64,000 bases of DNA from Halobacillus karajensis (GTDB lineage Bacteria > Bacillota > Bacilli > Bacillales > Halobacillaceae): positions 248,001 through 312,000 of the forward strand of contig NZ_FNWW01000002.1 in NCBI RefSeq assembly GCF_900108515.1. The letters are read 5' to 3'. Position 1 is the stretch's first letter. Each line of letters starts with the position of its first letter. The notes under the pieces are model-generated. The model did no database searches. It was not told where the DNA came from and worked only from the letters and a program-made list of their open reading frames with translations. The position numbers were made by a program, and so were the translations under genes. Shown here in pieces: positions 1-64,000 of the stretch.

Positions 1-1
1 G

Positions 2-574
2 AGAATATTAAGCGCACATATTTCTCAAGGTTTTAGAGAAGGTACGTTTTTGTTTGCTGTTTCCATTTGGATTTTCTTAATGACTAATGACGAACTTTCA
101 TTAGGTGTGTTCAATTTGGTTTACTCGGGTTTCTCTTTTTTGTTTTACTTTCTGGTCAGTCGCTGGGTGAAGCCGAGTCGTCGTAAAAAAGCCATATTTA
201 TCTCAGGATTAGCATTGTACTTAAGCGTGTTAATATTGTTAATTAGCGACACGTTGTCTCTCCTGCTTATTTACGCTGGTATTGCTGGAATCTTTTTCCC
301 AATGTTCTATGTACCCTATATTTCATTAACATATGATGTCATTGGGAAGTCATGGAATGCTGCTGAAATGAGAATTGAGTATATCGTCGTAAGAGAAATC
401 TTTTTGAACTTAGGGCGAGTCCTGTCTATTATCATTTTTCTTCTGGCGATAACTCTTATCCCACCGGAAACAGGAATTCCTTATATTCTCCTGCTTGTGG
501 GTGGTGGTCATTTCTTCGTTTACTTCTTCGTGAGGGGTGTCGATACGAAGTATACCTATTCCTCACATAATTGA
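2..574 (+). CDS. yqgE: MFS transporter, C-terminal part (runs off left edge)
   Basis: The reading frame is open to base 2, so the gene begins before the window and only about the last 190 residues are present. What remains is very hydrophobic, with several predicted membrane helices separated by short basic loops such as VSRWVKPSRRKK, as in the second half of a major facilitator permease. The substrate is unknown. The assignment to yqgE rests mainly on position directly before pbpA and the pst operon, as in B. subtilis. A TTG at 50 could be taken for a start but has no ribosome binding site and interrupts a helix. No terminator is visible before the pbpA promoter. Confidence 0.7.
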   Translation, partial: RILSAHISQGFREGTFLFAVSIWIFLMTNDELSLGVFNLVYSGFSFLFYFLVSRWVKPSRRKKAIFISGLALYLSVLILLISDTLSLLLIYAGIAGIFFPMFYVPYISLTYDVIGKSWNAAEMRIEYIVVREIFLNLGRVLSIIIFLLAITLIPPETGIPYILLLVGGGHFFVYFFVRGVDTKYTYSSHN

Positions 575-604
575 ATCCAATCTCCCATGAGCTTCATCTA
601 TTCT

Positions 605-628
605 TTGATGGTAAAAAAATGCTATAAT
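605..628 (+). promoter_or_regulatory. Sigma-A promoter of pbpA (extended -10)
   Basis: TGCTATAAT at 620-628 is a perfect extended -10 element about 30 bases before the pbpA start. The -35 region is poor, as is usual for extended -10 promoters. Confidence 0.55.
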
Positions 629-660
629 GTATAAAGCATTGTAGAGAAGGAGAGGAGTTC

Positions 661-2802
661 ATGGGAAAGAAGAATAAAAACAAACTGAAGCATAAATCAC
701 ACCTTTCTTTCCGATTGAACGTGGTGTTTTTTGTTGTGTTCCTTTTGTTTGCAGGAATTATATTGCAGCTAGGAGTTGTTCAAATTCTTAATGGGGAAGA
801 AGCTCAGGATGAGATCGACCGCACAGAAAATACAACAACAAGCATCCCGGTCCCGAGAGGAGAATTTTACGATCGGTATGGACGGGTAGTTGTGGATAAT
901 CAGCCCTTGTACTCCATCACATATACACCTCCAAAAGGGGTTCAGCCACATGATAAACTTCAGTTGGCTGAAGAAATTTCGAAGTATATTGATATGGATT
1001 ACGAAGAGAAGTTGACAGATAGAGACTTAAAAGAATACTTCTTTTTAAAGAATGAGGAAGAAGTTACCGCACGTATTGAAGATGAGGATACTTCTGATCT
1101 TGATAATGGAGAAGTTTACCAACTTCAATTAGATAGTATTACGAAAGAAGAAATCTCAAATTATGATAACCAGACAAAAGAGATCATCGCCATAAAGAAA
1201 GAGCTGGATAAGGCATACACTCTTGCTCCTCATGTTTTAAAAAACGCGGATATTTCTGAAAAAGAATATTCAACTGTGGCCGAACATTTAGCAGAGCTGC
1301 CTGGAATTAATGTGACATCGGATTGGGAGCGTACATATCCATTCGATTCAACATTCCGTAGTTATATTGGAAGCATCACATCAAAAGAACAGGGCGTACC
1401 GCGTGATCAACTGGATTATTTTATGTCGCTTGACTACAGTCGAAATGACAGGGTGGGGACAAGCGGTTTGGAAGAACAATATGAAGATGTGCTTAGAGGT
1501 ACGAAAGAGAAAGTTCAATATGAAACAGACAAGAATAATAAGGTGGTTAATTCCAAAGTCATCCGTGAAGGTGAGAGAGGAAAGGATCTTGTATTAACTA
1601 TTGATATGGAACTCCAGGAGAAAGTGAACAAGATTGTTCAGGAAGAATTAGCAGATGCTATTCATAAGGCGCCCGGACAAAACCGCCACCTTGATAATGC
1701 TATTGCTGTTGTTTCGAATCCAAATACGGGAGAAATCCTTGCCATTAGTGGTCAAACATATAACAGGAATCCGGAAGAAGGAGAATCAAGATTTACCGAT
1801 ACTTCTCACCAAGCTCTTTACAATTCCTATATGCCAGGTTCTGTCGTTAAAGGAGCTACCGTTTTGACAGGTTTACATGAAGGAGCGGTTACTCCAGGCA
1901 CATGGATCAATGACAGGCCAATCACGATAGGCGGCAGCCAAAAGGGGTCTTATACGTCAAATATTGGCTCTGTTAATGACATACAGGCATTACAGCAATC
2001 TTCCAACGTATATATGTATTTCTTAGCAATGTACCTTGGTGGGGAACATAGCAATCAGTACAATATGAATAGTCTTTCTTTAAAGAATGGTACCTTTGAT
2101 ACATTTAAATTCAACTTTAATCAACTGGGTCTTGGAGTGAAAACAGGGATTGACTTTCCTTATGAGGGAATTGGAGTTGCTGGACAACCTACAAACCCTG
2201 GGCACATTTTAGACTTTTCTATTGGGCAGTTTAGTTCTTACACACCTATGCAGTTGAATCAATACGTATCGACCATTGCCAATGGAGGAAATCGTATTCG
2301 TCCACGCCTTGTGAAAAGTATTCATGAACCTTCTTTATCAGGGGAGCTTGGACCAATTTACAAGGATTATTCCCCGCAAGTATTAAATCAAATTGAAATG
2401 GATGATTCCTACATTAAAAGGGTGCAGGAAGGCTTCAGACAGGTAGCCCAGACGAACAGAGGGACAGCCAGCCATATATTCTCTAAAAAACCATACAGCA
2501 AATACCGGATGGCGGTTAAAACAGGTACCGCTCAATCCTTCAAAGCTGTTTTTGACGAGAATGGGGAGCGAACGACTTATGATAACCTTTTAAACAAAAC
2601 CTTAGTTGGCTATGCGCCTTCGGATAATCCGGAAATAGCCTTTTCTATAGTAGCCCCTTATCTCGGAGAGAATGCAACGAGTACCTTTGATATTAGTAAC
2701 AAAATTGGCGCAAGAATCGGAGAAGCCTATTTTGAGTTGAAAGAAGAGCGTGCGGAAAAAGGGATAACAGAAAATAATACAGAGAAAGAAACGGAGGAGT
2801 GA
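661..2802 (+). CDS. pbpA: Class B penicillin-binding protein 2A (transpeptidase)
   Basis: A DD-transpeptidase that cross-links peptidoglycan during side-wall elongation. The 713-residue protein has a short basic N-terminus, one membrane anchor near residues 18-40, and the class B N-terminal motif RGEFYDRYGR near residue 65. Its catalytic motifs are SVVK (Ser394, Lys397), SSN (447-449) and KTGTA (620-624). The length matches B. subtilis PbpA (about 716). The start ATG follows AAGGAGAGG at good distance. It is transcribed alone: an extended -10 promoter precedes it and a strong terminator overlaps its stop codon, separating it from the phosphate operon. The C-terminal tail is rich in Glu, which fits a salt-adapted proteome. 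Confidence 0.95.
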   Translation: MGKKNKNKLKHKSHLSFRLNVVFFVVFLLFAGIILQLGVVQILNGEEAQDEIDRTENTTTSIPVPRGEFYDRYGRVVVDNQPLYSITYTPPKGVQPHDKLQLAEEISKYIDMDYEEKLTDRDLKEYFFLKNEEEVTARIEDEDTSDLDNGEVYQLQLDSITKEEISNYDNQTKEIIAIKKELDKAYTLAPHVLKNADISEKEYSTVAEHLAELPGINVTSDWERTYPFDSTFRSYIGSITSKEQGVPRDQLDYFMSLDYSRNDRVGTSGLEEQYEDVLRGTKEKVQYETDKNNKVVNSKVIREGERGKDLVLTIDMELQEKVNKIVQEELADAIHKAPGQNRHLDNAIAVVSNPNTGEILAISGQTYNRNPEEGESRFTDTSHQALYNSYMPGSVVKGATVLTGLHEGAVTPGTWINDRPITIGGSQKGSYTSNIGSVNDIQALQQSSNVYMYFLAMYLGGEHSNQYNMNSLSLKNGTFDTFKFNFNQLGLGVKTGIDFPYEGIGVAGQPTNPGHILDFSIGQFSSYTPMQLNQYVSTIANGGNRIRPRLVKSIHEPSLSGELGPIYKDYSPQVLNQIEMDDSYIKRVQEGFRQVAQTNRGTASHIFSKKPYSKYRMAVKTGTAQSFKAVFDENGERTTYDNLLNKTLVGYAPSDNPEIAFSIVAPYLGENATSTFDISNKIGARIGEAYFELKEERAEKGITENNTEKETEE

Positions 2803-2827
2803 TACAACACGTATCATTCCTTTTTTT
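2796..2827 (+). terminator. Rho-independent terminator of pbpA
   Basis: A 10-bp stem (2796-2805 with 2811-2820, loop AACAC) is followed by seven T. The stop codon of pbpA lies inside the 5' arm. Confidence 0.85.
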
Positions 2828-2967
2828 ATGAAATGATAAAATCCAACGATTGAAGATTCCAAATTGATTCGGTCTATCTAGCTTTGGTGCCAACCTCCTC
2901 GAGTTTTTAAGACAATCCTCTTCTAAATACCCAAGTTTTTTTGAATTTATTCTACAAAATATGCACC

Positions 2968-3021
2968 TTCACAAAACCTTTACCTTTGGTTCATATGTCA
3001 TTAAAACTCTGTCTTTAATAT
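2968..3021 (+). promoter_or_regulatory. PhoP boxes and -10 element of the pst promoter
   Basis: Four TTnAnA-like hexamers are spaced exactly 11 bases apart: TTCACA 2968, TTTACC 2979, TTCATA 2990 and TTAAAA 3001. This is the direct-repeat pattern bound by phosphorylated PhoP in Bacillus. A -10 element TAATAT lies at 3016-3021, so the boxes replace the -35 region, as at a PhoP-activated promoter. Phosphate-starvation induction of pstS is inferred from this. Confidence 0.75.
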
Positions 3022-3085
3022 AGAAAATGTGAGTTGGCCAAGCAGTCAAACACAGCAATTATTCGAAAAATAGGGGGAGAAAGAA

Positions 3086-4063
3086 ATGAAAAACTTTAAA
3101 AGTTGTGCACTAATGCTTATGTTTACTCTAGTGCTCGGAGTACTTGCAGCATGTGGCAGTTCTGAGGGGAATTCGTCAGAAGAAGTAGCAAGCGGCGAAG
3201 GTTCTGAAGAAGTGTCTGGATCGATTTCCATTGATGGTTCTTCTACGGTGTTTCCTATCATGGAGAACTTAACTTACATGTATAATCAGGAAAATCCTGA
3301 CGTGAACGTTTCTGTTAATACTTCTGGTTCTGGTGGCGGATTTAAAAAATCCACAGCTGGTGAAATTGATTTAAGTAATGCTTCTCGTCCTATTAAAGAA
3401 GAAGAACAAGCCAAAGCTGAAGAAAATGGAATTCAGTTGGAACCACTTGAATTGGGTTATGATGGCCTTTCAGTTGTAGTTAGTCAGCAAAACGATTTTG
3501 TTGATGAACTTTCTGTTGAGCAATTGAAACAAATCTTTCTTGAATCTTCCGATGTGAAGAAGTGGTCGGATCTAAATCCTGAGTGGCCAGAGGAAGAGAT
3601 TAAAATTTTCAGCCCAGGACATGATTCCGGTACATTTGATTATTTTAATGAAGTCATTCTTGAAGAGGAACCAATGAAAGAAGGAGAAAATACAACTCTT
3701 TCTGAAGACGATAACGTTCTTGTACGTGGGGTCAAAAACGATCCTTATGCGATAGGATTCTTCGGTTATGCTTATTATAGTGAAAATGAAGATAGCTTGA
3801 AGGCTTTAGGAATTTCAGAAGGTGAAAAAGAAGCTGTGAAACCAAATCCTGAAACGATTCAGGATGGTTCTTACACACCGCTTTCCCGCCCACTTTACAC
3901 TTATGTGAATCTGAACGCTTATAAAGAAAAGTCACAAGTTCGTGACTTCGTTCAATACACATTGAACAATGCTGGAAAAGCTGCAGAAGAAGTGGGATAT
4001 GTAGCACTCCCAGAAGATAAATATCAAGAGCAATTAAAAGAAGCTCAAAACTGGGCGGAGTAA
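3086..4063 (+). CDS. pstS: Phosphate-binding lipoprotein PstS
   Basis: The extracellular phosphate receptor of the high-affinity PstSCAB importer. The 325-residue precursor has a lipoprotein signal peptide with lipobox LAAC (Cys22). An acidic Ser/Glu/Gly linker follows, then a periplasmic-binding fold with the phosphate-binding motifs DGSSTVFP, NTSGSGGGF and SPGHDSGTFDYF. The start has an AGGGGGAG ribosome site. First gene of the operon, under four PhoP boxes. A 12-bp hairpin between it and pstC probably leaves more of this transcript than of the membrane components. Confidence 0.96.
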   Translation: MKNFKSCALMLMFTLVLGVLAACGSSEGNSSEEVASGEGSEEVSGSISIDGSSTVFPIMENLTYMYNQENPDVNVSVNTSGSGGGFKKSTAGEIDLSNASRPIKEEEQAKAEENGIQLEPLELGYDGLSVVVSQQNDFVDELSVEQLKQIFLESSDVKKWSDLNPEWPEEEIKIFSPGHDSGTFDYFNEVILEEEPMKEGENTTLSEDDNVLVRGVKNDPYAIGFFGYAYYSENEDSLKALGISEGEKEAVKPNPETIQDGSYTPLSRPLYTYVNLNAYKEKSQVRDFVQYTLNNAGKAAEEVGYVALPEDKYQEQLKEAQNWAE

Positions 4064-4088
4064 TGACTGAACTTTAAAACCTAACAAG

Positions 4089-4118
4089 ATGGGTGGGACT
4101 GATTAAAGTCTCACCTAT
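4089..4118 (+). promoter_or_regulatory. Intercistronic hairpin between pstS and pstC
   Basis: A 12-bp stem (4089-4100 with 4107-4118, two G-T pairs, 6-base loop) without a T-run. It is more likely a processing or stabilising hairpin, or a partial terminator, than a full stop signal. Confidence 0.55.
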
Positions 4119-4145
4119 CCTTATGGATGAGAGGAGTTTTGAAGG

Positions 4146-5093
4146 ATGGATAAGAGTTTGCAATCTGAAGGGAAGTCCTTTAATGTCCAGCAAATGATTG
4201 AATCGAATAAAAAGAAAACAAGTATAGGAGAAAAGATAGAGAGAATCATTCCTACATTGTTATTTCTTTGTGCTGCTGTCAGTGTGGTCACTACAGTTGG
4301 TATTTTATTTACCTTTTTACGTGAATCTATAGGATTCTTTTCTGATGTTTCCATCATCGACTTTTATACAGGATCGCAATGGTCACCATGGTCTGGTGAA
4401 TTCGGGGTAGCCCCTTTAATAGGTGGAACGTTGTTGATTACGTTAATTGCAACCATTGTTGCCGTTCCATTAGGATTAATGTCCGCTATTTTTTTGAGTG
4501 AGTATGCGAGTGATAAAGCAAGACGTGTCATAAAGCCTGTGCTTGAAGTCTTGGCAGGGATCCCGACAGTTGTTTACGGCTATTTCGCGCTTACATTTGT
4601 TACTCCAATGTTTCAATTCTTTCTTCCTGACTTGGGCATTTTTAATGCGTTAAGTGGTGGATTTGTGGTAGGAATCATGATTCTTCCTATGGTGGCATCT
4701 CTCTCGGAAGATGCGATGAACTCTGTTCCCAACGCCCTTCGTGAAGCTGCTTATGGTTTGGGGTCAACAAAGTTGGAGGTTGTAGTGAAAGTCGTATTGC
4801 CAGCAGCATTTTCAGGTATAGTAGCTTCCATCGTACTAGCAATTTCAAGAGCGATCGGGGAGACAATGATTGTAACTATTGCTGCAGGAGCAACACCGAA
4901 CTTAACTTTAAACCCTACTGAATCGATTCAAACGATGACGGCCTTCATAGTACAAGCAGCGACAGGGGATACTTCATTCGGTTCTACGATCTATTACAGT
5001 CTATATGCCGTTGGGATGACCCTGTTTGTCTTCACTTTAGTAATGAACTTAATCGCACAGTATATTTCACGTAAGTTCAGGGAGGAATATTGA
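4146..5093 (+). CDS. pstC: Phosphate ABC transporter permease PstC
   Basis: One of the two membrane channel subunits of the phosphate importer. The 315-residue protein has about six membrane helices and the ABC permease EAA loop near residues 199-220 (EAAYGLGSTKLEVVVKVVLP), which docks on the ATPase. The hydrophilic N-terminal 30 residues are cytoplasmic. It follows pstS after 82 bases and its stop codon overlaps the ATG of pstA (TGATG), so translation is coupled. Confidence 0.95.
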   Translation: MDKSLQSEGKSFNVQQMIESNKKKTSIGEKIERIIPTLLFLCAAVSVVTTVGILFTFLRESIGFFSDVSIIDFYTGSQWSPWSGEFGVAPLIGGTLLITLIATIVAVPLGLMSAIFLSEYASDKARRVIKPVLEVLAGIPTVVYGYFALTFVTPMFQFFLPDLGIFNALSGGFVVGIMILPMVASLSEDAMNSVPNALREAAYGLGSTKLEVVVKVVLPAAFSGIVASIVLAISRAIGETMIVTIAAGATPNLTLNPTESIQTMTAFIVQAATGDTSFGSTIYYSLYAVGMTLFVFTLVMNLIAQYISRKFREEY

Positions 5094-5971
5094 TGCTTGG
5101 GCAAAAGGAACGCCATATAAAAAAGCGCATGGAAGGAAGAGTCATCATAAACCGATTGATGATGGTATTGTTTGGGGTTGCAACAGCGATCGGATTAATA
5201 TTTCTCGTTCTACTTTTTTACCGTGTATTGACTCAAGGAATTGGATATTTAAATTGGGACTATCTTTCTAATTTTCCTGCCCCTTATCCGGAGGAAGCAG
5301 GGATTTATGCAGGATTAATAGGTTCAATCATGCTTATGGTTATTGTAGCCATCTTTTCAGTAATGGTAGGGGTAGGATCAGCTATATATCTGGAAGAATA
5401 TGCACCTAAAAATAGAATGACTGAGTTTATCCGCATTAACATTCAAAACCTTGCGGGTGTTCCATCCATTGTTTTCGGACTTTTAGGATTAACTTTTTTT
5501 GTTTATTTGTTCAGTTTTGGTTATACCTTGATTGCCGGCGGATTAACAATGGCGCTATTAATCCTGCCTGTTATTATAGTGGCGGCTCAGGAAGCTGTTC
5601 GCTCAGTTCCAGCAGAAATGAAAGAGGCCTCTTATGGCATGGGTGCAACAAAATGGCAGACGATATCCCGTGTCATTCTTCCTGCAGCAGTACCCGGAAT
5701 ATTAACAGGTACAATTATAGCCCTATCTCGAGCGATTGGAGAGACGGCTCCATTAATTATTGTAGGGGCAGCAGCGGCTATTTACACGTTGCCTGAATCG
5801 TTACTTGCCAAGTACACAGTCATGCCTATCCAAATATACAATTGGACAAGTCGACCGGCAGAGGAATGGCAATTTGTTGCCGGCGCTGGCATTATCGTCT
5901 TACTTGTTGTGTTGTTACTAATGAACTCAATTGCTGTATGGATTAGAAATAAATATCAACACCGGCTTTAA
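5093..5971 (+). CDS. pstA: Phosphate ABC transporter permease PstA
   Basis: Second channel subunit of the phosphate importer. 292 residues, about six membrane helices and the EAA loop EASYGMGATKWQTISRVILP. I chose ATG 5093, which overlaps the pstC stop and lies 7 bases after GGAGG; a TTG three bases earlier is possible but less well placed. PstB follows after 22 bases. Confidence 0.94.
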   Translation: MLGQKERHIKKRMEGRVIINRLMMVLFGVATAIGLIFLVLLFYRVLTQGIGYLNWDYLSNFPAPYPEEAGIYAGLIGSIMLMVIVAIFSVMVGVGSAIYLEEYAPKNRMTEFIRINIQNLAGVPSIVFGLLGLTFFVYLFSFGYTLIAGGLTMALLILPVIIVAAQEAVRSVPAEMKEASYGMGATKWQTISRVILPAAVPGILTGTIIALSRAIGETAPLIIVGAAAAIYTLPESLLAKYTVMPIQIYNWTSRPAEEWQFVAGAGIIVLLVVLLLMNSIAVWIRNKYQHRL

Positions 5972-5993
5972 TTAGGATGAGGAGGGTTTCATA

Positions 5994-6839
5994 ATGAGTG
6001 AAGTAATGGTAAAGAAAAAAAATAATACAGTTAACAAAGCCTCTAAACGTGAAGAGAATTCCTTTGGATTACAAAAAGAGAAAGCAAATCATATTATCGA
6101 AGTGAATGATTTGAACCTATGGTATGGATCAGATCAAGCTTTATATGAAGTGAACATGGATGTTCCTGAAAAACAAGTGACTGCTATTATTGGACCATCG
6201 GGATGTGGAAAATCTACGTTCTTAAAAACCTTAAATCGTATGGTAGAGATGGTGCCGGTTGTGAAGACATCAGGATCTATAAAATACCGGGACCAAGAAA
6301 TATTCAATAGAAAATATAAACAAGAATATCTTCGGACTAAAGTTGGGATGGTATTCCAAAAACCAAATCCTTTCCCTAAAAGTGTGTATGATAATGTGGC
6401 CTATGGTCCGAGAATCCATGGAATTAAGAAAAAGGAGATTTTGGATCAAATTGTTGAAAAAAGTTTGAAAGGTGCGGCAATTTGGGATGAATTAAAGGAT
6501 CGCCTTCATGAGAATGCTTATGGACTTTCAGGTGGTCAGCAGCAGAGGGTGTGTATCGCACGTGCTTTGGCTGTAGAGCCGGATGTTATTTTAATGGACG
6601 AACCCACCTCTGCTCTTGACCCGATATCAACAGCCAAAGTGGAGGAACTTGTACAAGAACTTAAAGAAAAGTACAGCATAATCATTGTGACACACAATAT
6701 GCAACAGGCGGCACGTATTTCGGATAAGACAGCTTTCTTCCTAAACGGGGAGCTAATTGAGTTCGCAGATACAGATCATTTATTCCAAAACCCTCAGGAT
6801 AAGCGGACAGAAGACTATATTACAGGAAGATTCGGCTGA
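5994..6839 (+). CDS. pstB: Phosphate ABC transporter ATPase PstB
   Basis: The ATPase that powers PstSCA. The 281-residue protein carries the Walker A motif GPSGCGKST, the signature LSGGQQQR, Walker B with [12 protein letters not shown] and the switch histidine in VTHNM. The N-terminal 35 residues are a Lys/Asn-rich extension before the core begins at about [12 protein letters not shown]. The ATG follows GAGGAGGG. B. subtilis has two pstB genes in this operon. Here there is one, and phoU stands in the second place. Confidence 0.95.
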
Positions 6840-6859
6840 TATTACAGGGGGGTAAATCA

Positions 6860-7519
6860 ATGTCTATTCGTATTCATTTTGAAGAAGAGCTCGAAAACTT
6901 AAAAAAGCAAATTCAAGAATTAGCGTTAGATGCTAAAGAGTCATTGGATGAGGCTATTCGAGTTTTGTATAAAGGTGATGTAGAGGCAGCCAAAAAGGTG
7001 ATAGAAAATGATACGCTTATGGACCGCAAGGAAGAAAAGGTTAATGATGATGCCATCTTAATGCTTGCAAAGCAACAGCCAGTGGCAAGTGATTTGAGAA
7101 GGATTATTATTGCTATTAAGATTTCGAGCGACCTTGAGCGGATGGCTGACCATTCCACCAATATTGCTAAGGCAACTATTCATTTAGGTGAGCACCACGG
7201 GATTGATGTAGATCCCGAATTGAGAGAAATGGGTGTCATTGCCATGGATATGGTCGATTTAGCGATGAAAGCCTTCGAGTATGAAGACATTTCACTAGCT
7301 AAAAAGCTGGCAGAAATGGATGATCAAATCGACAGAAGATATGGGATGGTTGTGAAAGAAATGTTAGAATTGACGGCAATCAATCCTGAACAAATTCAAC
7401 ATATTATGCAAATGGCATATGTGGCTCGTTATATTGAAAGGTTTGCAGATCATATAACTAATATTGGAGAGAGCATTTTTTATCTGGTAAAAGGAAAAAC
7501 ATATGATTTAAACAAATGA
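6860..7519 (+). CDS. phoU: Phosphate signalling protein PhoU
   Basis: A cytoplasmic negative regulator that links the Pst transporter to the PhoR sensor kinase and to intracellular phosphate handling. 219 residues, all helical, made of two PhoU repeats with the metal-binding motifs DLERMADHSTNIAK and YIERFADHITNIGE. Last gene of the pst operon, 20 bases after pstB and closed by a strong terminator. The ATG follows a GGGGGG site. Its presence in the operon departs from B. subtilis 168, which lacks a phoU here. Confidence 0.95.
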   Translation: MSIRIHFEEELENLKKQIQELALDAKESLDEAIRVLYKGDVEAAKKVIENDTLMDRKEEKVNDDAILMLAKQQPVASDLRRIIIAIKISSDLERMADHSTNIAKATIHLGEHHGIDVDPELREMGVIAMDMVDLAMKAFEYEDISLAKKLAEMDDQIDRRYGMVVKEMLELTAINPEQIQHIMQMAYVARYIERFADHITNIGESIFYLVKGKTYDLNK

Positions 7520-7522
7520 AAG

Positions 7523-7562
7523 AAAGCTTGAATCGAACATATCGATTCAAGCTTTTTCTTTT
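7523..7562 (+). terminator. Terminator of the pst-phoU operon (bidirectional)
   Basis: A perfect 14-bp stem (7523-7536 with 7542-7555, loop ACATA) is followed by TTTTCTTTT. Read on the minus strand it could also stop the converging gene at 7655-8101. Confidence 0.85.
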
Positions 7563-7654
7563 ATCTAGGTCTTCATAATTTTCAACAATTTAAAACAATA
7601 TAGAACAAAAGGCTTTCCCGCGTATGACAAACTTTGGTCGATTAAAAAAGTTTT

Positions 7655-8101
7655 TTATTTTGACGTAATCGTTTCAGCAATTTCCTCGTGAGACATGCCT
7701 GAATGAAGAGTGGTTTGACCGATTTGGATATACCGACTGTAGTCATTTTTTTCCATAAAGGCTTTAAATTCATCGGCATTTTCGATAATGTTCGCGCGTA
7801 CCAGCTTTTTGCTGATTGTATCTGTTGTGGTCCCTGGAATGATGTCAAGAGAGAAAGTGGTCGTAGGATTCACTGTCGGTTCTATATTTTCCCTTTCTCT
7901 TGAACTTGACTGTACGGCATTCCACTCTTCATTAGTCACCGCTCGATATCCCTCTTGTTCAAGGTGTGTAATCATCTCCTCTACCTCATATTTCTTTTCA
8001 ACAACTTCGGGACCAGGCGCTCCTGTATTCCAATAAGTGATCGCAAAAACGAGAGCAGCCGTGAACAAACCAAGTGCATATGAACGAATCCATGGTTTCA
8101 T
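7655..8101 (-). CDS. yqzC: Membrane-anchored MltG N-domain-like protein (YqzC-like)
   Basis: 148 residues: one N-terminal membrane helix (about 7-25), a charged linker, then residues 85-148 resembling the LysM-like subdomain of the endolytic transglycosylase MltG (IIPGTTTDTISKKL ... SGMSHEEIAETI). The MltG catalytic domain with its active-site Glu is absent, so it cannot be an active transglycosylase. It might bind glycan or regulate MltG; that is inference. The ATG overlaps the stop of the upstream gene (ATGA), so the pair is translationally coupled. The position matches yqzC beside the pst operon in B. subtilis. Confidence 0.7.
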   Translation of the reverse strand: MKPWIRSYALGLFTAALVFAITYWNTGAPGPEVVEKKYEVEEMITHLEQEGYRAVTNEEWNAVQSSSRERENIEPTVNPTTTFSLDIIPGTTTDTISKKLVRANIIENADEFKAFMEKNDYSRYIQIGQTTLHSGMSHEEIAETITSK

Positions 8102-8475
8102 GTTTGTACACCTGCGCCTTTCTTTTGCTGAATCATAGACAGGACATCATGTTCACTCAGGTTCGTCTGTTTAGCTATGTAGTGGGTTTTATATCCCTTA
8201 TGGTACATGGACAGAACGGTTTCTACTAGAGGCATTTTCTTTGGTTCCTCGTTTTTAGTGGCGGGATTCTTGGTGATCTCCTCAGTTAAATCTTCAGCAA
8301 GAAGTTCCTCTTCTAAGACTTTCATTTTCTTTTTTAGCTGATAGTTGCTCTGCATCATGGTTATATTGACTTGCTCTACTTGGTTTTCGAGTTCCTTCAT
8401 ACGATCATTCATAAAGAATGAAAGAATAAAAAGTCCAATAGCAACAGCAGCTACTGTACTAATCACATAAATCAA
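8098..8475 (-). CDS. yqzD: YqzD-like membrane protein with coiled coil and HTH-like tail
   Basis: 125 residues of unknown function. One membrane helix (about 5-22) is followed by a probable coiled coil (about 25-65) and a C-terminal helix-turn-helix-like segment (YHKGYKTHYIAKQTNLSEHD) of the kind seen in resolvase-type domains. The start is a TTG after GGAGTGATAAACA. First gene of a two-gene operon with the MltG-like protein, divergent from rpmG. Assigned by position and length to yqzD. Confidence 0.65.
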   Translation of the reverse strand: MIYVISTVAAVAIGLFILSFFMNDRMKELENQVEQVNITMMQSNYQLKKKMKVLEEELLAEDLTEEITKNPATKNEEPKKMPLVETVLSMYHKGYKTHYIAKQTNLSEHDVLSMIQQKKGAGVQT

Positions 8476-8569
8476 TGTTTATCACTCCTTTAATGGTCCA
8501 CGTTTATTTATATCATACAAATAGAAGCATGGCTATGGGATTTTCCTCCGGTTTTACCTTAATATCTAC

Positions 8570-8598
8570 TTGAAAGGTACTTTTATTTTTGGTATTAT
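8570..8598 (+). promoter_or_regulatory. Sigma-A promoter of rpmG
   Basis: TTGAAA 8570-8575, a 17-base spacer and TATTAT 8593-8598, about 55 bases before the L33 start. Confidence 0.65.
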
Positions 8599-8658
8599 GA
8601 ATTAGTCTGATAATGTGAATGAGACAGTGAAAAGCACTTTTGATTAGGAGGAATAACA

Positions 8659-8808
8659 ATGCGCGTAAATATTACACTTGCATGCACCGAAACTGGTGAC
8701 CGCAATTATATTAGTACAAAAAACAAGCGTAAAAACCCTGAGCGTCTTGAGCTTATGAAATACAGCCCACGCGTAGGGAAGCACACGCTTCATCGTGAGA
8801 CAAAATAA
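8659..8808 (+). CDS. rpmG: Ribosomal protein L33 (zinc-free form)
   Basis: Structural protein of the 50S subunit. 49 residues, [20 protein letters not shown] at the N-terminus and HRETK at the end. Only one cysteine (Cys9) is present, so the two CxxC zinc knuckles of the zinc-binding L33 form are missing. This is the C-minus paralogue, which in Bacillus can stand in when zinc is scarce. The ATG follows TTAGGAGG. It is transcribed alone between a sigma-A promoter and a terminator, ahead of the folate cyclo-ligase as in B. subtilis. Confidence 0.93.
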
Positions 8809-8809
8809 G

Positions 8810-8838
8810 CAGTAGGATTAATTCCTACTGTTTTTTTT
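8810..8838 (+). terminator. Terminator of rpmG
   Basis: CAGTAGGA 8810-8817 pairs with TCCTACTG 8823-8830, followed by eight T. Confidence 0.85.
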
Positions 8839-8863
8839 ATATCCAAAATCAGGTGGTGTAGAA

Positions 8864-9433
8864 ATGGATAAAGTGGAATTAAGATTTAAAGGGAAAAATA
8901 TTCTACAGAATATAAGCGCACAAGACCGTGAGAAGATGGAAGCAAAAATGTTGGATCACTTATTTGAAAGTGATCTATGGAGGAAGGCACGTGTTGTGGG
9001 GATAACGTTGTCCCAGTCACATGAATGGTCGACCGAGACGATTATTCAAGAAGGATGGAATGAGGGCAAAAAAATGGCTGTGCCTAAATGTTTCCCTGAA
9101 AATAAACAAATGCGGTTTTACCATTTTTTTGATTATGACCAACTTGAACGGGTATATTTTGGTTTAAGAGAACCAAAACCGGATCAGTCTTCCCTTGTGG
9201 AGAAGAATACAATTGACCTTCTTCTTGTTCCAGGGCTCCTTTATGATGACAGGGGATACAGAATTGGATATGGTGGAGGTTATTATGATCGTTTTATCGA
9301 AGGATTTCAAGGAAGAACTTTAATGATTGCTTCTGACCAACAGAAGTGTTCTTCCATTCCTTATGAGGAATTTGACCAAAGGGTTGAATATATTCTGACA
9401 GAAACAGGGGTCCATCCAACTTATAAGTGGTAA
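8864..9433 (+). CDS. yqgN: 5-formyltetrahydrofolate cyclo-ligase
   Basis: ATP-dependent conversion of 5-formyl-THF to 5,10-methenyl-THF, which returns a storage folate to the one-carbon pool. 189 residues, the usual family length. The nucleotide/folate-binding signature GYRIGYGGGYYDRF lies near residues 136-149, and the basic N-terminal helix (LRFKGKNILQNIS) fits the family. Start ATG after AGGTGGTG. It follows rpmG and its terminator closely. The glycine cleavage system and folD elsewhere in the window use the same cofactor pool. Confidence 0.92.
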   Translation: MDKVELRFKGKNILQNISAQDREKMEAKMLDHLFESDLWRKARVVGITLSQSHEWSTETIIQEGWNEGKKMAVPKCFPENKQMRFYHFFDYDQLERVYFGLREPKPDQSSLVEKNTIDLLLVPGLLYDDRGYRIGYGGGYYDRFIEGFQGRTLMIASDQQKCSSIPYEEFDQRVEYILTETGVHPTYKW

Positions 9434-9455
9434 AATGTCACAAAATGTTTATAGA

Positions 9456-9490
9456 TTGTGAATTACTGAACAAACTTTCGGCTGTATAAT
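9456..9490 (+). promoter_or_regulatory. ldh promoter with Rex-like operator
   Basis: TTGTGAATTACTGAACAA at 9456-9473 matches the Rex operator consensus (TTGTGAAATATTTCACAA) at 14 of 18 positions and lies just before a -10 TATAAT at 9485-9490. Rex represses fermentation genes when NADH is low. Control of ldh by Rex is known in B. subtilis; for this site it is inferred. Confidence 0.5.
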
Positions 9491-9510
9491 AAGTGTAAGC
9501 AATACGATAA

Positions 9511-10503
<993 letters not shown>

Positions 10504-10537
10504 TAAGTTCACCTAATAATAAGAAGAGGTGGATGAA

Positions 10538-10723
10538 ATGCGTCAATTTATCAGATGGTTTATGATCATCGGTTCGGTTACAGCTACGATTTATAAGTAT
10601 CGATACAAAGCTCTTGACATTGTAACAAGAGTTCCGGTACTAAGAAAACTGCTGGTACGTTTGTCCATGAATGTTCCTTGGATAAGACACCGATTTCTTT
10701 CTCAAATGTTTAGAGGACTTTGA
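10538..10723 (+). CDS. yqgO: Small basic protein, YqgO position
   Basis: 61 residues of unknown function, rich in Arg/Lys with a short hydrophobic N-terminal segment (FIRWFMIIGSVTATIY) that may be a membrane anchor. ATG 10538 is 8-10 bases after AAGAGGTGG; a GTG three codons earlier is less likely. It follows ldh by 34 bases and ends at a strong terminator, so it is probably co-transcribed with ldh. The symbol is by position between yqgN and gluP. Confidence 0.55.
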   Translation: MRQFIRWFMIIGSVTATIYKYRYKALDIVTRVPVLRKLLVRLSMNVPWIRHRFLSQMFRGL

Positions 10724-10730
10724 ATATATT

Positions 10731-10763
10731 AAGCTGTCAGGATTTTCTCCTGACGGCTTTTTC
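10731..10763 (+). terminator. Terminator after ldh-yqgO
   Basis: A 12-bp stem with one G-T pair (AAGCTGTCAGGA with TCCTGACGGCTT, loop TTTTC), ending in five T. Confidence 0.85.
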
Positions 10764-10830
10764 AATGCTTGGAGATAGCTACTGAATAATGGAGCATGAT
10801 ATGATGAGGTGGATTGAGGGGGTAACCAAA

Positions 10831-12363
10831 GTGTTTATTAAACAAGAGTTTTATTTATGGAAATTGACCTATGACCTAGTTGTTTCGCAAGGTTTTCAAG
10901 TGCTGAACATGAGTACAGAAAGAGGAGAGGTATGGCTGGAAAAGGAACATGAGTGGCAAACCCATGTCATTCGTATTTCTCATAAGCAGGTCAATTGGAA
11001 AAATGAGTTGAAACGTGAGTTGGAGAAAGCGTATAGGCAGCTCACTCAAAATAAAAAATTATTCCGTGGGGGAAAAGTACAATTTCACGTGCTGTATGTT
11101 TCCGAATATCCTCCAGTTGAGGAGTGGCAAAGCGTTAAAGAAGGGTTGTCTACGAAGAAACTTCCGATCCATCTTTATTATATGGACGATGAGCAAAAAT
11201 CTAATGAGCAAAAACGTTTATACCGTGCCTTTAAATTAGAAGAGCCTTTGATTGATCATGGTGTGGAGGAAGCTGAAATGGAAGCGTTAATTCCGTACCT
11301 TAAGCATCAGCTTGTGAAGGAACAGCAGGAACAAAGAAAAAAGGTGATGTCACTTTTTGATTACGGTAAACCCCGGATGACATTTTTCTTATTAGCTGTA
11401 AATATTCTTATCTTTCTATATATAGAGTGGGTAGGTGACAGTACATCTGTAGATACCTTAATCGACTACGGCGCTAAATTTAATCCTGCTATCATGGAGG
11501 GAGAATGGTGGCGGATTGTAACTTCTATGTTTCTTCATATAGGTATTCTCCACCTTTTTATGAATATGTTTGCCTTATATTATTTGGGGACTGCAGTAGA
11601 AAAACTCTATGGAACATGGAGGTTTACATTAATCTATGTTTTTGCTGGCTTATTTGGAGGTGTTGCCAGCTTTATGCTCAACCCTCATGTAGCTGCGGGG
11701 GCGTCCGGCGCTATTTTTGGATTATTTGGTGCTCTATTATTCTTTGGAGTCCAACATAAACAGCTTTTTTTCCGGACCATGGGCTGGAACTTGATTACCA
11801 TCGTTCTTATTAACATATTGTTTGGTCTTCTTGTCCCTCAAGTGGATAATGGTGCTCACATCGGTGGAATGGCTGGAGGGTTTATTGCCACAGCAATGGT
11901 TCGATTGCCTAAACAAAAAAATACTTCTAAGCAGTTAGTCGCCGTTTTGATTTATGTCCTTACGATTTGTACGATGGCTTTCCTTGGTACTTCTGGTGTT
12001 TTGAATACAGAAGAAGCCCTGACAAAAGTAGAGGAGACCAAGGAGTTGAACGACACGGAGGCGTATGAGGAAGCGATCGAAAAAACGACTCAGGCGTTAC
12101 CAGAGGCTGGCAGATATGAAGCACCGCTCCTTTTCAACCGGTCTTTCGCTTATTTGCAAACGGGTGATATAGAAGCGGCACGAAAGGATCTTCTAAGAGT
12201 CATTGAGCTTTCGCCGGATACAGCAGAAGCGCATTATAATTTAGCCTTAATCTATCGACAGGAAGGGGAAGATGAGAAAGCGGTTGAATATGCTGAGCAG
12301 GCCAAAAACATTAACCCTGATCAAGAAGATTTCGGGAAATTATATGAAGAATTACTTCAGTAA
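10831..12363 (+). CDS. gluP: Rhomboid intramembrane serine protease with TPR tail
   Basis: Cleaves membrane proteins within or next to their transmembrane helices. 510 residues from GTG 10831. An N-terminal cytoplasmic domain (about 1-175) is followed by about seven membrane helices. The catalytic Ser292 lies in GASGAIFG and His343 in AHIGGMAGG. Three TPR-like helix pairs end the protein (about 400-510). I chose GTG 10831, 8 bases after GAGGGGG, because the B. subtilis protein also begins with a MFxxExxYWK-type sequence; an in-frame ATG at 10789 has no good ribosome site. The last 7 bases overlap the converging gene. Confidence 0.92.
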   Translation: MFIKQEFYLWKLTYDLVVSQGFQVLNMSTERGEVWLEKEHEWQTHVIRISHKQVNWKNELKRELEKAYRQLTQNKKLFRGGKVQFHVLYVSEYPPVEEWQSVKEGLSTKKLPIHLYYMDDEQKSNEQKRLYRAFKLEEPLIDHGVEEAEMEALIPYLKHQLVKEQQEQRKKVMSLFDYGKPRMTFFLLAVNILIFLYIEWVGDSTSVDTLIDYGAKFNPAIMEGEWWRIVTSMFLHIGILHLFMNMFALYYLGTAVEKLYGTWRFTLIYVFAGLFGGVASFMLNPHVAAGASGAIFGLFGALLFFGVQHKQLFFRTMGWNLITIVLINILFGLLVPQVDNGAHIGGMAGGFIATAMVRLPKQKNTSKQLVAVLIYVLTICTMAFLGTSGVLNTEEALTKVEETKELNDTEAYEEAIEKTTQALPEAGRYEAPLLFNRSFAYLQTGDIEAARKDLLRVIELSPDTAEAHYNLALIYRQEGEDEKAVEYAEQAKNINPDQEDFGKLYEELLQ

Positions 12364-13217
12364 CGTTGAATGAGACGGTGTTTTTTTCCTGTATCGTCTT
12401 CATAAAGAACGATGAGATGTTCTCCCTTTTTGTCAAAAAGAATAAGTGGAATATAACTTTGAATCGGGTGGGAGGATTTTGTATCACTGATGCCCAACAC
12501 ATAATTTTTATATAATCCTTCCCACAATTGTCCTTTAATCCTTTCCGAGTCTTCTTCTTTTGTACCTGGAAGTGGTTGTTCTTCGTAGTCCGCTAATTTC
12601 GTCAAGGGAACTAACGTGTAGGCATCTTTATTGATTCCATAGTTGGTGATCAATTCTTCCCATTGGACTTCAAGTTGTTGACGAATGGAATGGTCCAAGC
12701 GTTTTTTCCATTCTTTTTCCTCTTCATTTGAAGGTTTTTTAAATGCAGTCCTTTTTGTATGAGGAGAATCAATCACATATAGTTCATCCTTGGAGGTTGC
12801 CTGGATGCTTTTAATAGGATCTTTTCCTTTATGGATTTCCCCATGGTGAAAGGAAATCGCCTGGTATTTCTGACTGTCTTCACCATGCAGGGAGGTTTCT
12901 TTTTCAATCTCTGCTGTATTTTCCTCCCATTTACTAACGACTCCTTTCAATCGTCCATTCACATATAACAAAGAAACATCCTGCCTTAAATACATAGATT
13001 TGTTACTCTCAGAGCCCATATTCCATGAAATTTCGTATTCATCATCATCTTCTTGTGAGGCAAAGTTTAAGGAGGTCCCAAATGATTTAAAGCCGCTGCC
13101 TTCGTCTAAAGGGAAATATTTGATGACAGCCTCCTCTTTAAAATAATAGGTATAAGAAGCAATAAGGATCGCTAGAGCTAAAGGTCCTAATATCCAATAT
13201 AACCATACTTTTCTCAT
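12357..13217 (-). CDS. Unknown membrane-anchored protein
   Basis: I do not recognise the family. 286 residues: one N-terminal membrane helix (about 6-26), then an acidic, probably extracytoplasmic domain rich in beta-prone segments (KYQAISFHHGEI, DELYVIDSP) and ending in a strand-rich tail. There is no lipobox and no visible catalytic motif. The start follows AAGGAGAGGG on the minus strand. It converges on gluP with a 7-base overlap and diverges from spoVAF. It is not in the B. subtilis yqg order between gluP and yqgQ, so it is an accessory insertion there. A sporulation or envelope role would be a guess. Confidence 0.75.
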   Translation of the reverse strand: MRKVWLYWILGPLALAILIASYTYYFKEEAVIKYFPLDEGSGFKSFGTSLNFASQEDDDEYEISWNMGSESNKSMYLRQDVSLLYVNGRLKGVVSKWEENTAEIEKETSLHGEDSQKYQAISFHHGEIHKGKDPIKSIQATSKDELYVIDSPHTKRTAFKKPSNEEEKEWKKRLDHSIRQQLEVQWEELITNYGINKDAYTLVPLTKLADYEEQPLPGTKEEDSERIKGQLWEGLYKNYVLGISDTKSSHPIQSYIPLILFDKKGEHLIVLYEDDTGKKHRLIQRY

Positions 13218-13387
13218 ACTACCCTCTCCTTAATAAATCCTTAAAGTACAATCGGTCATCTTGGTATCTCTATTGATAGATATGAGTGAACTGAAATGGA
13301 CATGCAAGTGAATTATGAAAAGCGGAGATGTATGTTTTCTTTGATTTTGATAAAACTAATCGATGCATGCATCAAGGAGGTGTGGGA

Positions 13388-14839
13388 ATGGAAAAGCAAC
13401 GCCTGTTCGAAAATTACGAGAAAAATGTGGCCTATATGAGGGAGCGCCTTGGAGTTGAAGAAAGTTTTGATATCGTACATTTAGATTTAGTCTACGCAGG
13501 GCGTGGCATGTCCCTATTTATGGTAGATGGCTTCGTTAAGGATGACATCCTTCAAAGAATTATGAAGCTTTTATCCCGATTGGATGAAGGTCAATTGGAT
13601 CCTGATCCTCTAACACAATTATTGAAGACACACATTCCATATGTTGAATTAGAAAAGGAAAAAGATTTAAATAAATCGGCAGATATGGTTTTAGCTGGTC
13701 CTACGGCTTTAATTGTTGAAGGTGTCGATGAAGTCATCCTTATTGATGCCCGTACATATCCTGTTAGAGGTCCAGAGGAACCTGACTTAGAGCGGGTAGT
13801 CCGTGGATCCAGGGATGGATTTGTCGAAACATTAGTTTTTAACACGGCCCTGACCAGAAGAAGAATCCGTGATCGTTCATTGCGTATGGAATACCTACAA
13901 ATCGGCAGGCGATCACAAACGGATATTTGTTTATGTTATATCAAGGAAATTGCTGATGATCACCGAGTGAAGTATCTACAGAAGATTCTTAAGGAAATAG
14001 ATACAGATGGACTGCCAATGGCTGAGAAAACAATTGAAGAATATATTAGTGAACAATATTGGAACCCCTATCCGGTGATTAGGTATACAGAACGGCCGGA
14101 CACGGCTGCAGCTCATTTATATGAAGGACACGTTTTAGTCATCATAGATGGCTCACCAAGTGTGATGATTACCCCTGCTACTTTTTGGCATCATATGCAG
14201 CATGCAGAAGAATATCGACAAAAACCTCTGGTGGGAGCCTATTTGCGATGGGTGAGGTTTTTTGCCTTCTTTGCATCTATTTTTATTTTGCCGCTCTATT
14301 TTCTTTTTTCTATGCAGCCTGATTTATTGCCAGAGTCTTTATCATTCATTGGACCCACTGAAAATGGGACAATCCCCTTAATCGTTCAATTTCTAATTGC
14401 TGAAGTGGGGATAGACATGCTAAGAATGGCCGCTATTCATACTCCTACCTCATTAGGGACGGCTTTAGGTCTTGTAGCCGCTATTTTAATTGGACAAGTA
14501 GCCGTCGATGTAGGGCTTTTTTCAAGTGAAGTCGTTCTTTATTTAGCGCTGGCCGCTATCGGTACTTTTGCAACACCAAGTTATGAAGTAGGACTCGCTG
14601 ATCGAATATCTCGTATTGCGCTATTATTAATAACCGGCTTGTTTGGTCTAAAAGGGTATGTAATAGGAGTGACATTTTGGCTGCTCTATATCACAAATAT
14701 GAAGACTTTCTTTACTCCTTATTTATGGCCGTTTATGCCCTTCTCCTGGAAGCCACTCAGGGATGTCCTTATCCGCTCGCCGATCCCATTAAAAAATAGA
14801 AGACCTGCGTTTCTTCATCCTAAGGACCCTGATCGTTAA
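13388..14839 (+). CDS. spoVAF: SpoVAF-like spore germination protein (GerA family)
   Basis: GerA-family membrane protein of the spore inner membrane. 483 residues: a hydrophilic domain (about 1-275) and about five C-terminal helices. Conserved family stretches include NTALTRRRIRD, YTERPDTAAAHL, EGHVLVIIDGSPSVMITPA and FIGPTENGT. It matches SpoVAF better than the GerAA germinant receptors. In B. subtilis spoVAF is the last gene of the spoVA operon. Here it stands alone, with no GerAB or GerAC partner, between an unknown gene and yqgQ. ATG 13388 follows AGGAGGTG; the in-frame GTG at 13328 is not needed. Confidence 0.85.
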   Translation: MEKQRLFENYEKNVAYMRERLGVEESFDIVHLDLVYAGRGMSLFMVDGFVKDDILQRIMKLLSRLDEGQLDPDPLTQLLKTHIPYVELEKEKDLNKSADMVLAGPTALIVEGVDEVILIDARTYPVRGPEEPDLERVVRGSRDGFVETLVFNTALTRRRIRDRSLRMEYLQIGRRSQTDICLCYIKEIADDHRVKYLQKILKEIDTDGLPMAEKTIEEYISEQYWNPYPVIRYTERPDTAAAHLYEGHVLVIIDGSPSVMITPATFWHHMQHAEEYRQKPLVGAYLRWVRFFAFFASIFILPLYFLFSMQPDLLPESLSFIGPTENGTIPLIVQFLIAEVGIDMLRMAAIHTPTSLGTALGLVAAILIGQVAVDVGLFSSEVVLYLALAAIGTFATPSYEVGLADRISRIALLLITGLFGLKGYVIGVTFWLLYITNMKTFFTPYLWPFMPFSWKPLRDVLIRSPIPLKNRRPAFLHPKDPDR

Positions 14840-14856
14840 TCGATCAGGGTTTTTTA
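14826..14856 (+). terminator. Terminator of spoVAF-like gene
   Basis: A 10-bp stem (14826-14835 with 14841-14850), with the stop codon in the loop, then a run of T. Confidence 0.85.
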
Positions 14857-14905
14857 CGTTTTCAACCGGGGGAGGTATTGGTATAATGTTATGTGGTGAT
14901 AAAAA

Positions 14906-15115
14906 ATGAAAACGATTTATGATGTGCAACAATATTTAATGAAATTTGGTACGATGATTTACATAGGTAACAGAGTAGCTGATTTAGAAATGATGGAAGA
15001 AGAAATACGAGAATTGTACAAAGCACAATGTATGACCTCAGAAGACTATCAAATGGCGATGTTGTTACTACGCGGAGAAATAGCGAGACAGAAAGATCGT
15101 AAAATAGGGGAGTGA
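14906..15115 (+). CDS. yqgQ: YqgQ family small protein (DUF910)
   Basis: 69 residues, helical and acidic, of unknown function; the three-helix fold suggests nucleic acid or protein binding but this is unproven. It precedes glcK by 4 bases, as in B. subtilis, and the two share a transcript. The start ATG has a weak GGTGAT ribosome site. Confidence 0.85.
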   Translation: MKTIYDVQQYLMKFGTMIYIGNRVADLEMMEEEIRELYKAQCMTSEDYQMAMLLLRGEIARQKDRKIGE

Positions 15116-15119
15116 AATA

Positions 15120-16076
15120 ATGGAACACTATTTTATTGGCGCAGATATCGGGGGGACCACGGTTAAACTAGCCTTCATTAGAGAAGATGGGGAAATCACG
15201 AAAAAATGGGAAATCCCTACTAATACGGAAAAAAAGGGAGAGTCGATTCCCGCTGATATTGCGGAGTCGATTACAGAAAAGATGGAAGAAGATCGCATGG
15301 ATAAAGAATTAATTTTGGGAATCGGGGCAGGTGCTCCGGGCTTTGTTGATACAAAAACAGGATATATACATGAAGCTGTTAATATTGGCTGGAAGGATTT
15401 CAACTTTGGCCCTTTGTTAAGTGATTTGACTGGTTTCCCTGTGTGGGTGGACAATGATGCCAACCTTGCAGCGTTAGGAGAAAACTGGCTTGGTGCAGGG
15501 AAAGGGTGTACGGAATTAATCGCTGTTACTCTAGGAACAGGAGTTGGCGGAGGGATTATTGCTAACGGCCAAGTTTTGAATGGAGCCAATGGTACTGCAG
15601 CTGAACTCGGTCATGTTACGGTCATTCCTGAAGGAGGCGCACCATGTAATTGTGGGAAAACAGGCTGTTTAGAAACTGTGTCTTCTGCTACAGGTATTGT
15701 TAGAAGAGGGAAAGAAATGATCGGCGATTATCCTGAGTCTACGTTACATCCCCACATTAAGACGGGTGCTCTTACAGCTAAGGATGTTTTTGAAGCTTCA
15801 AAAGCTGGGGATGAAGCAGCAAAGCAAGTCATTAATGAAGTGACCGATGTTTTAGGAATGGCTATTGCGAACATGGCTATCGCTATCAACCCGGAAAAAA
15901 TTGTGATTGGCGGAGGAGTTTCTAAAGCAGGAGATTGGTTGCTTGAGCCTCTTGAAAAATCCTATAGGAAATACGCCTTGTCAAGAACTGCTGAAGCCTC
16001 TACATTTGGTATAGCCGAGTTAGGAAACGATGCAGGTGTCATTGGCGGTGCTTATTTAGTGAAGAAGAATAGATAA
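15120..16076 (+). CDS. glcK: ROK-family glucokinase
   Basis: ATP-dependent phosphorylation of glucose in the cytoplasm, feeding glycolysis with sugar not taken up by the PTS. 318 residues. It has the N-terminal phosphate motif DIGGTTVK, the catalytic Asp in VDNDANLAALGE, the ATP loop GTGVGGGI and the ROK zinc motif CNCGKTGCLE. The ATG is preceded by GGGGAG and lies 4 bases after yqgQ. A strong terminator follows. Confidence 0.95.
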   Translation: MEHYFIGADIGGTTVKLAFIREDGEITKKWEIPTNTEKKGESIPADIAESITEKMEEDRMDKELILGIGAGAPGFVDTKTGYIHEAVNIGWKDFNFGPLLSDLTGFPVWVDNDANLAALGENWLGAGKGCTELIAVTLGTGVGGGIIANGQVLNGANGTAAELGHVTVIPEGGAPCNCGKTGCLETVSSATGIVRRGKEMIGDYPESTLHPHIKTGALTAKDVFEASKAGDEAAKQVINEVTDVLGMAIANMAIAINPEKIVIGGGVSKAGDWLLEPLEKSYRKYALSRTAEASTFGIAELGNDAGVIGGAYLVKKNR

Positions 16077-16105
16077 AAAGTTGGAGCTTGGGGCTCCAAC
16101 TTTTT
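16075..16105 (+). terminator. Terminator of yqgQ-glcK
   Basis: Stem GTTGGAGC 16080-16087 with GCTCCAAC 16093-16100, extended by A5/T5 pairs. The region from here to 16372 holds only the presumed promoter of the next gene. Confidence 0.85.
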
Positions 16106-16372
16106 ATGTTTCACTTCCGAAAATTTTTGTAACCAGAACTTAACCATTGGGACTTCTGTTTATAATGTTTTTATCTTATCATAATAAAAGGCCTCCACCA
16201 TTCATTTGAAATTAATGGAAAATGATAAAATGATGAAACCTTTGTGGTACAATTTACGTCATATAATAGGAACCTGTTTAATAATGATTATAAGTGGAAT
16301 TTTATAAAGAAAATATGGGGTAGGGTTAATTTTTTGTAAATTGGCCACCATCGTACTAGAGGAGGAACCATT

Positions 16373-18253
16373 ATGCAGTGGAGAATGAAGAACGTCCCTT
16401 TATTCATCATCGCGACATTGTTATTTGGTTTAAAGACTTATGTCGTGTATAGATTTATGTTTGATCTATCCATTGAAAATCCAATGCAAGAATTTATATT
16501 GTTTTTTAATCCAATCGCCAGTGCCTATTTAATTTTTGCAATTAGTGTGTGGATGAAACCTAAGAATCAAATGAAGTATCTGCGATGGACAGTGTTACTT
16601 GGCTCATTGATTTTATTCTTGAATTTAGTTTTCTATAGAAACTTCACAGATTTCATTACCATCCCTGTGTTATTTCAAGGAAATAATGCAGCTGATTTGA
16701 CCAGCAGTTTTCTAACTTTGGTCCATATCGAAGATCTTTTTATCTTTGCTGATGTGGCCCTTGTCTGGTATTTGAGTAAGCAAAAGTTTGATCTTTCTGT
16801 CAAACTACCGAAACGCGGAAAGATTGCAGCTACGGCTGTTACTTTCTTGCTTTTAGCCGGGAACGTTGTCCTTGCTGAAATCGAGCGGCCAATGCTTTTC
16901 GTACGAGCTTTTGACCGCGAATATTTAGTTAAAAACATTGGTGTGTATAACTACCATCTTTATGATGCAACGATGCAGACAAAAACCAAAGCCCAGCGTG
17001 TGTTTGCTGATGGTAGTGAAGTTAGTGAAATTGAGAGTTATTTAAAGGAAACGTCCCCAGATAAACCGGATAAAAATGGAGAACTTTATGGGATTGCGGA
17101 AGACAAAAACGTTATTTTTGTCAGTGTAGAATCGTTCCAGAACTTCTTACTTGATTCCGAAGTTAATGGCACAGAAACGACACCATTTTTGAATGAGTTG
17201 AAAGAAAGTAAAGATACAATTACATTTGAAAACTTTTACCACCAAACGGCACAGGGGAAAACCTCTGACTCAGAGTTTATCGTAGAAAATTCCTTGTACC
17301 CGTTAGGGAGAGGGGCTGTTTATTTCACTCATGCAGCTAACGAATATAACGCACTTCCGGAGATTCTTAATGAAGAAGGTTATGAGACGTCTGTATTTCA
17401 CGCAAATAATGCAAGCTTTTGGAATAGGGATGTCATGTATGACAATATTGGGTACGATGAGTTTTATGATGAGAAGTCTTATGAAGTCACACCGGAAAAT
17501 TCATTTGGATGGGGGCTCGAAGATAAAGCATTCTTTGAGCAATCTATAAAATATTTGCAATCACAAGAAAAACCTTTTTACAGCAAGTTCATTACTTTAA
17601 CCCATCACTTCCCGTTTGAACTTCCTGAAGAAAAGGCTCATATTGATAAATACGATTCAAATTCAAAAACGCTAAATTCCTACTTTCAAACGGCCCGATA
17701 TACAGATGAAGCGTTAGAACAATTCTTTCAGCAATTGAAAGATGCCGGACTTTATGAAGATTCCATTATCATCCTTATGGGGGATCATTATGGTATTAGT
17801 GATTTTCATAATAAAGCGATGGGGCAGTTCCTAGGAAAAGAAGTTGACCCATATGTCCAGACTCAATTGCAGCGTGTACCATTCATGGTTCATATTCCAG
17901 GGTATGAAAAAGGCGGCGTTAGAGACAAAGTAGTCGGTCAAATCGATGTTAAACCTACGCTTCTCCATTTATTAGGAATTGAGGAAAGCGGGGATATGAC
18001 ATTTGGTGATAACATGTTCGCTAAGAAAAAGAAAGATTTTGTGGCTCTTAGAGATGGAAGTTTTGTTTCAGAGGAATATGTGTATACAAATGAAGTGTGT
18101 TATGATCGATCAACTGGAGAGCCTTTGTCTGAAGCAGAAGCAGAAGCTTGCCAGCCTATCAAAGAAAAAGTGACCCAAGAACTTAGTTATTCAGACAATA
18201 TCATTTACGGAGACCTTTTCAGATTTTATGATTTTGATAAAGAAGAAGAATAA
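16373..18253 (+). CDS. yqgS: LTA synthase family protein (YqgS-like)
   Basis: Membrane enzyme that moves glycerol-phosphate from phosphatidylglycerol to a growing lipoteichoic acid chain. 626 residues: five membrane helices in the first 200, then an extracellular sulfatase-type domain. The nucleophile Thr297 lies in GQGKTSDSEF-like sequence (QGKTSDSEF), and metal ligands include the DHYG motif and H in LTHHFPFE. The position after glcK matches yqgS, one of four LtaS paralogues in B. subtilis. Whether it is the main LTA synthase or the primase-like paralogue cannot be told. The start follows GAGGAGG. Confidence 0.9.
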   Translation: MQWRMKNVPLFIIATLLFGLKTYVVYRFMFDLSIENPMQEFILFFNPIASAYLIFAISVWMKPKNQMKYLRWTVLLGSLILFLNLVFYRNFTDFITIPVLFQGNNAADLTSSFLTLVHIEDLFIFADVALVWYLSKQKFDLSVKLPKRGKIAATAVTFLLLAGNVVLAEIERPMLFVRAFDREYLVKNIGVYNYHLYDATMQTKTKAQRVFADGSEVSEIESYLKETSPDKPDKNGELYGIAEDKNVIFVSVESFQNFLLDSEVNGTETTPFLNELKESKDTITFENFYHQTAQGKTSDSEFIVENSLYPLGRGAVYFTHAANEYNALPEILNEEGYETSVFHANNASFWNRDVMYDNIGYDEFYDEKSYEVTPENSFGWGLEDKAFFEQSIKYLQSQEKPFYSKFITLTHHFPFELPEEKAHIDKYDSNSKTLNSYFQTARYTDEALEQFFQQLKDAGLYEDSIIILMGDHYGISDFHNKAMGQFLGKEVDPYVQTQLQRVPFMVHIPGYEKGGVRDKVVGQIDVKPTLLHLLGIEESGDMTFGDNMFAKKKKDFVALRDGSFVSEEYVYTNEVCYDRSTGEPLSEAEAEACQPIKEKVTQELSYSDNIIYGDLFRFYDFDKEEE

Positions 18254-18257
18254 CAGG

Positions 18258-18289
18258 AAGCCGCTATGACAAATTTGTCGTAGCGGTTT
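18258..18289 (+). terminator. Hairpin after yqgS
   Basis: A 32-base near-perfect palindrome (16 bp arms with G-T pairs) followed by a weak TTTATT run; probable terminator. Confidence 0.65.
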
Positions 18290-18423
18290 ATTCTATATAT
18301 GAGTCCTTTAGGTTTAGGGTATAATGGTTGTTAATGATAGCTTGTTGAAGATGGAGATATATTCTATCCCTGGAAGGGTCTGAATATCGACAGTGATAAA
18401 TATTTAGAGAGAGGAAGAAGGAA

Positions 18424-19110
18424 ATGTATCGCTTTGAACACGTGTATCAAGGAGTATTACAGGATATCAATTTTACTATCGAAAAAAGGGATAAGGTGAT
18501 ACTTTTCGGACCATCAGGGGCTGGTAAGAGTACACTTCTTTTTTTGTTAAACCGTTTAAATGACCCGGAGAAGGGAGAAATTTACTACAATGACCAGCCA
18601 ATTGAGGATCACCCAATTACACAGTTGAGAAAGAAGGTCGGGCTTGTATTACAGGCACCTAATTTGTTTCCCGGAACGGTATGGGATAATATCAAATACG
18701 GACCTTCGCTCTTTGGAGAATGGGAAGATCATCAAGGAAAGGAACTGCTGGAATATGTACAATTACCTTCCGATTATTTAAACCGGGACGTCGAACAGCT
18801 CTCGGGGGGAGAAAAGCAACGTGTCTCTTTGGCCAGAACACTGGCCAATTCACCTGAAGTGCTTCTATTAGATGAGCCTACAAGCGCGCTTGACTACCGT
18901 ACAGCTGAAGAAATAGAGGAAGTACTTGAAAATTTAATTGAAGAGCATAAACTCACTATGCTGATGGTGACACATGACCTAAATCAGGCTCGCAGGCTTG
19001 GAAGTCGAGGGTTATTTCTAAGTGAGGGACGCGTGGCAGAAGATGGAGAAATTCCTGAAATGTTTGACCAGCCAAACAGTAAAGAGCTCATTAAATTTTT
19101 AGAACAATAA
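18424..19110 (+). CDS. fetA: FetA/YjkB-type ABC exporter ATPase
   Basis: ATPase of a two-component exporter of the iron/metal-resistance FetAB type. 228 residues with Walker A GPSGAGKST, signature LSGGEKQR, Walker [13 protein letters not shown] and the H-loop MVTHDL. Its closest visible relatives are PstB-like and YjkB-like ATPases, but the partner permease decides the call. Start ATG after GAGAGGAAGAAGG. It forms an operon with fetB 13 bases downstream. These two genes stand where yqgT-yqgV are found in B. subtilis. Confidence 0.85.
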   Translation: MYRFEHVYQGVLQDINFTIEKRDKVILFGPSGAGKSTLLFLLNRLNDPEKGEIYYNDQPIEDHPITQLRKKVGLVLQAPNLFPGTVWDNIKYGPSLFGEWEDHQGKELLEYVQLPSDYLNRDVEQLSGGEKQRVSLARTLANSPEVLLLDEPTSALDYRTAEEIEEVLENLIEEHKLTMLMVTHDLNQARRLGSRGLFLSEGRVAEDGEIPEMFDQPNSKELIKFLEQ

Positions 19111-19123
19111 AGGAGGGGCACTT

Positions 19124-19912
19124 TTGGAACCGGAAATATCCAATCAATCACTTTTCTTTTTAATTATCTTTGTAATCGTCCCATTAGCACTTTCGTATTA
19201 TTATCAACTTGGAGTTAGTAAAAATGTTCTTTGGTCGACATTAAGAGGAACGATACAGCTTTTTGCTATTGGTTACATCTTAACTTTTCTCTTCGACCTT
19301 CCAGCGAAATACGGGATTCCGTTTATGTTGACGGTTATGATTATCATTGCTACCTTTCATGCCAGACAGAAAGGAAAGGAGCTTCCTCATGTAGGATTGA
19401 TACTTTTTGCGGGACTAGTTGTAATTGAATTGGGGGTATTAGGCTTATGGCTGGTCTTTGATATGATTCAATTTAAACCATCTGAAGTTATTCCTATGAG
19501 CGGGATGGTGATAGGTAATAGTATGACTGCCATGGGACTGGCTCTCGAACGCATGAAGAATGAGTTTAAAGAAAATAATGGCCGACTGCTTGCTTCCTTA
19601 TCTCTAGGTGCCGAGCCAAAACAAGCCTCCCATCTTATCATTCAAAGAACATTACACGCTTCTCTAATTCCTAACGTGGACCGTCTAAAAACCATTGGAC
19701 TTGTTCAATTACCTGGAATGATGACTGGTTTGATTCTCGGAGGAGTTTCACCAGTAATGGCTATTAAATATCAGCTCGTCATTTCATTAAGTATCTTCTC
19801 ATCTGTATCGTTAAGTGCTATGTTTATTACCCTCTGTATGTACCGATACTTTTTTAATAAAAATAAACAATTGCTACAAACCGCAGAGGAAATCAGCAGC
19901 TCTCATTCTTGA
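19124..19912 (+). CDS. fetB: FetB/YjkA-type ABC exporter permease (UPF0014)
   Basis: Membrane half of the FetAB exporter, linked in E. coli to iron export and peroxide tolerance. 262 residues and about seven membrane helices. The UPF0014 family signatures are visible: LRGTIQLFAIGYIL, GMVIGNSMTAMGLALERM and GLVQLPGMMTGLILGG. The start is TTG, placed after AAGGAGGGGC. The physiological substrate here is unknown. A hairpin at 20037-20066 may end the transcript. Confidence 0.88.
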   Translation: MEPEISNQSLFFLIIFVIVPLALSYYYQLGVSKNVLWSTLRGTIQLFAIGYILTFLFDLPAKYGIPFMLTVMIIIATFHARQKGKELPHVGLILFAGLVVIELGVLGLWLVFDMIQFKPSEVIPMSGMVIGNSMTAMGLALERMKNEFKENNGRLLASLSLGAEPKQASHLIIQRTLHASLIPNVDRLKTIGLVQLPGMMTGLILGGVSPVMAIKYQLVISLSIFSSVSLSAMFITLCMYRYFFNKNKQLLQTAEEISSSHS

Positions 19913-20036
19913 GTATAAATCTAAGGGAATAAAAGGGTACAAAGAGAATTGCTTGGACTACGTGGGGGAAGTACTGAAGCTGGTATACCACTACATAGAG
20001 ATTAAAATCAGTTATTTTTATAATCTTAGTCAAAAA

Positions 20037-20066
20037 AAAGCAAGCAGTCTCCAGACTGCTTGCTTT
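20037..20066 (-). terminator. Terminator of the DUF2759 gene (also reached from fetB)
   Basis: A 14-bp palindrome (20037-20050 with 20053-20066). On the minus strand it is followed by a run of eight T, so it mainly serves the minus-strand gene; on the plus strand the T-run is short. Confidence 0.8.
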
Positions 20067-20073
20067 CCTCGAA

Positions 20074-20238
20074 CTAACCAAATAAGTTGTACCAGATAGT
20101 CATAACGGAGAACCATCCAAAAACCAATGCTGATGCACCGGCAAAAAGCACGGCAAAGAAATTTTTTGTTTTAATTTCGCGAAAGATCGCGAACACACAT
20201 AAAATCGTAACGAGCAAAAGAAGAATAGCTGTTACCAA
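20074..20238 (-). CDS. yqgW: Small membrane protein, DUF2759 (YqgW-like)
   Basis: 54 residues with two membrane helices (about 2-18 and 27-45) and a short charged turn FREIKTKN between them. The function is unknown. The start is TTG (complement of 20236-20238), placed after AGGGGGTGC on the minus strand. The position next to yqgX and the composition match the DUF2759/YqgW family. The downstream terminator is 8 bases away. Confidence 0.75.
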   Translation of the reverse strand: MVTAILLLLVTILCVFAIFREIKTKNFFAVLFAGASALVFGWFSVMTIWYNLFG

Positions 20239-20476
20239 GTTCAGCACCCCCTAAGTCTCTTTTCATTATTATCATCCAGAAATGATGAATGTTATACTTT
20301 ATGTAACGATATTAGGTACTCATCTATTTTATAGTATAAACAGAAAATTGTCGAGTTATCTAAATGTATTTTTTAACCATACCTCCTTCAAAAAAGGGTA
20401 TGAAAAAGACTTGGAGATTCTAAGATGAAGAATTTCTTGAGTTAAAAATATTTTTTTAAACAAATGAGGTGTAGGA

Positions 20477-21099
20477 ATGAAAAAAATCACTAGGCTTCCG
20501 TTGGGACCCATAGCAACAAATGCTTATATCATCCATGAAAATAACGAGGCATTAGTCATTGACCCAGGCGGGGACTTTGAAAAATTGCAAAAATATCTAA
20601 AAGAAAGAGAATTGAAGGTTATCGCGATCCTGCTGACACACGCCCATTTTGATCATATTGGAGCGGTAGACCAAGTTCGTGAAAACTATGATGCCCCCGT
20701 GTACATTCATGAAAAAGAGGCGGATTGGCTTGGAGACCCTGAGAAAAACGGGTCTGCTTTATTTGGATTAGGTGAAATTACAGCAAAACCAGCAGACCAT
20801 TTCTTCCAACTGGGACAAATGCAAATAGGTGATTTCTCCTTTGAAGTTCGTCATACGCCGGGTCATTCACCAGGAAGTGTTTCATTTGTATTTCGAAATC
20901 AGCGTTTAACGATTGCGGGAGACACACTTTTTCAAGAGGCATTGGCCGGACGGATCTTCCGGGAGGAAGTCGAGCAGAGCTTGAGCAAAGCATTGAAGAC
21001 CAATTGTTCACCTTAAGAAATGATATGAGAATTTTTCCAGGACATGGACTCCCAACAACTGTAGGTGAGGAAAGAGAAGAAAACCCATTTCTTAATTAA
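20477..21099 (+). pseudogene. yqgX: YqgX metallo-beta-lactamase fold hydrolase, frameshifted
   Basis: A glyoxalase II-like hydrolase of about 207 residues if repaired. Frame 1 (20477-21016) carries THAHFDHIG, the HTPGHSPGS histidine and the GDTLF aspartate. Near 20936-20938 it leaves the family sequence and stops early after 179 residues. From 20938 another frame continues with GIGRTDLPGG and PGHGLPTTVGEE and ends at 21099. Loss of one base within CAAGAGGC (expected CAAGAAGGC, FQEGIGR) explains this. The short product would lack the last metal-ligand histidine in PGHG and so be inactive. A sequencing error is the main alternative. Confidence 0.85.
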
Positions 21100-21111
21100 A
21101 GGGAAAGAAGA

Positions 21112-21158
21112 AAAAGAACCTGTCACCCCCCCTGGAAAGGATGACAGGTTCTTTTTTT
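21112..21158 (+). terminator. Bidirectional terminator between yqgX and yqgY
   Basis: AAAAGAACCTGTCA at 21112-21125 pairs with TGACAGGTTCTTTT at 21142-21155, with T-runs on both strands. It serves both converging genes. Confidence 0.85.
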
Positions 21159-21402
21159 AGTGTCCGCCAAATCCTGGAACCAGAATAAAGGAACAGTAAT
21201 ACGTGAATCCGATCATGAAGACTGTCAAGTATGAAAAGAATATGTACATATACATACGTTCTGACAGCTTAAGGTAACCAACAGTAAGGAAAAAAGCCGT
21301 TTGAACTAGAGATAATAAGGAAGCTTCCATCATATCGCCTGTATAAAACATGACAGCGAAGATGCCTGTCCAAAAGGCCATTACTCGAAACATACGATCC
21401 AT
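21157..21402 (-). CDS. yqgY: DUF2626 membrane protein (YqgY-like)
   Basis: 81 residues with about three membrane helices (FWTGIFAVMFYTG, LVQTAFFLTVGYL, IFFSYLTVFMIGFTYYC) and a C-terminal Gly-Phe-Gly-Gly-His. The function is unknown. I chose ATG 21402 after AAGGAGGGGG; the longer reading frame to 21444 adds only a polar stretch. The place between yqgX and comG agrees with yqgY. Confidence 0.82.
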   Translation of the reverse strand: MDRMFRVMAFWTGIFAVMFYTGDMMEASLLSLVQTAFFLTVGYLKLSERMYMYIFFSYLTVFMIGFTYYCSFILVPGFGGH

Positions 21403-21640
21403 GCTTTTTTCCCCCTCCTTTTCTATCGTTAAACTATCATCCACATTATAAACGACCCGGATACAATTGTAAATAAAACGTCTTCATCTTTCCTTTTTCA
21501 GTATTTGTCTTCCTGTGCTTCCTTATTCTTTAACCATTCTTTGTTTGAAAATAACTTTTCAATTTAATACAATGAGCTACTCTTTTCGCATTTTTCCCTT
21601 ATTGATTCAGTACACTTCTTTTGTTTCATGAGGAAGACTT

Positions 21641-22018
21641 TTATGGATGGAAAGAGGTTTTTATTTGTTTATGACTATGACTAGAATACTCTGTTACATT
21701 CCAGGTACATATCCATTGATCATCATGAGAACAATCCACTATGGCTTCGCCATCTGGGGTTATGTTTTTAAAGGCATGGTGCTTTTGGGTCTCCGGTAAA
21801 GCAGTTAATTCCTGTTCTAAGTCGCGGCGTGAGGTATCAATGATATGTTGTAGGGTGACAGAGGATTGATGACTCTTTAAAAGGAGGAGGTGGTTTTCGT
21901 ATTGATGTATAGAAAGTAAGGTAATAATGAGTAAAAGAAATGAAAGAAAGAGAACCCATGGAAATACGATTCCTTCTTGATTAAGGAAGGTGGATTTTGC
22001 TCGTATATATTTTTTCAT
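21641..22018 (-). CDS. comGG: ComGG, competence pseudopilus component
   Basis: Last gene of the comG operon, needed for the competence pseudopilus that pulls DNA to the membrane. 125 residues with a pilin-like hydrophobic helix (about 18-40) near the N-terminus but no clear prepilin peptidase site, as known for ComGG. It overlaps comGF by 38 bases. No strong terminator is seen in the 240 bases beyond it. Confidence 0.85.
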   Translation of the reverse strand: MKKYIRAKSTFLNQEGIVFPWVLFLSFLLLIITLLSIHQYENHLLLLKSHQSSVTLQHIIDTSRRDLEQELTALPETQKHHAFKNITPDGEAIVDCSHDDQWICTWNVTEYSSHSHKQIKTSFHP

Positions 22019-22400
22019 TGATCAGTTCTACCTCCATAACAATAAAGAACGAATGTTGCTCAAAGGAAATGGCTTTTACGTCCTGTATGAGTACCTCATG
22101 ACCCGATCCATCAACCGTACGTCGGATATTTGTTCCGTAGAACTCCAATGAAATATGACGTTGGTTCTGGTCAATAACAGAGATGGATTGGTTCCTGACC
22201 GTATATGATTGCGCCTGGTTGATTTCTCCTTGAATGATTTCACTTAATTGATCGACAGATAAAGACGAATATGAATCATCAGGCTTTAAGAGTGAAAACA
22301 AGGGGACAGAAAGAGATAAAATTGTAAAACTGACCAAAAGGCTTATCATAACTTCCGATAGTGTGAAACCCTCTTCTGCCCTTTTATTCTCTCTTTGCAT
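21981..22400 (-). CDS. comGF: ComGF, competence pseudopilin
   Basis: Minor pseudopilin. 139 residues from ATG 22400, with the prepilin site EEG/FTLSEV (Gly at -1, Glu at +5) and a hydrophobic N-terminal helix. The reading frame is open further upstream, but this start places the prepilin motif close to the N-terminus and has an AAGGA site. It overlaps comGE by 17 bases and comGG by 38. Confidence 0.85.
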   Translation of the reverse strand: MQRENKRAEEGFTLSEVMISLLVSFTILSLSVPLFSLLKPDDSYSSLSVDQLSEIIQGEINQAQSYTVRNQSISVIDQNQRHISLEFYGTNIRRTVDGSGHEVLIQDVKAISFEQHSFFIVMEVELINEKIYTSKIHLP

Positions 22401-22716
22401 GTAAACAGAATTCCTTATTTTGATTTCTATGATTCCTCCATTTGACACAACCTTTTATCCACTCTCCCTCTAATTCATAAAACATAAAGGCCTCGTTTTG
22501 AAGTTCTTTTTCTGTAAAAGAAAGAGATTCTCTTATAAGGATTTGCTGATAAAATTCATCATGTAAACGAGTGATGAGTTCACGTTCCATACGGAGATCA
22601 TTTACCGAGAGCCGAATTCCTGTAAGAACCGGGATGATGTTGAAAATAATGATTAGTAATAGACTAAAGGAAGTTAGGGTTTCAAACATTGTAAACCCAT
22701 CAGCTTTCTTCAACAC
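22384..22716 (-). CDS. comGE: ComGE, competence pseudopilin
   Basis: Minor pseudopilin of about 110 residues, with prepilin site ADG/FTMFET (Gly -1, Glu +5) followed by a hydrophobic helix, and a CVKWRN...FC pair of cysteines near the C-terminus. GTG 22716 is the preferred start because it lies just before the leader; TTG 22746 is in the same frame. It overlaps comGD by 17 bases. Confidence 0.82.
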   Translation of the reverse strand: MLKKADGFTMFETLTSFSLLLIIIFNIIPVLTGIRLSVNDLRMERELITRLHDEFYQQILIRESLSFTEKELQNEAFMFYELEGEWIKGCVKWRNHRNQNKEFCLHAKRE

Positions 22717-23149
22717 GTAACCTGCTGGAACCAAAAGGGAAAACAATTTTGTAGTTTTTTTTGGGAGCCATCAAATGCATCGTACCGGCTTTACGGATCA
22801 TTCCCTTTTGATTGAATCTTACAGAGGACGGAAGGGTAGTCAATTTCATTCCCCATTTCTCAGGTAGTTTTCTAGTGAAAACCGTCTTACGTTTTTTTGT
22901 ATCATATAACTCATATGTTCCTTTTTGCTGATAAAAGTTAAGGGAATAATAGATGTGATCATTCATCGTCAAGTGTTGGACCAGCAATACATCCTCTTTG
23001 AGCTGCTGAAGGGTCCGGGAGGCTTGGAAGTTTTCATATGTGCGGTATTGCATCGGTATAAAAAATAAAAGAAGGATAGACCAACACATAAGAGCGATGA
23101 TCATCTCTGAAAATGTATAGGCTTTTTGGCTGTACAGTTGTCTATTCAA
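22700..23149 (-). CDS. comGD: ComGD, competence pseudopilin with Ala at the cleavage site
   Basis: GspH-like pseudopilin. 149 residues from TTG 23149, which is 7 bases after GGAGTGG; ATG 23167 is the alternative. The prepilin site reads QKA/YTFSEM: the residue before the cut is Ala rather than the usual Gly, while Glu at +5 is kept. Its start region overlaps the end of comGC by 8 bases. Confidence 0.85.
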   Translation of the reverse strand: MNRQLYSQKAYTFSEMIIALMCWSILLLFFIPMQYRTYENFQASRTLQQLKEDVLLVQHLTMNDHIYYSLNFYQQKGTYELYDTKKRKTVFTRKLPEKWGMKLTTLPSSVRFNQKGMIRKAGTMHLMAPKKNYKIVFPFGSSRLRVEES

Positions 23150-23441
23150 TGGTTTTAACCACTCCATCTACTAACACCAAGCTTTTTCCATTTGGACATT
23201 TTTCCTGGCTTATATAATCTTCTTCAACCAATATTGAGAGGTCATCTGGGTAGACCTTATGATCAATAAAATAGGCCTCAACCTGAGCTTCTGTTGTTTT
23301 GATTAATGCTTCACATCCTTTTGCTCTAACTGATGTACTGTTTTTGGACATATTTGGGATGGTGATGATTAAAAGAATAGAAATGACCAGCAGTACAATG
23401 AGCATTTCAATAAGAGTGAAACCTTTTTCATTTTTAAACAT
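23142..23441 (-). CDS. comGC: ComGC, major competence pseudopilin
   Basis: Main subunit of the competence pilus. 99 residues: leader MFKNEKG, cleavage before FTLIEM, a long hydrophobic helix, and a short C-terminal domain with two cysteines (GCEAL and EKCPNG) that form the disulfide known in ComGC. It lies 16 bases after comGB. Confidence 0.95.
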   Translation of the reverse strand: MFKNEKGFTLIEMLIVLLVISILLIITIPNMSKNSTSVRAKGCEALIKTTEAQVEAYFIDHKVYPDDLSILVEEDYISQEKCPNGKSLVLVDGVVKTIE

Positions 23442-23457
23442 ATTTGTTCCTCCTCGT

Positions 23458-24510
23458 TTATATCTGGTTCATCCATTGGTATAAAGGAAGCATGATGGAT
23501 GCATAGATGCAGATAATCATAACCGCAATGAGTATAAAAAAAGCAGGTTGGATGATTTGGAGCCATCCTGTTATTTTTTGATTTATATAATCCATGAAGA
23601 ATTCAGCTAGGACCTCTAGTTCGTCTTTTAGGGCATGGATGTCATTGGTATAGTGGAACACATTCGTAAGTTCAGGACGGAAAAGTGGACAGGAATATAT
23701 GGATTGGGCGAAAGTTTTTCCACTGGAAAGATCAGTTAGTATACTTTCACTATAGTAGGAAATGAGTTTATATTGCTTGTGGTCTCTAATCAACTCCAGG
23801 CTTTCCTTAATTGTGAGTCCTGCTGTTAGTAAGGAATAGAGATGGGTGGTGAAAAGGAAGGATGCCGAAAAAGACTGATAAAACTTTAAGAGAGGGACCT
23901 TTTCATATAAAGGAAGCTTTTTTTGTAAGCTAATCCGAGGTAAGATTATAATAAGTAACCCCCCTGATAGGAATAAAAAGATTGTGGCGGCTCCCATTGC
24001 ATTTACGGCGTGCATCATATTGACCATCAGTGTGAACGATTGGTTGTTTTGTCCTTCAAAAAGGATGATGAAATTCGGCATTACGGTTCGTTGTAAAACG
24101 ATGCAGGCGATGACAAGGAAAACAAATAGAAAGAGGGGGTAGCGGAGGACGCGTAGAAAACGGTCTTTGTAATCCTTTTTCATTTGTAGGAGGTCTTTGC
24201 ACTGCCTAAAACTTTTGGAAAGGTCATGGTGAACCTGGCTGAAATAAAGAAAATTGGTCACAGATAGAGAAAAACGTGCCTTTTGACAGGCGAGATGAAT
24301 GGGATCACCGGAACGGAGGGATTGTAGAAGGATCTCTGAAATAGGTTTTAATTGTGGATCCCAACCAGTCATTTTGAGGGCCTCTAATAATGGATAGCCT
24401 TTATCGAGAATGTGACTGCATCTTTTGAAAAATAAAATTTGATGCTTAACTGATAACGGAGAATCACGAAAACGTGTCCACTTCGCTGCTGGAGATGAAG
24501 CCGAGTGCAT
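23458..24510 (-). CDS. comGB: ComGB, competence pilus platform protein
   Basis: GspF/PilC-type inner-membrane platform for pilus assembly. 350 residues, with two GspF repeats and three membrane helices (about 122-142, 172-195 and the C-terminal FFILIAVMIICIYASIM). ATG 24510 follows AAGGAGGAAAGC, so it overlaps comGA by 47 bases. Confidence 0.92.
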   Translation of the reverse strand: MHSASSPAAKWTRFRDSPLSVKHQILFFKRCSHILDKGYPLLEALKMTGWDPQLKPISEILLQSLRSGDPIHLACQKARFSLSVTNFLYFSQVHHDLSKSFRQCKDLLQMKKDYKDRFLRVLRYPLFLFVFLVIACIVLQRTVMPNFIILFEGQNNQSFTLMVNMMHAVNAMGAATIFLFLSGGLLIIILPRISLQKKLPLYEKVPLLKFYQSFSASFLFTTHLYSLLTAGLTIKESLELIRDHKQYKLISYYSESILTDLSSGKTFAQSIYSCPLFRPELTNVFHYTNDIHALKDELEVLAEFFMDYINQKITGWLQIIQPAFFILIAVMIICIYASIMLPLYQWMNQI

Positions 24511-25474
24511 AAGCTTTCCTCCTTAATTTACTAAATGAATAAAAAGGCTCCTGGGCAGAGGACTCCCCTTTAATGGCTTTTTGTAAACGAACTCCGTCCA
24601 ATAGTTCAAGTATGGCGGCTCTTTGGGGTAAATGTTCAGCTCCTTCCACTGTAACTAGTTGTTGGGAAGCAATGGCAATCATGGTTTGCTCCATATCTGT
24701 TTGTTTAATGTTCATTTCTCTCAGCCGGTGAACAGTGCCATGTGCATCACGGGCGTGGATAGTACTGATAACAAGGTGTCCACTGAGGGCCGCTCGAAAT
24801 GCAAACTGTGCGGTCGGTTTGTCCCTTATTTCCCCAACCATTAAAAGATCCGGATCATGTCTTAAGGCTGCTTTTAAGCCAGTGTCATAAGTGATCCCGG
24901 CCCGCTCATTTACTTGAACCTGGATGATATTATTCAAATTCTTTTCGATGGGATCTTCTAAAGTAATGGCCTGGAAAGAACTTGTGGTCATTAGTGATTG
25001 GAGTAACGCGTACAAAGTTGTGGTTTTACCACTACCTGTCGGGCCTGTGAGCAGGATCATCCCATTTCGATGATGAAGCCATTGCTGAATCCTTTCTGTT
25101 TGATAAGGAAAGAGAAAAAGTTGTTCGAGAGGAGTATGGTCCATTGGTCTTAATAAGCGAATGGCAAGACTTTCGGTTCCGGTGATGGGAAGTGTTGATA
25201 ATCGGAGGTCAAAAACGGTTTGGTTGGTTCGATGTTGATAGGTTCCATTTTGAGGGCGTTTATGTTCACCGATATCCATGCCTGCAGTGAATTTGAAGTA
25301 GGAGAGTAGCTTTTTATACATAGGAAGGGGCAGACTGGAGTGAAAGATTCTTTTTCCGTGGATGCGAAAATGAATGTACGCCGTTTCATTAAAGGGGGAA
25401 AAGTGGATGTCTGTGGCTGTTTGTTGTATGGCGGACACGATGAGGTCATGAGCATAATTAGCGATGGACTTCAA
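24464..25474 (-). CDS. comGA: ComGA, competence pilus assembly ATPase
   Basis: GspE/PilB-type traffic ATPase that drives pseudopilus assembly and DNA uptake. 336 residues with Walker A GPTGSGKTT, the Asp box (TLEDPIE), Walker B LMVGEIRD and the His box STIHARDA. It is shorter than type II secretion ATPases because it lacks the long N-terminal domain, as expected for ComGA. TTG start after AGAGGTGG. First gene of the comG operon behind an apparent sigma-H promoter. Confidence 0.95.
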   Translation of the reverse strand: MKSIANYAHDLIVSAIQQTATDIHFSPFNETAYIHFRIHGKRIFHSSLPLPMYKKLLSYFKFTAGMDIGEHKRPQNGTYQHRTNQTVFDLRLSTLPITGTESLAIRLLRPMDHTPLEQLFLFPYQTERIQQWLHHRNGMILLTGPTGSGKTTTLYALLQSLMTTSSFQAITLEDPIEKNLNNIIQVQVNERAGITYDTGLKAALRHDPDLLMVGEIRDKPTAQFAFRAALSGHLVISTIHARDAHGTVHRLREMNIKQTDMEQTMIAIASQQLVTVEGAEHLPQRAAILELLDGVRLQKAIKGESSAQEPFYSFSKLRRKAYALGFISSSEVDTFS

Positions 25475-25514
25475 ATATATACCACCTCTTTCAAAGTATT
25501 TTTACTCCTTCATT

Positions 25515-25543
25515 CTATTCGACATAAATGTTTGAAATCCTGC
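25515..25543 (-). promoter_or_regulatory. Putative sigma-H promoter and 0A box before comGA
   Basis: On the minus strand GCAGGATTT (25543-25535), an 11-base spacer and GTCGAATAG (25523-25515) fit the sigma-H consensus RnAGGAwWW-N11/12-RnnGAATww with one mismatch. A perfect Spo0A box TGTCGAA (25524-25518) covers the -10. The spo0A promoter in this window has the same layout. No ComK box pair is visible. Confidence 0.6.
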
Positions 25544-25569
25544 AACAATTTTTAAGAGGAGGAATTTTA

Positions 25570-26052
25570 GTGATTTATTTAATTGGATTTATGGGAAGTG
25601 GAAAAACGACAGTGGCAAATGAATTAAGTAAAAAAATTCATTTGCCATATATAGAAATGGATGAGTCCATTGAAAAGAATTGTGGAATGTCTATTAAGGA
25701 AATGTTCAAAACACATGGTGAAACGTTCTTTAGGGATAAGGAAACAGAGTTTTTGAAGAGCCTGACAAATAAAGCTATTGTTTCTACTGGTGGAGGCGTT
25801 GTCCTGAGAGAGGAAAATCGAGAGTACCTTAAAAATGGTTTAAGCATTTATTTGAAAGCCGAATGGAAAACGATCGTGGAGCGGTTGACTTCGGATACGG
25901 ATCGACCGTTATGGAAGGGAGATGAGAAAGAGAAAAAACAACGATTTGAGGATAGATTGAAATTGTATAGAGAAGCTGCTAACGAAGTGGTTAGCGTTGA
26001 TTGGAAAACCCCAGAAGAGATCGCTGATGAAATTTGGGCACGTCTAAAATAA
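25570..26052 (+). CDS. aroK: Shikimate kinase
   Basis: Phosphorylates shikimate at O3 in the aromatic amino acid pathway. 160 residues from GTG 25570 after AGAGGAGG. The P-loop is GFMGSGKTT, the shikimate-binding motifs are MDESIE and STGGGVVLR, and the lid carries DRPLW. Divergent from comGA; the intergenic region is short, and the aroK promoter is not clear. AroQ (39925) is a second enzyme of the same pathway in this window. Confidence 0.92.
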   Translation: MIYLIGFMGSGKTTVANELSKKIHLPYIEMDESIEKNCGMSIKEMFKTHGETFFRDKETEFLKSLTNKAIVSTGGGVVLREENREYLKNGLSIYLKAEWKTIVERLTSDTDRPLWKGDEKEKKQRFEDRLKLYREAANEVVSVDWKTPEEIADEIWARLK

Positions 26053-26103
26053 GAAAATCAAGAGCATACTATAAGTACTACTGGCTGAAAAAGAGGGGTT
26101 TTC

Positions 26104-26289
26104 ATGAATCAGAACGAGTATGTAAAGTTTTTGACAGAAGAAGTAGTTAAGTACATGCATATGTCTAAAGACGAAAAGCAACAGAGAAAAGAAGCCAAAC
26201 CTTCAAAAAAATCTTCTTTTTACTGGTTCGGACTTCTCCCTTTTGCTTTAAAGATGTTCAGAAGAAAACGGAAGATCACCAACCATTGA
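26104..26289 (+). CDS. yqzE: YqzE family small protein
   Basis: 61 residues: an acidic/aromatic N-terminus (NEYVKFLTEEVVKYM), a Lys-rich middle and a short hydrophobic segment near the C-terminus. Conserved beside comG in Bacillaceae, including B. subtilis. Its function is unknown. Start ATG after AAGAGGGG; a terminator follows 13 bases after the stop. Confidence 0.8.
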   Translation: MNQNEYVKFLTEEVVKYMHMSKDEKQQRKEAKPSKKSSFYWFGLLPFALKMFRRKRKITNH

Positions 26290-26302
26290 AAAAACAAGAA
26301 GG

Positions 26303-26330
26303 GCCGCTGAGAAGATCAGCGGCTTTTATT
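26303..26330 (+). terminator. Terminator of aroK-yqzE
   Basis: GCCGCTGA 26303-26310 pairs with TCAGCGGC 26316-26323, then TTTTATT. Confidence 0.85.
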
Positions 26331-26369
26331 ATTCTATCGGGGAAATAGATTCAAATGGCCTGGATTCTG

Positions 26370-27173
26370 TTAGTGAATCCAGGTGGCACTTGTTTCTTGT
26401 GAGATGTAAAACATTCCACCATTGATGACTTCCATTTCAATATAAGGTTTGTACCGGTTATCTATCTGTTCGCGTTCTTTAGTGAAGGAGTCGAGGTCGA
26501 TATCTTCAGACTCATAAAACGATTCAAGTAGTTGCGTTTCCTGTTTTAGGTGCAGCAATGATTCTTTAATCCATTGATTATCCTGCTGGGCTATATAGGT
26601 TTCAATATGTCGTTCCATACGTTTATAAGCATTGGACAACGATATAACCGGTGTCATTGGGAAGGTGTAGTCGGACACCGTAGGTTCAAAATCCATGTGT
26701 TGAATTTTCTCCATCATGCCGAGCATCATCGTTCCGTGAATTAAGTTAATTCCTATAGAAATTGGCTCATCTTTTGTTTGTTTTCCACGATAATGAAGAA
26801 GCGCATTCACGATCAGCCACGGACTCATAGCCCTGTTTTGAGCAGTGAATTCATGAATCACTTCATAAAGTCGAGCGGTTCTACCCTTTTTGATTGCGGT
26901 ATTATAAAGGGTGTGCAGTTTAGGTGTCCCGGCATGTAAATAGATGCCTCCAGCCTGCTTCTGATCTGTATCTGTAAAAGTGAGCCGCATAGGATCACCT
27001 TCTCGATTCATTTTCTTCATATAATGCCAATAGAAAGGGCGATTCATAATTTCTTCGTCCATCTCACTCGTTAATTGGATAGTAAAGTGAGAGGGAAGGT
27101 CGTCAATAATGGAGCAACCATAAGATAGAAAGAACTGTTTAACAAACGTTTTATAAGGATTGACGGCATTCAA
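26370..27173 (-). CDS. yqhG: YqhG family protein
   Basis: 267 residues of unknown function; soluble, acidic, with no known motif. It overlaps the end of yqhH by 4 bases (ATGA), so the two are translated together, as in B. subtilis. The conserved pairing suggests it works with the helicase, but this is inference. Confidence 0.82.
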   Translation of the reverse strand: MNAVNPYKTFVKQFFLSYGCSIIDDLPSHFTIQLTSEMDEEIMNRPFYWHYMKKMNREGDPMRLTFTDTDQKQAGGIYLHAGTPKLHTLYNTAIKKGRTARLYEVIHEFTAQNRAMSPWLIVNALLHYRGKQTKDEPISIGINLIHGTMMLGMMEKIQHMDFEPTVSDYTFPMTPVISLSNAYKRMERHIETYIAQQDNQWIKESLLHLKQETQLLESFYESEDIDLDSFTKEREQIDNRYKPYIEMEVINGGMFYISQETSATWIH

Positions 27174-28813
27174 CTCGATTCCCTCCTCTCATTTACTGTA
27201 TGTTCTACATAACTGACCAGATTTTGTAGTTTGATATCTACTTCTCCCTGGCTGTCGGACTGTTTTAAAATGGATTGGATTTGATGATCAAATGACCCTC
27301 CGGGGATTTGTTCAAGAATATGGTCTAAATCTCCCACCGCATTTTTAAACATTTCAATTTTTTCATAGAGCATCTTCATAATATGGTCTTCAATTGTATC
27401 TTTGATTGCGAAATTGTATATTTTAACATCGTGTTCTTGACCAAAACGGTGAATGCGGCCAATCCGTTGTTCGAGTCGCATTGGATTCCACGGGAGGTCA
27501 TAATTGATCATATGGTGGCAGAATTGGAGATTAATCCCTTCGCCGCCTGCTTCTGTAGCTACCATAACTTGAGCTTTTGTTTTAAATAGTTGTTTCATCC
27601 AGTCCCGCTTACTTTTATTGAACTTGCCACTGAAGGGGACAGAGGTAATTCCATTTTGCTGTAGGTACCACTGTAAATAAAACTGAGTGGCTCGATATTC
27701 AGTGAATACGATAAATTTTTCACCCGTCTTTTCAATCAGCTCTGTCATCCGTTTGGCTTTTATGTGATGGGGGACCTGTCCGATCGCTTCAATATATTCG
27801 TCATAGACAACGGCGTTTTCTTCTGAAGCGTTTTTCTTTAATTGATTTAAGGACATGTAACAGGCTTCCCTGGATGAACAGAGTTCTTTTGCCAGTGTAA
27901 GCCATGTAAAGGAAGGGTGTCCCGCCTTCAATGATTCCAACTTTTTATACATTTCCATCTCTTCTTCTGTAAATGAAAGCCGTTCGTTGACCACTTTTCG
28001 TTTAGAAGAATCAAGTCCAGTATCCTTTCTTCGGTTTCTAATCATTAAATGACCAACTAGGGAGTGAATGTGCTGGATATTGTCCTTTTCCTGAGAGTTT
28101 TCCCTGTATTTCTTTTTGAAGTCGGTTAAGTTACCTAAGTAACCAGGCTTTAAGATGGAGACAAGGTTAAACAAGTCGCTTAGTTTATTCTGGATAGGTG
28201 TGGCTGTTAAAAGAAGGCAGTAAGTTTTCTTTAAGGATTGGACAAATTGATAGTTTTTGGTCTGGTGATTCTTTAGTTTGTGCGCTTCATCGATGATGAT
28301 AAGGTCATACTCGATATCAAGGATCGATTCTTTGTGATTTTCTCTTTTAGCCATGTCTATAGATGTCACGGTGACATCCCAATCCTCCCAGGAGGCTTGT
28401 TTTTTTCTAGGAGACGCTGCCTGGATATAAAACTTTTCATTTAATTCCTGAATCCATTGATTAACAAGAGAAGCGGGGGTTAAGATGAGCACTTTTTTAG
28501 CTCTTCCACGAATCATGTACTCTTTTAAAATCAGTCCGGCTTCCAATGTTTTTCCAAGTCCTACTTCATCAGCAAGTATCGCACGTCCATTCATTTGGTG
28601 GACAACAGTTTCCGCGGCTTCCACTTGATGTTCCATAAAATCTACGTGGGGAAGGTGGTCGAGAGCTAGTAGTCCATCAAACTTAGGGACCGTCTTAAAT
28701 TTGGCTGCTTGATAGGCAAGTTTAAACCCACTCCATGGGGCAAGTTTATCAGGATGGTTTAAATTTTCGCTCAATGTTGGAATGAATGATTGGTCTGGAT
28801 GAATTTCAATCAT
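27170..28813 (-). CDS. yqhH: SNF2-type DEAD/DEAH helicase YqhH
   Basis: Swi2/Snf2-family ATPase, related to RapA. 547 residues with the Q-like HQVEA segment, Walker A ADEVGLGKT, motif II DEAH, motif III LLTATPIQN, and the C-terminal lobe motifs TEAGGEGINLQ and QRIGRIHR(F)GQ. It should translocate on double-stranded DNA; the target complex is unknown. I chose ATG 28813 after GGAGGG; ORF extension to 28831 lies upstream of this site. Operon with yqhG, divergent from the glycine cleavage genes. Confidence 0.92.
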   Translation of the reverse strand: MIEIHPDQSFIPTLSENLNHPDKLAPWSGFKLAYQAAKFKTVPKFDGLLALDHLPHVDFMEHQVEAAETVVHQMNGRAILADEVGLGKTLEAGLILKEYMIRGRAKKVLILTPASLVNQWIQELNEKFYIQAASPRKKQASWEDWDVTVTSIDMAKRENHKESILDIEYDLIIIDEAHKLKNHQTKNYQFVQSLKKTYCLLLTATPIQNKLSDLFNLVSILKPGYLGNLTDFKKKYRENSQEKDNIQHIHSLVGHLMIRNRRKDTGLDSSKRKVVNERLSFTEEEMEMYKKLESLKAGHPSFTWLTLAKELCSSREACYMSLNQLKKNASEENAVVYDEYIEAIGQVPHHIKAKRMTELIEKTGEKFIVFTEYRATQFYLQWYLQQNGITSVPFSGKFNKSKRDWMKQLFKTKAQVMVATEAGGEGINLQFCHHMINYDLPWNPMRLEQRIGRIHRFGQEHDVKIYNFAIKDTIEDHIMKMLYEKIEMFKNAVGDLDHILEQIPGGSFDHQIQSILKQSDSQGEVDIKLQNLVSYVEHTVNERRESS

Positions 28814-28891
28814 GGTTGTACCCTCCATCATTATTTATGATAAAAGATTGTGAATTATTGTAGAATTATAATGTCTTTTGTTACAGACGCG

Positions 28892-28941
28892 TGATATAAT
28901 GGTGCTGAAAATAAACAAAACATTGTGTGAACGTTACACAA
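28892..28941 (+). promoter_or_regulatory. gcv operon promoter and leader palindrome
   Basis: TGATATAAT at 28892-28900 is an extended -10 element. About 20 bases downstream lies a perfect inverted repeat TTGTGT (28923-28928) / ACACAA (28936-28941) around GAACGTT. It precedes the riboswitch and could be an operator or a leader hairpin. Confidence 0.5.
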
Positions 28942-28987
28942 TAGTATGCCCGGTAAAATCTAGAAAAATACGAAAGCGAATGACTGT

Positions 28988-29197
28988 AAAGGGAGAGACC
29001 ACGTATGTGGCGCCGAAGGAGCAAGCAATCATTTGTGAATCTCTCAGGCAAAAAGACCTTTATAGGACGCAACTCTGGAGAGTGTTTGCATTTTGTATGC
29101 AAACCACCCAAGAAGCAAGCGTCAGGTTTTCCTGACGTCAATCTTTCTGGTGAAACGGACAGAGACTCTCGCGCAAGCGGTGAAGTCTCTTTTTTTA
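28988..29197 (+). ncRNA. Tandem glycine riboswitch with terminator (gcvT leader)
   Basis: Two glycine aptamers lie head to tail. The first runs about 28991-29083 (GGGAGAGA, CGCCGAAGGAGCAA, TCTCTCAGGC ... GGACGCAACTCTGGAGAG) and the second about 29103-29175 (CCACCCAAGAAGCAAGC, a GTCAGG/CCTGAC hairpin, ATCTTTCTGGT, GGACAGAGACTC). The 3' strand of aptamer II overlaps AGAGACT at 29161-29167, which can pair with AGTCTCT at 29184-29190 before a T-run. Glycine binding should therefore prevent termination and turn on the glycine cleavage genes, as known for B. subtilis gcvT. Confidence 0.92.
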
Positions 29198-29227
29198 TGG
29201 GCGAAATCAGTTAAAGGAGTGGGATTA

Positions 29228-30331
29228 TTGACAGATTTAAAACGAACACCTTTATTTGCTGAGTACAAAAAGCTGGGAGCAAAAACCATTGACTTTGGTG
29301 GTTGGGATTTACCTGTCCAATTTTCGAGCATCAAGGAAGAACATGAAGCGACTCGCACAGCGGCAGGTTTGTTTGATGTATCCCACATGGCAGAAGTAAT
29401 GGTGGAAGGAAAGGATAGCCTTAGTTTTTTGCAGAGAATGCTCACCAATGATGTTTCTAAATTAGAACCTGGGAAAGCCCAATACACGATTATGTGCTAT
29501 GAAGACGGTGGCACAGTCGATGATTTAATCGTTTATCATCTTGCTGAATATAAGTACCTTCTTGTAGTGAATGCAGCAAATCGTGTGAAGGACTATGAAT
29601 GGCTGAAGAAACACATCCAAGGTGAAGAAGTAACCATCGAAGATGTCTCTGATGAATATGTCCAGTTGGCTATTCAAGGTCCAAAAGCAGAACAAACACT
29701 CCAGACTATAACCGATTCAGACCTTTCAGACATTAAGTTCTTCCGTTTCAAGCAGGGGGTAACGTTAAAAGGGGTAGATGGGGAAGCCCTTATTTCTCGC
29801 ACTGGATACACAGGGGAAGATGGTTTTGAAATCTATCTGCATGCAAATTCGGGAGCTCAGTTGTGGCAGGCCATTCTTGAGGCAGGCGAGCCTTACGGAT
29901 TAAAACCTGTGGGTCTTGGAGCCCGGGATACCCTCCGATTTGAAGCAAATTTAGCTTTGTATGGTCAGGAACTAAGTGAGAAGGTCACACCAATAGAAGC
30001 AGGGCTGAATTTTGCAGTTAAAGTGAATAAAGAAACCGACTTTATTGGTAAAGAGGCTTTAAAACGACAAAAGGAAGAAGGCCCTGCTAGGAAACTGGTT
30101 GGAATCGAAATGATGGATAAAGGGATCCCGCGAACACACTATGAGGTTTTGGCTGGAGAGGAAGTTATCGGTTTTATAACGACTGGTACACAGTCTCCAA
30201 CCTTGGGTAAAAATGTTGGTCTCGCTCTGATTAACAGCCAATATACAGCAGAAGGCACAGAGGTGACGGTTCAAGTACGTAAGCGTAAATTGAAAGCCAA
30301 AGTTGTTAAAACACCTTTTTACAAAAGATAA
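29228..30331 (+). CDS. gcvT: Aminomethyltransferase (glycine cleavage T protein)
   Basis: Transfers the methylene group from the lipoyl-bound intermediate to tetrahydrofolate, releasing ammonia. 367 residues from TTG 29228 after AAAGGAGTGG. The family sequences [34 protein letters not shown] and [11 protein letters not shown] are present. First gene of gcvT-gcvPA-gcvPB under the glycine riboswitch. The H protein is not in this window. Confidence 0.96.
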
Positions 30332-30348
30332 CTGAGGGGGATGGAAGT

Positions 30349-31698
30349 ATGGAGTTTCGTTATTTACCTATGACAGACACCGATAAAAAGGAAATGCTAA
30401 AGGGGATAGGTGTCCAGGATTCTGATGAATTGTTCTCAGACATCCCGGAAGGCGTTCGTTTGAAGGGTGATCTGGAAATCAAACCACCGAAAAATGAATA
30501 TCAATTAATGAAAGAGCTGACAGAGCTTGCGGGAAAAAATATAAATTTAAAATCTCATACCTCTTTCCTTGGAGCGGGTGTATACGATCATTACATACCG
30601 TCCATTGTTGATCATGTTATTTCCAGGTCAGAATTTTACACCGCTTACACTCCATACCAACCTGAAATTTCTCAAGGTGAATTGCAGGCGATTTTTGAAT
30701 TTCAGACGATGATCTGTGAACTGACAGGCATGGATGTTGCGAACTCTTCTATGTATGATGGCGGAACCGCCCTCGCAGAAGCTGTTAATTTATCTGCAGG
30801 TCAAACGAAGAAAAAGAAGGTATTGGTATCAAAAGCGATTCACCCTGAATCAATGGCTGTCATTCATTCCTATGTGAAAGGGCCTGGAGTAGAAGTGATA
30901 GAAATAGATCACAAGGATGGAAAAACGGATGTGAAACAGCTAGAAGAAGAGCTGGATGAAAACACAGCCAGTGTTGTCGTCCAGTACCCAAACTTTTTTG
31001 GTCAAATTGAACCTCTAGATGAAATTCGTTCTATTGTTGATACACAAAAGAAAACCATGATGATCACATCCAGCAATCCTTTATCATTAGGCTACTTAAC
31101 TCCTCCAGGTGAATTTGGAGCAGATATTGTTGTTGGTGATGCCCAGGTATTTGGAATCCCTGCTCAATACGGTGGACCCCATTGTGGATACTTTGCGACA
31201 ACAAAAAAATTAATGAGGAAAGTTCCAGGACGTCTCGTTGGTCAGACAGTTGACGAGGAAGGCCGCCGTGGCTTTGTATTGACTTTACAGGCAAGGGAAC
31301 AACATATTCGCCGTGATAAAGCGACGTCAAATATTTGTTCCAATCAGGCTTTGAATGCTCTTGCTTCCTCTGTAGCGATGTCCTCGCTCGGTAAACAAGG
31401 GTTGAAAAAGATGGCCTGGATGAATATCCAGAAAACGTCTTATTTAAAAAAACAATTACAAAAGAGGGGCATCGAAATTGTTTATGACGGGCCGTTTTTT
31501 AATGAAATTGTTATAAATCTAAACCAAAACATTCAAGAGATGAATAAAGAGCTTCTCACAAAAGGGATTATCGGTGGATACGATCTTGGTGAGGTTGATG
31601 AAAACCTCAATGGCTGCATGCTTGTTGCTGTAACCGAAATCCGAACAAAAGAAGAAATGGATACGTTCGTTAAGGAAGTGGGTGATCTTCATGACTAA
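30349..31698 (+). CDS. gcvPA: Glycine dehydrogenase (decarboxylating) subunit 1
   Basis: N-terminal half of the split P protein, which decarboxylates glycine and passes aminomethyl to the lipoyl H protein. 449 residues with the family stretch [13 protein letters not shown] and a PLP fold type I scaffold without the Schiff-base lysine, which is in gcvPB. ATG after GAGGGGG. It overlaps the start of gcvPB by 8 bases. Confidence 0.95.
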
Positions 31699-33154
31699 TC
31701 AAGACTTTCCGTTGATTTTTGAATTGAGTCAAGAGAGTCGAACGGGTTTTAGTTTGCCGGAATTAGATGTACCGGAAGTGGATGTGGATGAAATGATTGG
31801 AGAGGCATATGTCAGAAAGAGTGAACCGAATTTACCAGAAGTAAGTGAGCTTCAAATCATAAGACATTACACAGCACTATCCAAACGTAACCATGGGGTG
31901 GATTCTGGGTTTTATCCGTTAGGTTCTTGTACAATGAAATATAATCCGAAAATGAATGAGGATGTTGCCCGTCTTACTGGCTTCAGTCATATACACCCTT
32001 ATCAGCCGGTAGAGACGGTTCAAGGTGCCTTGCATTTAATGTATGACCTGCAGGAATCCCTTGCTGCTATTACGGGGATGGATACTGTGACACTACAACC
32101 AGCAGCGGGCGCTCATGGAGAATGGACGGGGCTTATGATGATTCGTGCCTACCATGAAGCAAACGGCGACTATAATCGTACGAAAGTAATCGTTCCGGAC
32201 TCAGCTCATGGGACGAATCCAGCTTCTGCGACCGTGGCAGGCTTTGAGGCTGTGACAGTTAAGTCTGATGAGAGAGGACTTGTGGATCTGGAAGACCTGA
32301 AACAAGTGGTAGATGAAAAGACAGCTGCTTTGATGCTTACAAATCCGAACACCCTCGGGCTTTTTGAAGAAGATATTGAAGAAATGGCATCCATTGTCCA
32401 TGGGGCGGGCGGAAAACTTTATTATGATGGGGCAAACCTTAATGCGATACTTGGTTACGCACGTCCAGGAGATATGGGGTTTGACGTTGTTCACTTAAAC
32501 CTTCATAAAACTTTTACAGGCCCTCATGGCGGAGGAGGCCCTGGTTCTGGCCCGGTGGGTGTTACGGCAGAGTTTGCCGAGTACTTACCTAAACCAATTT
32601 TAACAGTGGAGAATGGGCTATATGTATTTGATTATGATCGTCCACAATCCATTGGCCGAGTTAAGCCTTTTTATGGAAACTTTGGGATCAATGTGCGTGC
32701 ATATACGTATATCCGTACAATGGGTCCTGAAGGGTTAAAAAAGGTGAGTGAATACGCTGTTCTAAACGCGAATTATATGATGCGCCGCCTTCAGGAAGAA
32801 TTTGATCTTCCTTTTGACCGCCATTGCAAACATGAATTTATTTTGTCAGGAAAACGTCAGAAGAAGTTAGGTGTCCGTACTTTGGATATGGCTAAACGAC
32901 TGCTTGATTTTGGTTACCATCCACCTACTATCTATTTCCCTATTAATGTAGAGGAAGCATTGATGGTTGAGCCGACAGAAACCGAGTCCAAAGAGACGTT
33001 GGATGACTTTATTGATAATATGATACAAATTGCAAACGAAGCAAGAAATGAGCCTGAAAAAGTTCAAGATGCACCTCATACTACCATTGTCAATCGTATG
33101 GATGAAACATTAGCAGCACGTAAGCCTGTCTTGAGATATCAAAAAGAAGATTAA
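31691..33154 (+). CDS. gcvPB: Glycine dehydrogenase (decarboxylating) subunit 2
   Basis: C-terminal half of the split P protein; it carries the PLP-binding lysine in [14 protein letters not shown]. 487 residues from ATG 31691, as in B. subtilis; GTG 31682 is the alternative. The family sequence [14 protein letters not shown] is near the N-terminus. Last gene of the operon, closed by a strong terminator. Confidence 0.95.
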
Positions 33155-33190
33155 AAAACGGGGTCCACATAAAGGACCCCGTTTTAGTTG
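33155..33190 (+). terminator. Terminator of the gcv operon
   Basis: AAAACGGGGTCC 33155-33166 pairs with GGACCCCGTTTT 33174-33185. Confidence 0.88.
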
Positions 33191-33397
33191 TTTTTTGAGA
33201 GATGATTAATTGAATAAGGACTCTCTTCAAAAGTGAGGGGTAATCATACTTCTTTCCAGGTGGGGTGGTGCTTTGGGCGTTTATGGCTAGGTTCCAGGGC
33301 TTTATCTTTTCAACTTCTGGTATGTTTGGTATCTTTATTTCAGTCTTCTAAATGGGAAGTAAGATAGAAGGTGAAAGGAGTTATCTGTGGGCACAAA

Positions 33398-33428
33398 ATA
33401 AAAACTCCCGGTTGAGAATCCCGGGAGT
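33398..33428 (-). terminator. Terminator of yqhL
   Basis: ACTCCCGG 33404-33411 pairs with CCGGGAGT 33421-33428; on the minus strand it is followed by TTTTATTTT. The 210 bases between this and the gcv terminator contain nothing I recognise. Confidence 0.82.
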
Positions 33429-33433
33429 CATCA

Positions 33434-33814
33434 TTATTTTTTCGCTTTGATCTTACCTGTCCACTTTTTAAAGCCGCCTTCAAGCATGTTCAGATCTCCA
33501 TACCCCTGCTTATGAAGCATCATTGCAGCACGAGTAGAACGCGCGCCACTTTGACAATATAGATATACAGGTTTGTCTTTGCGAATTTCAATGAGACGGT
33601 TCCTCATTTGTGATAGTGGAATGTTCCTAGCACCTAGAATATGGCCTCCATCAAACTCTTTAGGTTCTCGGACATCAATCAGTTGTGCCTTCCTATACCC
33701 TTCGCGGAATTCGCTTTCAGATAGTGTGGTCATAATTTTTCTTGCTTTAAAGAATCTATACAAACCAAAGGCTATAATTAATACTAGAGCCCCAAGTAAG
33801 ATCCATAATTCCAT
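33434..33814 (-). CDS. yqhL: Membrane-anchored rhodanese YqhL
   Basis: 126 residues: an N-terminal membrane helix (about 4-22) and one rhodanese domain with active-site loop YCQSGARS (Cys near residue 89) and the DVREPKEFDGGHI signature. It probably carries sulfane sulfur; the physiological acceptor is unknown. Start ATG after GAGGGGGAAGG. Position beside gcvPB is conserved in Bacillus. Confidence 0.9.
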   Translation of the reverse strand: MELWILLGALVLIIAFGLYRFFKARKIMTTLSESEFREGYRKAQLIDVREPKEFDGGHILGARNIPLSQMRNRLIEIRKDKPVYLYCQSGARSTRAAMMLHKQGYGDLNMLEGGFKKWTGKIKAKK

Positions 33815-34186
33815 GTTTCCTTCCCCCTCATTTCTCTATTCCTCTATCTATTATAGGAGGGAATGGACCGTATTTCAAAAAAATTTTATTGAACATTTAA
33901 AGAAAATCCTATTTTGTCGAGGACTAGGTTTTTTTGTAGGATGCAAATCATGAAAAAGGTGAATAAATTGACTAAAAATACGTTTTTCTTCAACTCTCTT
34001 GGACATACGGCATTTATCTCACGATTTTTTGATTGACAAGTTTCTACTCACTCGTTCAACAGCACAATATATGGTGACTGAAAATTACCACAACACAATA
34101 TATTGATTACTTTTTCATAGATGTGGTATGTTACATATATCAAATCATTAACTGATGAGTTTTATGAATAAAGGGAGAGATGCAGA
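33815..34186 (+). promoter_or_regulatory. Intergenic region yqhL-nrdJ with two NrdR boxes
   Basis: No gene is visible in these 372 bases. Two NrdR-box-like palindromes lie at 34062-34077 (GCACAATATATGGTGA) and 34093-34108 (ACACAATATATTGATT), 31 bases or three helical turns apart, as is typical for paired NrdR sites. The second overlaps a possible -35 TTGATT (34103) with -10 TATGTT (34127). No cobalamin riboswitch is recognisable. Confidence 0.72.
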
Positions 34187-36760
34187 ATGCAGACAACAAC
34201 CTCCACAGATGTACACACAAAAATTAATGTGGATCGCCTAAATGCGGATATCAGACAGTTCCCACAAGTCCATGAAATTACTGAATCGATGTCCATTACC
34301 CATAAAGGTGTTTCTCGTCTTGTTATGTTAGACCGGTATGCCTTTAAAGATACAGAAAAACTGACTTTGGCAGAGGGAGATTTTGTGGTTCTTACTGTAA
34401 AAGATGATCCGAAATTCCCGGCAAGAGGATTTGGTTTTATCCATTCTATTGACTGGAACACCCACGAAGCGATTGTCCGTGTAGAAGACGAATTCCTCAA
34501 TGTTCTCGAGCATGACGAAGAACGTGAAACAGGTTTAATTAAACGAAACCTTGATACAATTGATAAGCCCCTTGAGGTTTATTATGAACAAATAGCCCTC
34601 CGTAATGCCGCTGGGCTCTCAGAGGTAGAAACAGACCCAGTACGAAAACAACAGAGCTTTGAAGAATTTTATGAAGAACTGTCAGAATTAAACTTTATCC
34701 CCGCCGGGCGTGTTTTGTACGGAGCAGGATCTCTGACAGACGTCACTTATTTTAACTGTTATGTAATGCCGTATATCCAGGATTCCAGGGAAGGAATATC
34801 AGATCACAGAAAACAAGTGATGGAAATCATGTCCCGTGGAGGCGGAGTGGGAACGAATGGTTCTACTCTAAGACCAAGAAATACCCTCGCACGGGGAGTG
34901 AACGGGAAATCTTCCGGATCAGTTTCCTGGCTCGATGATATAGCCAAGCTTACCCACCTCGTAGAACAGGGCGGTTCAAGACGCGGGGCCCAAATGATCA
35001 TGTTAGCAGACTGGCATCCGGACATTTTGGAGTTTATTATTTCGAAAATGCAAAATCCTAGAATTCTACGTTTTCTTATTGAAAATACCAAGGATAAAGC
35101 GATTAAACAATTAGCTAAGGACAAGCTTAAATTTACGCCTCTTACAGAAATAGAAAAGGATTTGTACCAAAGTGTTGTCAATTATAAGCATATCCAGGGC
35201 CAGGGCGGCTTTACTGATCAGAGCATTCAGGAGGCAGAAGAGAAGCTCCATCTTGGTGGAACATACGAGGTCCATAATTCTGAGTTCCTTACAGGAGCCA
35301 ATATTTCTGTTTGTATAACAAAAGAATTTATGGATGCTGTTGAAAAAGATGCAGAATATGAACTTCGTTTCCCGGATGTTGAAAATTATACAGAAGAAGA
35401 AATGAAAACTTATAATGAGGAATGGCATCAAAGTGGAGATGTACGTGAGTGGCAAAAACGAGGATTCAGTGTCCGTACATATCGTACGGTCAAAGCAAGT
35501 GAACTATGGAATCTCATTAACATTTGTGCCACATACTCTGCTGAACCAGGTATTTTCTTCATAGATAATGCGAATGAGAAAACGAATGCTACTGCATATG
35601 GACAGAAGGTTGTAGCAACAAACCCTTGTGGAGAGCAGCCACTTGCCCCATATTCTGTCTGTAATTTGGCTGCTGTTAATCTTGCCAGCGTCGCAGATAA
35701 GGAAAATAAACAAGTGGACTTAGACAAATTAAAGAAAACGGTTCGACGAGGCGTGCGTATGCAGGACAACGTTATTGACGCAACCCCATATTTCCTTGAA
35801 GAGAATAAAGTACAGGCCCTTGGCGAGAGAAGAATCGGTTTAGGTGTAATGGGACTTCATGATCTTCTTATTTATTGTGAGACCACTTATGGATCAGAAG
35901 AAGGCAATAACTTGGTTGATGAAATTTTTGAAACGATTGCAACAACCGCTTATCGTGAATCAATTGAACTTGCGAAAGAAAAAGGAAGCTTCCCATTCCT
36001 AGTAGGAAATACAGATGAAGAAACACAAAAACTACGTGAGCGTTTTATTAACACAGGGTATATGAAAGAAATGCCGGAAGATATTCGTCAGGATATTCTC
36101 ACATACGGTATTCGTAATTCCCACTTACTCACGGTTGCACCGACAGGGAGCACCGGAACAATGGTTGGGGTGAGTACAGGTCTGGAGCCTTATTTCTCCT
36201 TTTCCTATTACCGAAGCGGACGTCTTGGTAAATTCATCGAAGTGAAAGCAGATATACTTCAAGAATATCTGGATGAGCATCCCGAGCAGAATCCGAACGA
36301 GCTGCCTGAATGGTTCGTGACAGCTATGACGATGGCACCAGAAGCTCACGCTGATACACAATGTATCATTCAGCGCTGGGTGGATAGTAGTATTTCTAAA
36401 ACGGTCAATGCTCCAAAGGGATATACGGTGGAAGAAGTAGAGCGTGTTTATCAGCGTCTTTACCGTGGTGGAGCCAAAGGCGGTACAGTATATGTAGATG
36501 GCAGCAGGGACAGTCAAGTACTGTCATTGAAAGCTGAAGAAAATGATTTTGACGGTGAACAAACAGAACTCTTTGAATCAGAAGATAATGAGCCGCGTGT
36601 CGTTCTCATGGATACGATTCATGAGTTAGACAAAACAAATGTGACCATTGGATCTGAAATCGGTGATACATGCCCAGTATGCCGGCAGGGAACCGTTGAA
36701 GATATCGGTGGGTGTAATACATGTACAAACTGTAACGCACAACTTAAATGTGGATTATAA
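34187..36760 (+). CDS. nrdJ: Vitamin B12-dependent ribonucleotide reductase
   Basis: Class II, adenosylcobalamin-dependent reductase that makes deoxynucleotides with or without oxygen. 857 residues. Family features include FIPAGRVLYGAG, YFNCYVMPYIQDS, the finger loop NPCGEQ with catalytic cysteines, and the motif TVAPTGSTGTM. The C-terminus has paired zinc-type cysteines (CPVCRQG ... CNTCTNC) and the redox end LKCGL. ATG after GGGAGAG. Transcribed alone, behind NrdR boxes. It stands between yqhL and mntR, where B. subtilis has lipM. Confidence 0.95.
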   Translation: MQTTTSTDVHTKINVDRLNADIRQFPQVHEITESMSITHKGVSRLVMLDRYAFKDTEKLTLAEGDFVVLTVKDDPKFPARGFGFIHSIDWNTHEAIVRVEDEFLNVLEHDEERETGLIKRNLDTIDKPLEVYYEQIALRNAAGLSEVETDPVRKQQSFEEFYEELSELNFIPAGRVLYGAGSLTDVTYFNCYVMPYIQDSREGISDHRKQVMEIMSRGGGVGTNGSTLRPRNTLARGVNGKSSGSVSWLDDIAKLTHLVEQGGSRRGAQMIMLADWHPDILEFIISKMQNPRILRFLIENTKDKAIKQLAKDKLKFTPLTEIEKDLYQSVVNYKHIQGQGGFTDQSIQEAEEKLHLGGTYEVHNSEFLTGANISVCITKEFMDAVEKDAEYELRFPDVENYTEEEMKTYNEEWHQSGDVREWQKRGFSVRTYRTVKASELWNLINICATYSAEPGIFFIDNANEKTNATAYGQKVVATNPCGEQPLAPYSVCNLAAVNLASVADKENKQVDLDKLKKTVRRGVRMQDNVIDATPYFLEENKVQALGERRIGLGVMGLHDLLIYCETTYGSEEGNNLVDEIFETIATTAYRESIELAKEKGSFPFLVGNTDEETQKLRERFINTGYMKEMPEDIRQDILTYGIRNSHLLTVAPTGSTGTMVGVSTGLEPYFSFSYYRSGRLGKFIEVKADILQEYLDEHPEQNPNELPEWFVTAMTMAPEAHADTQCIIQRWVDSSISKTVNAPKGYTVEEVERVYQRLYRGGAKGGTVYVDGSRDSQVLSLKAEENDFDGEQTELFESEDNEPRVVLMDTIHELDKTNVTIGSEIGDTCPVCRQGTVEDIGGCNTCTNCNAQLKCGL

Positions 36761-36767
36761 GTAAGGG

Positions 36768-36797
36768 ACCGGCCGTTGCATGTACGGCCGGTTTTTT
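36768..36797 (+). terminator. Terminator of nrdJ
   Basis: ACCGGCCGT 36768-36776 pairs with ACGGCCGGT 36784-36792, then TTTTTC. Confidence 0.88.
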
Positions 36798-36961
36798 CTT
36801 GTTTTAAATGTTGAACATCCATAGGATGGGATGGAACGCTTGATCTTGCTTGTCACTGAATGTAAACTAGTGTATCATTTTCATGTATAGAAACACATGC
36901 TTTGAATTGTAATTTCTTGGAAGATGAATGTATACATAAGACAGGGTATTGGGGGTTCAAC

Positions 36962-37393
36962 ATGCCGACACCTAGCATGGAAGATTATATTGAACAAATC
37001 TATATACTAATAGAAGATAAAGGATACGCACGAGTTTCTGATATAGCTGAAAATCTCCAGGTGCACCCATCGTCCGTGACGAAGATGGTTCAAAAGCTTG
37101 ACCGTGATCAGTATTTAAATTATGAAAAATATCGTGGCTTAATATTAACCCCTAAAGGGAAAAAAGTGGGCAAACGGCTCGTTTATCGTCATGAGCTTTT
37201 GGAGCAATTTTTAGAGATTATCGGGGTGGATCATGAAAATATTTATGATGATGTGGAAGGAATTGAACATCATATGAGTTGGAACTCCATCGACCGGATC
37301 GGCGATCTTGTCCAATACTTTGACGAGAACCCGGAACGAGTGGAAGCCCTGAGGGAAGTCCAGAAGAAAAATGAGGAACAGAATGAGGAGTAG
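36962..37393 (+). CDS. mntR: Manganese-responsive repressor MntR
   Basis: DtxR-family regulator that represses manganese uptake genes when Mn is bound. 143 residues from ATG 36962 ([13 protein letters not shown]). It has a winged helix with recognition helix [12 protein letters not shown] and the metal ligands Asp8, Glu11, His77, Glu99, Glu102 and His103 (MEDYIE, YRHELLE, EGIEHH). ATG after a GGGGG site. The longer frame to 36902 is not needed. A terminator follows. Confidence 0.94.
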
Positions 37394-37399
37394 ATGGTG

Positions 37400-37427
37400 A
37401 GGCGCATGGTAGATGCGTCTTTTTTTG
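37400..37427 (+). terminator. Terminator of mntR
   Basis: AGGCGCAT 37400-37407 pairs with ATGCGTCT 37413-37420 (one G-T), followed by a T-run. From here to 37686 I see no gene. Confidence 0.82.
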
Positions 37428-37686
37428 TTCCAATAATTTTAACCCTTAGGTTCCTTAATAAGGCGAGGGGTTAAACCTGATCTCAAAAGAGCTGAAGTCC
37501 ACATTCATTGTGAAAAAAGTCCCTCTGATGTTTGGGTTTAGCTTTTGGAAGTGGTAAGCCCAGTTTGTTAATGTAAACAGATGTCTTCAAAAATCAACGG
37601 TAAAAATGACGATAGACTCACATTCGATCCCTTTCGTTCTATTTTACATTCACGCCGTTTATAATGAACTAAGTGGGGTGAAGCGA

Positions 37687-38574
37687 ATGAAAGTGGACGG
37701 TGTTTTTTCTGGTGGAGGCGTAAAAGCCTTGGCATTTATCGGAGCACTTGAAGAACTGGAAGATCGGGGTTATTCATTTAGTCGTGTTGCAGGAACCTCT
37801 GCTGGTGCGATACTTGCTAGTTTGACAGCTGCTGGGTTTTCAGCAAAGGAACTTAAAGAACGTTTAAAGTCCCTATCTTTTTTAAGTTTAGTTGATGTCC
37901 CGCTGTCAGACCGTCTATTTCCCTTCATGAAGTGGCTTCTTTTGTATTATCGAATGGGTTTATATAGAGGGAACCAGCTGGAAACCGTCCTTGAGCACTG
38001 GCTGGGTGAAAAAGGGGTCCGTACGTTTGCGGATATCCCAAAAGGAGCATTGAAAGTGATCTGTTCAGACTTGACGCTTGGAAGAATTGTTGTCATCCCC
38101 GATGATTTGAAAAAGGTATATGGCATTGATCCAGCTACTTTTTCAGTAGCGAAGGCGGTTAGAATGAGCTCGGGGCTTCCTTATTTCTTTTTTCCAGTAA
38201 AAATTCATGGCAAGCGCGGTAAATCTGTAATCGTCGATGGTGGTGTATTAAGTAACTTTCCACTTTGGATTTGGGAAAAGAAAGATGGTTGCCGAACTAG
38301 ACCGGTGATTGGTATGAAACTTAGTGATGAACCGGATAAATTGCCAGAACAGAGAATAAAAAATGCCATTCAAATGTTTCATGCTTTGTTCAAGACCATG
38401 CAACAAGCGCATGATTCCAGATATATTTCAAAGACTTTGAGTAAAGACATCATCTTTATACCAGTGAATAATGTGGAGACCATTGATTTTGCAATGAGTG
38501 AAAAAGAAAAAGAAGCATTAATGGACCTTGGGCGTGAACATGCCAGTAAATTTTTACGAAGGTGGTCCCGATGA
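37687..38574 (+). CDS. yqhO: Patatin-like phospholipase YqhO
   Basis: Serine lipid hydrolase with a Ser-Asp dyad. 295 residues from ATG 37687. The oxyanion loop is SGGGVKA, the nucleophile lies in GTSAG, and the catalytic Asp is in VDGGVLSNFPL. The substrate is unknown. The ribosome site (GGGGTG) is weak. The in-frame extension to 37606 has no support. The converging yqhP shares its terminator. Confidence 0.9.
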   Translation: MKVDGVFSGGGVKALAFIGALEELEDRGYSFSRVAGTSAGAILASLTAAGFSAKELKERLKSLSFLSLVDVPLSDRLFPFMKWLLLYYRMGLYRGNQLETVLEHWLGEKGVRTFADIPKGALKVICSDLTLGRIVVIPDDLKKVYGIDPATFSVAKAVRMSSGLPYFFFPVKIHGKRGKSVIVDGGVLSNFPLWIWEKKDGCRTRPVIGMKLSDEPDKLPEQRIKNAIQMFHALFKTMQQAHDSRYISKTLSKDIIFIPVNNVETIDFAMSEKEKEALMDLGREHASKFLRRWSR

Positions 38575-38597
38575 TGCAGATATAAGTGGAAATAAAG

Positions 38598-38632
38598 AAA
38601 ATCGAGCCATTAAAAAGTGGCTCGATTTTTTC
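38598..38632 (+). terminator. Bidirectional terminator between yqhO and yqhP
   Basis: ATCGAGCCA 38601-38609 pairs with TGGCTCGAT 38618-38626, with A/T tracts on both sides. The stop codon of yqhP is inside the loop. Confidence 0.82.
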
Positions 38633-39017
38633 CTTTGCTCTTATTTCCCTCGATCACGCGAAGTTGAGGCCCATTCGCCCGTTTCCGGTTTTTACGTCCA
38701 AGTGATGAAGCCTTTGTCTGCGTTTTAGGCAGAGGGTTTTTTTTGACTGCTGGTGTAGGCTGCTTATATTTTTGTTTTGATTGTTTAACTGCTTGCTTAT
38801 ACTTTTTCATCTCATTTCGTGTACCACCAGCGCCCCCACCGAAACCACGCCTGCGGAGGAAGAAAAAGTAGATTGCTCCATAAAGGAGAGCGGCAATTCC
38901 GATCATCATGACGATCGAAGTTAAAAAGCCTGTCGTATTCGTGAAAAGTTGAATACCAACAAAGAAGACGGCTAAACCGATCAATGTATAAATGACAGGA
39001 GTCATCCAATTACGCAT
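38610..39017 (-). CDS. yqhP: SA1362/YqhP family membrane protein
   Basis: 135 residues: two membrane helices (about 8-25 and 31-51) and a long basic, disordered tail rich in Lys, Gln and Pro. The function is unknown. Conserved next to yqhO in Bacillaceae. Start ATG on the minus strand with a GGAGGAAAA site. Confidence 0.8.
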   Translation of the reverse strand: MRNWMTPVIYTLIGLAVFFVGIQLFTNTTGFLTSIVMMIGIAALLYGAIYFFFLRRRGFGGGAGGTRNEMKKYKQAVKQSKQKYKQPTPAVKKNPLPKTQTKASSLGRKNRKRANGPQLRVIEGNKSKGKNRATF

Positions 39018-39365
39018 GATATTTTTCCTCCCTTCTGATATTGGTCGACTATGAATATCTAATTATTGAATTATACCCTTATTTCAACATTTTCCTCATC
39101 GGGTGCGGCTGATTATAAGTTTATATAGGCTATTTAAAATTGTTTCCCCTTATAGAATAAAATATGCAGAACGAATCCTGATTTTGTAGGGGAAAAGAGT
39201 ACTATTAGTAAACTCTTTCCTTCATATTAGTTTCTTTAAACCCTTGAATACTAAAAAATGGGTGGGCTTTTATTTTACAACAAATGGTGATGAAGAACTA
39301 GCCTATCTCCTGAAATGAGCATGAAAAAATTGGTGTTGGTTAAAATGAAATTAGAGGTGATAAAG
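39018..39365. other. Intergenic region without a recognisable gene
   Basis: 348 bases between divergent yqhP and yqhR. The only structure seen is an imperfect hairpin at 39191-39220 (GGAAAAGAGT/AACTCTTTCC with one bulge). In B. subtilis yqhQ lies here; no remnant of it is visible. Confidence 0.6.
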
Positions 39366-39881
39366 ATGGCTGATAAGCAAAAAGATCAAAGACAACAGGA
39401 ACCACAACAAAGCGTGTTAGCAAAAGCGATGATTACGGGATTCACTGGAGGGGTTTTATGGAGTGGATTAGGAGCGATCGCTTATTATTTTAACTTTACT
39501 GAAGTTTCGTCTGCTTCCTTCATTTTTCGATCATTCTGGCAGACAGATTGGACGGGGACCTGGCTCGCCGAGATATTAGCTGTTCTAATTGTTGGGATTT
39601 TATCATTAGGGACTGCGCTTTTGTATTATTTAGTATTGAAAAAGAGAAATGGCATTTGGCCTGGAGTCTTCTTTGGCCTAGGGCTATGGGCGTTCGTTTT
39701 TTTATTATTGACTCCGATATTTCCAGCCATTCCAACATTCTTGGAACTTAACAGTGATACATGGGTAACAACCGTCTGTTTGTTCATTTTATATGGAGTA
39801 TTCATTGGGTATTCCATCTCTTATGAATATAGAGAGTTTAATGAGACATTGAATTCTTATTCAAATGAAGGGAGAATATGA
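39366..39881 (+). CDS. yqhR: YqhR family membrane protein
   Basis: 171 residues: a polar Gln-rich N-terminus, then four membrane helices (about 25-45, 65-90, 97-118, 133-152). The function is unknown. ATG 39366 follows AGAGGTGAT; the longer frame from 39315 lacks a ribosome site. First gene of a run with aroQ, the aminopeptidase gene and efp. Confidence 0.82.
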   Translation: MADKQKDQRQQEPQQSVLAKAMITGFTGGVLWSGLGAIAYYFNFTEVSSASFIFRSFWQTDWTGTWLAEILAVLIVGILSLGTALLYYLVLKKRNGIWPGVFFGLGLWAFVFLLLTPIFPAIPTFLELNSDTWVTTVCLFILYGVFIGYSISYEYREFNETLNSYSNEGRI

Positions 39882-39924
39882 TAAACTTTAAGTGTATGAC
39901 AATTTTGGAAATGGTGGGATCGGA

Positions 39925-40386
39925 ATGGGGACAAAGCGGCTTTTTTTAGTCAATGGGCCAAACCTAAATATGCTGGGTAGGAGAGAGCCGGATACGTATG
40001 GCAATAAATCTCTTGAGGATGTAGTGAAGCTCGTAGAAGAGACGGCTGGTGAAAGCGAGTTTGAGATAACAACTTTCCAGTCCAATCATGAAGGGGACCT
40101 CGTTGATTGGATCCAGAGGGCTGAAGAGGAAGCAGATGGAATTATTCTAAACCCGGCTGCTTATACGCATACAAGTATAGCTCTGCGCGATGCCATAAGT
40201 GCAATCTCTAAACCGGTCGTAGAAATTCATATTTCCAATGTCCATGCACGAGAAGCGTTCCGCCATACCTCTATACTTGCTCCTGTTTGTTCAGGTCAAG
40301 TGGTTGGATTTGGTATTGATGGCTATCGTTTAGCTACATTGGGGATGATTCAAAAGATAGAAAGTGAAGGGAGAAATGATTCATGA
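39925..40386 (+). CDS. aroQ: Type II 3-dehydroquinate dehydratase
   Basis: Third step of the shikimate pathway: removes water from 3-dehydroquinate. 153 residues from ATG 39925 with NGPNLNMLGRREP, the catalytic Tyr25-type region, NPAAYTHTSIALRDA and EIHISNVHARE with the catalytic His. The in-frame GTG at 39892 is an alternative start. Its stop overlaps the next ATG (ATGA). Confidence 0.93.
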   Translation: MGTKRLFLVNGPNLNMLGRREPDTYGNKSLEDVVKLVEETAGESEFEITTFQSNHEGDLVDWIQRAEEEADGIILNPAAYTHTSIALRDAISAISKPVVEIHISNVHAREAFRHTSILAPVCSGQVVGFGIDGYRLATLGMIQKIESEGRNDS

Positions 40387-41444
40387 GTAAACTTTCAAAT
40401 CTAAGAAAAGCAATAGCTTCAGAGGAATTAGACGGCCTTTTGATCATGAGCCCAAAAAACAGAAGATATGTTTCTGGGTTTGTCGGATCCGCGGGTGCCC
40501 TCCTAGTGACAACAAAAGAAGCTGTACTCATTACTGATTTTCGTTATACGGAACAGGCGGCTGAACAGGCGAAAGAGTTTGACATCGTTGAACATAAAAC
40601 GCCAATGCCGCAAGCGGTAGCTGAGAAAGCATCAGAACTAGGGTTGGAGCGCATTGGTTTTGAGAAAGATCATGTTACTTACACACTTTTTGAACAATAC
40701 AAAGAAGTTTTAAAGGCAGAACTTGTCCCAACATCAGGCATGGTTGAAAAATTACGCTTGATTAAGACGGACGAGGAGATTAGTATATTAAAGGATGCCG
40801 TTAAGATTGCTGATGATGCTTTTGAACATATCCTCGGTTACATAAAGCCTGGTGTAAAAGAAATTGATGTATCAAATGAACTTGAATTTTTTATGAGAAA
40901 ACAAGGAGCAACTTCTTCCAGTTTCGATATTATCGTAGCATCAGGCTATCGTTCTGCTCTCCCGCACGGGGTCGCTTCTGGAAAAGAAATTCAGTCTGGG
41001 GAACTAGTAACCCTTGACTTTGGTGCGCTTTACAAAGGGTATTGTTCCGATATTACAAGAACTGTGGCTGTGGGTGAAATCAATGATGAATTGAAGAATA
41101 TTTATAGTACAGTTTTACAAGCTCAGTTAAAAGGAATGGAAGGGATAAAAGAAGGCATTACCGGCAAGGAAGCGGATGCATTGACACGTGATTATATTAA
41201 GGACAAAGGTTATGGCGAGTATTTTGGTCATTCGACTGGTCATGGAATAGGTCTTGATGTCCATGAAGGTCCAGGGCTTTCATTCCGTTCGGATGTTACA
41301 CTTCAAGAAGGTATGGTCGTTACGGTCGAACCGGGTATTTATATACCTGAGGTAGGTGGTTGTCGAATCGAAGATGATACCATTGTTACGAAGACAGGCA
41401 ACGAGCGGTTAAGCAAGTCTACTAAAGAATTAATCACGTTGTAA
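40383..41444 (+). CDS. yqhT: M24 Xaa-Pro aminopeptidase (YqhT)
   Basis: Cytoplasmic metallopeptidase that removes the first residue when proline is second. 353 residues: an N-terminal creatinase-like domain (about 1-125) and a pita-bread catalytic domain. The metal ligands are visible in LDFGALYKGYCSDITRT, GHSTGHGIGLDVHEGP, TVEPGIY and RIEDDTIV. It overlaps aroQ by 4 bases and lies 18 bases before efp, the conserved pairing of a Pro peptidase with EF-P. Confidence 0.93.
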   Translation: MSKLSNLRKAIASEELDGLLIMSPKNRRYVSGFVGSAGALLVTTKEAVLITDFRYTEQAAEQAKEFDIVEHKTPMPQAVAEKASELGLERIGFEKDHVTYTLFEQYKEVLKAELVPTSGMVEKLRLIKTDEEISILKDAVKIADDAFEHILGYIKPGVKEIDVSNELEFFMRKQGATSSSFDIIVASGYRSALPHGVASGKEIQSGELVTLDFGALYKGYCSDITRTVAVGEINDELKNIYSTVLQAQLKGMEGIKEGITGKEADALTRDYIKDKGYGEYFGHSTGHGIGLDVHEGPGLSFRSDVTLQEGMVVTVEPGIYIPEVGGCRIEDDTIVTKTGNERLSKSTKELITL

Positions 41445-41462
41445 TTTAAAGGAGGAACTTAA

Positions 41463-42020
41463 ATGATTTCAGTAAACGATTTTCGTACAGGTTTAACAAT
41501 TGAAGTGGATGGTGATATCTGGCAGGTCATGGATTTCCAGCATGTAAAGCCAGGGAAGGGAGCCGCATTTGTCCGTTCCAAACTTCGTAATCTTCGAAAC
41601 GGTAATATTCAGGAAAAAACATTCCGCGGCGGTGAAAAAGTAGAACGTGCCCATATTGAAAATCGTAAAATGCAGTATCTATATGCAAACGGTGATATGC
41701 ATGCGTTCATGGATATGGAAACTTATGAACAAGTGGAAATTCCAACGGCGACCATTCAAGAGCAGTTAAACTACTTGAAAGAAAATATGGAAGTACAAAT
41801 TCAATCTTATGAAGGCGAAACCATCGGCGTGGAATTACCGAAAAACGTGGAACTTGAAGTAACTGAGACAGAACCTGGGATCAAAGGGGATACAGCTAGT
41901 GGCGGGACGAAGCCAGCTACTCTTGAAACAGGATTAACAGTTCAAGTTCCTTTCTTCATTAACGAAGGGGAAGTATTAGTAATTAGTACCACAGATGGTA
42001 AATACGTTTCTCGTGCATAA
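41463..42020 (+). CDS. efp: Translation elongation factor P
   Basis: Relieves ribosomes stalled at polyproline stretches. 185 residues, three beta-barrel domains. The loop [14 protein letters not shown] carries the lysine (Lys32) that is modified in Bacillus. The C-terminus ends in [10 protein letters not shown] as in the family. ATG after AAAGGAGG. A terminator follows. Confidence 0.96.
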
Positions 42021-42030
42021 ATAAACAATT

Positions 42031-42066
42031 AGAACTTGTCCCCTTCGGGGATGAGTTCTTTTTTTT
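42031..42066 (+). terminator. Terminator of the yqhR-efp run
   Basis: A 13-bp stem (42031-42043 with 42047-42059, two G-T pairs) around a TTC(G) loop, then eight T. Confidence 0.88.
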
Positions 42067-42443
42067 GGACGAACTTATGTCAGTATAGAGATTATCGACA
42101 ACATCAACGCGTTCCCTCTCGAGGTCTAAAGCAATCGGGGGTGGAGGCCCTAATCTCGATTATGATCACCCAACTTCTAGAATGGTCCGTACCGAAAATC
42201 TAGGATTAACCTTTTTCTAAATATCCCCTGCAACTCATATAGATAGTTATGATCTAAATGAGCATAAATTTGATGATTAAACATATTTGTAATTAAGAAT
42301 TTATAATGAATGAAAACGTCTATTCCCCTCTATTAACCACTCTATTCTCTCTCTTAAAATCTTCTAGTTTTATATTCTTTCATAGTCATAAGCGGGCAAG
42401 AGGAACATACATATGAAGTAAACCTAATAAAGGAGTAAAAAGG
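42067..42443 (+). promoter_or_regulatory. Intergenic region with sigma-E promoter of spoIIIA
   Basis: No gene is seen (yqhV of B. subtilis is missing). GTCATAA at 42385-42391 and CATACATA at 42406-42413, 14 bases apart, fit the sigma-E consensus, so the spoIIIA operon should be expressed in the mother cell. Confidence 0.7.
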
Positions 42444-43421
42444 ATGAAGGAGATTATACGATTGTTTCCACCCTCTATCCAACGCCTCTTAAAAAAAGAG
42501 GTGTGTTGGAAGAGTGTACAGGAAATCCGTCTGAGAATCGGTCGATCGATAGAGGTTCTTGAGAGCACACAGTATAGGTCGATTCATAACACAGGGATGA
42601 CGGCAGAAAATCTATCTTTCGTCTTAAACCAGATCAGTCAGTTTTCGCTTTACAGGTTCAAAGATGAACTGAAAGAAGGGTTTATCACGATAGAAGGTGG
42701 CCATAGGGTGGGGTTGGCAGGAAAGGCAAACACTCATCAGGATCATGTGGAAACACTAAAACACATTTCCTTTATGAATATTCGGGTGGCAAAATCCACA
42801 CCAGGACAAGTCAAACAACTTATTCCTTATCTTAATACATCGGGGCAGTGGCTAAGTACGATGGTTATCGGACCTCCCCATTCGGGAAAGACAACGTTGC
42901 TGCGTGAAATAGCTCGTTACATTGGATCGGATAATCCCAATAATCTGGCATCAAAAGTTGCCATTGTGGACGAGCGTTCAGAAATTGCTGCAAGTACGAG
43001 GGGGGTACCGCAGCTGGATGTTGGATTCAGGACGGATGTCATGGATGCCTGTCCGAAGGCAGAAGGAATGATGATGATGATTCGCTCGATGTCACCAGAA
43101 GTTTTGGTTGTTGATGAAATCGGTGGGATGAAAGATGCGGAAGCATTAAGAGAAGCAACTTACACGGGTGTGGAAGTGATCTGTAGTGTTCATGGTCATA
43201 ATTTTGCAAGTGTAAAGAAGCGCCCTTCTATAAAACAGCTGATCGAGGAAGAAGTTTTTAAAAGGTACATTGTTTTAGATCGGCTATCTCCTGAAAATCA
43301 AGGAGGGTGCAAGGTCTTAGATCAATCAGGACAAGCACTTGCTCAATGGAAGGGGAGAGATTTGAATGCAGTGGATCGGAGCGGTCATCATATTGACCGT
43401 CACTACATGGGCCGGGTTTGA
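42444..43421 (+). CDS. spoIIIAA: Stage III sporulation protein AA (secretion ATPase-like)
   Basis: Mother-cell ATPase of the SpoIIIA-SpoIIQ channel that feeds the forespore. 325 residues with Walker A GPPHSGKTT (non-standard Pro-His within the loop) and Walker B VLVVDEIG; related to type II/IV secretion ATPases. It is about 18 residues longer than B. subtilis SpoIIIAA and overlaps spoIIIAB by 56 bases. ATG after AAAGGAG. Confidence 0.93.
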   Translation: MKEIIRLFPPSIQRLLKKEVCWKSVQEIRLRIGRSIEVLESTQYRSIHNTGMTAENLSFVLNQISQFSLYRFKDELKEGFITIEGGHRVGLAGKANTHQDHVETLKHISFMNIRVAKSTPGQVKQLIPYLNTSGQWLSTMVIGPPHSGKTTLLREIARYIGSDNPNNLASKVAIVDERSEIAASTRGVPQLDVGFRTDVMDACPKAEGMMMMIRSMSPEVLVVDEIGGMKDAEALREATYTGVEVICSVHGHNFASVKKRPSIKQLIEEEVFKRYIVLDRLSPENQGGCKVLDQSGQALAQWKGRDLNAVDRSGHHIDRHYMGRV

Positions 43422-43875
43422 CATGGCTTCGCGATTTAAGAAACGGCCGGGGCATATTCGGCAATGGAAAAATGCCTTACAAATGATAGAAGCGGAAATG
43501 GTATATGGACAATCTTCACTCCTAGAAGTATGCGAAAACCTTTCCACCCATTTGCCAAAGCCGATTCAGTCATTCTTCGTAGGAATTTTGAAAGAAGAAG
43601 GGGTCTGGGATGATTTCTTCTCGTTGTGGTCTACACAATTAAAAAAACATTGGACGATGAATGCTATGACCAAAAATGAATTAGAAATATTGATGCAGTT
43701 CGGGCGAACGCTCGGCCAGCACGACTTAGAACAGCAACAGAAACAGATTCAATTAACCATTCACCACCTTGATCGTGAGTTGCATGATGCTTTAGAAGTT
43801 GGTGATCAATATCAAAAGATGGCCAAAGGGATGGGTGTCTTAAGTGGGTTGCTTGTGATCATTTTAATTATTTAA
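43366..43875 (+). CDS. spoIIIAB: Stage III sporulation protein AB
   Basis: GspF-like membrane component of the SpoIIIA channel. 169 residues with an N-terminal and a C-terminal membrane helix (WIGAVIILTVTTWAG and GVLSGLLVIILII) and a helical domain between. ATG after AAGGGGAGAG, within the end of spoIIIAA. Confidence 0.92.
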   Translation: MQWIGAVIILTVTTWAGFDMASRFKKRPGHIRQWKNALQMIEAEMVYGQSSLLEVCENLSTHLPKPIQSFFVGILKEEGVWDDFFSLWSTQLKKHWTMNAMTKNELEILMQFGRTLGQHDLEQQQKQIQLTIHHLDRELHDALEVGDQYQKMAKGMGVLSGLLVIILII

Positions 43876-43923
43876 AAGTTCTGTGAATACATGATTAGAG
43901 TTTTTAAAGGGGGAAGAGGCATT

Positions 43924-44130
43924 GTGCTCCAAGATGCAACGATATTATTTCAAATAGCTGGTGTCGGAATTATTGTGGCGATGATTCACAGCATCTTAAA
44001 GCAGATGGGCAAAGAAGAAATTGCCCAAGCCGTGACTTTGACAGGATTTATCATTGTGCTATTTATCGTCCTGCATCGTTTAGCTGACCTATTTCAACAA
44101 ATTAAATCTGTTTTTCTTTATCAGGGGTAG
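43924..44130 (+). CDS. spoIIIAC: Stage III sporulation protein AC
   Basis: 68-residue membrane protein with two helices (LFQIAGVGIIVAMIHSIL and the second near 40-58). I chose GTG 43924, which gives the same length as B. subtilis SpoIIIAC and follows AAAGGGGGAAGAGG; the frame is open back to 43891. 3 bases before spoIIIAD. Confidence 0.9.
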   Translation: MLQDATILFQIAGVGIIVAMIHSILKQMGKEEIAQAVTLTGFIIVLFIVLHRLADLFQQIKSVFLYQG

Positions 44131-44133
44131 TCC

Positions 44134-44526
44134 ATGGATATTATTCAAATCGTTTCATTAGGATTAGTGGCGACCTTGCTGATTTTGCTATTGAAGGAAT
44201 ATAAATCATCGGTTGCCTTTCTGCTCCTTCTATTCACGGTCATCATTTTATTTTTAACGATTCTCGATCAGGTCAAACATATCTTTCAATTGCTTTCATA
44301 CATGGCGGATAAGGCACAAGTAGAACCGATGTACTTCAAAACGATTTTGAAAATTATCGGAATAGCTTATATCGCTGAATTTGGCGCTCAACTAATCAGA
44401 GATGCTGGTTTAAATTCACTGGCATCAAAGGTGGAGCTTGCAGGTAAGCTGTTCATCTTGATGCTTGCCATTCCAATCGTTACAGCGGTGATCGAGACTA
44501 TCCTTAATTTTATTCCAGGTGCATAG
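44134..44526 (+). CDS. spoIIIAD: Stage III sporulation protein AD
   Basis: 130-residue membrane protein, paralogous to SpoIIIAC in its C-terminal half, with about four helices. Part of the membrane base of the feeding channel. ATG directly after spoIIIAC; AGGGGT serves as the ribosome site. Confidence 0.92.
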   Translation: MDIIQIVSLGLVATLLILLLKEYKSSVAFLLLLFTVIILFLTILDQVKHIFQLLSYMADKAQVEPMYFKTILKIIGIAYIAEFGAQLIRDAGLNSLASKVELAGKLFILMLAIPIVTAVIETILNFIPGA

Positions 44527-44546
44527 CAAAGGTGGGGAGGGATGCC

Positions 44547-45713
44547 ATGAAACGAATATTGTTCTTTTGCTTCATTGTCATAGGATGTTTATGTTCTCCA
44601 TTAGTCGCAGCCGCTTCCCCCTCCACACCTGAATCTGAGCCATCCTTACTTGATCATGTGACAACAGAGGAATTGGAGGAGAATTGGAATGACTTAAATC
44701 AACAGTATGGAGACTATTTGCCTACTTTTCATACAAATGACTTCCGGGAGTTTATACAAAGTGAAGGTTCTGTTGAGTCTTCCGATTGGTTCTCCGGTAT
44801 CTTAGAATTTTTTTTACATGAATTACTTCTGAACGGTAAACTTCTCGCATCACTGTTGTTTCTTACATTGTTCAGCACGCTTCTTCATTCCGTACAGTCT
44901 GCATTTGAAAATTCCGTAGTCAGTAAAATTGCCTACATGGTGGTTTATTTAGTTTTATTAACGCTCGCCTTGGAAAGTTTCCGGCATGTGATTGAATACA
45001 CACTTGGAGCAATAGAACGAATGAGCAGCTTCATGATTGGATTGATTCCATTATTGCTAGGCATTATGGCTTCATTCAGTCATTTGATGTCGATATCCTT
45101 TTTTCATCCTATTATCATTGCTCTTGTCCAATCTAGCGGTCTTTTAGTGAAGTATCTGCTGATCCCTTTGTTTGCTTCTTCTGCCCTTCTCCTGATTGTT
45201 GGAAGTTTAAATGAAACCTACAAGGTTGATCAGCTTGCTGAACTATTAAGAAAAGCCGGAATGGCGATTATGGGAGTTTTTTTAACAGTTTTTTTAGGTG
45301 TTATTTCTGTCCAAGGGACGGTTACAGCTGTCCAAGATGGGATCACAATGAAAACCGCTCGCTTTGTAACAGGAAACTTTGTACCAGTGGTTGGGAGGTT
45401 ATTTACAGACGCAACGGATACGATTCTTGGGGCTTCCCTTGTGTTAAAGAACACTTTGGGAATTGCAGGGGTCGTCATATTATTGGGCATTGCTGTATTT
45501 CCTGCCATTAAAGTATTAGCTATAGCCATTATCTATAAAATTGCGGCCGCATTGCTGCAACCTCTTGGAGATGGTCCAGTCATCCAAGCAATGGATGTTG
45601 TCAGCCGGCATATTCTTTATATATTCGCTGCTTTATTAATGGTATCTATGATGTTCTTTCTCGTTATTGTCATTATGGTAGCGGCGAGTAACATTACTAT
45701 GATGGTCAGATAG
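44547..45713 (+). CDS. spoIIIAE: Stage III sporulation protein AE
   Basis: Large membrane protein of the SpoIIIA channel. 388 residues with a signal peptide (to about residue 23, VAAASP), an acidic external segment, then about seven to eight membrane helices in the second half. ATG 44547 follows GGGGAGG; the in-frame GTG at 44532 lies in the ribosome site. Confidence 0.92.
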   Translation: MKRILFFCFIVIGCLCSPLVAAASPSTPESEPSLLDHVTTEELEENWNDLNQQYGDYLPTFHTNDFREFIQSEGSVESSDWFSGILEFFLHELLLNGKLLASLLFLTLFSTLLHSVQSAFENSVVSKIAYMVVYLVLLTLALESFRHVIEYTLGAIERMSSFMIGLIPLLLGIMASFSHLMSISFFHPIIIALVQSSGLLVKYLLIPLFASSALLLIVGSLNETYKVDQLAELLRKAGMAIMGVFLTVFLGVISVQGTVTAVQDGITMKTARFVTGNFVPVVGRLFTDATDTILGASLVLKNTLGIAGVVILLGIAVFPAIKVLAIAIIYKIAAALLQPLGDGPVIQAMDVVSRHILYIFAALLMVSMMFFLVIVIMVAASNITMMVR

Positions 45714-45714
45714 G

Positions 45715-46326
45715 GTGGTGGACTTGGAGTATTTTATTGAATGGATCACTAAAATTGTATTGTTCCTTCTTTTAGCCATGATGGCAGACGCACTTCTGCC
45801 GTCTGGAGTCATGAAAAAGTATGCAAGGCTTGTCATGTCCATTCTGCTTTTGCTCATATTCTTAGGGCCGTTATTACAACTCTTAAACATTAACCCAGAG
45901 CGCCTTGTTCAACTAGCAGATAAGTCTATGCAACAACAATTAGATGCAGAAATGCTTGATGAAAGTGTGGAATCAAAGAAAAATGAAATACTTGAGGGAC
46001 AAGATGCATATAAATTAGAACAAGTTACGCAAGCACTTGCGGCAGAAATTGAGACACCACTCAAGGAAGAACAAAACCTGGTTCTCGTCGATGTGGCCAT
46101 GAGTTTCCATCAGGAACCTTACAGTTTGGAAACGTTGGACAAGCTGACCCTCACGCTTTCTCGGGAAAAACAAACCCAGTCAGTCGAAGATGTAAATATC
46201 TCGATCATGGATGAAACAGTGACAGAGGAGGAAGACCAAGATCCTGAATTGGTAAATTGGATTGCTGACTATCTCGACCTGGACAAAGAACAAATCAGTA
46301 TCCGCTGGGAGGATGAGGATGAATAA
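45715..46326 (+). CDS. spoIIIAF: Stage III sporulation protein AF
   Basis: 203 residues: two N-terminal membrane helices (about 7-28 and 35-56) and an acidic ring-building-like domain outside. Member of the SpoIIIA channel. The start is uncertain: GTG 45715 is used, but TTG 45724 would begin LEYFIEWIT nearer the B. subtilis form. It overlaps spoIIIAG by 8 bases. Confidence 0.88.
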   Translation: MVDLEYFIEWITKIVLFLLLAMMADALLPSGVMKKYARLVMSILLLLIFLGPLLQLLNINPERLVQLADKSMQQQLDAEMLDESVESKKNEILEGQDAYKLEQVTQALAAEIETPLKEEQNLVLVDVAMSFHQEPYSLETLDKLTLTLSREKQTQSVEDVNISIMDETVTEEEDQDPELVNWIADYLDLDKEQISIRWEDEDE

Positions 46327-46948
46327 ATGGTGGAACAAACTGACGGAACCTCTATCTAACAAAGAGGGGAGAAAGTTAAACAAGACAAAGTACCTTATCG
46401 CTATTGGAATTATCGGCGTACTGATCATTCTAACAAGCAATTGGTTTCAACCGAATGATCCACCGTCACCATCTCTTGAGAAAGGAAAGATTCAAAGTCA
46501 ATCTGAAGAGGGAGAATCCGCTTCACAAACCCCTGAAATGACTGATTCCATATCTCAACTTGAATCTGAATATGAAAAACAGCTGAAACCTCTTCTCGAA
46601 AATATTCAGGGTGTGGGCGCGGTGGACATCATGGTTAATTTATCATCGACACATAAAAAAGTGTACGACAAGAATTTAATCATAGGAAAACAAACAACGA
46701 AAGAAAACGATAAGAACGGAGGCGAAAGGGAAATTGAAGATTATTCGAAAGAACAGCAGCTAGTACTCGTCCGTCAAGGTGATCGCGAAGTTCCCCTCCT
46801 CACACAGACGTCTAAGCCTGATGTTAGTGGGGTGTTCGTAACAGCTGAGGGGGTCGATCAAATGCAGGTGAAAGAGTGGGTGGTCGAAGCTGTCTCCAGG
46901 GTGCTGGATGTTCCAACTCATAGGATTTCGGTTTTGCCTAAAAAATAA
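46319..46948 (+). CDS. spoIIIAG: Stage III sporulation protein AG (ring protein)
   Basis: Forms the large oligomeric ring of the feeding tube in the intermembrane space. 209 residues: one membrane helix (about 26-43), a Ser/Glu-rich linker, and a ring-building motif with a beta insertion (VGAVDIMVNLSS ... GVFVTAEGVDQMQVKEWVVEAVSRVL). ATG after GGGAGGATGAGG. Confidence 0.93.
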   Translation: MNKWWNKLTEPLSNKEGRKLNKTKYLIAIGIIGVLIILTSNWFQPNDPPSPSLEKGKIQSQSEEGESASQTPEMTDSISQLESEYEKQLKPLLENIQGVGAVDIMVNLSSTHKKVYDKNLIIGKQTTKENDKNGGEREIEDYSKEQQLVLVRQGDREVPLLTQTSKPDVSGVFVTAEGVDQMQVKEWVVEAVSRVLDVPTHRISVLPKK

Positions 46949-46960
46949 GGAGGGGTTACT

Positions 46961-47512
46961 TTGGTTAAAAAGCAAACGGTATGGTTATTGACGATGTTGA
47001 GTTTGTTGATTGTTTTGAGTGTTTACTACATGACTTCCCCTGATAATGGTGAAATGGCCTTTATTCAAGAAGATGAATGGGCCGAAATTACAGAAAAAGC
47101 AAAAGGAGAAGAAGGTGTTGAAGCGACAGGGGATGGGGCAGTTATCTCTCAAATTTCCACAGATGAACTTTTCTCTGCTATTCGTCTGGACATGAAGAAT
47201 CAGCGGGATCAAATGCAAGAACAATTATCAAATATTGTAGCGTCCAGTGATGTTACTACAGATGAAAAGAATGAAGCTTTAGAAAAAATGGAAACGATCA
47301 AAGCAAACCAGTCCAAAGAATCCATCATTGAAAATACAATTCGGGCAAGCGCTTCTTACGATGATGTTCTCGTAAGAGCTGAAGAGGATGTAGTCCACGT
47401 TACTGTAAAAGCGGACGAATTGTCTAAGACCGAAACCAATCAAATTATTCAAATGGTTTCCGATGAGTTTGGTGAAAAACGCGTACAGGTCCAATTCCAA
47501 CCAGCAGGCTGA
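46961..47512 (+). CDS. spoIIIAH: Stage III sporulation protein AH (SpoIIQ partner)
   Basis: Mother-cell membrane protein that zippers with forespore SpoIIQ to join the two membranes. 183 residues: one N-terminal membrane helix (about 8-25), an extended linker and a YscJ/FliF-like ring domain (about 95-183). TTG start after AAGGAGGGG. SpoIIQ is not in this window. Shorter than the 218 residues of B. subtilis, mainly in the linker. Confidence 0.93.
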   Translation: MVKKQTVWLLTMLSLLIVLSVYYMTSPDNGEMAFIQEDEWAEITEKAKGEEGVEATGDGAVISQISTDELFSAIRLDMKNQRDQMQEQLSNIVASSDVTTDEKNEALEKMETIKANQSKESIIENTIRASASYDDVLVRAEEDVVHVTVKADELSKTETNQIIQMVSDEFGEKRVQVQFQPAG

Positions 47513-47514
47513 AG

Positions 47515-47553
47515 AAAAAATCTCCATCCCCTCAAGGGAATGGGGATTTTTTC
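47515..47553 (+). terminator. Terminator of the spoIIIA operon
   Basis: An imperfect stem (AAAATC-CCAT-CCC with GGG-ATGG-GATTTT) around TCAA, then a T-run. Confidence 0.8.
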
Positions 47554-47829
47554 GTTTGAATTCATGATGAGAAGATAAGCACAGCTAGTATGATAAAAGG
47601 TGCTTGGAGCAGTCCCTGGAAGCCTGAAGTGGGTAGGCTTAATGACAAAAGAGGCACCCATAAAGATTTTTTAGAGGCATTTTGATGTTTGGTGAAAATC
47701 ACTATCATTCTTTATATAAATAGCTTGTATTCATGGTAAGTTGCAGGGATGGGGTATTGTATAATAGAATATGAAGAGGTATTAGTACCAGTTTATAAAA
47801 AGTAATTTTACATAAAAGGGGTGCCATAT
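47554..47829 (+). promoter_or_regulatory. accBC promoter region with a FapR-like half site
   Basis: A -10 TATAAT is at 47760-47765 with a poor -35. TTAGTACCAGTTTATAA at 47782-47798 matches the FapR operator TTAGTACCTGATACTAA at 12 of 17 positions, with the first half site perfect. It lies just after the expected transcription start, where FapR sites act. No gene is seen between the spoIIIA terminator and here. Confidence 0.45.
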
Positions 47830-48342
47830 ATGTTGAAGGTACAAGAAATCAGAGAAATCATTAAGTTGATTGATCAATCCAATATTGATGAATTTTCTTA
47901 TGAAACGAACGGAACGAAAGTGCAAATGAAAAAGCAGCAAGGTGAAGTTATGACAACGCCAAGTGTGGTTCAACAACCAGCTGTACAAGCTCAGCCAGAA
48001 CCTGCACCAAAACAAGAAGTCGTAAAAGAAGCACCGAAAAAGGAAGTGAAAGAAGAGCCTGTTAAAGAGGAAGCACCTAAAACACAGGGGGGGACGGATT
48101 TTGATGCTGAAGTCAAATCCCCGATGGTAGGAACTTTCTACCAATCTCCATCTCCGGATCAGGAGGCCTATGTAAAAGTAGGGGATCAAGTTAAGGAAGA
48201 CTCTGTAGTATGTATCGTAGAAGCGATGAAATTATTTAACGAGATTGAAGCGGAAGTATCAGGAGAAATTGTTGAAATTCTCGTTAAAGACGGTGAATTA
48301 GTGGAATATGGACAGCCGTTGTTCCGCGTAAAGTCTAAGTAA
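47830..48342 (+). CDS. accB: Biotin carboxyl carrier protein of acetyl-CoA carboxylase
   Basis: Carries the carboxybiotin in the first step of fatty acid synthesis. 170 residues: a helical N-terminal domain, a Pro/Glu/Lys/Gln linker (about 50-90), and a biotinyl domain with the biotinylated Lys134 in [13 protein letters not shown] 47830 after AAAAGGGGTG. Operon with accC and yqhY. Confidence 0.95.
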
Positions 48343-48358
48343 ACGGGGGTTTGAGACG

Positions 48359-49717
48359 TTGATTAAAAAAGTTCTTATTGCAAACCGAGGGGAAATTGCT
48401 GTCCGGATCATCCGTGCCTGTAAGGAGATGGGAATTGAGACGGTTGCCATTTACTCTGAAGCAGATAAAGAAGCCCTGCATGTACAAATTGCAGATGAAG
48501 CGTATTGTGTGGGTCCGACGCTGAGTAAAGACAGTTATTTAAACTATACCAACATTATGAGTTTAGCTACGCTAACACAAACGGATGCCATACATCCAGG
48601 CTATGGATTCCTCTCAGAAAATGCTGAATTCGCTGAGATGTGTGAAGAATGCAACATTACTTTTATCGGACCATCATCGTATGCCATTCAAAAGATGGGT
48701 ACAAAAGATGTAGCTCGTGAAACGATGAAAGAAGCGGGTGTTCCTGTTGTGCCTGGTTCAGCAGGAATTATCAAAGATGAAGAAGAAGGTTTGAAGGTTG
48801 CTGAGGAAATCGGTTATCCGGTGATCATAAAAGCAACAGCTGGTGGAGGCGGAAAAGGAATCCGAGTAGCCCGTGATGAAGAAGACTTAAAAAAAGGCAT
48901 CCGTATGACTCAGCAGGAAGCAGAAACCGCATTTGGAAATCCTGGAGTCTACATCGAAAAATTCATCGAAGACTTCAGGCATGTGGAAATTCAAGTACTT
49001 GCCGATAACCACGGAAATGCCGTACACCTTGGTGAAAGAGATTGTACAATTCAGCGCCGATTACAAAAGTTAATCGAAGAAACTCCTTCTCCTGCAATAT
49101 CAGAAGAGATGCGTGCTAAAATGGGAGAGGCAGCAGTCAAAGCCGCCCTTGCTGTGAATTATTCAGGGGCAGGTACTGTAGAGTTCATTTATGATAAGGA
49201 AGACGATTCTTTCTATTTTATGGAGATGAATACGAGGATTCAAGTCGAACATCCGGTTACAGAAATGGTGACAGGTGTAGACTTGATCAAGGAAATGTTA
49301 TGGATCGCGAATAATGAAACGCTTTCGTTTAAACAAGAGGATATTAAGTTTGAAGGATGGTCCATTGAGTGCAGAATCAATGCTGAAAATCCACACAAGA
49401 ACTTTATGCCATCAGCTGGAAGAATTGATATGTATTTACCACCAGGTGGTTTAGGAGTACGTGTGGATTCTGCTGCTTACCCAGGGTACATGATCCCGCC
49501 TTATTACGATTCAATGGTTGCAAAACTGATCACATACGGACGTGACAGGGATGAAGCGATTCGTAGAATGAAGCGTGCTCTGGATGAGTTCGTAGTAGAA
49601 GGTGTCCACACTACGATCCCATTCCATCAACGTATGATGGAGCATGAAGTTTTTGTCGGCGGAGATTTTAATACTAAGTTTCTTGAGAAATATACTATAA
49701 TGAAAGATGAATCTTAA
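48359..49717 (+). CDS. accC: Biotin carboxylase subunit of acetyl-CoA carboxylase
   Basis: ATP-dependent carboxylation of biotin on AccB. 452 residues with an ATP-grasp fold: GGGGKGIR glycine loop, biotin/bicarbonate motifs HVEIQVLAD and [18 protein letters not shown] start 16 bases after accB, with a GGGGG ribosome site. Confidence 0.96.
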
Positions 49718-49731
49718 AAGGAGTGATCATT

Positions 49732-50136
49732 GTGAGTGATAAGCAATTGTTGAATGTGACAGATGGGTCAACATTAGGTAACATCGAGATTGCTCCTGAA
49801 GTCATTGAAGTGATCGCTGGAATTGCCGTTTCTGAGGTGGCGGGTGTTGCTGCCATGCGAGGGAATTTTGCATCGGGTGTTGCAGAGCGTCTGGGCAAGA
49901 AGAACCACGGGAAAGGTGTTAAGGTGGAACTCACGGAAGATGGCATATTAATTGATGCTTTTGTTGTCATGGATTATGGAATTTCTATTCCGGACACGGC
50001 TCAAAAAATTCAAGACAATACAAGGCAGGCGCTGAAAAATATGACTGCGCTTGAGATTAATGAAATTAATGTCCACATTGTTGGTGTTCAAATGGAAGCT
50101 GCAAAAGAGGATGAAGTAGAAACAGAAGAATATTAA
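49732..50136 (+). CDS. yqhY: Asp23/Gls24 family protein YqhY
   Basis: 134 residues of the Asp23 alkaline-shock family; acidic, soluble. Genetic work in B. subtilis links YqhY to control of acetyl-CoA carboxylase activity, in line with its place after accBC. GTG 49732 follows AAAGGAG at 9 bases. A terminator follows. Confidence 0.92.
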   Translation: MSDKQLLNVTDGSTLGNIEIAPEVIEVIAGIAVSEVAGVAAMRGNFASGVAERLGKKNHGKGVKVELTEDGILIDAFVVMDYGISIPDTAQKIQDNTRQALKNMTALEINEINVHIVGVQMEAAKEDEVETEEY

Positions 50137-50140
50137 GAGT

Positions 50141-50177
50141 AATCAGAAAGGGCACTCCCTTTCTGATTTTTCTTTTT
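50141..50177 (+). terminator. Terminator of accB-accC-yqhY
   Basis: A 12-bp stem (50141-50152 with 50157-50168), loop CACT, then TTTTCTTTTTT. Confidence 0.88.
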
Positions 50178-50293
50178 TACGAAAGAGTGATTCGAAGTGA
50201 GTCATAAAATATTAACCGTTACTTGATTACAATGGCTTTTATTCAGTTAAAATGTTATTATTCTAACGGATATTACCTTAAAGGAGAATGAAG

Positions 50294-50671
50294 ATGAAAC
50301 GACGCACAGCACGGGAAAAAGCCTTCCAAGCGCTTTTTCAAACGGTTACGAGTGAAATCGATACCGATGAGGCGATCGCACACGTAGTCGATGGTCAGGA
50401 AGTGGATGATTTTTTAAACGATTTAGTACATGGAGTTATGCAAAATCGAGAGGAGTTGGATAAATGGATCTCTGACAACCTCGATAACTGGACACTTCCG
50501 CGATTAGCAAAAGTAGAGAAGACAGTCTTGAGAATGGCCGCTTATGAAATGAAATATAAGGAGGATGTACCTCCCCAAGTAGCGATTAATGAGGCGATCG
50601 AACTTGCAAAAATATTTGGTGAAGAGGATTCAGGGAAATTCGTAAACGGTGTTTTATCTAAAATGGTCTAA
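50294..50671 (+). CDS. nusB: Transcription antitermination factor NusB
   Basis: Binds boxA RNA with S10 and prevents premature termination in rRNA operons. 125 residues, all helical. [16 protein letters not shown] at the N-terminus and [10 protein letters not shown] at the end match the family. ATG 50294, 7 bases after AAGGAG, is preferred over ATG 50288. First gene of nusB-folD-xseA-xseB-ispA. Confidence 0.94.
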
Positions 50672-50693
50672 ATCATTTAGGGGGAATGGAAAA

Positions 50694-51548
50694 ATGTCAG
50701 CAGAAGTAATTTATGGAAAGCAATTAGCAGAAGATCTTCGACAAGAAATGAAAGAGGAAATAAGTGCACTCCATGAGAAGGACATCCGCCCAAAATTAGT
50801 AGTCGTCATTATTGGTGAGGACCCAGCGTCAATGTCTTATGTGAAAGGTAAACAAAGGGCATCAGAAAAGATCGGTATGGATTCGGATCTGATTGAGTTA
50901 CCGGTGAGTACTTCTGAAGAAGAACTCCTGACGTTGATTGAACGCTTGAATGAAGACGATACGGTTCATGGAATCCTAGTTCAATTGCCTGTTCCGGACC
51001 ACATATCTGATCAAAAAATCATTGAGGCCATTGATCCGAAAAAGGATGTAGATGGATTTCACCCTGCAAATGTCGGTAAGATGCTAACAGGGCAGGACAC
51101 TTTTTTTCCATGCACCCCTTATGGAATCCTTGTCATGCTCAAGCGTGCCGATATTAAACTTGAGGGTAAGCATGTAGTCATTATTGGAAGAAGTAATTTG
51201 GTCGGAAAGCCTGTAGGGCAGCTGCTTCTTAATGAAAATGCAACAGTTACACATTGTCATTCTCGAACCAGAGATATTCAAGCACACACAAAACAAGCAG
51301 ATATTTTAATTGTGGCTGCTGGGAAACCCTCTTTAATTTCAGGCGAAGACATTAAAGAAGGAGCGGTCGTCATTGATGTAGGGGTCAATCGTGTGGATGG
51401 TAAACTGACAGGTGATGTTGATTTTGAATCTGCTAAAGAAGTGGCTTCCCATATTACACCCGTCCCTAAAGGGGTAGGACCAATGACAATTACAATGCTT
51501 CTCCATAATACGATTAAAGCTGCCAAGCGTATTCATCATCATGAATAA
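50694..51548 (+). CDS. folD: Methylene-THF dehydrogenase/cyclohydrolase
   Basis: Bifunctional enzyme that interconverts 5,10-methylene-THF and 10-formyl-THF with NADP. 284 residues with the catalytic Tyr-Lys in SYVKGKQ, PCTPYGI, the dinucleotide motif IIGRSNLVGKP, and GVGPMTITML near the end. ATG 50694 after GGGGGAATGG. Confidence 0.95.
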   Translation: MSAEVIYGKQLAEDLRQEMKEEISALHEKDIRPKLVVVIIGEDPASMSYVKGKQRASEKIGMDSDLIELPVSTSEEELLTLIERLNEDDTVHGILVQLPVPDHISDQKIIEAIDPKKDVDGFHPANVGKMLTGQDTFFPCTPYGILVMLKRADIKLEGKHVVIIGRSNLVGKPVGQLLLNENATVTHCHSRTRDIQAHTKQADILIVAAGKPSLISGEDIKEGAVVIDVGVNRVDGKLTGDVDFESAKEVASHITPVPKGVGPMTITMLLHNTIKAAKRIHHHE

Positions 51549-51560
51549 GGAGTGTTTGGT

Positions 51561-52931
51561 ATGCACGATCAGTATTTAACCGTTACAGCTTTGACCAAAT
51601 ACATTAAACGGAAACTTTCAGGAGATCCGCATTTAAAAACAGTTTGGATGCGTGGAGAAATTTCAAACTTCAAGCATCATAGCAGAGGCCATATGTATCT
51701 CTCGTTGAAAGATGAACAAGCAAGGATTCAGGCTGTGATGTTTGCAGGAAATAACCGCACATTGAAGTTTTTTCCAGAGAATGGAATGAATGTTCTCGTC
51801 AAGGGCGAAATCAATGTTTATGAACCAATGGGGCAATACCAGCTGTACATTAAAGAGATGCAGCCTGATGGAATCGGGGCTCTTTATTTTGCCTTTGAAC
51901 AGTTGAAAGAAAAATTGGAAAAAGAAGGCCTGTTCGCTCTAGAACGAAAAAAAAATCTCCCTACATATCCGAAGCATATAGGTGTGATTACCTCACCGAC
52001 TGGGGCAGCAGTTCGTGATATCATCACGACAATTAATAGGAGGTATCCGATTGTCCCGGTTACAGTTCTTCCTGTTCTTGTGCAAGGAGAACGTGCTTCA
52101 TCCTCTATCGTAAATGCAATACAATATGCAAATAAACACATGGATATTGATGTATTAATTGTTGGTCGTGGCGGAGGCTCCATTGAAGATTTGTGGGGAT
52201 TTAATGAGGAAATAGTAGCTAGAGCTATTGCGGATTCCGAAATCCCGGTTATTTCTGCTGTAGGTCATGAGACGGATACAACGATCAGTGACTTTGCAGC
52301 AGATCTCAGAGCGGCAACACCTACGGGAGCTGCTGAGCTTGCCGTTCCATCTATTGTTGAACTGCGTGAGCAAGTGAAAACTCTAAGGGACCGTCTTGAA
52401 CGAGTGATGTCTGTCCAGGAAACAGAGGCCAAACAAAAATTAGAGCGTTTGAAAAAATCCTACGCATTTAAGTACCCTGAACAGTTGATGAGGCAAAAGG
52501 AGCAAGACCTCGATAGAGTGCTGGAGCGATTGACGAGAGAGATGAGACAGGTCCACAAAAATTGTCACGAACAATGGGTCCATGTAGGACGGCGGTTACG
52601 TCAACAGGGCCCTGAAATGAAGATGGCTGAAGGTGTACAGGCATTGGATCGCCAGACGAGGCAATTGCATAACCGGTTCCATATGCTTTTACAACAAAAA
52701 AAGGAACGTTTTCATACCAACATTGATAAACTGACTTTAGTCAATCCATTGGATATTATGAAACGAGGGTTTGCCATTCCCTTTAATGAAAAGGGGAATG
52801 TCATCAAAAGCACTGTACATGTATCTGCTGGCGAGCCCCTTTCCTTGAAGGTACAGGACGGAAGAGTTGAATGCCGGGTGACGGATGTGAAGGAGGATGA
52901 AAATGGCAGAGAAGCAGGAAGTCAGCTTTGA
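51561..52931 (+). CDS. xseA: Exodeoxyribonuclease VII large subunit
   Basis: Catalytic subunit of a single-strand DNA exonuclease. 456 residues: N-terminal OB fold ([19 protein letters not shown]), a catalytic domain with [32 protein letters not shown] and [14 protein letters not shown], then long coiled coils (about 290-400) that hold XseB. ATG 51561 after AAGGAG. It overlaps xseB by 29 bases. Confidence 0.95.
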
Positions 52932-53136
52932 AGAAGCAATGAAGCAATTGGAAGAGATCGTAGAGAAATTAGAGACAGGGGAAGTTCCTCTTGAAAAAGC
53001 GATCCAGTATTATCAAGAAGGGATGAAACTTTCCAAATTATGCAGTGAAAAGCTTGGGAATGTTGAAAGCCAGATGCAACAGATTATGAACGAACACGGG
53101 GAATTCGAACCGTTTTCTGTTCAGGAGGAAGAATAG
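52903..53136 (+). CDS. xseB: Exodeoxyribonuclease VII small subunit
   Basis: Small helical partner of XseA. 77 residues with [17 protein letters not shown] and the helix that packs on the XseA coils. ATG 52903 after AAGGAGG, inside the end of xseA. Confidence 0.94.
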
Positions 53137-53139
53137 ACG

Positions 53140-54018
53140 GTGCAATTAACGGAATATTTAAAAGAAAAAAAGCAGTTGATTAATCAGCAATTGGAACTCT
53201 ATGTGCGAGACTATTCTGTCCCCGGCAGGCTCCAGGATTCCATTCTGCATTCCGTTCATGCAGGAGGAAAAAGGTTAAGACCCATTTTGCTATTAGCAAC
53301 AGCACAAGCGTTTGAGGTTCAAGAAGAGAAAGTACTTGGTGTTGCCTCAGCTCTTGAAATGGTTCATACCTATTCGCTTATTCATGATGACCTTCCTGCC
53401 ATGGACAATGATGACTTGAGAAGAGGGAAACCTACCAATCATAAACGTTTTGATGAAGCAACAGCTATCCTTGCCGGGGATGCTTTATTGACATTGAGTA
53501 TGCAAGTAATTGCAGAAGATCCCCATCTTAGTGATAGTGAGCGTATTTACCTCATTCAAGAATTGTCAAAAGCTAGTGGAGCAAAAGGAATGGTCGAAGG
53601 TCAAATGCAGGATATGCTGAGTGAAAATGTAGAGGTATCATTAGAGAAGCTTGAGAACATCCACAAAAATAAAACTGGTCAATTGCTTAAATTTTCCATC
53701 TTGACTGGAGCCTATTTAGGTGGTGTAACCGATAAGGTTCTAACAGAAATGATCAAGATGGCTGAGGCTCTAGGCCTTATTTTTCAAATTCAAGATGATA
53801 TATTGGATATTACAGGCGATGCGTCGGTCATTGGTAAACCGACAGGGAGTGATGAGGGGAATCATAAAAGCACATACCCTCAGCTGTTAGGGCTGGAAGG
53901 CGCTATAGATCAAAAAGAGAAGTATGTCCAAAGGGCATTAGAGAATTTGAAGAATGCAAATATAGAAGGTTCGACCCTCTCTCAGCTCATTCAATATCTC
54001 AGTATCCGAGATCATTGA
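53140..54018 (+). CDS. ispA: Farnesyl/geranyl diphosphate synthase
   Basis: Prenyl transferase that condenses isopentenyl and allylic diphosphates for quinones, undecaprenyl carrier and others. 292 residues. The first aspartate-rich motif is DDLPAMDNDD (from about residue 83), the second is DDILD, and GGKRLRP binds diphosphate. GTG start 3 bases after xseB, with GGAGGAAG. With dxs downstream it brackets the OLE RNA. Confidence 0.95.
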   Translation: MQLTEYLKEKKQLINQQLELYVRDYSVPGRLQDSILHSVHAGGKRLRPILLLATAQAFEVQEEKVLGVASALEMVHTYSLIHDDLPAMDNDDLRRGKPTNHKRFDEATAILAGDALLTLSMQVIAEDPHLSDSERIYLIQELSKASGAKGMVEGQMQDMLSENVEVSLEKLENIHKNKTGQLLKFSILTGAYLGGVTDKVLTEMIKMAEALGLIFQIQDDILDITGDASVIGKPTGSDEGNHKSTYPQLLGLEGAIDQKEKYVQRALENLKNANIEGSTLSQLIQYLSIRDH

Positions 54019-54032
54019 GGAAAGTATTTCAA

Positions 54033-54061
54033 TTGAGACATATGACAAAATGTGATATATT
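54033..54061 (+). promoter_or_regulatory. Promoter of OLE RNA
   Basis: TTGAGA 54033-54038, a 17-base spacer and TATATT 54056-54061 preceded by TGA (extended -10). It points to an RNA start near 54068. Confidence 0.6.
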
Positions 54062-54067
54062 ATGATT

Positions 54068-54660
54068 ATAAAAGGAATGGTGCAGTATTCTAGTCGGCCC
54101 TCCGTTCCTGAAGGCGGGCCTAAAAATCCGCCGAAGGGCACATCGATGAAGTTCCTTGTGTTGGCTTGAGGCGCCCAGCCTTGGGTCAATGCTGGGAGTT
54201 AAGGTCGCAGGGCGATCCACAAAGGCATGTGGGCGTTGACCCTGCTTCCGCGGAGGCCCATTATTGTAACAGCTTCTGAGCCAGATGCTGTTATGAAATG
54301 GGGTATGAACCTGCAGCATATGGAGTGAAATCTATATGCGCAGCGTAGCCTGCCTTGAGTGGTTTTTGAGGGGATTATAGTCATGAACATCACGCAGCTT
54401 CAGATGGCCACTGAGGTGCTGGTGTATAAGCTATATGAAATCATAACTGCAAAAGAGGCTAGGGAACGGCTAAAGGCTGTCGGGGAAATCCCCTAGACTG
54501 TTCTTTGGACATGATTCAGGAATTATAGTGCGGACTAAGTGGCAATCTAGTCCAGTTTCCGGAGACGGAGCTGAGTCGAGTTTAAAGGGGAACCGCCAGA
54601 ATGGTGACATTCGGTACTCGATTGGGAAAACCTACTAGACCTAAGCCGCAATTTTTACTT
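54068..54660 (+). ncRNA. ole: OLE RNA (ornate large extremophilic RNA)
   Basis: About 590 bases without a supported open frame lie between ispA and a DUF21-like membrane gene, the context known for OLE RNA in B. halodurans. Many local helices are visible: 54113-54117/54128-54132, 54174-54179/54191-54196, 54208-54212/54240-54244, 54268-54273/54287-54292, 54482-54485/54490-54493, 54532-54537/54548-54553, 54574-54581/54616-54623, and 54599-54603/54608-54612 with a GTGA tetraloop. The GC content is higher than that of nearby genes. OLE RNA is membrane-bound through OapA and supports growth under cold, alcohol or Mg stress. The 3' end is approximate; no terminator is seen before oapA. Confidence 0.85.
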
Positions 54661-54721
54661 GAATCATGACCATTCCTTTCTATACATACGGTTTCTAAAT
54701 TTACTGATATAGAGGTTTGTA

Positions 54722-55321
54722 ATGGACAATAAATTAAAAAAATCTGTACAATTCAGTTTGAGTATCGCCGTTATCACATTCGTGTTAGCGGCTATTTTTT
54801 CAGTTATATCTTCCTCCGTCTTAAGCGGAGTTATATGGATCATCGGCCTCGTCATTGTATTCATTATCGTCTTTACAGGGGTCTTCTTTGATATGCTCGG
54901 GATTGCGGCAACGGCTGCGGAAGAAAAACCTTTCCACGCAATGGCCTCTGAAAAGGTCAGTGGTGCTAAAGAAGCGATTGCAATCGTCAGAAATGCGGAT
55001 CGATTCGCAAGTTTCTGTAATGACGTTATAGGGGATATATCTGGTATAATTAGTGGAACGGCCTCAGCTGTCGTTGTCATTCAGCTCGCCAATAATTTCG
55101 GCTATAGTGATGGTTCAACGGTTCAAATTGTTATTTCCGTCATTCTTACTAGTATTGTTGCTGCCCTTACTGTAGGCGGTAAAGCTCTCGGAAAATTCTT
55201 TGCTGTTCATAAGTCGACGGATATTATTTTTTTTGCTGCCAAAGCAATTGCATGGTTAGAAAAGAGACTGAAAGTAAGAATAGTAACAAGTGCATCGTCG
55301 TCCACTAAAAAATCAAGATAA
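54722..55321 (+). CDS. oapA: OLE-associated membrane protein OapA
   Basis: 199 residues with about four membrane helices (about 9-30, 32-55, 112-130, 138-158), a loop FFDMLGIAATAAEEKPFHAMASEKV and a basic tail RLKVRIVTSASSSTKKSR. The pattern agrees with the DUF21/CNNM transmembrane domain to which OapA belongs. In B. halodurans this protein binds OLE RNA directly and anchors it in the membrane. ATG follows AGAGGT. Directly downstream of OLE RNA and 18 bases before dxs. Confidence 0.87.
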   Translation: MDNKLKKSVQFSLSIAVITFVLAAIFSVISSSVLSGVIWIIGLVIVFIIVFTGVFFDMLGIAATAAEEKPFHAMASEKVSGAKEAIAIVRNADRFASFCNDVIGDISGIISGTASAVVVIQLANNFGYSDGSTVQIVISVILTSIVAALTVGGKALGKFFAVHKSTDIIFFAAKAIAWLEKRLKVRIVTSASSSTKKSR

Positions 55322-55339
55322 ATACAAGGGGGTCCTTTA

Positions 55340-57232
55340 ATGGATCTGTGTAAAATCAAAGACCCTTCGATTTTGAAGGAAATGAATATGAAGCAACTAG
55401 AACAACTGGCGGAAGAAACGAGGCAATTTCTCATTGAAAACTTATCTACGACAGGTGGGCATTTAGGTGCCAATCTTGGAGTTGTAGAATTAACACTTGC
55501 CTTGCATAAAGTTTATAAGAGTCCTGAAGATCGTTTTATTTGGGATGTAGGACACCAATCCTATATTCATAAAATTTTGACTGGTCGTGGCAGTCAGTTT
55601 GATACATTACGTCAATATAAGGGCTTATGCGGTTTTCCAAAACGTGATGAAAGTGAACATGACGTATGGGAAACCGGCCATAGCTCTACATCCTTATCTG
55701 CTGCTATGGGAATGGCCATTGCCAGGGACTTAAAGAATGAGAATCATTCCATCTTACCTATTATCGGTGATGGCGCTTTAACCGGTGGTATGGCACTTGA
55801 AGCATTGAATCACATCGGACACGAGAAGAAGAATGTAACGGTTATTCTCAATGATAATGAAATGTCGATTGCTAAGAATGTTGGTGCTCTTCATGGCGCT
55901 CTTGGGCGGATGAGAAGCGCAGGGAAATACCACCGTGTCAAAGATGATCTTGAATGGGTACTGAAAAAAATCCCTGCCGTGGGAGGAAGAATCGCCCAGG
56001 CTGCTGAACGGTTAAAAGACAGTATGAAGTATTTTGTTGTGCCGGGTATGTTTTTTGAAGAGCTTGGATTTACTTATTATGGTCCAGTGGACGGGCATGA
56101 TTTCAATGACTTAATTGAAAACTTGAACTATGCGAAAAAAACCGATGGGCCAGTTATTGTTCATGTGATGACTCAAAAAGGAAAAGGGTATCATCCGGCT
56201 GAAACAGATGTAAAAGATAAATGGCATGGAGTTGGCCCATATAAGATCGAATCCGGTGAAAAAATTAAACCTGTGGACGCGCCACCAGCATGGAGTTCTG
56301 TTATAAGTGAAGCTCTTCGTCAGGAAGCTCGGCAGGACTCAAGGATTGTGGCTGTAACGCCTGCTATGATTCTTGGCTCGAAATTAGAAAAGTTTGGAGA
56401 AGAGTTTCCAGACCGTTTATTTGATGTTGGAATTGCAGAACAACACGCGACGACTATGTCAGCAGGGCTTGCAACTCAGGGGATGAAACCATTCCTTGCC
56501 ATTTATTCCACTTTTCTACAACGGGGATATGATCAAGTGGTCCATGATGTAGCTAGACAAAAGCTTAATGTCATATTTGGCATTGATCGTGCCGGGCTTG
56601 TTGGCGCGGACGGTGAAACCCATCAGGGTGTATTTGACATTGCTTTTCTAAGGTCTATCCCAAACATGGTTATAACGATGCCTAAAGATGAAAATGAAGC
56701 TCAGCATCTTGTCCATACAGCAACAAAATATGATGATGGACCTTTTGCTATACGTTATCCACGTGGGAATGCAAAGGATGTTGCAACAGATGAACACACC
56801 CGCACTATACCTGTAGGCAGTTGGGAAGTCCTAAAAGAAGGTTCAGATGGTGTTATTTTAACGTTTGGTACCACTATAGATATGGCTTTAGAAGCAAGTG
56901 AAAAGATGGAAAAAGAAGGGCGTTCAATCAAAGTCGTCAATGCACGATATATTAAACCATTAGATGATGGAATGCTTCATGATCTTATGAAATCAAGAAT
57001 GCCAATTTTAACAGTAGAAGAAGCTGTATTGAAAGGCGGTTTTGGTTCAAGTATCTTGGAGTTTGCAGAAGAAAATGGGTATACTTCCCAATGGATCAAA
57101 CGTATTGGTGTTCCAGACCGATTTATTGAGCATGGCAGTGTACCAAAATTGTGGGAAGAAATTGGCTTAACACGAGAAAATATCGTCCAGCAAATGAAAC
57201 AATTGATTCCTAATAAACAGCAAAGGGCATAA
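55340..57232 (+). CDS. dxs: 1-deoxy-D-xylulose-5-phosphate synthase
   Basis: TPP-dependent first enzyme of the MEP isoprenoid pathway. 630 residues. [12 protein letters not shown] and the TPP motif [15 protein letters not shown] ... LNDNEMSI lie in the N-terminal half; the transketolase-like domain has [15 protein letters not shown], and the C-terminal domain is complete. ATG after AAGGGGG. It uses the same pathway as ispA upstream of OLE. Confidence 0.96.
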
Positions 57233-57236
57233 AGTC

Positions 57237-58061
57237 ATGGGCAGAAAAGTAAGACTTGATGTATTATTAGTGGAAAAGGGATATATAGAGACACGTGAAA
57301 AAGCCAAACGGACGATTATGGCGGGCCTTGTTTTCCATAATCAAAACCGTTTAGATAAGCCGGGTTTAAAGATTGAAGAGGATGTGGAACTAACTGTTAA
57401 AGGCAAAGCTATACCATATGTAAGTCGTGGCGGTTTGAAATTAGAGAAAGCCTTGAAGTTTTTTGAGCTTTCTTTGAAAGATAAAATTATGATTGACATA
57501 GGGTCATCAACAGGAGGATTTACAGACTGCGGGTTACAAAATGGTGTGAAGGTAAGTTATGCCATTGACGTGGGGTACAACCAGTTGGACTGGAGGCTCC
57601 GCAATCATGAACAAGTGATTGTTATGGAACGAACCAATTTCCGGTATGTGACCAAAGAGGATTTAACAGAGGGACAACCCCAATTTGCCTCTATTGATGT
57701 TTCCTTCATTTCTTTACGTCTTATACTTCCAGTCCTGGCAACGATTCTGGAAGAAAAGGGTGATGTAGTTGCTCTGATTAAACCTCAATTTGAAGCAGGG
57801 CGAGAACAAGTGGGCAAAAAAGGAATTGTTAAAGATCCATCTATTCATAGAGAGGTCATTGAAACAATTCTTGATTTTGCAACCCGACACGGCTACTCTG
57901 TACATGGACTCACGTTTTCACCGATTACAGGGGGAGACGGAAATATAGAATTTCTCGTCCATCTCTGTTTGGATGGTGAAGGAAGTGGAACGGTTTTAGA
58001 GGATATAGATATCGGAGCGGTCGTCGATGAAGCGCATGAAGCGCATCACAAAAACGCATAA
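57237..58061 (+). CDS. yqxC: TlyA-family rRNA 2'-O-methyltransferase YqxC
   Basis: S4 RNA-binding domain (about 5-65, with [12 protein letters not shown]) fused to a FtsJ-like SAM methyltransferase domain ([16 protein letters not shown]). 274 residues. By family it modifies rRNA; older literature calls the family hemolysin A, but a hemolytic role is doubtful. ATG 4 bases after dxs, with CAAAGGG as ribosome site. Confidence 0.92.
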
Positions 58062-58068
58062 TGTATGT

Positions 58069-58096
58069 AAAAGGGCTTATGAAAGGCCCTTTTCTT
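58069..58096 (+). terminator. Terminator between yqxC and argR
   Basis: AAAAGGGC 58069-58076 pairs with GCCCTTTT 58086-58093. It probably reduces but may not stop read-through. Confidence 0.7.
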
Positions 58097-58123
58097 ATGG
58101 AAGGACTGAAACGGAGGATGGTC

Positions 58124-58573
58124 ATGAACAAAGGACAACGTCATATCAAAATCAGGGAATTGATCACGAATGACGATATTGAAACCCAGGATGAGTTAGT
58201 CGATCGCTTAAAGGGGATGGGTTATAATGTGACCCAGGCCACAGTTTCACGGGACATAAAAGAATTGCATCTTGTTAAAGTTCCTATGATGGACGGGCGC
58301 TACAAATACAGTCTGCCTGCAGACCAGCGTTTTAATCCATTTGAGAAATTGAAGCGCTTAATGATGGATGCTTTTGTCAGTATAGATCGTGCTGGTCATT
58401 TTATTATTTTGAAAACCCTGCCGGGAAATGCAAATGCGGTTGGTGCACTTGTCGATAATTTAGAGTGGGATGAAATTATGGGTACCATTTGCGGGGATGA
58501 TACATGTTTAATTATCTGCCGCAGTGAAGAACAAACGGAAACGATAAGTGAGCAGTTGCTCAATATGCTATAA
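58124..58573 (+). CDS. argR: Arginine repressor ArgR/AhrC
   Basis: Hexameric arginine-sensing regulator of arginine synthesis and breakdown. 149 residues from ATG 58124 (after GGAGGATGG), the same length as B. subtilis AhrC. N-terminal winged helix with [19 protein letters not shown]-terminal arginine-binding domain with [13 protein letters not shown] and [14 protein letters not shown]. Confidence 0.95.
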
Positions 58574-58589
58574 CTGAGGTGGAAGTTTC

Positions 58590-60314
58590 ATGCTAACAGA
58601 ATTGTCTATTCGTGATTTTGCAATTATTGATCGGATTTCAATCACATTCAAAGAAGGGCTTACCGTACTCACCGGTGAGACGGGTGCGGGTAAATCGATT
58701 ATCATCGATGCCATCCAACTGCTTTCGGGCGGACGAGGGTCTGTTGAATTTGTGCGTCATGGAACGAAGAAAGCCGAAATTGAAGGCCTGTTTACCGTGG
58801 AACCGGACCATCCGATTTATAGGGTCGGAGAAGAATTTGGTGTAGATATTGATGAAGATGGAATGGTTGTCTTGCAAAGAACGATCACCCATCAAGGGAA
58901 GAGTATCTGCCGGGTGAATGGTAAGCTCGTTACCCTCGGTATAATGAAAGAGTTTGGACAATCCTTAATTGATATACACAGTCAGCATGAAACACAGTCA
59001 CTCATGGATCCTGATCGTCATATAGAGCTTTTGGATATTTTTGCTAGCGAGGAAATTAAATCTTCAATGGAAGAATATCAGCTTGTATTTGAGAAATACC
59101 GTGCACTCAAAAAGCGGTATAAAGAATTGAGTGAAAATGAACAGGAAATGGCCCAACGTCTGGATTTATTGGAGTTTCAGCTCCGAGAACTCCAAGAGGC
59201 GGAGATGCAGCCACTTGAAGATGAAGAACTAGCCGAAGAACGTAAAAAGTTGATGAATTACGAAAAGATCTATCAGGGGATTCATGATGCTTATTATTCT
59301 CTGTACGGGGAACAGAGAGGATTGGACTGGCTGAGCCATGCGATGACATCATTAGAAAGTACGTCAGACGTTGATGAACACTTAGCCAAGCTTTCGGAGG
59401 AAATGTCGAACGCATACTATATAATTGAAGAAATGACTTTCCAATTGAGTAATCAAATGGCTGAGCTTGAATTTGATCCAGAGCGACTCAATCAAATCGA
59501 ATCCAGATTGAATGAGTTGAATCGATTGAAGAAAAAGTACGGAGGCACAGTGGATGATATGCTGCAGTATGCTTCCCGAATCGAAGAAGAAATTGATGAA
59601 ATCCGCAATAAGGATTCACATCTAAGTAAAATGGAAAATGAAATACATGAGCTTGGACAGGACGCGGTTCTAGAAGCAAAAGCCATTCATGATATCCGGA
59701 TGCAGTCGGCATTGCGATTATCGGATTATATTCATGAAGAGTTAAGGGACCTTTATTTGGAAAAAGCGTCGTTTGATGTAGATATACAAATGAAGAAGGG
59801 ACGAGAAGCGGATCCTGATTTAGATGGCACGCCTGTTCAATTACTGCCAAATGGGATGGATGTTGTGAAGTTTCTCATAACCACCAATCCCGGAGAACCC
59901 CTTAAAGAATTACATAAAGTAGCATCAGGTGGAGAGATGTCCCGGATTATGTTGGCTTTAAAACGCATCTTCTCACGACACCAAGGGATTACAAGCGTTA
60001 TTTTTGATGAAGTCGATACTGGCGTTAGTGGGCGGGTTGCACAATCTATAGCTGAAAAAATATACGGCATCTCTGAAGGATCACAAGTTTTATGTATTTC
60101 TCACCTTCCTCAAGTAGCAGCAATGGCCGACACACACGTAAGAATTGAAAAGCGAGTGGATAATGACAGGACTCATACAGCTGCTATAGAGTTGACGAAT
60201 GAGGAGAAAGCAGACGAAATTTCTCGAATGATTACTGGTGCAGAACTTACAGAGACTACAGTGGAACACGCGAAAGAGTTGTTGATCATGGCTCAAAAAC
60301 ATAAAAATAACTGA
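58590..60314 (+). CDS. recN: DNA repair protein RecN
   Basis: SMC-like ATPase that gathers at double-strand breaks. 574 residues: Walker A GETGAGKS near the N-terminus, two coiled-coil arms (about 155-380), signature SGGEMSRIMLALK and Walker B VIFDEVDTGVSGR. ATG after TGAGGTGG, 16 bases after argR. Confidence 0.95.
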   Translation: MLTELSIRDFAIIDRISITFKEGLTVLTGETGAGKSIIIDAIQLLSGGRGSVEFVRHGTKKAEIEGLFTVEPDHPIYRVGEEFGVDIDEDGMVVLQRTITHQGKSICRVNGKLVTLGIMKEFGQSLIDIHSQHETQSLMDPDRHIELLDIFASEEIKSSMEEYQLVFEKYRALKKRYKELSENEQEMAQRLDLLEFQLRELQEAEMQPLEDEELAEERKKLMNYEKIYQGIHDAYYSLYGEQRGLDWLSHAMTSLESTSDVDEHLAKLSEEMSNAYYIIEEMTFQLSNQMAELEFDPERLNQIESRLNELNRLKKKYGGTVDDMLQYASRIEEEIDEIRNKDSHLSKMENEIHELGQDAVLEAKAIHDIRMQSALRLSDYIHEELRDLYLEKASFDVDIQMKKGREADPDLDGTPVQLLPNGMDVVKFLITTNPGEPLKELHKVASGGEMSRIMLALKRIFSRHQGITSVIFDEVDTGVSGRVAQSIAEKIYGISEGSQVLCISHLPQVAAMADTHVRIEKRVDNDRTHTAAIELTNEEKADEISRMITGAELTETTVEHAKELLIMAQKHKNN

Positions 60315-60327
60315 AAAAAGAAAGACT

Positions 60328-60361
60328 GAGCATATGGGATTGATCCATACGCTCTTTTTTT
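60328..60361 (+). terminator. Terminator of argR-recN
   Basis: GAGCATATGG pairs with CCATACGCTC (one mismatch), then a T-run. Confidence 0.82.
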
Positions 60362-60552
60362 ATAATAGTGTGTTCACCAAAAGATAACCTTATTATAAAC
60401 AGGTAATCTTTACATATACGTTGGAGAATGTTTCTTCACAAGGGAAACCGTCCTATATTTACTGTGATTATGCTCGTTTAAAAAAGCCTGCGGAAGACCA
60501 CATTATAAGTAAGCCATTTAGATGGTACTGGAGTGATAAGGAGTGTGAACCC

Positions 60553-61803
60553 GTGAAACAACAACAGACATTTAAATATATATGTGGTTCCGTTCTCCTG
60601 CTGTTCATGCTCATTTTACCGTTGATTGCCCCTGTGCATGATTATCTGTCCCTCCCCACGGAAGTGAAAATCAGCGCGTCCGATGATTCAGAGGTTATAT
60701 CTGAAAAAGGAGAAGCTGAAGCGCTCACAGCTTTTTCGTCAACCGATGACCATCAAGTGTTTTATGAGTTCGCTGGAATGCCGCTTAAGAAAGCGGATGT
60801 AAGTAAAATGCGGGATATCCGTCTTATACCTGGCGGACAGTCTGTAGGTGTCGAATTGCATACGAAAGGTGTATTGGTCGTTGGGCACCATTTAGTAAAG
60901 GGTGAAGGTGAATCAAAATCATCTCCTGGAGAAGAAGCGGATGTGCTTGTAGGAGACATCCTTCTCGAAGGGAATGGACAAGAACTCAACAGTATGGAAG
61001 ATCTCTCATCCATCGTTAAAAATTCTGGTGAAGATGAAGGATCGATCGATTTAAAGATTAAACGAGGAAAAGAGATAATATCGACAACGTTGACGCCCGT
61101 CTTTAACGAACAAGAAAAAGAATACCAAATAGGGTTATATATCCGTGATTCAGCTGCCGGTATAGGAACGATGACTTTTTATGACCCAGAGTCGAAGAAA
61201 TATGGGGCTTTAGGACATGTTATTTCAGATATGGATACAAAAAAACCCATTGAAATACACGAAGGGACAATCGTCCGTTCTCATGTTACCTCCATTGAAA
61301 AAGGAAGTCAGGGAGTACCAGGAGAAAAGAAAGCCAAGTTTTCGTTGAGGGATGACCGTTTAGGAAATATTACGAAAAATACACCTTATGGAATTTTTGG
61401 CAAATTAGACGGGGATATAAAGAATGAGTCATATCCAGAAGGATTACCTGTCGGATTTAAAGAAGAGGTTGAAGAAGGACCTGCACAGATTATGACTGTC
61501 TTGGATGGTGAAGAAATGCAGACCTTCGATGTAGAGATCGTAAGTAATATGCCAAAGAAATCTGCAGTAACTAAGGGAATGATCGTAAAAATTACAGACC
61601 CGGAATTACTCGATAAAACTGGTGGAATTGTTCAAGGGATGAGTGGAAGCCCAATTATCCAAAATGGAAAAATAATCGGTGCAGTTACTCATGTGTTTGT
61701 CAATGACCCAACAAGTGGGTATGGAGTACACATTGAGTGGATGCTTCAAGAAGCCGGGATTGACTTATACGAAGAAAAAGAAAATAAAGACAAAGCAAGT
61801 TAA
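60553..61803 (+). CDS. spoIVB: SpoIVB serine peptidase
   Basis: Forespore-secreted protease that cleaves SpoIVFA and so activates pro-sigma-K. 416 residues from GTG 60553 after TAAGGAG, which gives a normal SpoIVB (about 426); the open frame to 60421 is not needed. One membrane helix (about 9-27), a PDZ domain (about 95-175) and an S55 peptidase domain with His222 (GHVISD) and Ser366 (GMSGSPI). Followed by two hairpins at the edge of an IS remnant. Confidence 0.94.
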
Positions 61804-61804
61804 A

Positions 61805-61827
61805 GAAGAGCCTTTTAAAGGCTCTTC
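61805..61827 (+). repeat. Hairpin copy A after spoIVB
   Basis: GAAGAGCC/GGCTCTTC with loop TTTTAAA directly after the spoIVB stop, without a T-run. The same hairpin recurs at 62544-62567. Confidence 0.75.
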
Positions 61828-61828
61828 A

Positions 61829-61864
61829 GGCTGTCGAGAAAGTTCTCGACAGCCTTATTTTTTG
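61829..61864 (+). terminator. Terminator-like hairpin at the left edge of the IS remnant
   Basis: GGCTGTCGAGAA 61829-61840 pairs with TTCTCGACAGCC 61843-61854, then TTATTTTTT. It may protect the element from outside transcription, or it now terminates spoIVB. Confidence 0.7.
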
Positions 61865-61933
61865 ATTTTGGTCTCAATTTACCTTTTGTTGTTTGTTACC
61901 CTAAAGATAGAAATCCTTTTAGGCGGTGATGAT

Positions 61934-62341
61934 TTGTTTCAATCAAGGGAAGATCGACAAAATGAGCTGGAAATGGTGACTATTGAAGAGCTTGTGCCTG
62001 AAGACCACTTACTTCGTAAGATTGATCAATACATAGATTTCTCCTCATGTTCTCTTCTTACGCAGTGCACGCAAAATCAAAATCACCAGAAAACTATTAC
62101 ACGCCATGTATGGGAGGAGGATAAAGAGCAGGTTCGTTTGAACCGACTTTCCAATGAAGGGAAGTGGATTTATCGCATGAGAAAAGAGAAAGTTGAGCGT
62201 AGCTTCGCAGATTCAAAAGAACTGCACGGGCTACGTTATTGTCGCTTACGCGGAAAAGAGAAAGTGAAGGAACAGGCGCTGATGACGGCCGCCTGTCAAA
62301 ACATGAAAAAGATTGCCCTCCATTTAGCTAGGGTAAGTTAG
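61934..62341 (+). pseudogene. IS1182-type transposase with large internal deletion
   Basis: About 135 residues remain of some 450 or more. Residues 1-37 (FQSREDRQNELEMVTIEELV, LLRKIDQYIDFS) are the N-terminus of an IS1182-type transposase. From SLLTQCTQ onward (RHVWEEDKEQVR, RRKEKVERSFADSKELHG-like, QNMKKIALHLA) it is the C-terminus. The DDE catalytic core in between is missing; the joint is near 62043-62055. TTG 61934 after GGCGGTG is a possible start. The frame is kept, but the product cannot be an active transposase. Confidence 0.8.
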
Positions 62342-62379
62342 ATGGAGGAGAGTCTTTTTTGGCTATAAGCTAGAGCGAA

Positions 62380-62493
62380 GGAGCACAGACCATGACACTC
62401 CTGCGGAAAAACGGGCGATCCGAGACCCCGCAGTGTGGGTGTTCACGAGGAGGCTCGGGCGTTCGTCCGCAGAAAGGGAATGATCTGTGCTCC
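62380..62493. repeat. Interspersed palindromic repeat, about 114 bp
   Basis: Perfect 10-base inverted ends GGAGCACAGA (62380) and TCTGTGCTCC (62484) enclose inner GC-rich complementary blocks (CTGCGG, CCGCAG, CCGAG, CTCGG). This resembles a short GC-rich repeat I recall from many Bacillaceae genomes. It encodes nothing recognisable. Confidence 0.65.
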
Positions 62494-62543
62494 TGGTGGC
62501 AAGAAAAAAGCTTGTAGAAAAACACGGGGTTTCTCTACAAGCT

Positions 62544-62578
62544 GAAGAGCCTTTTTAAAGGCTCTTCTTTCTTATTTT
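62544..62578 (+). terminator. Hairpin copy B with T-run
   Basis: GAAGAGCC 62544-62551 pairs with GGCTCTTC 62560-62567, followed by TTTCTTATTTT. It looks like the original spoIVB terminator, with copy A on the other side of the remnant. Confidence 0.75.
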
Positions 62579-62603
62579 GGAGGTATAAAAGTATAAAAAC
62601 ATA

Positions 62604-62642
62604 TTCGACAAAAATCGACAAAAGTGACACCTCATTGTCGAA
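62604..62642 (+). promoter_or_regulatory. Cluster of Spo0A boxes upstream of spo0A
   Basis: TTCGACA 62604-62610 and ATCGACA 62614-62620 (reverse boxes) and TGTCGAA 62636-62642, around 100-130 bases before the spo0A promoter; they match the TGTCGAA 0A box perfectly or with one change. They fit the self-control of spo0A by phosphorylated Spo0A. Confidence 0.75.
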
Positions 62643-62708
62643 TCAGTCCGAATTCTTGAGTATTTCAAAGCATTTTCAAGATAATCTCAAATTATGAAAT
62701 TTTTTTGT

Positions 62709-62746
62709 TATAATAAAAGAGGGTTAAAATCCTTGGTGTCGAATAT
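62709..62746 (+). promoter_or_regulatory. spo0A promoters (sigma-H, and a possible sigma-A)
   Basis: AGAGGGTTA 62718-62726, an 11-base spacer and GTCGAATAT 62738-62746 fit sigma-H (one mismatch). A 0A box TGTCGAA (62737-62743) covers the -10. TATAAT at 62709-62714 may be the -10 of a vegetative promoter with a weak -35. Confidence 0.75.
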
Positions 62747-62792
62747 GTGTATTACGGAAAAATGAAGGACAATTTTGTAAGGAGGAAAATAA

Positions 62793-63572
62793 ATGGAAAA
62801 GATTCAAGTATGTTTGGCTGATGATAACCGTGAGCTTGTAAAGCTTCTTGAGGAATATTTTGAAGATGCGTCAGATATGGATGTTGTCGGCACATCCTAT
62901 AATGGGAAAGATTGTTTGCAGATGGTTGAAGAGAAGCAACCGGATGTTTTAATCCTAGATATCATCATGCCACATTTGGATGGCTTGGCTGTCTTAAATA
63001 AATTAAAAGACATGGACAAGCATCCAGAAGTCATCATGTTAACTGCATTTGGTCAGGAAGAAGTGACAAAGAAAGCTGTGGAACTGGGTGCTGCTTACTT
63101 TATGATGAAACCATTTGATCTTGATCACCTTGGTGAACAAGTACGGCAAATCAAACATGCAGGCGATCCCATCAATCGTGCTTTAGGGAATAGTTATACA
63201 TCCACGAAGTCTAAGAAACCAGACCTGGATACAAGTATCACCCATATTATTCATGAGGTTGGGGTACCGGCTCACATAAAAGGTTATCAATACTTGAGAG
63301 AAGCAATAACAATGGTATACCGTGACCTTGAACTCCTTGGATCAATTACAAAAGTCCTTTATCCGGATATTGCAACGAAATATAATACCACGGCATCACG
63401 TGTAGAACGTGCAATTCGACATGCAATCGAAGTAGCTTGGAATAGAGGAAATATCGACGCGATCTCTTCCCTATTCGGTTACACGATTTCTAATACGAAA
63501 GCTAAACCGACAAACAGTGAATTCATTGCGATGGTAGCAGATCGTTTAAGATTGGAGCATAAAGCAAGTTAA
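62793..63572 (+). CDS. spo0A: Sporulation master regulator Spo0A
   Basis: Response regulator at the end of the phosphorelay, which commits the cell to sporulation. 259 residues: receiver domain with acidic pocket DDN (10-12), phosphorylated Asp56 (VLILDIIMP) and Lys in MMKPFD. The C-terminal effector domain holds the recognition helix [22 protein letters not shown] after AAGGAGG. A terminator shared with the opposite gene follows. Confidence 0.97.
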
Positions 63573-63574
63573 AT

Positions 63575-63613
63575 AAAAGCACGAGAGGTACCTTTCTCTC
63601 GTGCTTTTATTTT
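63575..63613 (+). terminator. Bidirectional terminator after spo0A
   Basis: AAAAGCACGAGAG 63575-63587 pairs with CTCTCGTGCTTTT 63596-63608, then ATTTTT. The stop of the opposite gene lies at its edge. Confidence 0.88.
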
Positions 63614-63888
63614 TGCTGTTTCATGAGGTTACAAATTTTCATGGAAAGGGTGTAATTCGTATAAACACCGGCATCAATCTTATCCATTTCTTTGAGTAGA
63701 AAGTTATAGACCGGTTCTTCAAGGAGAAGTAGACCATCTCGATTGACTAATCTGTAGCAAAACGGGAGGTCTAAATATTGAACAATAATATAGGTTTGTC
63801 CAGCGTTCTCGTAAGTACAAATGATGGAGAGTTCACTGTTTTGGGGGTAATATTTAGACCCTCCGAATCCATCTCTCCGTAAAACCAT
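63607..63888 (-). CDS. Small hypothetical protein downstream of spo0A
   Basis: 93 residues, soluble, not recognised. The N-terminal half is rich in beta-prone stretches (SELSIICTYENAGQTYIIVQYL) and the C-terminal half is helical. ATG 63888 after GGAAGGGTGG on the minus strand supports a real gene. Converges on spo0A and shares its terminator. The remaining 112 bases to the right edge hold its promoter region at most. Confidence 0.7.
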   Translation of the reverse strand: MVLRRDGFGGSKYYPQNSELSIICTYENAGQTYIIVQYLDLPFCYRLVNRDGLLLLEEPVYNFLLKEMDKIDAGVYTNYTLSMKICNLMKQQK

Positions 63889-64000
63889 AGAACCACCCTT
63901 CCTTTATCCCTTATCATATCTGAAAAATAATTAAAGATGTAACAAAAACATAGAGTAATTGTAAAAAGCCCCATGTTAGCGTCGAATTTTGCGATTGAAG

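Follow-up and report, generated by a model that had tools for sequence, protein, structure and literature searches.

OLE RNA is one of the largest conserved RNAs of bacteria for which no biochemical function is known. In other species, earlier studies have shown that the RNA dimerises through its P4, P5/P6 and P9 loops, that OapA brings it to the membrane, and that cells depend on the OLE particle during cold, alcohol, Mg2+ and poor-carbon stress. The position of ole among isoprenoid and other basic genes has also been described for the class (PMC12265935), and variant types are known in which P7, P8 and P9 are shortened or missing (PMC11332333). Our literature search returned no paper on OLE RNA in Halobacillus.

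The window analysed here, a stretch of 64,000 nucleotides from Halobacillus karajensis, carries an ole locus composed of the following features.

53140 to 54018, + strand: ispA, farnesyl diphosphate synthase, neighbouring gene (NF045485, 386.7 bits)
54033 to 54061, + strand: OLE promoter, -35 TTGAGA at 54033-54038, 17-nt spacer, extended -10 TATATT at 54056-54061
54061 to 54689, + strand: OLE RNA, Rfam RF01071, full model 1-616 (509.5 bits, E 1.6e-146)
54722 to 55321, + strand: oapA, membrane protein of 199 aa with a predicted CNNM fold, DxxxD at residues 101-105
55340 to 57232, + strand: dxs, 1-deoxy-D-xylulose-5-phosphate synthase, neighbouring gene (TIGR00204, 918.5 bits)

The covariance match to RF01071, the only Rfam family matched over the RNA, was overwhelming (gathering score 50) and was not truncated. 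It was the single OLE match in the whole draft genome (4.07 Mb, 24 contigs), and oapA was the next gene after the RNA, which is a membership feature of the family. The stretch is virtually certain to be an ole-oapA pair from a Halobacillus; the copy is a real and complete member of a known, still unexplained class, and is in itself unsurprising. P7, P8 and P9 were all aligned, as in the full-length type. The preliminary description of this DNA had named OLE RNA, a downstream membrane protein and then dxs, all of which were recovered, and its long gene-poor gap before oapA was also present, but with a length of 703 bases (ispA stop at 54018 to oapA start at 54722) and not about 590. Antisense open reading frames of 64, 83 and 96 aa across the RNA, and another of 138 aa across its 3' end, were taken as chance.

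The sigma-A promoter with an extended -10 reported in the same description was confirmed, with TG preceding the -10. Five promoter-like sites were found compared with 2.9 +/- 1.8 in shuffles, so that one such site alone is weak evidence. Of the 82 rows from the host's order, 73 had a site scoring at least 10 upstream of OLE, as did 101 of 139 others, compared with 3.8% of shuffled upstream stretches. As the promoter ends just 5' of P1, transcription would be expected to start near 54067, and the mature RNA, with ends placed by the promoter and P1, would extend over about 54067-54680. No terminator-like site was found on the + strand between the RNA and oapA.

The structure of the RNA was examined in a 224-row alignment of the window and 223 fetched loci, after seven contig-end fragments (L230-L236) had been dropped. 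The fetched loci are a non-random sample, consisting of the best 30 of each of two large searches (order and phylum), 140 picked from listed matches, and 30 genomes searched again, of which 29 were outside the order, mostly with low scores, and one inside. The elements discussed below were located as follows.

54071 to 54081, + strand: P1, 5' strand, 11 bp with 54669-54679
54095 to 54108, + strand: P3.1/P3, 5' strand, 5 + 7 bp with 54463-54479
54113 to 54132, + strand: P4 hairpin with A-rich loop, a dimer contact in published structures
54141 to 54148, + strand: palindrome CATCGATG of the P4a region, which published mapping (PMC12265935) gives as the OapA site, placed here by ourselves
54144 to 54151, + strand: kink-turn 5' strand C-GAU-GA-AG, putative OapC site, placed according to the text of PMC9723947
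54203 to 54249, + strand: P6, the bS21 helix in H. halodurans, with mismatches U.U 54205/54247 and C.U 54206/54246
54405 to 54410, + strand: palindrome UGGCCA of the P9 loop, which forms the kissing loop of the dimer in published structures
54463 to 54479, + strand: P3/P3.1, 3' strand, partner of 54095-54108
54599 to 54612, + strand: P13 tip hairpin with GUGA (GNRA) loop, candidate OapB site from published work
54669 to 54679, + strand: P1, 3' strand, partner of 54071-54081, by which P1 joins the RNA ends

P1 and P3 are both unpaired in the Rfam model. The pairing of strands from the same species was stronger than that of strands swapped between species, with -17.1 versus -9.4 kcal/mol for P1 (222 rows) and -16.8 versus -7.7 kcal/mol for P3 (224 rows), and both are therefore supported as helices. 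P3 was also a covarying helix, with a mean of 14.1 predicted pairs. The 8-mer in the P4 loop was CCTAAAAA or GCTAAAAA in 212 of the 224 aligned RNAs, while the P9 loop held GGCC in 188, AGCT in five, GATC in one and none of these in 30 (12 without the stretch). The dimer contact letters of the P4, P5.1, P6.1 and P9 loops are present here, and a dimer is predicted for this RNA by analogy with the published structures. The GTGA tetraloop hairpin noticed earlier near the 3' end was identified as GAATG-GTGA-CATTC, and the tip of P13 was a GNRA tetraloop in all 224 rows. Across OLE RNAs, the lengths of P7, P8, P9 and P11 were variable and those of most other helices changed little, and many unpaired positions were near invariant.

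The letters C-GAU-GA-AG of the putative kink-turn are present, and covariation gave no discrimination of k-turn 1a from 1b; the columns tested co-varied most strongly with unrelated positions, as expected from kinship alone. The assignment of the kink-turn to OapB in the preliminary description has to be withdrawn, because the kink-turn is the OapC site and OapB binds P13/P12.2 (PMC9723947; PMC12265935). Both proteins, which had been expected elsewhere in the genome, were found there. OapB is a KOW protein whose residues 7-101 matched 7k9b, 'OLE-associated protein B', with an E-value of 6e-32. OapC (YbxF) is an L7Ae-like protein (PF01248, 59.4 bits; 3v7e, E 4.8e-21), scoring 112.6 bits against NF010125 with its cut-off of 113, and its gene sits between rpoC and rpsL, as read from the open reading frames.

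The predicted structure of OapA contained four long helices, H3-36, H39-65, H92-125 and H133-163, which we read as membrane helices. The four-helix membrane protein proposed earlier thus stands in the model, with the reservation that the third helix was only marginally hydrophobic (Kyte-Doolittle). The expected DUF21 match was weak by sequence, as the score against CNNM/DUF21 (PF01595) of 22 bits (E 1.4e-4) fell under the Pfam cut-off of 28.4 bits. No match was obtained against NCBIfam, nor, up to E 1, against solved structures by single sequence or profile. By predicted fold the match was clear: residues 37-173 corresponded to the membrane domain of 7m1t, 7m1u, 7cff and 7cfg in a VIA-align second look at the Foldseek matches. 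On the modelled structure, OapA is related to CNNM proteins by its fold but is not classed as one of them. D101 and D105 of the DxxxD motif, described as a mark of OapA (PMC11332333), were invariant in 33 sequences, as were 24 columns in all. Among 38 OapA relatives fetched from named genomes, 16 with 76-93% identity were all from Halobacillus, and the next, at 72%, was from Gracilibacillus. OapA was not found in viral contigs, and OLE had no match in phage records. A whole OLE RNA (399.8 bits) was found at L306:3983-4647 on plasmid pMM59_01 of Pusillibacter faecalis (NZ_AP023421.1), accompanied by a CNNM-domain protein, dxs and tlyA; this replicon of 504 kb is typed as conjugative, and the basic genes beside OLE suggest a chromid.

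Of the 81 loci fetched from the order, 80 had ispA, OLE and oapA in that sequence, and dxs was detected in 78. Outside the order, OapA lay downstream of OLE in 136 of 149 loci, in one of them on the opposite strand; the 13 loci without it include contig-end fragments, and a distant OapA could escape the threshold of E 1e-8. In 15 of the 230 fetched loci (e.g. L049, L061, L200 and L206), oapA was followed by tlyA after 23-89 bases with dxs absent between them. OLE is tied more tightly to oapA than to dxs, which weakens the idea of OLE serving isoprenoid synthesis. The setting between ispA and dxs, put forward earlier as a puzzle of its own, was thus seen here, but it is already known for the class and its dxs side is the looser one. 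In the same gene cluster as ole lies argR (58061-58573, + strand; NF003281, 272.3 bits), and unpublished ArgR-OLE binding is mentioned in PMC12054373 and PMC12265935. Elsewhere in the window, tandem glycine riboswitch aptamers (28980-29164, + strand; 72.9 and 35.5 bits) precede gcvT, gcvPA and gcvPB (29093-33154) in an ordinary arrangement.

OLE was detected in 289 of 398 genomes drawn from the phylum and in 173 of 299 genomes of the order. In the latter set, OapA matches were obtained in 181 genomes, and the 173 with E below 1e-40 were exactly the OLE genomes; the other eight matches were weak (E 6.5e-5 to 6.9e-4), came from genomes without OLE, and are probably other CNNM proteins. From this identical occurrence (173/173), binding of OLE RNA by OapA is predicted. 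OapB (E 1e-3 or lower) was present in all 173 OLE genomes and in 41 of the 126 others, several of the latter matches being weak (E 1e-3 to 1e-6). OapC (E 1e-15 or lower) was present in 279 of the 299, namely 173 of 173 with OLE and 106 of 126 without; the 20 genomes in which it was missed all lack OLE. Across Bacillota, OapB and OapC are reported for about 60% and 45% of OLE genomes (PMC11332333), so this order is stricter. The addition made here is that, among the 299 genomes, the 173 with OLE coincide with those that have strong OapA, and all of them have OapB and OapC. In the order, CorC_HlyC proteins averaged 2.01 per genome with OLE and 3.27 without (Mann-Whitney p 1e-19, kinship ignored). 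All nine genomes with no CorC_HlyC protein have OLE, and the host's own genome has one. These counts repeat the published anticorrelation of OLE with MpfA, for a single order and with one domain taken as its proxy. One OLE genome of the order, G296, has eight CorC_HlyC proteins, against the trend.

The 3' strand of P6 reads CCCTGCTTCC here, and the paired Shine-Dalgarno-anti-Shine-Dalgarno (SD-ASD) mimic with CCUCCU is absent; that mimic is a trait of H. halodurans and not a defining feature of OLE. The pairs 54205/54247 and 54206/54246 were both standard in 136 of the 224 rows; in 61 rows both were pyrimidine-pyrimidine, and the remaining 27 had other combinations. The letters of the 61 (5' strand/3' strand) were UU/UU in 41, UC/UU in 14 and UU/UC in six, and the neighbouring pair 54204-54248 was G-C in all of them. 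The two adjacent mismatches occurred in 51 of 82 rows of the order versus 10 of 142 outside. On a tree of the RNA built without P6, the state required about 13 changes versus at least 46 in 200 shuffles, indicating inheritance with repeated gains or losses. In H. halodurans, mutants in which the letters of the mimic were changed with pairing kept still bound bS21 (PMC12054373), which fits recognition of shape rather than letters. Binding by letters and binding by shape are hard to distinguish in H. halodurans alone, and the natural P6 variant separates them. An exact pattern for the 16S tail gave no match in the draft genome, and the host's own ASD may or may not be standard. No paper in our literature search joined OLE RNA with Shine-Dalgarno and tandem, although P6 mismatches may appear in figures or supplements.

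The reading that we prefer starts from the locus itself, where a full-length OLE RNA is preceded by an extended -10 promoter of its own and has its two ends joined by P1, and from the CNNM-fold OapA, which was present wherever OLE was found among the searched genomes of the order. The OLE dimer, published for relatives, would be held by OapA, as is also published. OapA may be the ion-handling core of a divalent-cation exporter of the MpfA/CorC type that lacks the CBS and CorC_HlyC module, the fold shared with Mg2+ exporters being predicted here and in print. The RNA dimer would then replace the missing module and gate OapA from the cytosolic face, in the favoured version with the two domains of the RNA both facing the cytosol; Fernando and Breaker suggested that OLE takes the place of the CBS and CorC_HlyC part (PMC11332333). 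The P5/P6 kink-turn switch (OapC, bS21), itself published, might feed the translation state to OapA, and OapB would stabilise domain 2. As a whole explanation, the ole-oapA identity combined with gating of OapA ion transport by a cytosolic RNA is evenly poised between right and wrong, and control of OapA by the RNA dimer, taken on its own, is plausible but tentative. It is doubtful, though possible, that the OLE of this order is a re-tuned form in which the SD-ASD duplex of P6 was traded for a conserved tandem U.U motif, with the OapB-bound domain 2 in the cytosol. If so, neither ribosome mimicry by ASD letters nor a membrane-crossing RNA would be the general OLE mechanism, and OLE would be a regulatory subunit that works on an ion transporter from within the cytosol.

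The sidedness assumed here conflicts with the integral membrane RNA of Lyon and Breaker (2025), in which P3 spans the bilayer and domain 2 (P1, P2, P10-P15) lies outside near the cell wall, where OapB, if still bound, would be periplasmic (PMC12265935). Their published cryo-EM geometry, with OapA sites flanking P3 on either side, speaks for it, and P3 is real and covarying, with a 5' strand spacing of 23-24 nt in 199 of 202 sequences (29 of 231 excluded, anchors missing or out of order). However, P1, P4a, P5, P10 and the P12 region vary in length as little as P3 or less, and the constant spacing was dropped as evidence for a membrane ruler, other helices being equally constant. OapB binds domain 2, yet its open frames, which lie between map and infA, leave only 0-18 residues before the start in 30 of 30 loci (the best 30 of 214 genomes with a match, close relatives with the host's own genome included), too few for a signal peptide; averaged over its most hydrophobic 15 residues, each frame gave a value of 1.15 to 1.91 (Kyte-Doolittle). 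Judged from the frames, this argues against the membrane-spanning arrangement but is no disproof, as OapB might meet the RNA before insertion, and we consider that arrangement quite unlikely. No paper on OLE RNA with OapB and signal peptide was returned by the literature search, and the missing signal peptide turns the sidedness of the proposed RNA into a yes/no question.

OLE might instead serve mainly to sense or store bS21 and further translation factors, OapA being an anchor without ion function. Such a role is unlikely, but several observations speak for it: in H. halodurans, P6 is bound by bS21, and under cold and ethanol the loss of bS21 resembles that of OLE (PMC12054373), the dimer has a pocket resembling a ribosomal one (PMC12286853), and bS21 is encoded in the genome studied here. 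On the other hand, CCUCCU occurred at P6 in only 12 of 224 OLE RNAs and four of 82 rows of the order (CCUCC in 43 of 224), this genome has the two P6 mismatches, bS21 mutants share only part of the OLE phenotypes (PMC12054373), and the invariance of OapA exceeds the needs of an anchor. A ribozyme, for example one making c-di-AMP as the discoverers speculated, would accord with a size and conservation like those of large ribozymes (argument of PMC11332333) and with the near-invariant unpaired positions; but dimer contacts and protein sites could equally explain the conservation, the literature consulted describes no activity, and the idea is very unlikely. There is least to be said for a cis-acting leader of the oapA-dxs mRNA, which is highly improbable. 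The same strand, the position directly upstream and the missing terminator-like site would suit it, whereas P1 closes both RNA ends across species, OLE-oapA persists without dxs in the 15 loci above, and OLE is abundant and 3'-processed in H. halodurans (PMC12054373; PMC11332333).

Gating of OapA by a cytosolic OLE dimer remains our preferred reading, and two current ideas about OLE become testable through the P6 variant and the OapB frames. Halobacillus adds a halophilic OLE host with known partners and a natural P6 variant. The OLE RNP of H. halodurans ('bTOR') has in common with it a full-length RNA, oapA directly downstream, ispA and dxs beside, and OapB, OapC and bS21 in the genome; membrane location, abundance and a stress role are predicted for Halobacillus by analogy. 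The two differ in P6, which carries the ribosome-like CCUCCU mimic in H. halodurans and two adjacent pyrimidine mismatches here, as in most sampled OLE RNAs of the order. GOLLD and ROOL, other ornate large RNAs, are like OLE large, structured and multimeric in published structures (PMC12286853), but unrelated in sequence as far as Rfam shows. With the CNNM Mg2+ exporters MpfA, CorC and CorB, OapA shares the predicted membrane-domain fold, from which it would depart in its one extra N-terminal helix and DxxxD motif, the absence of CBS and CorC_HlyC domains, and a sequence score under the Pfam cut-off.
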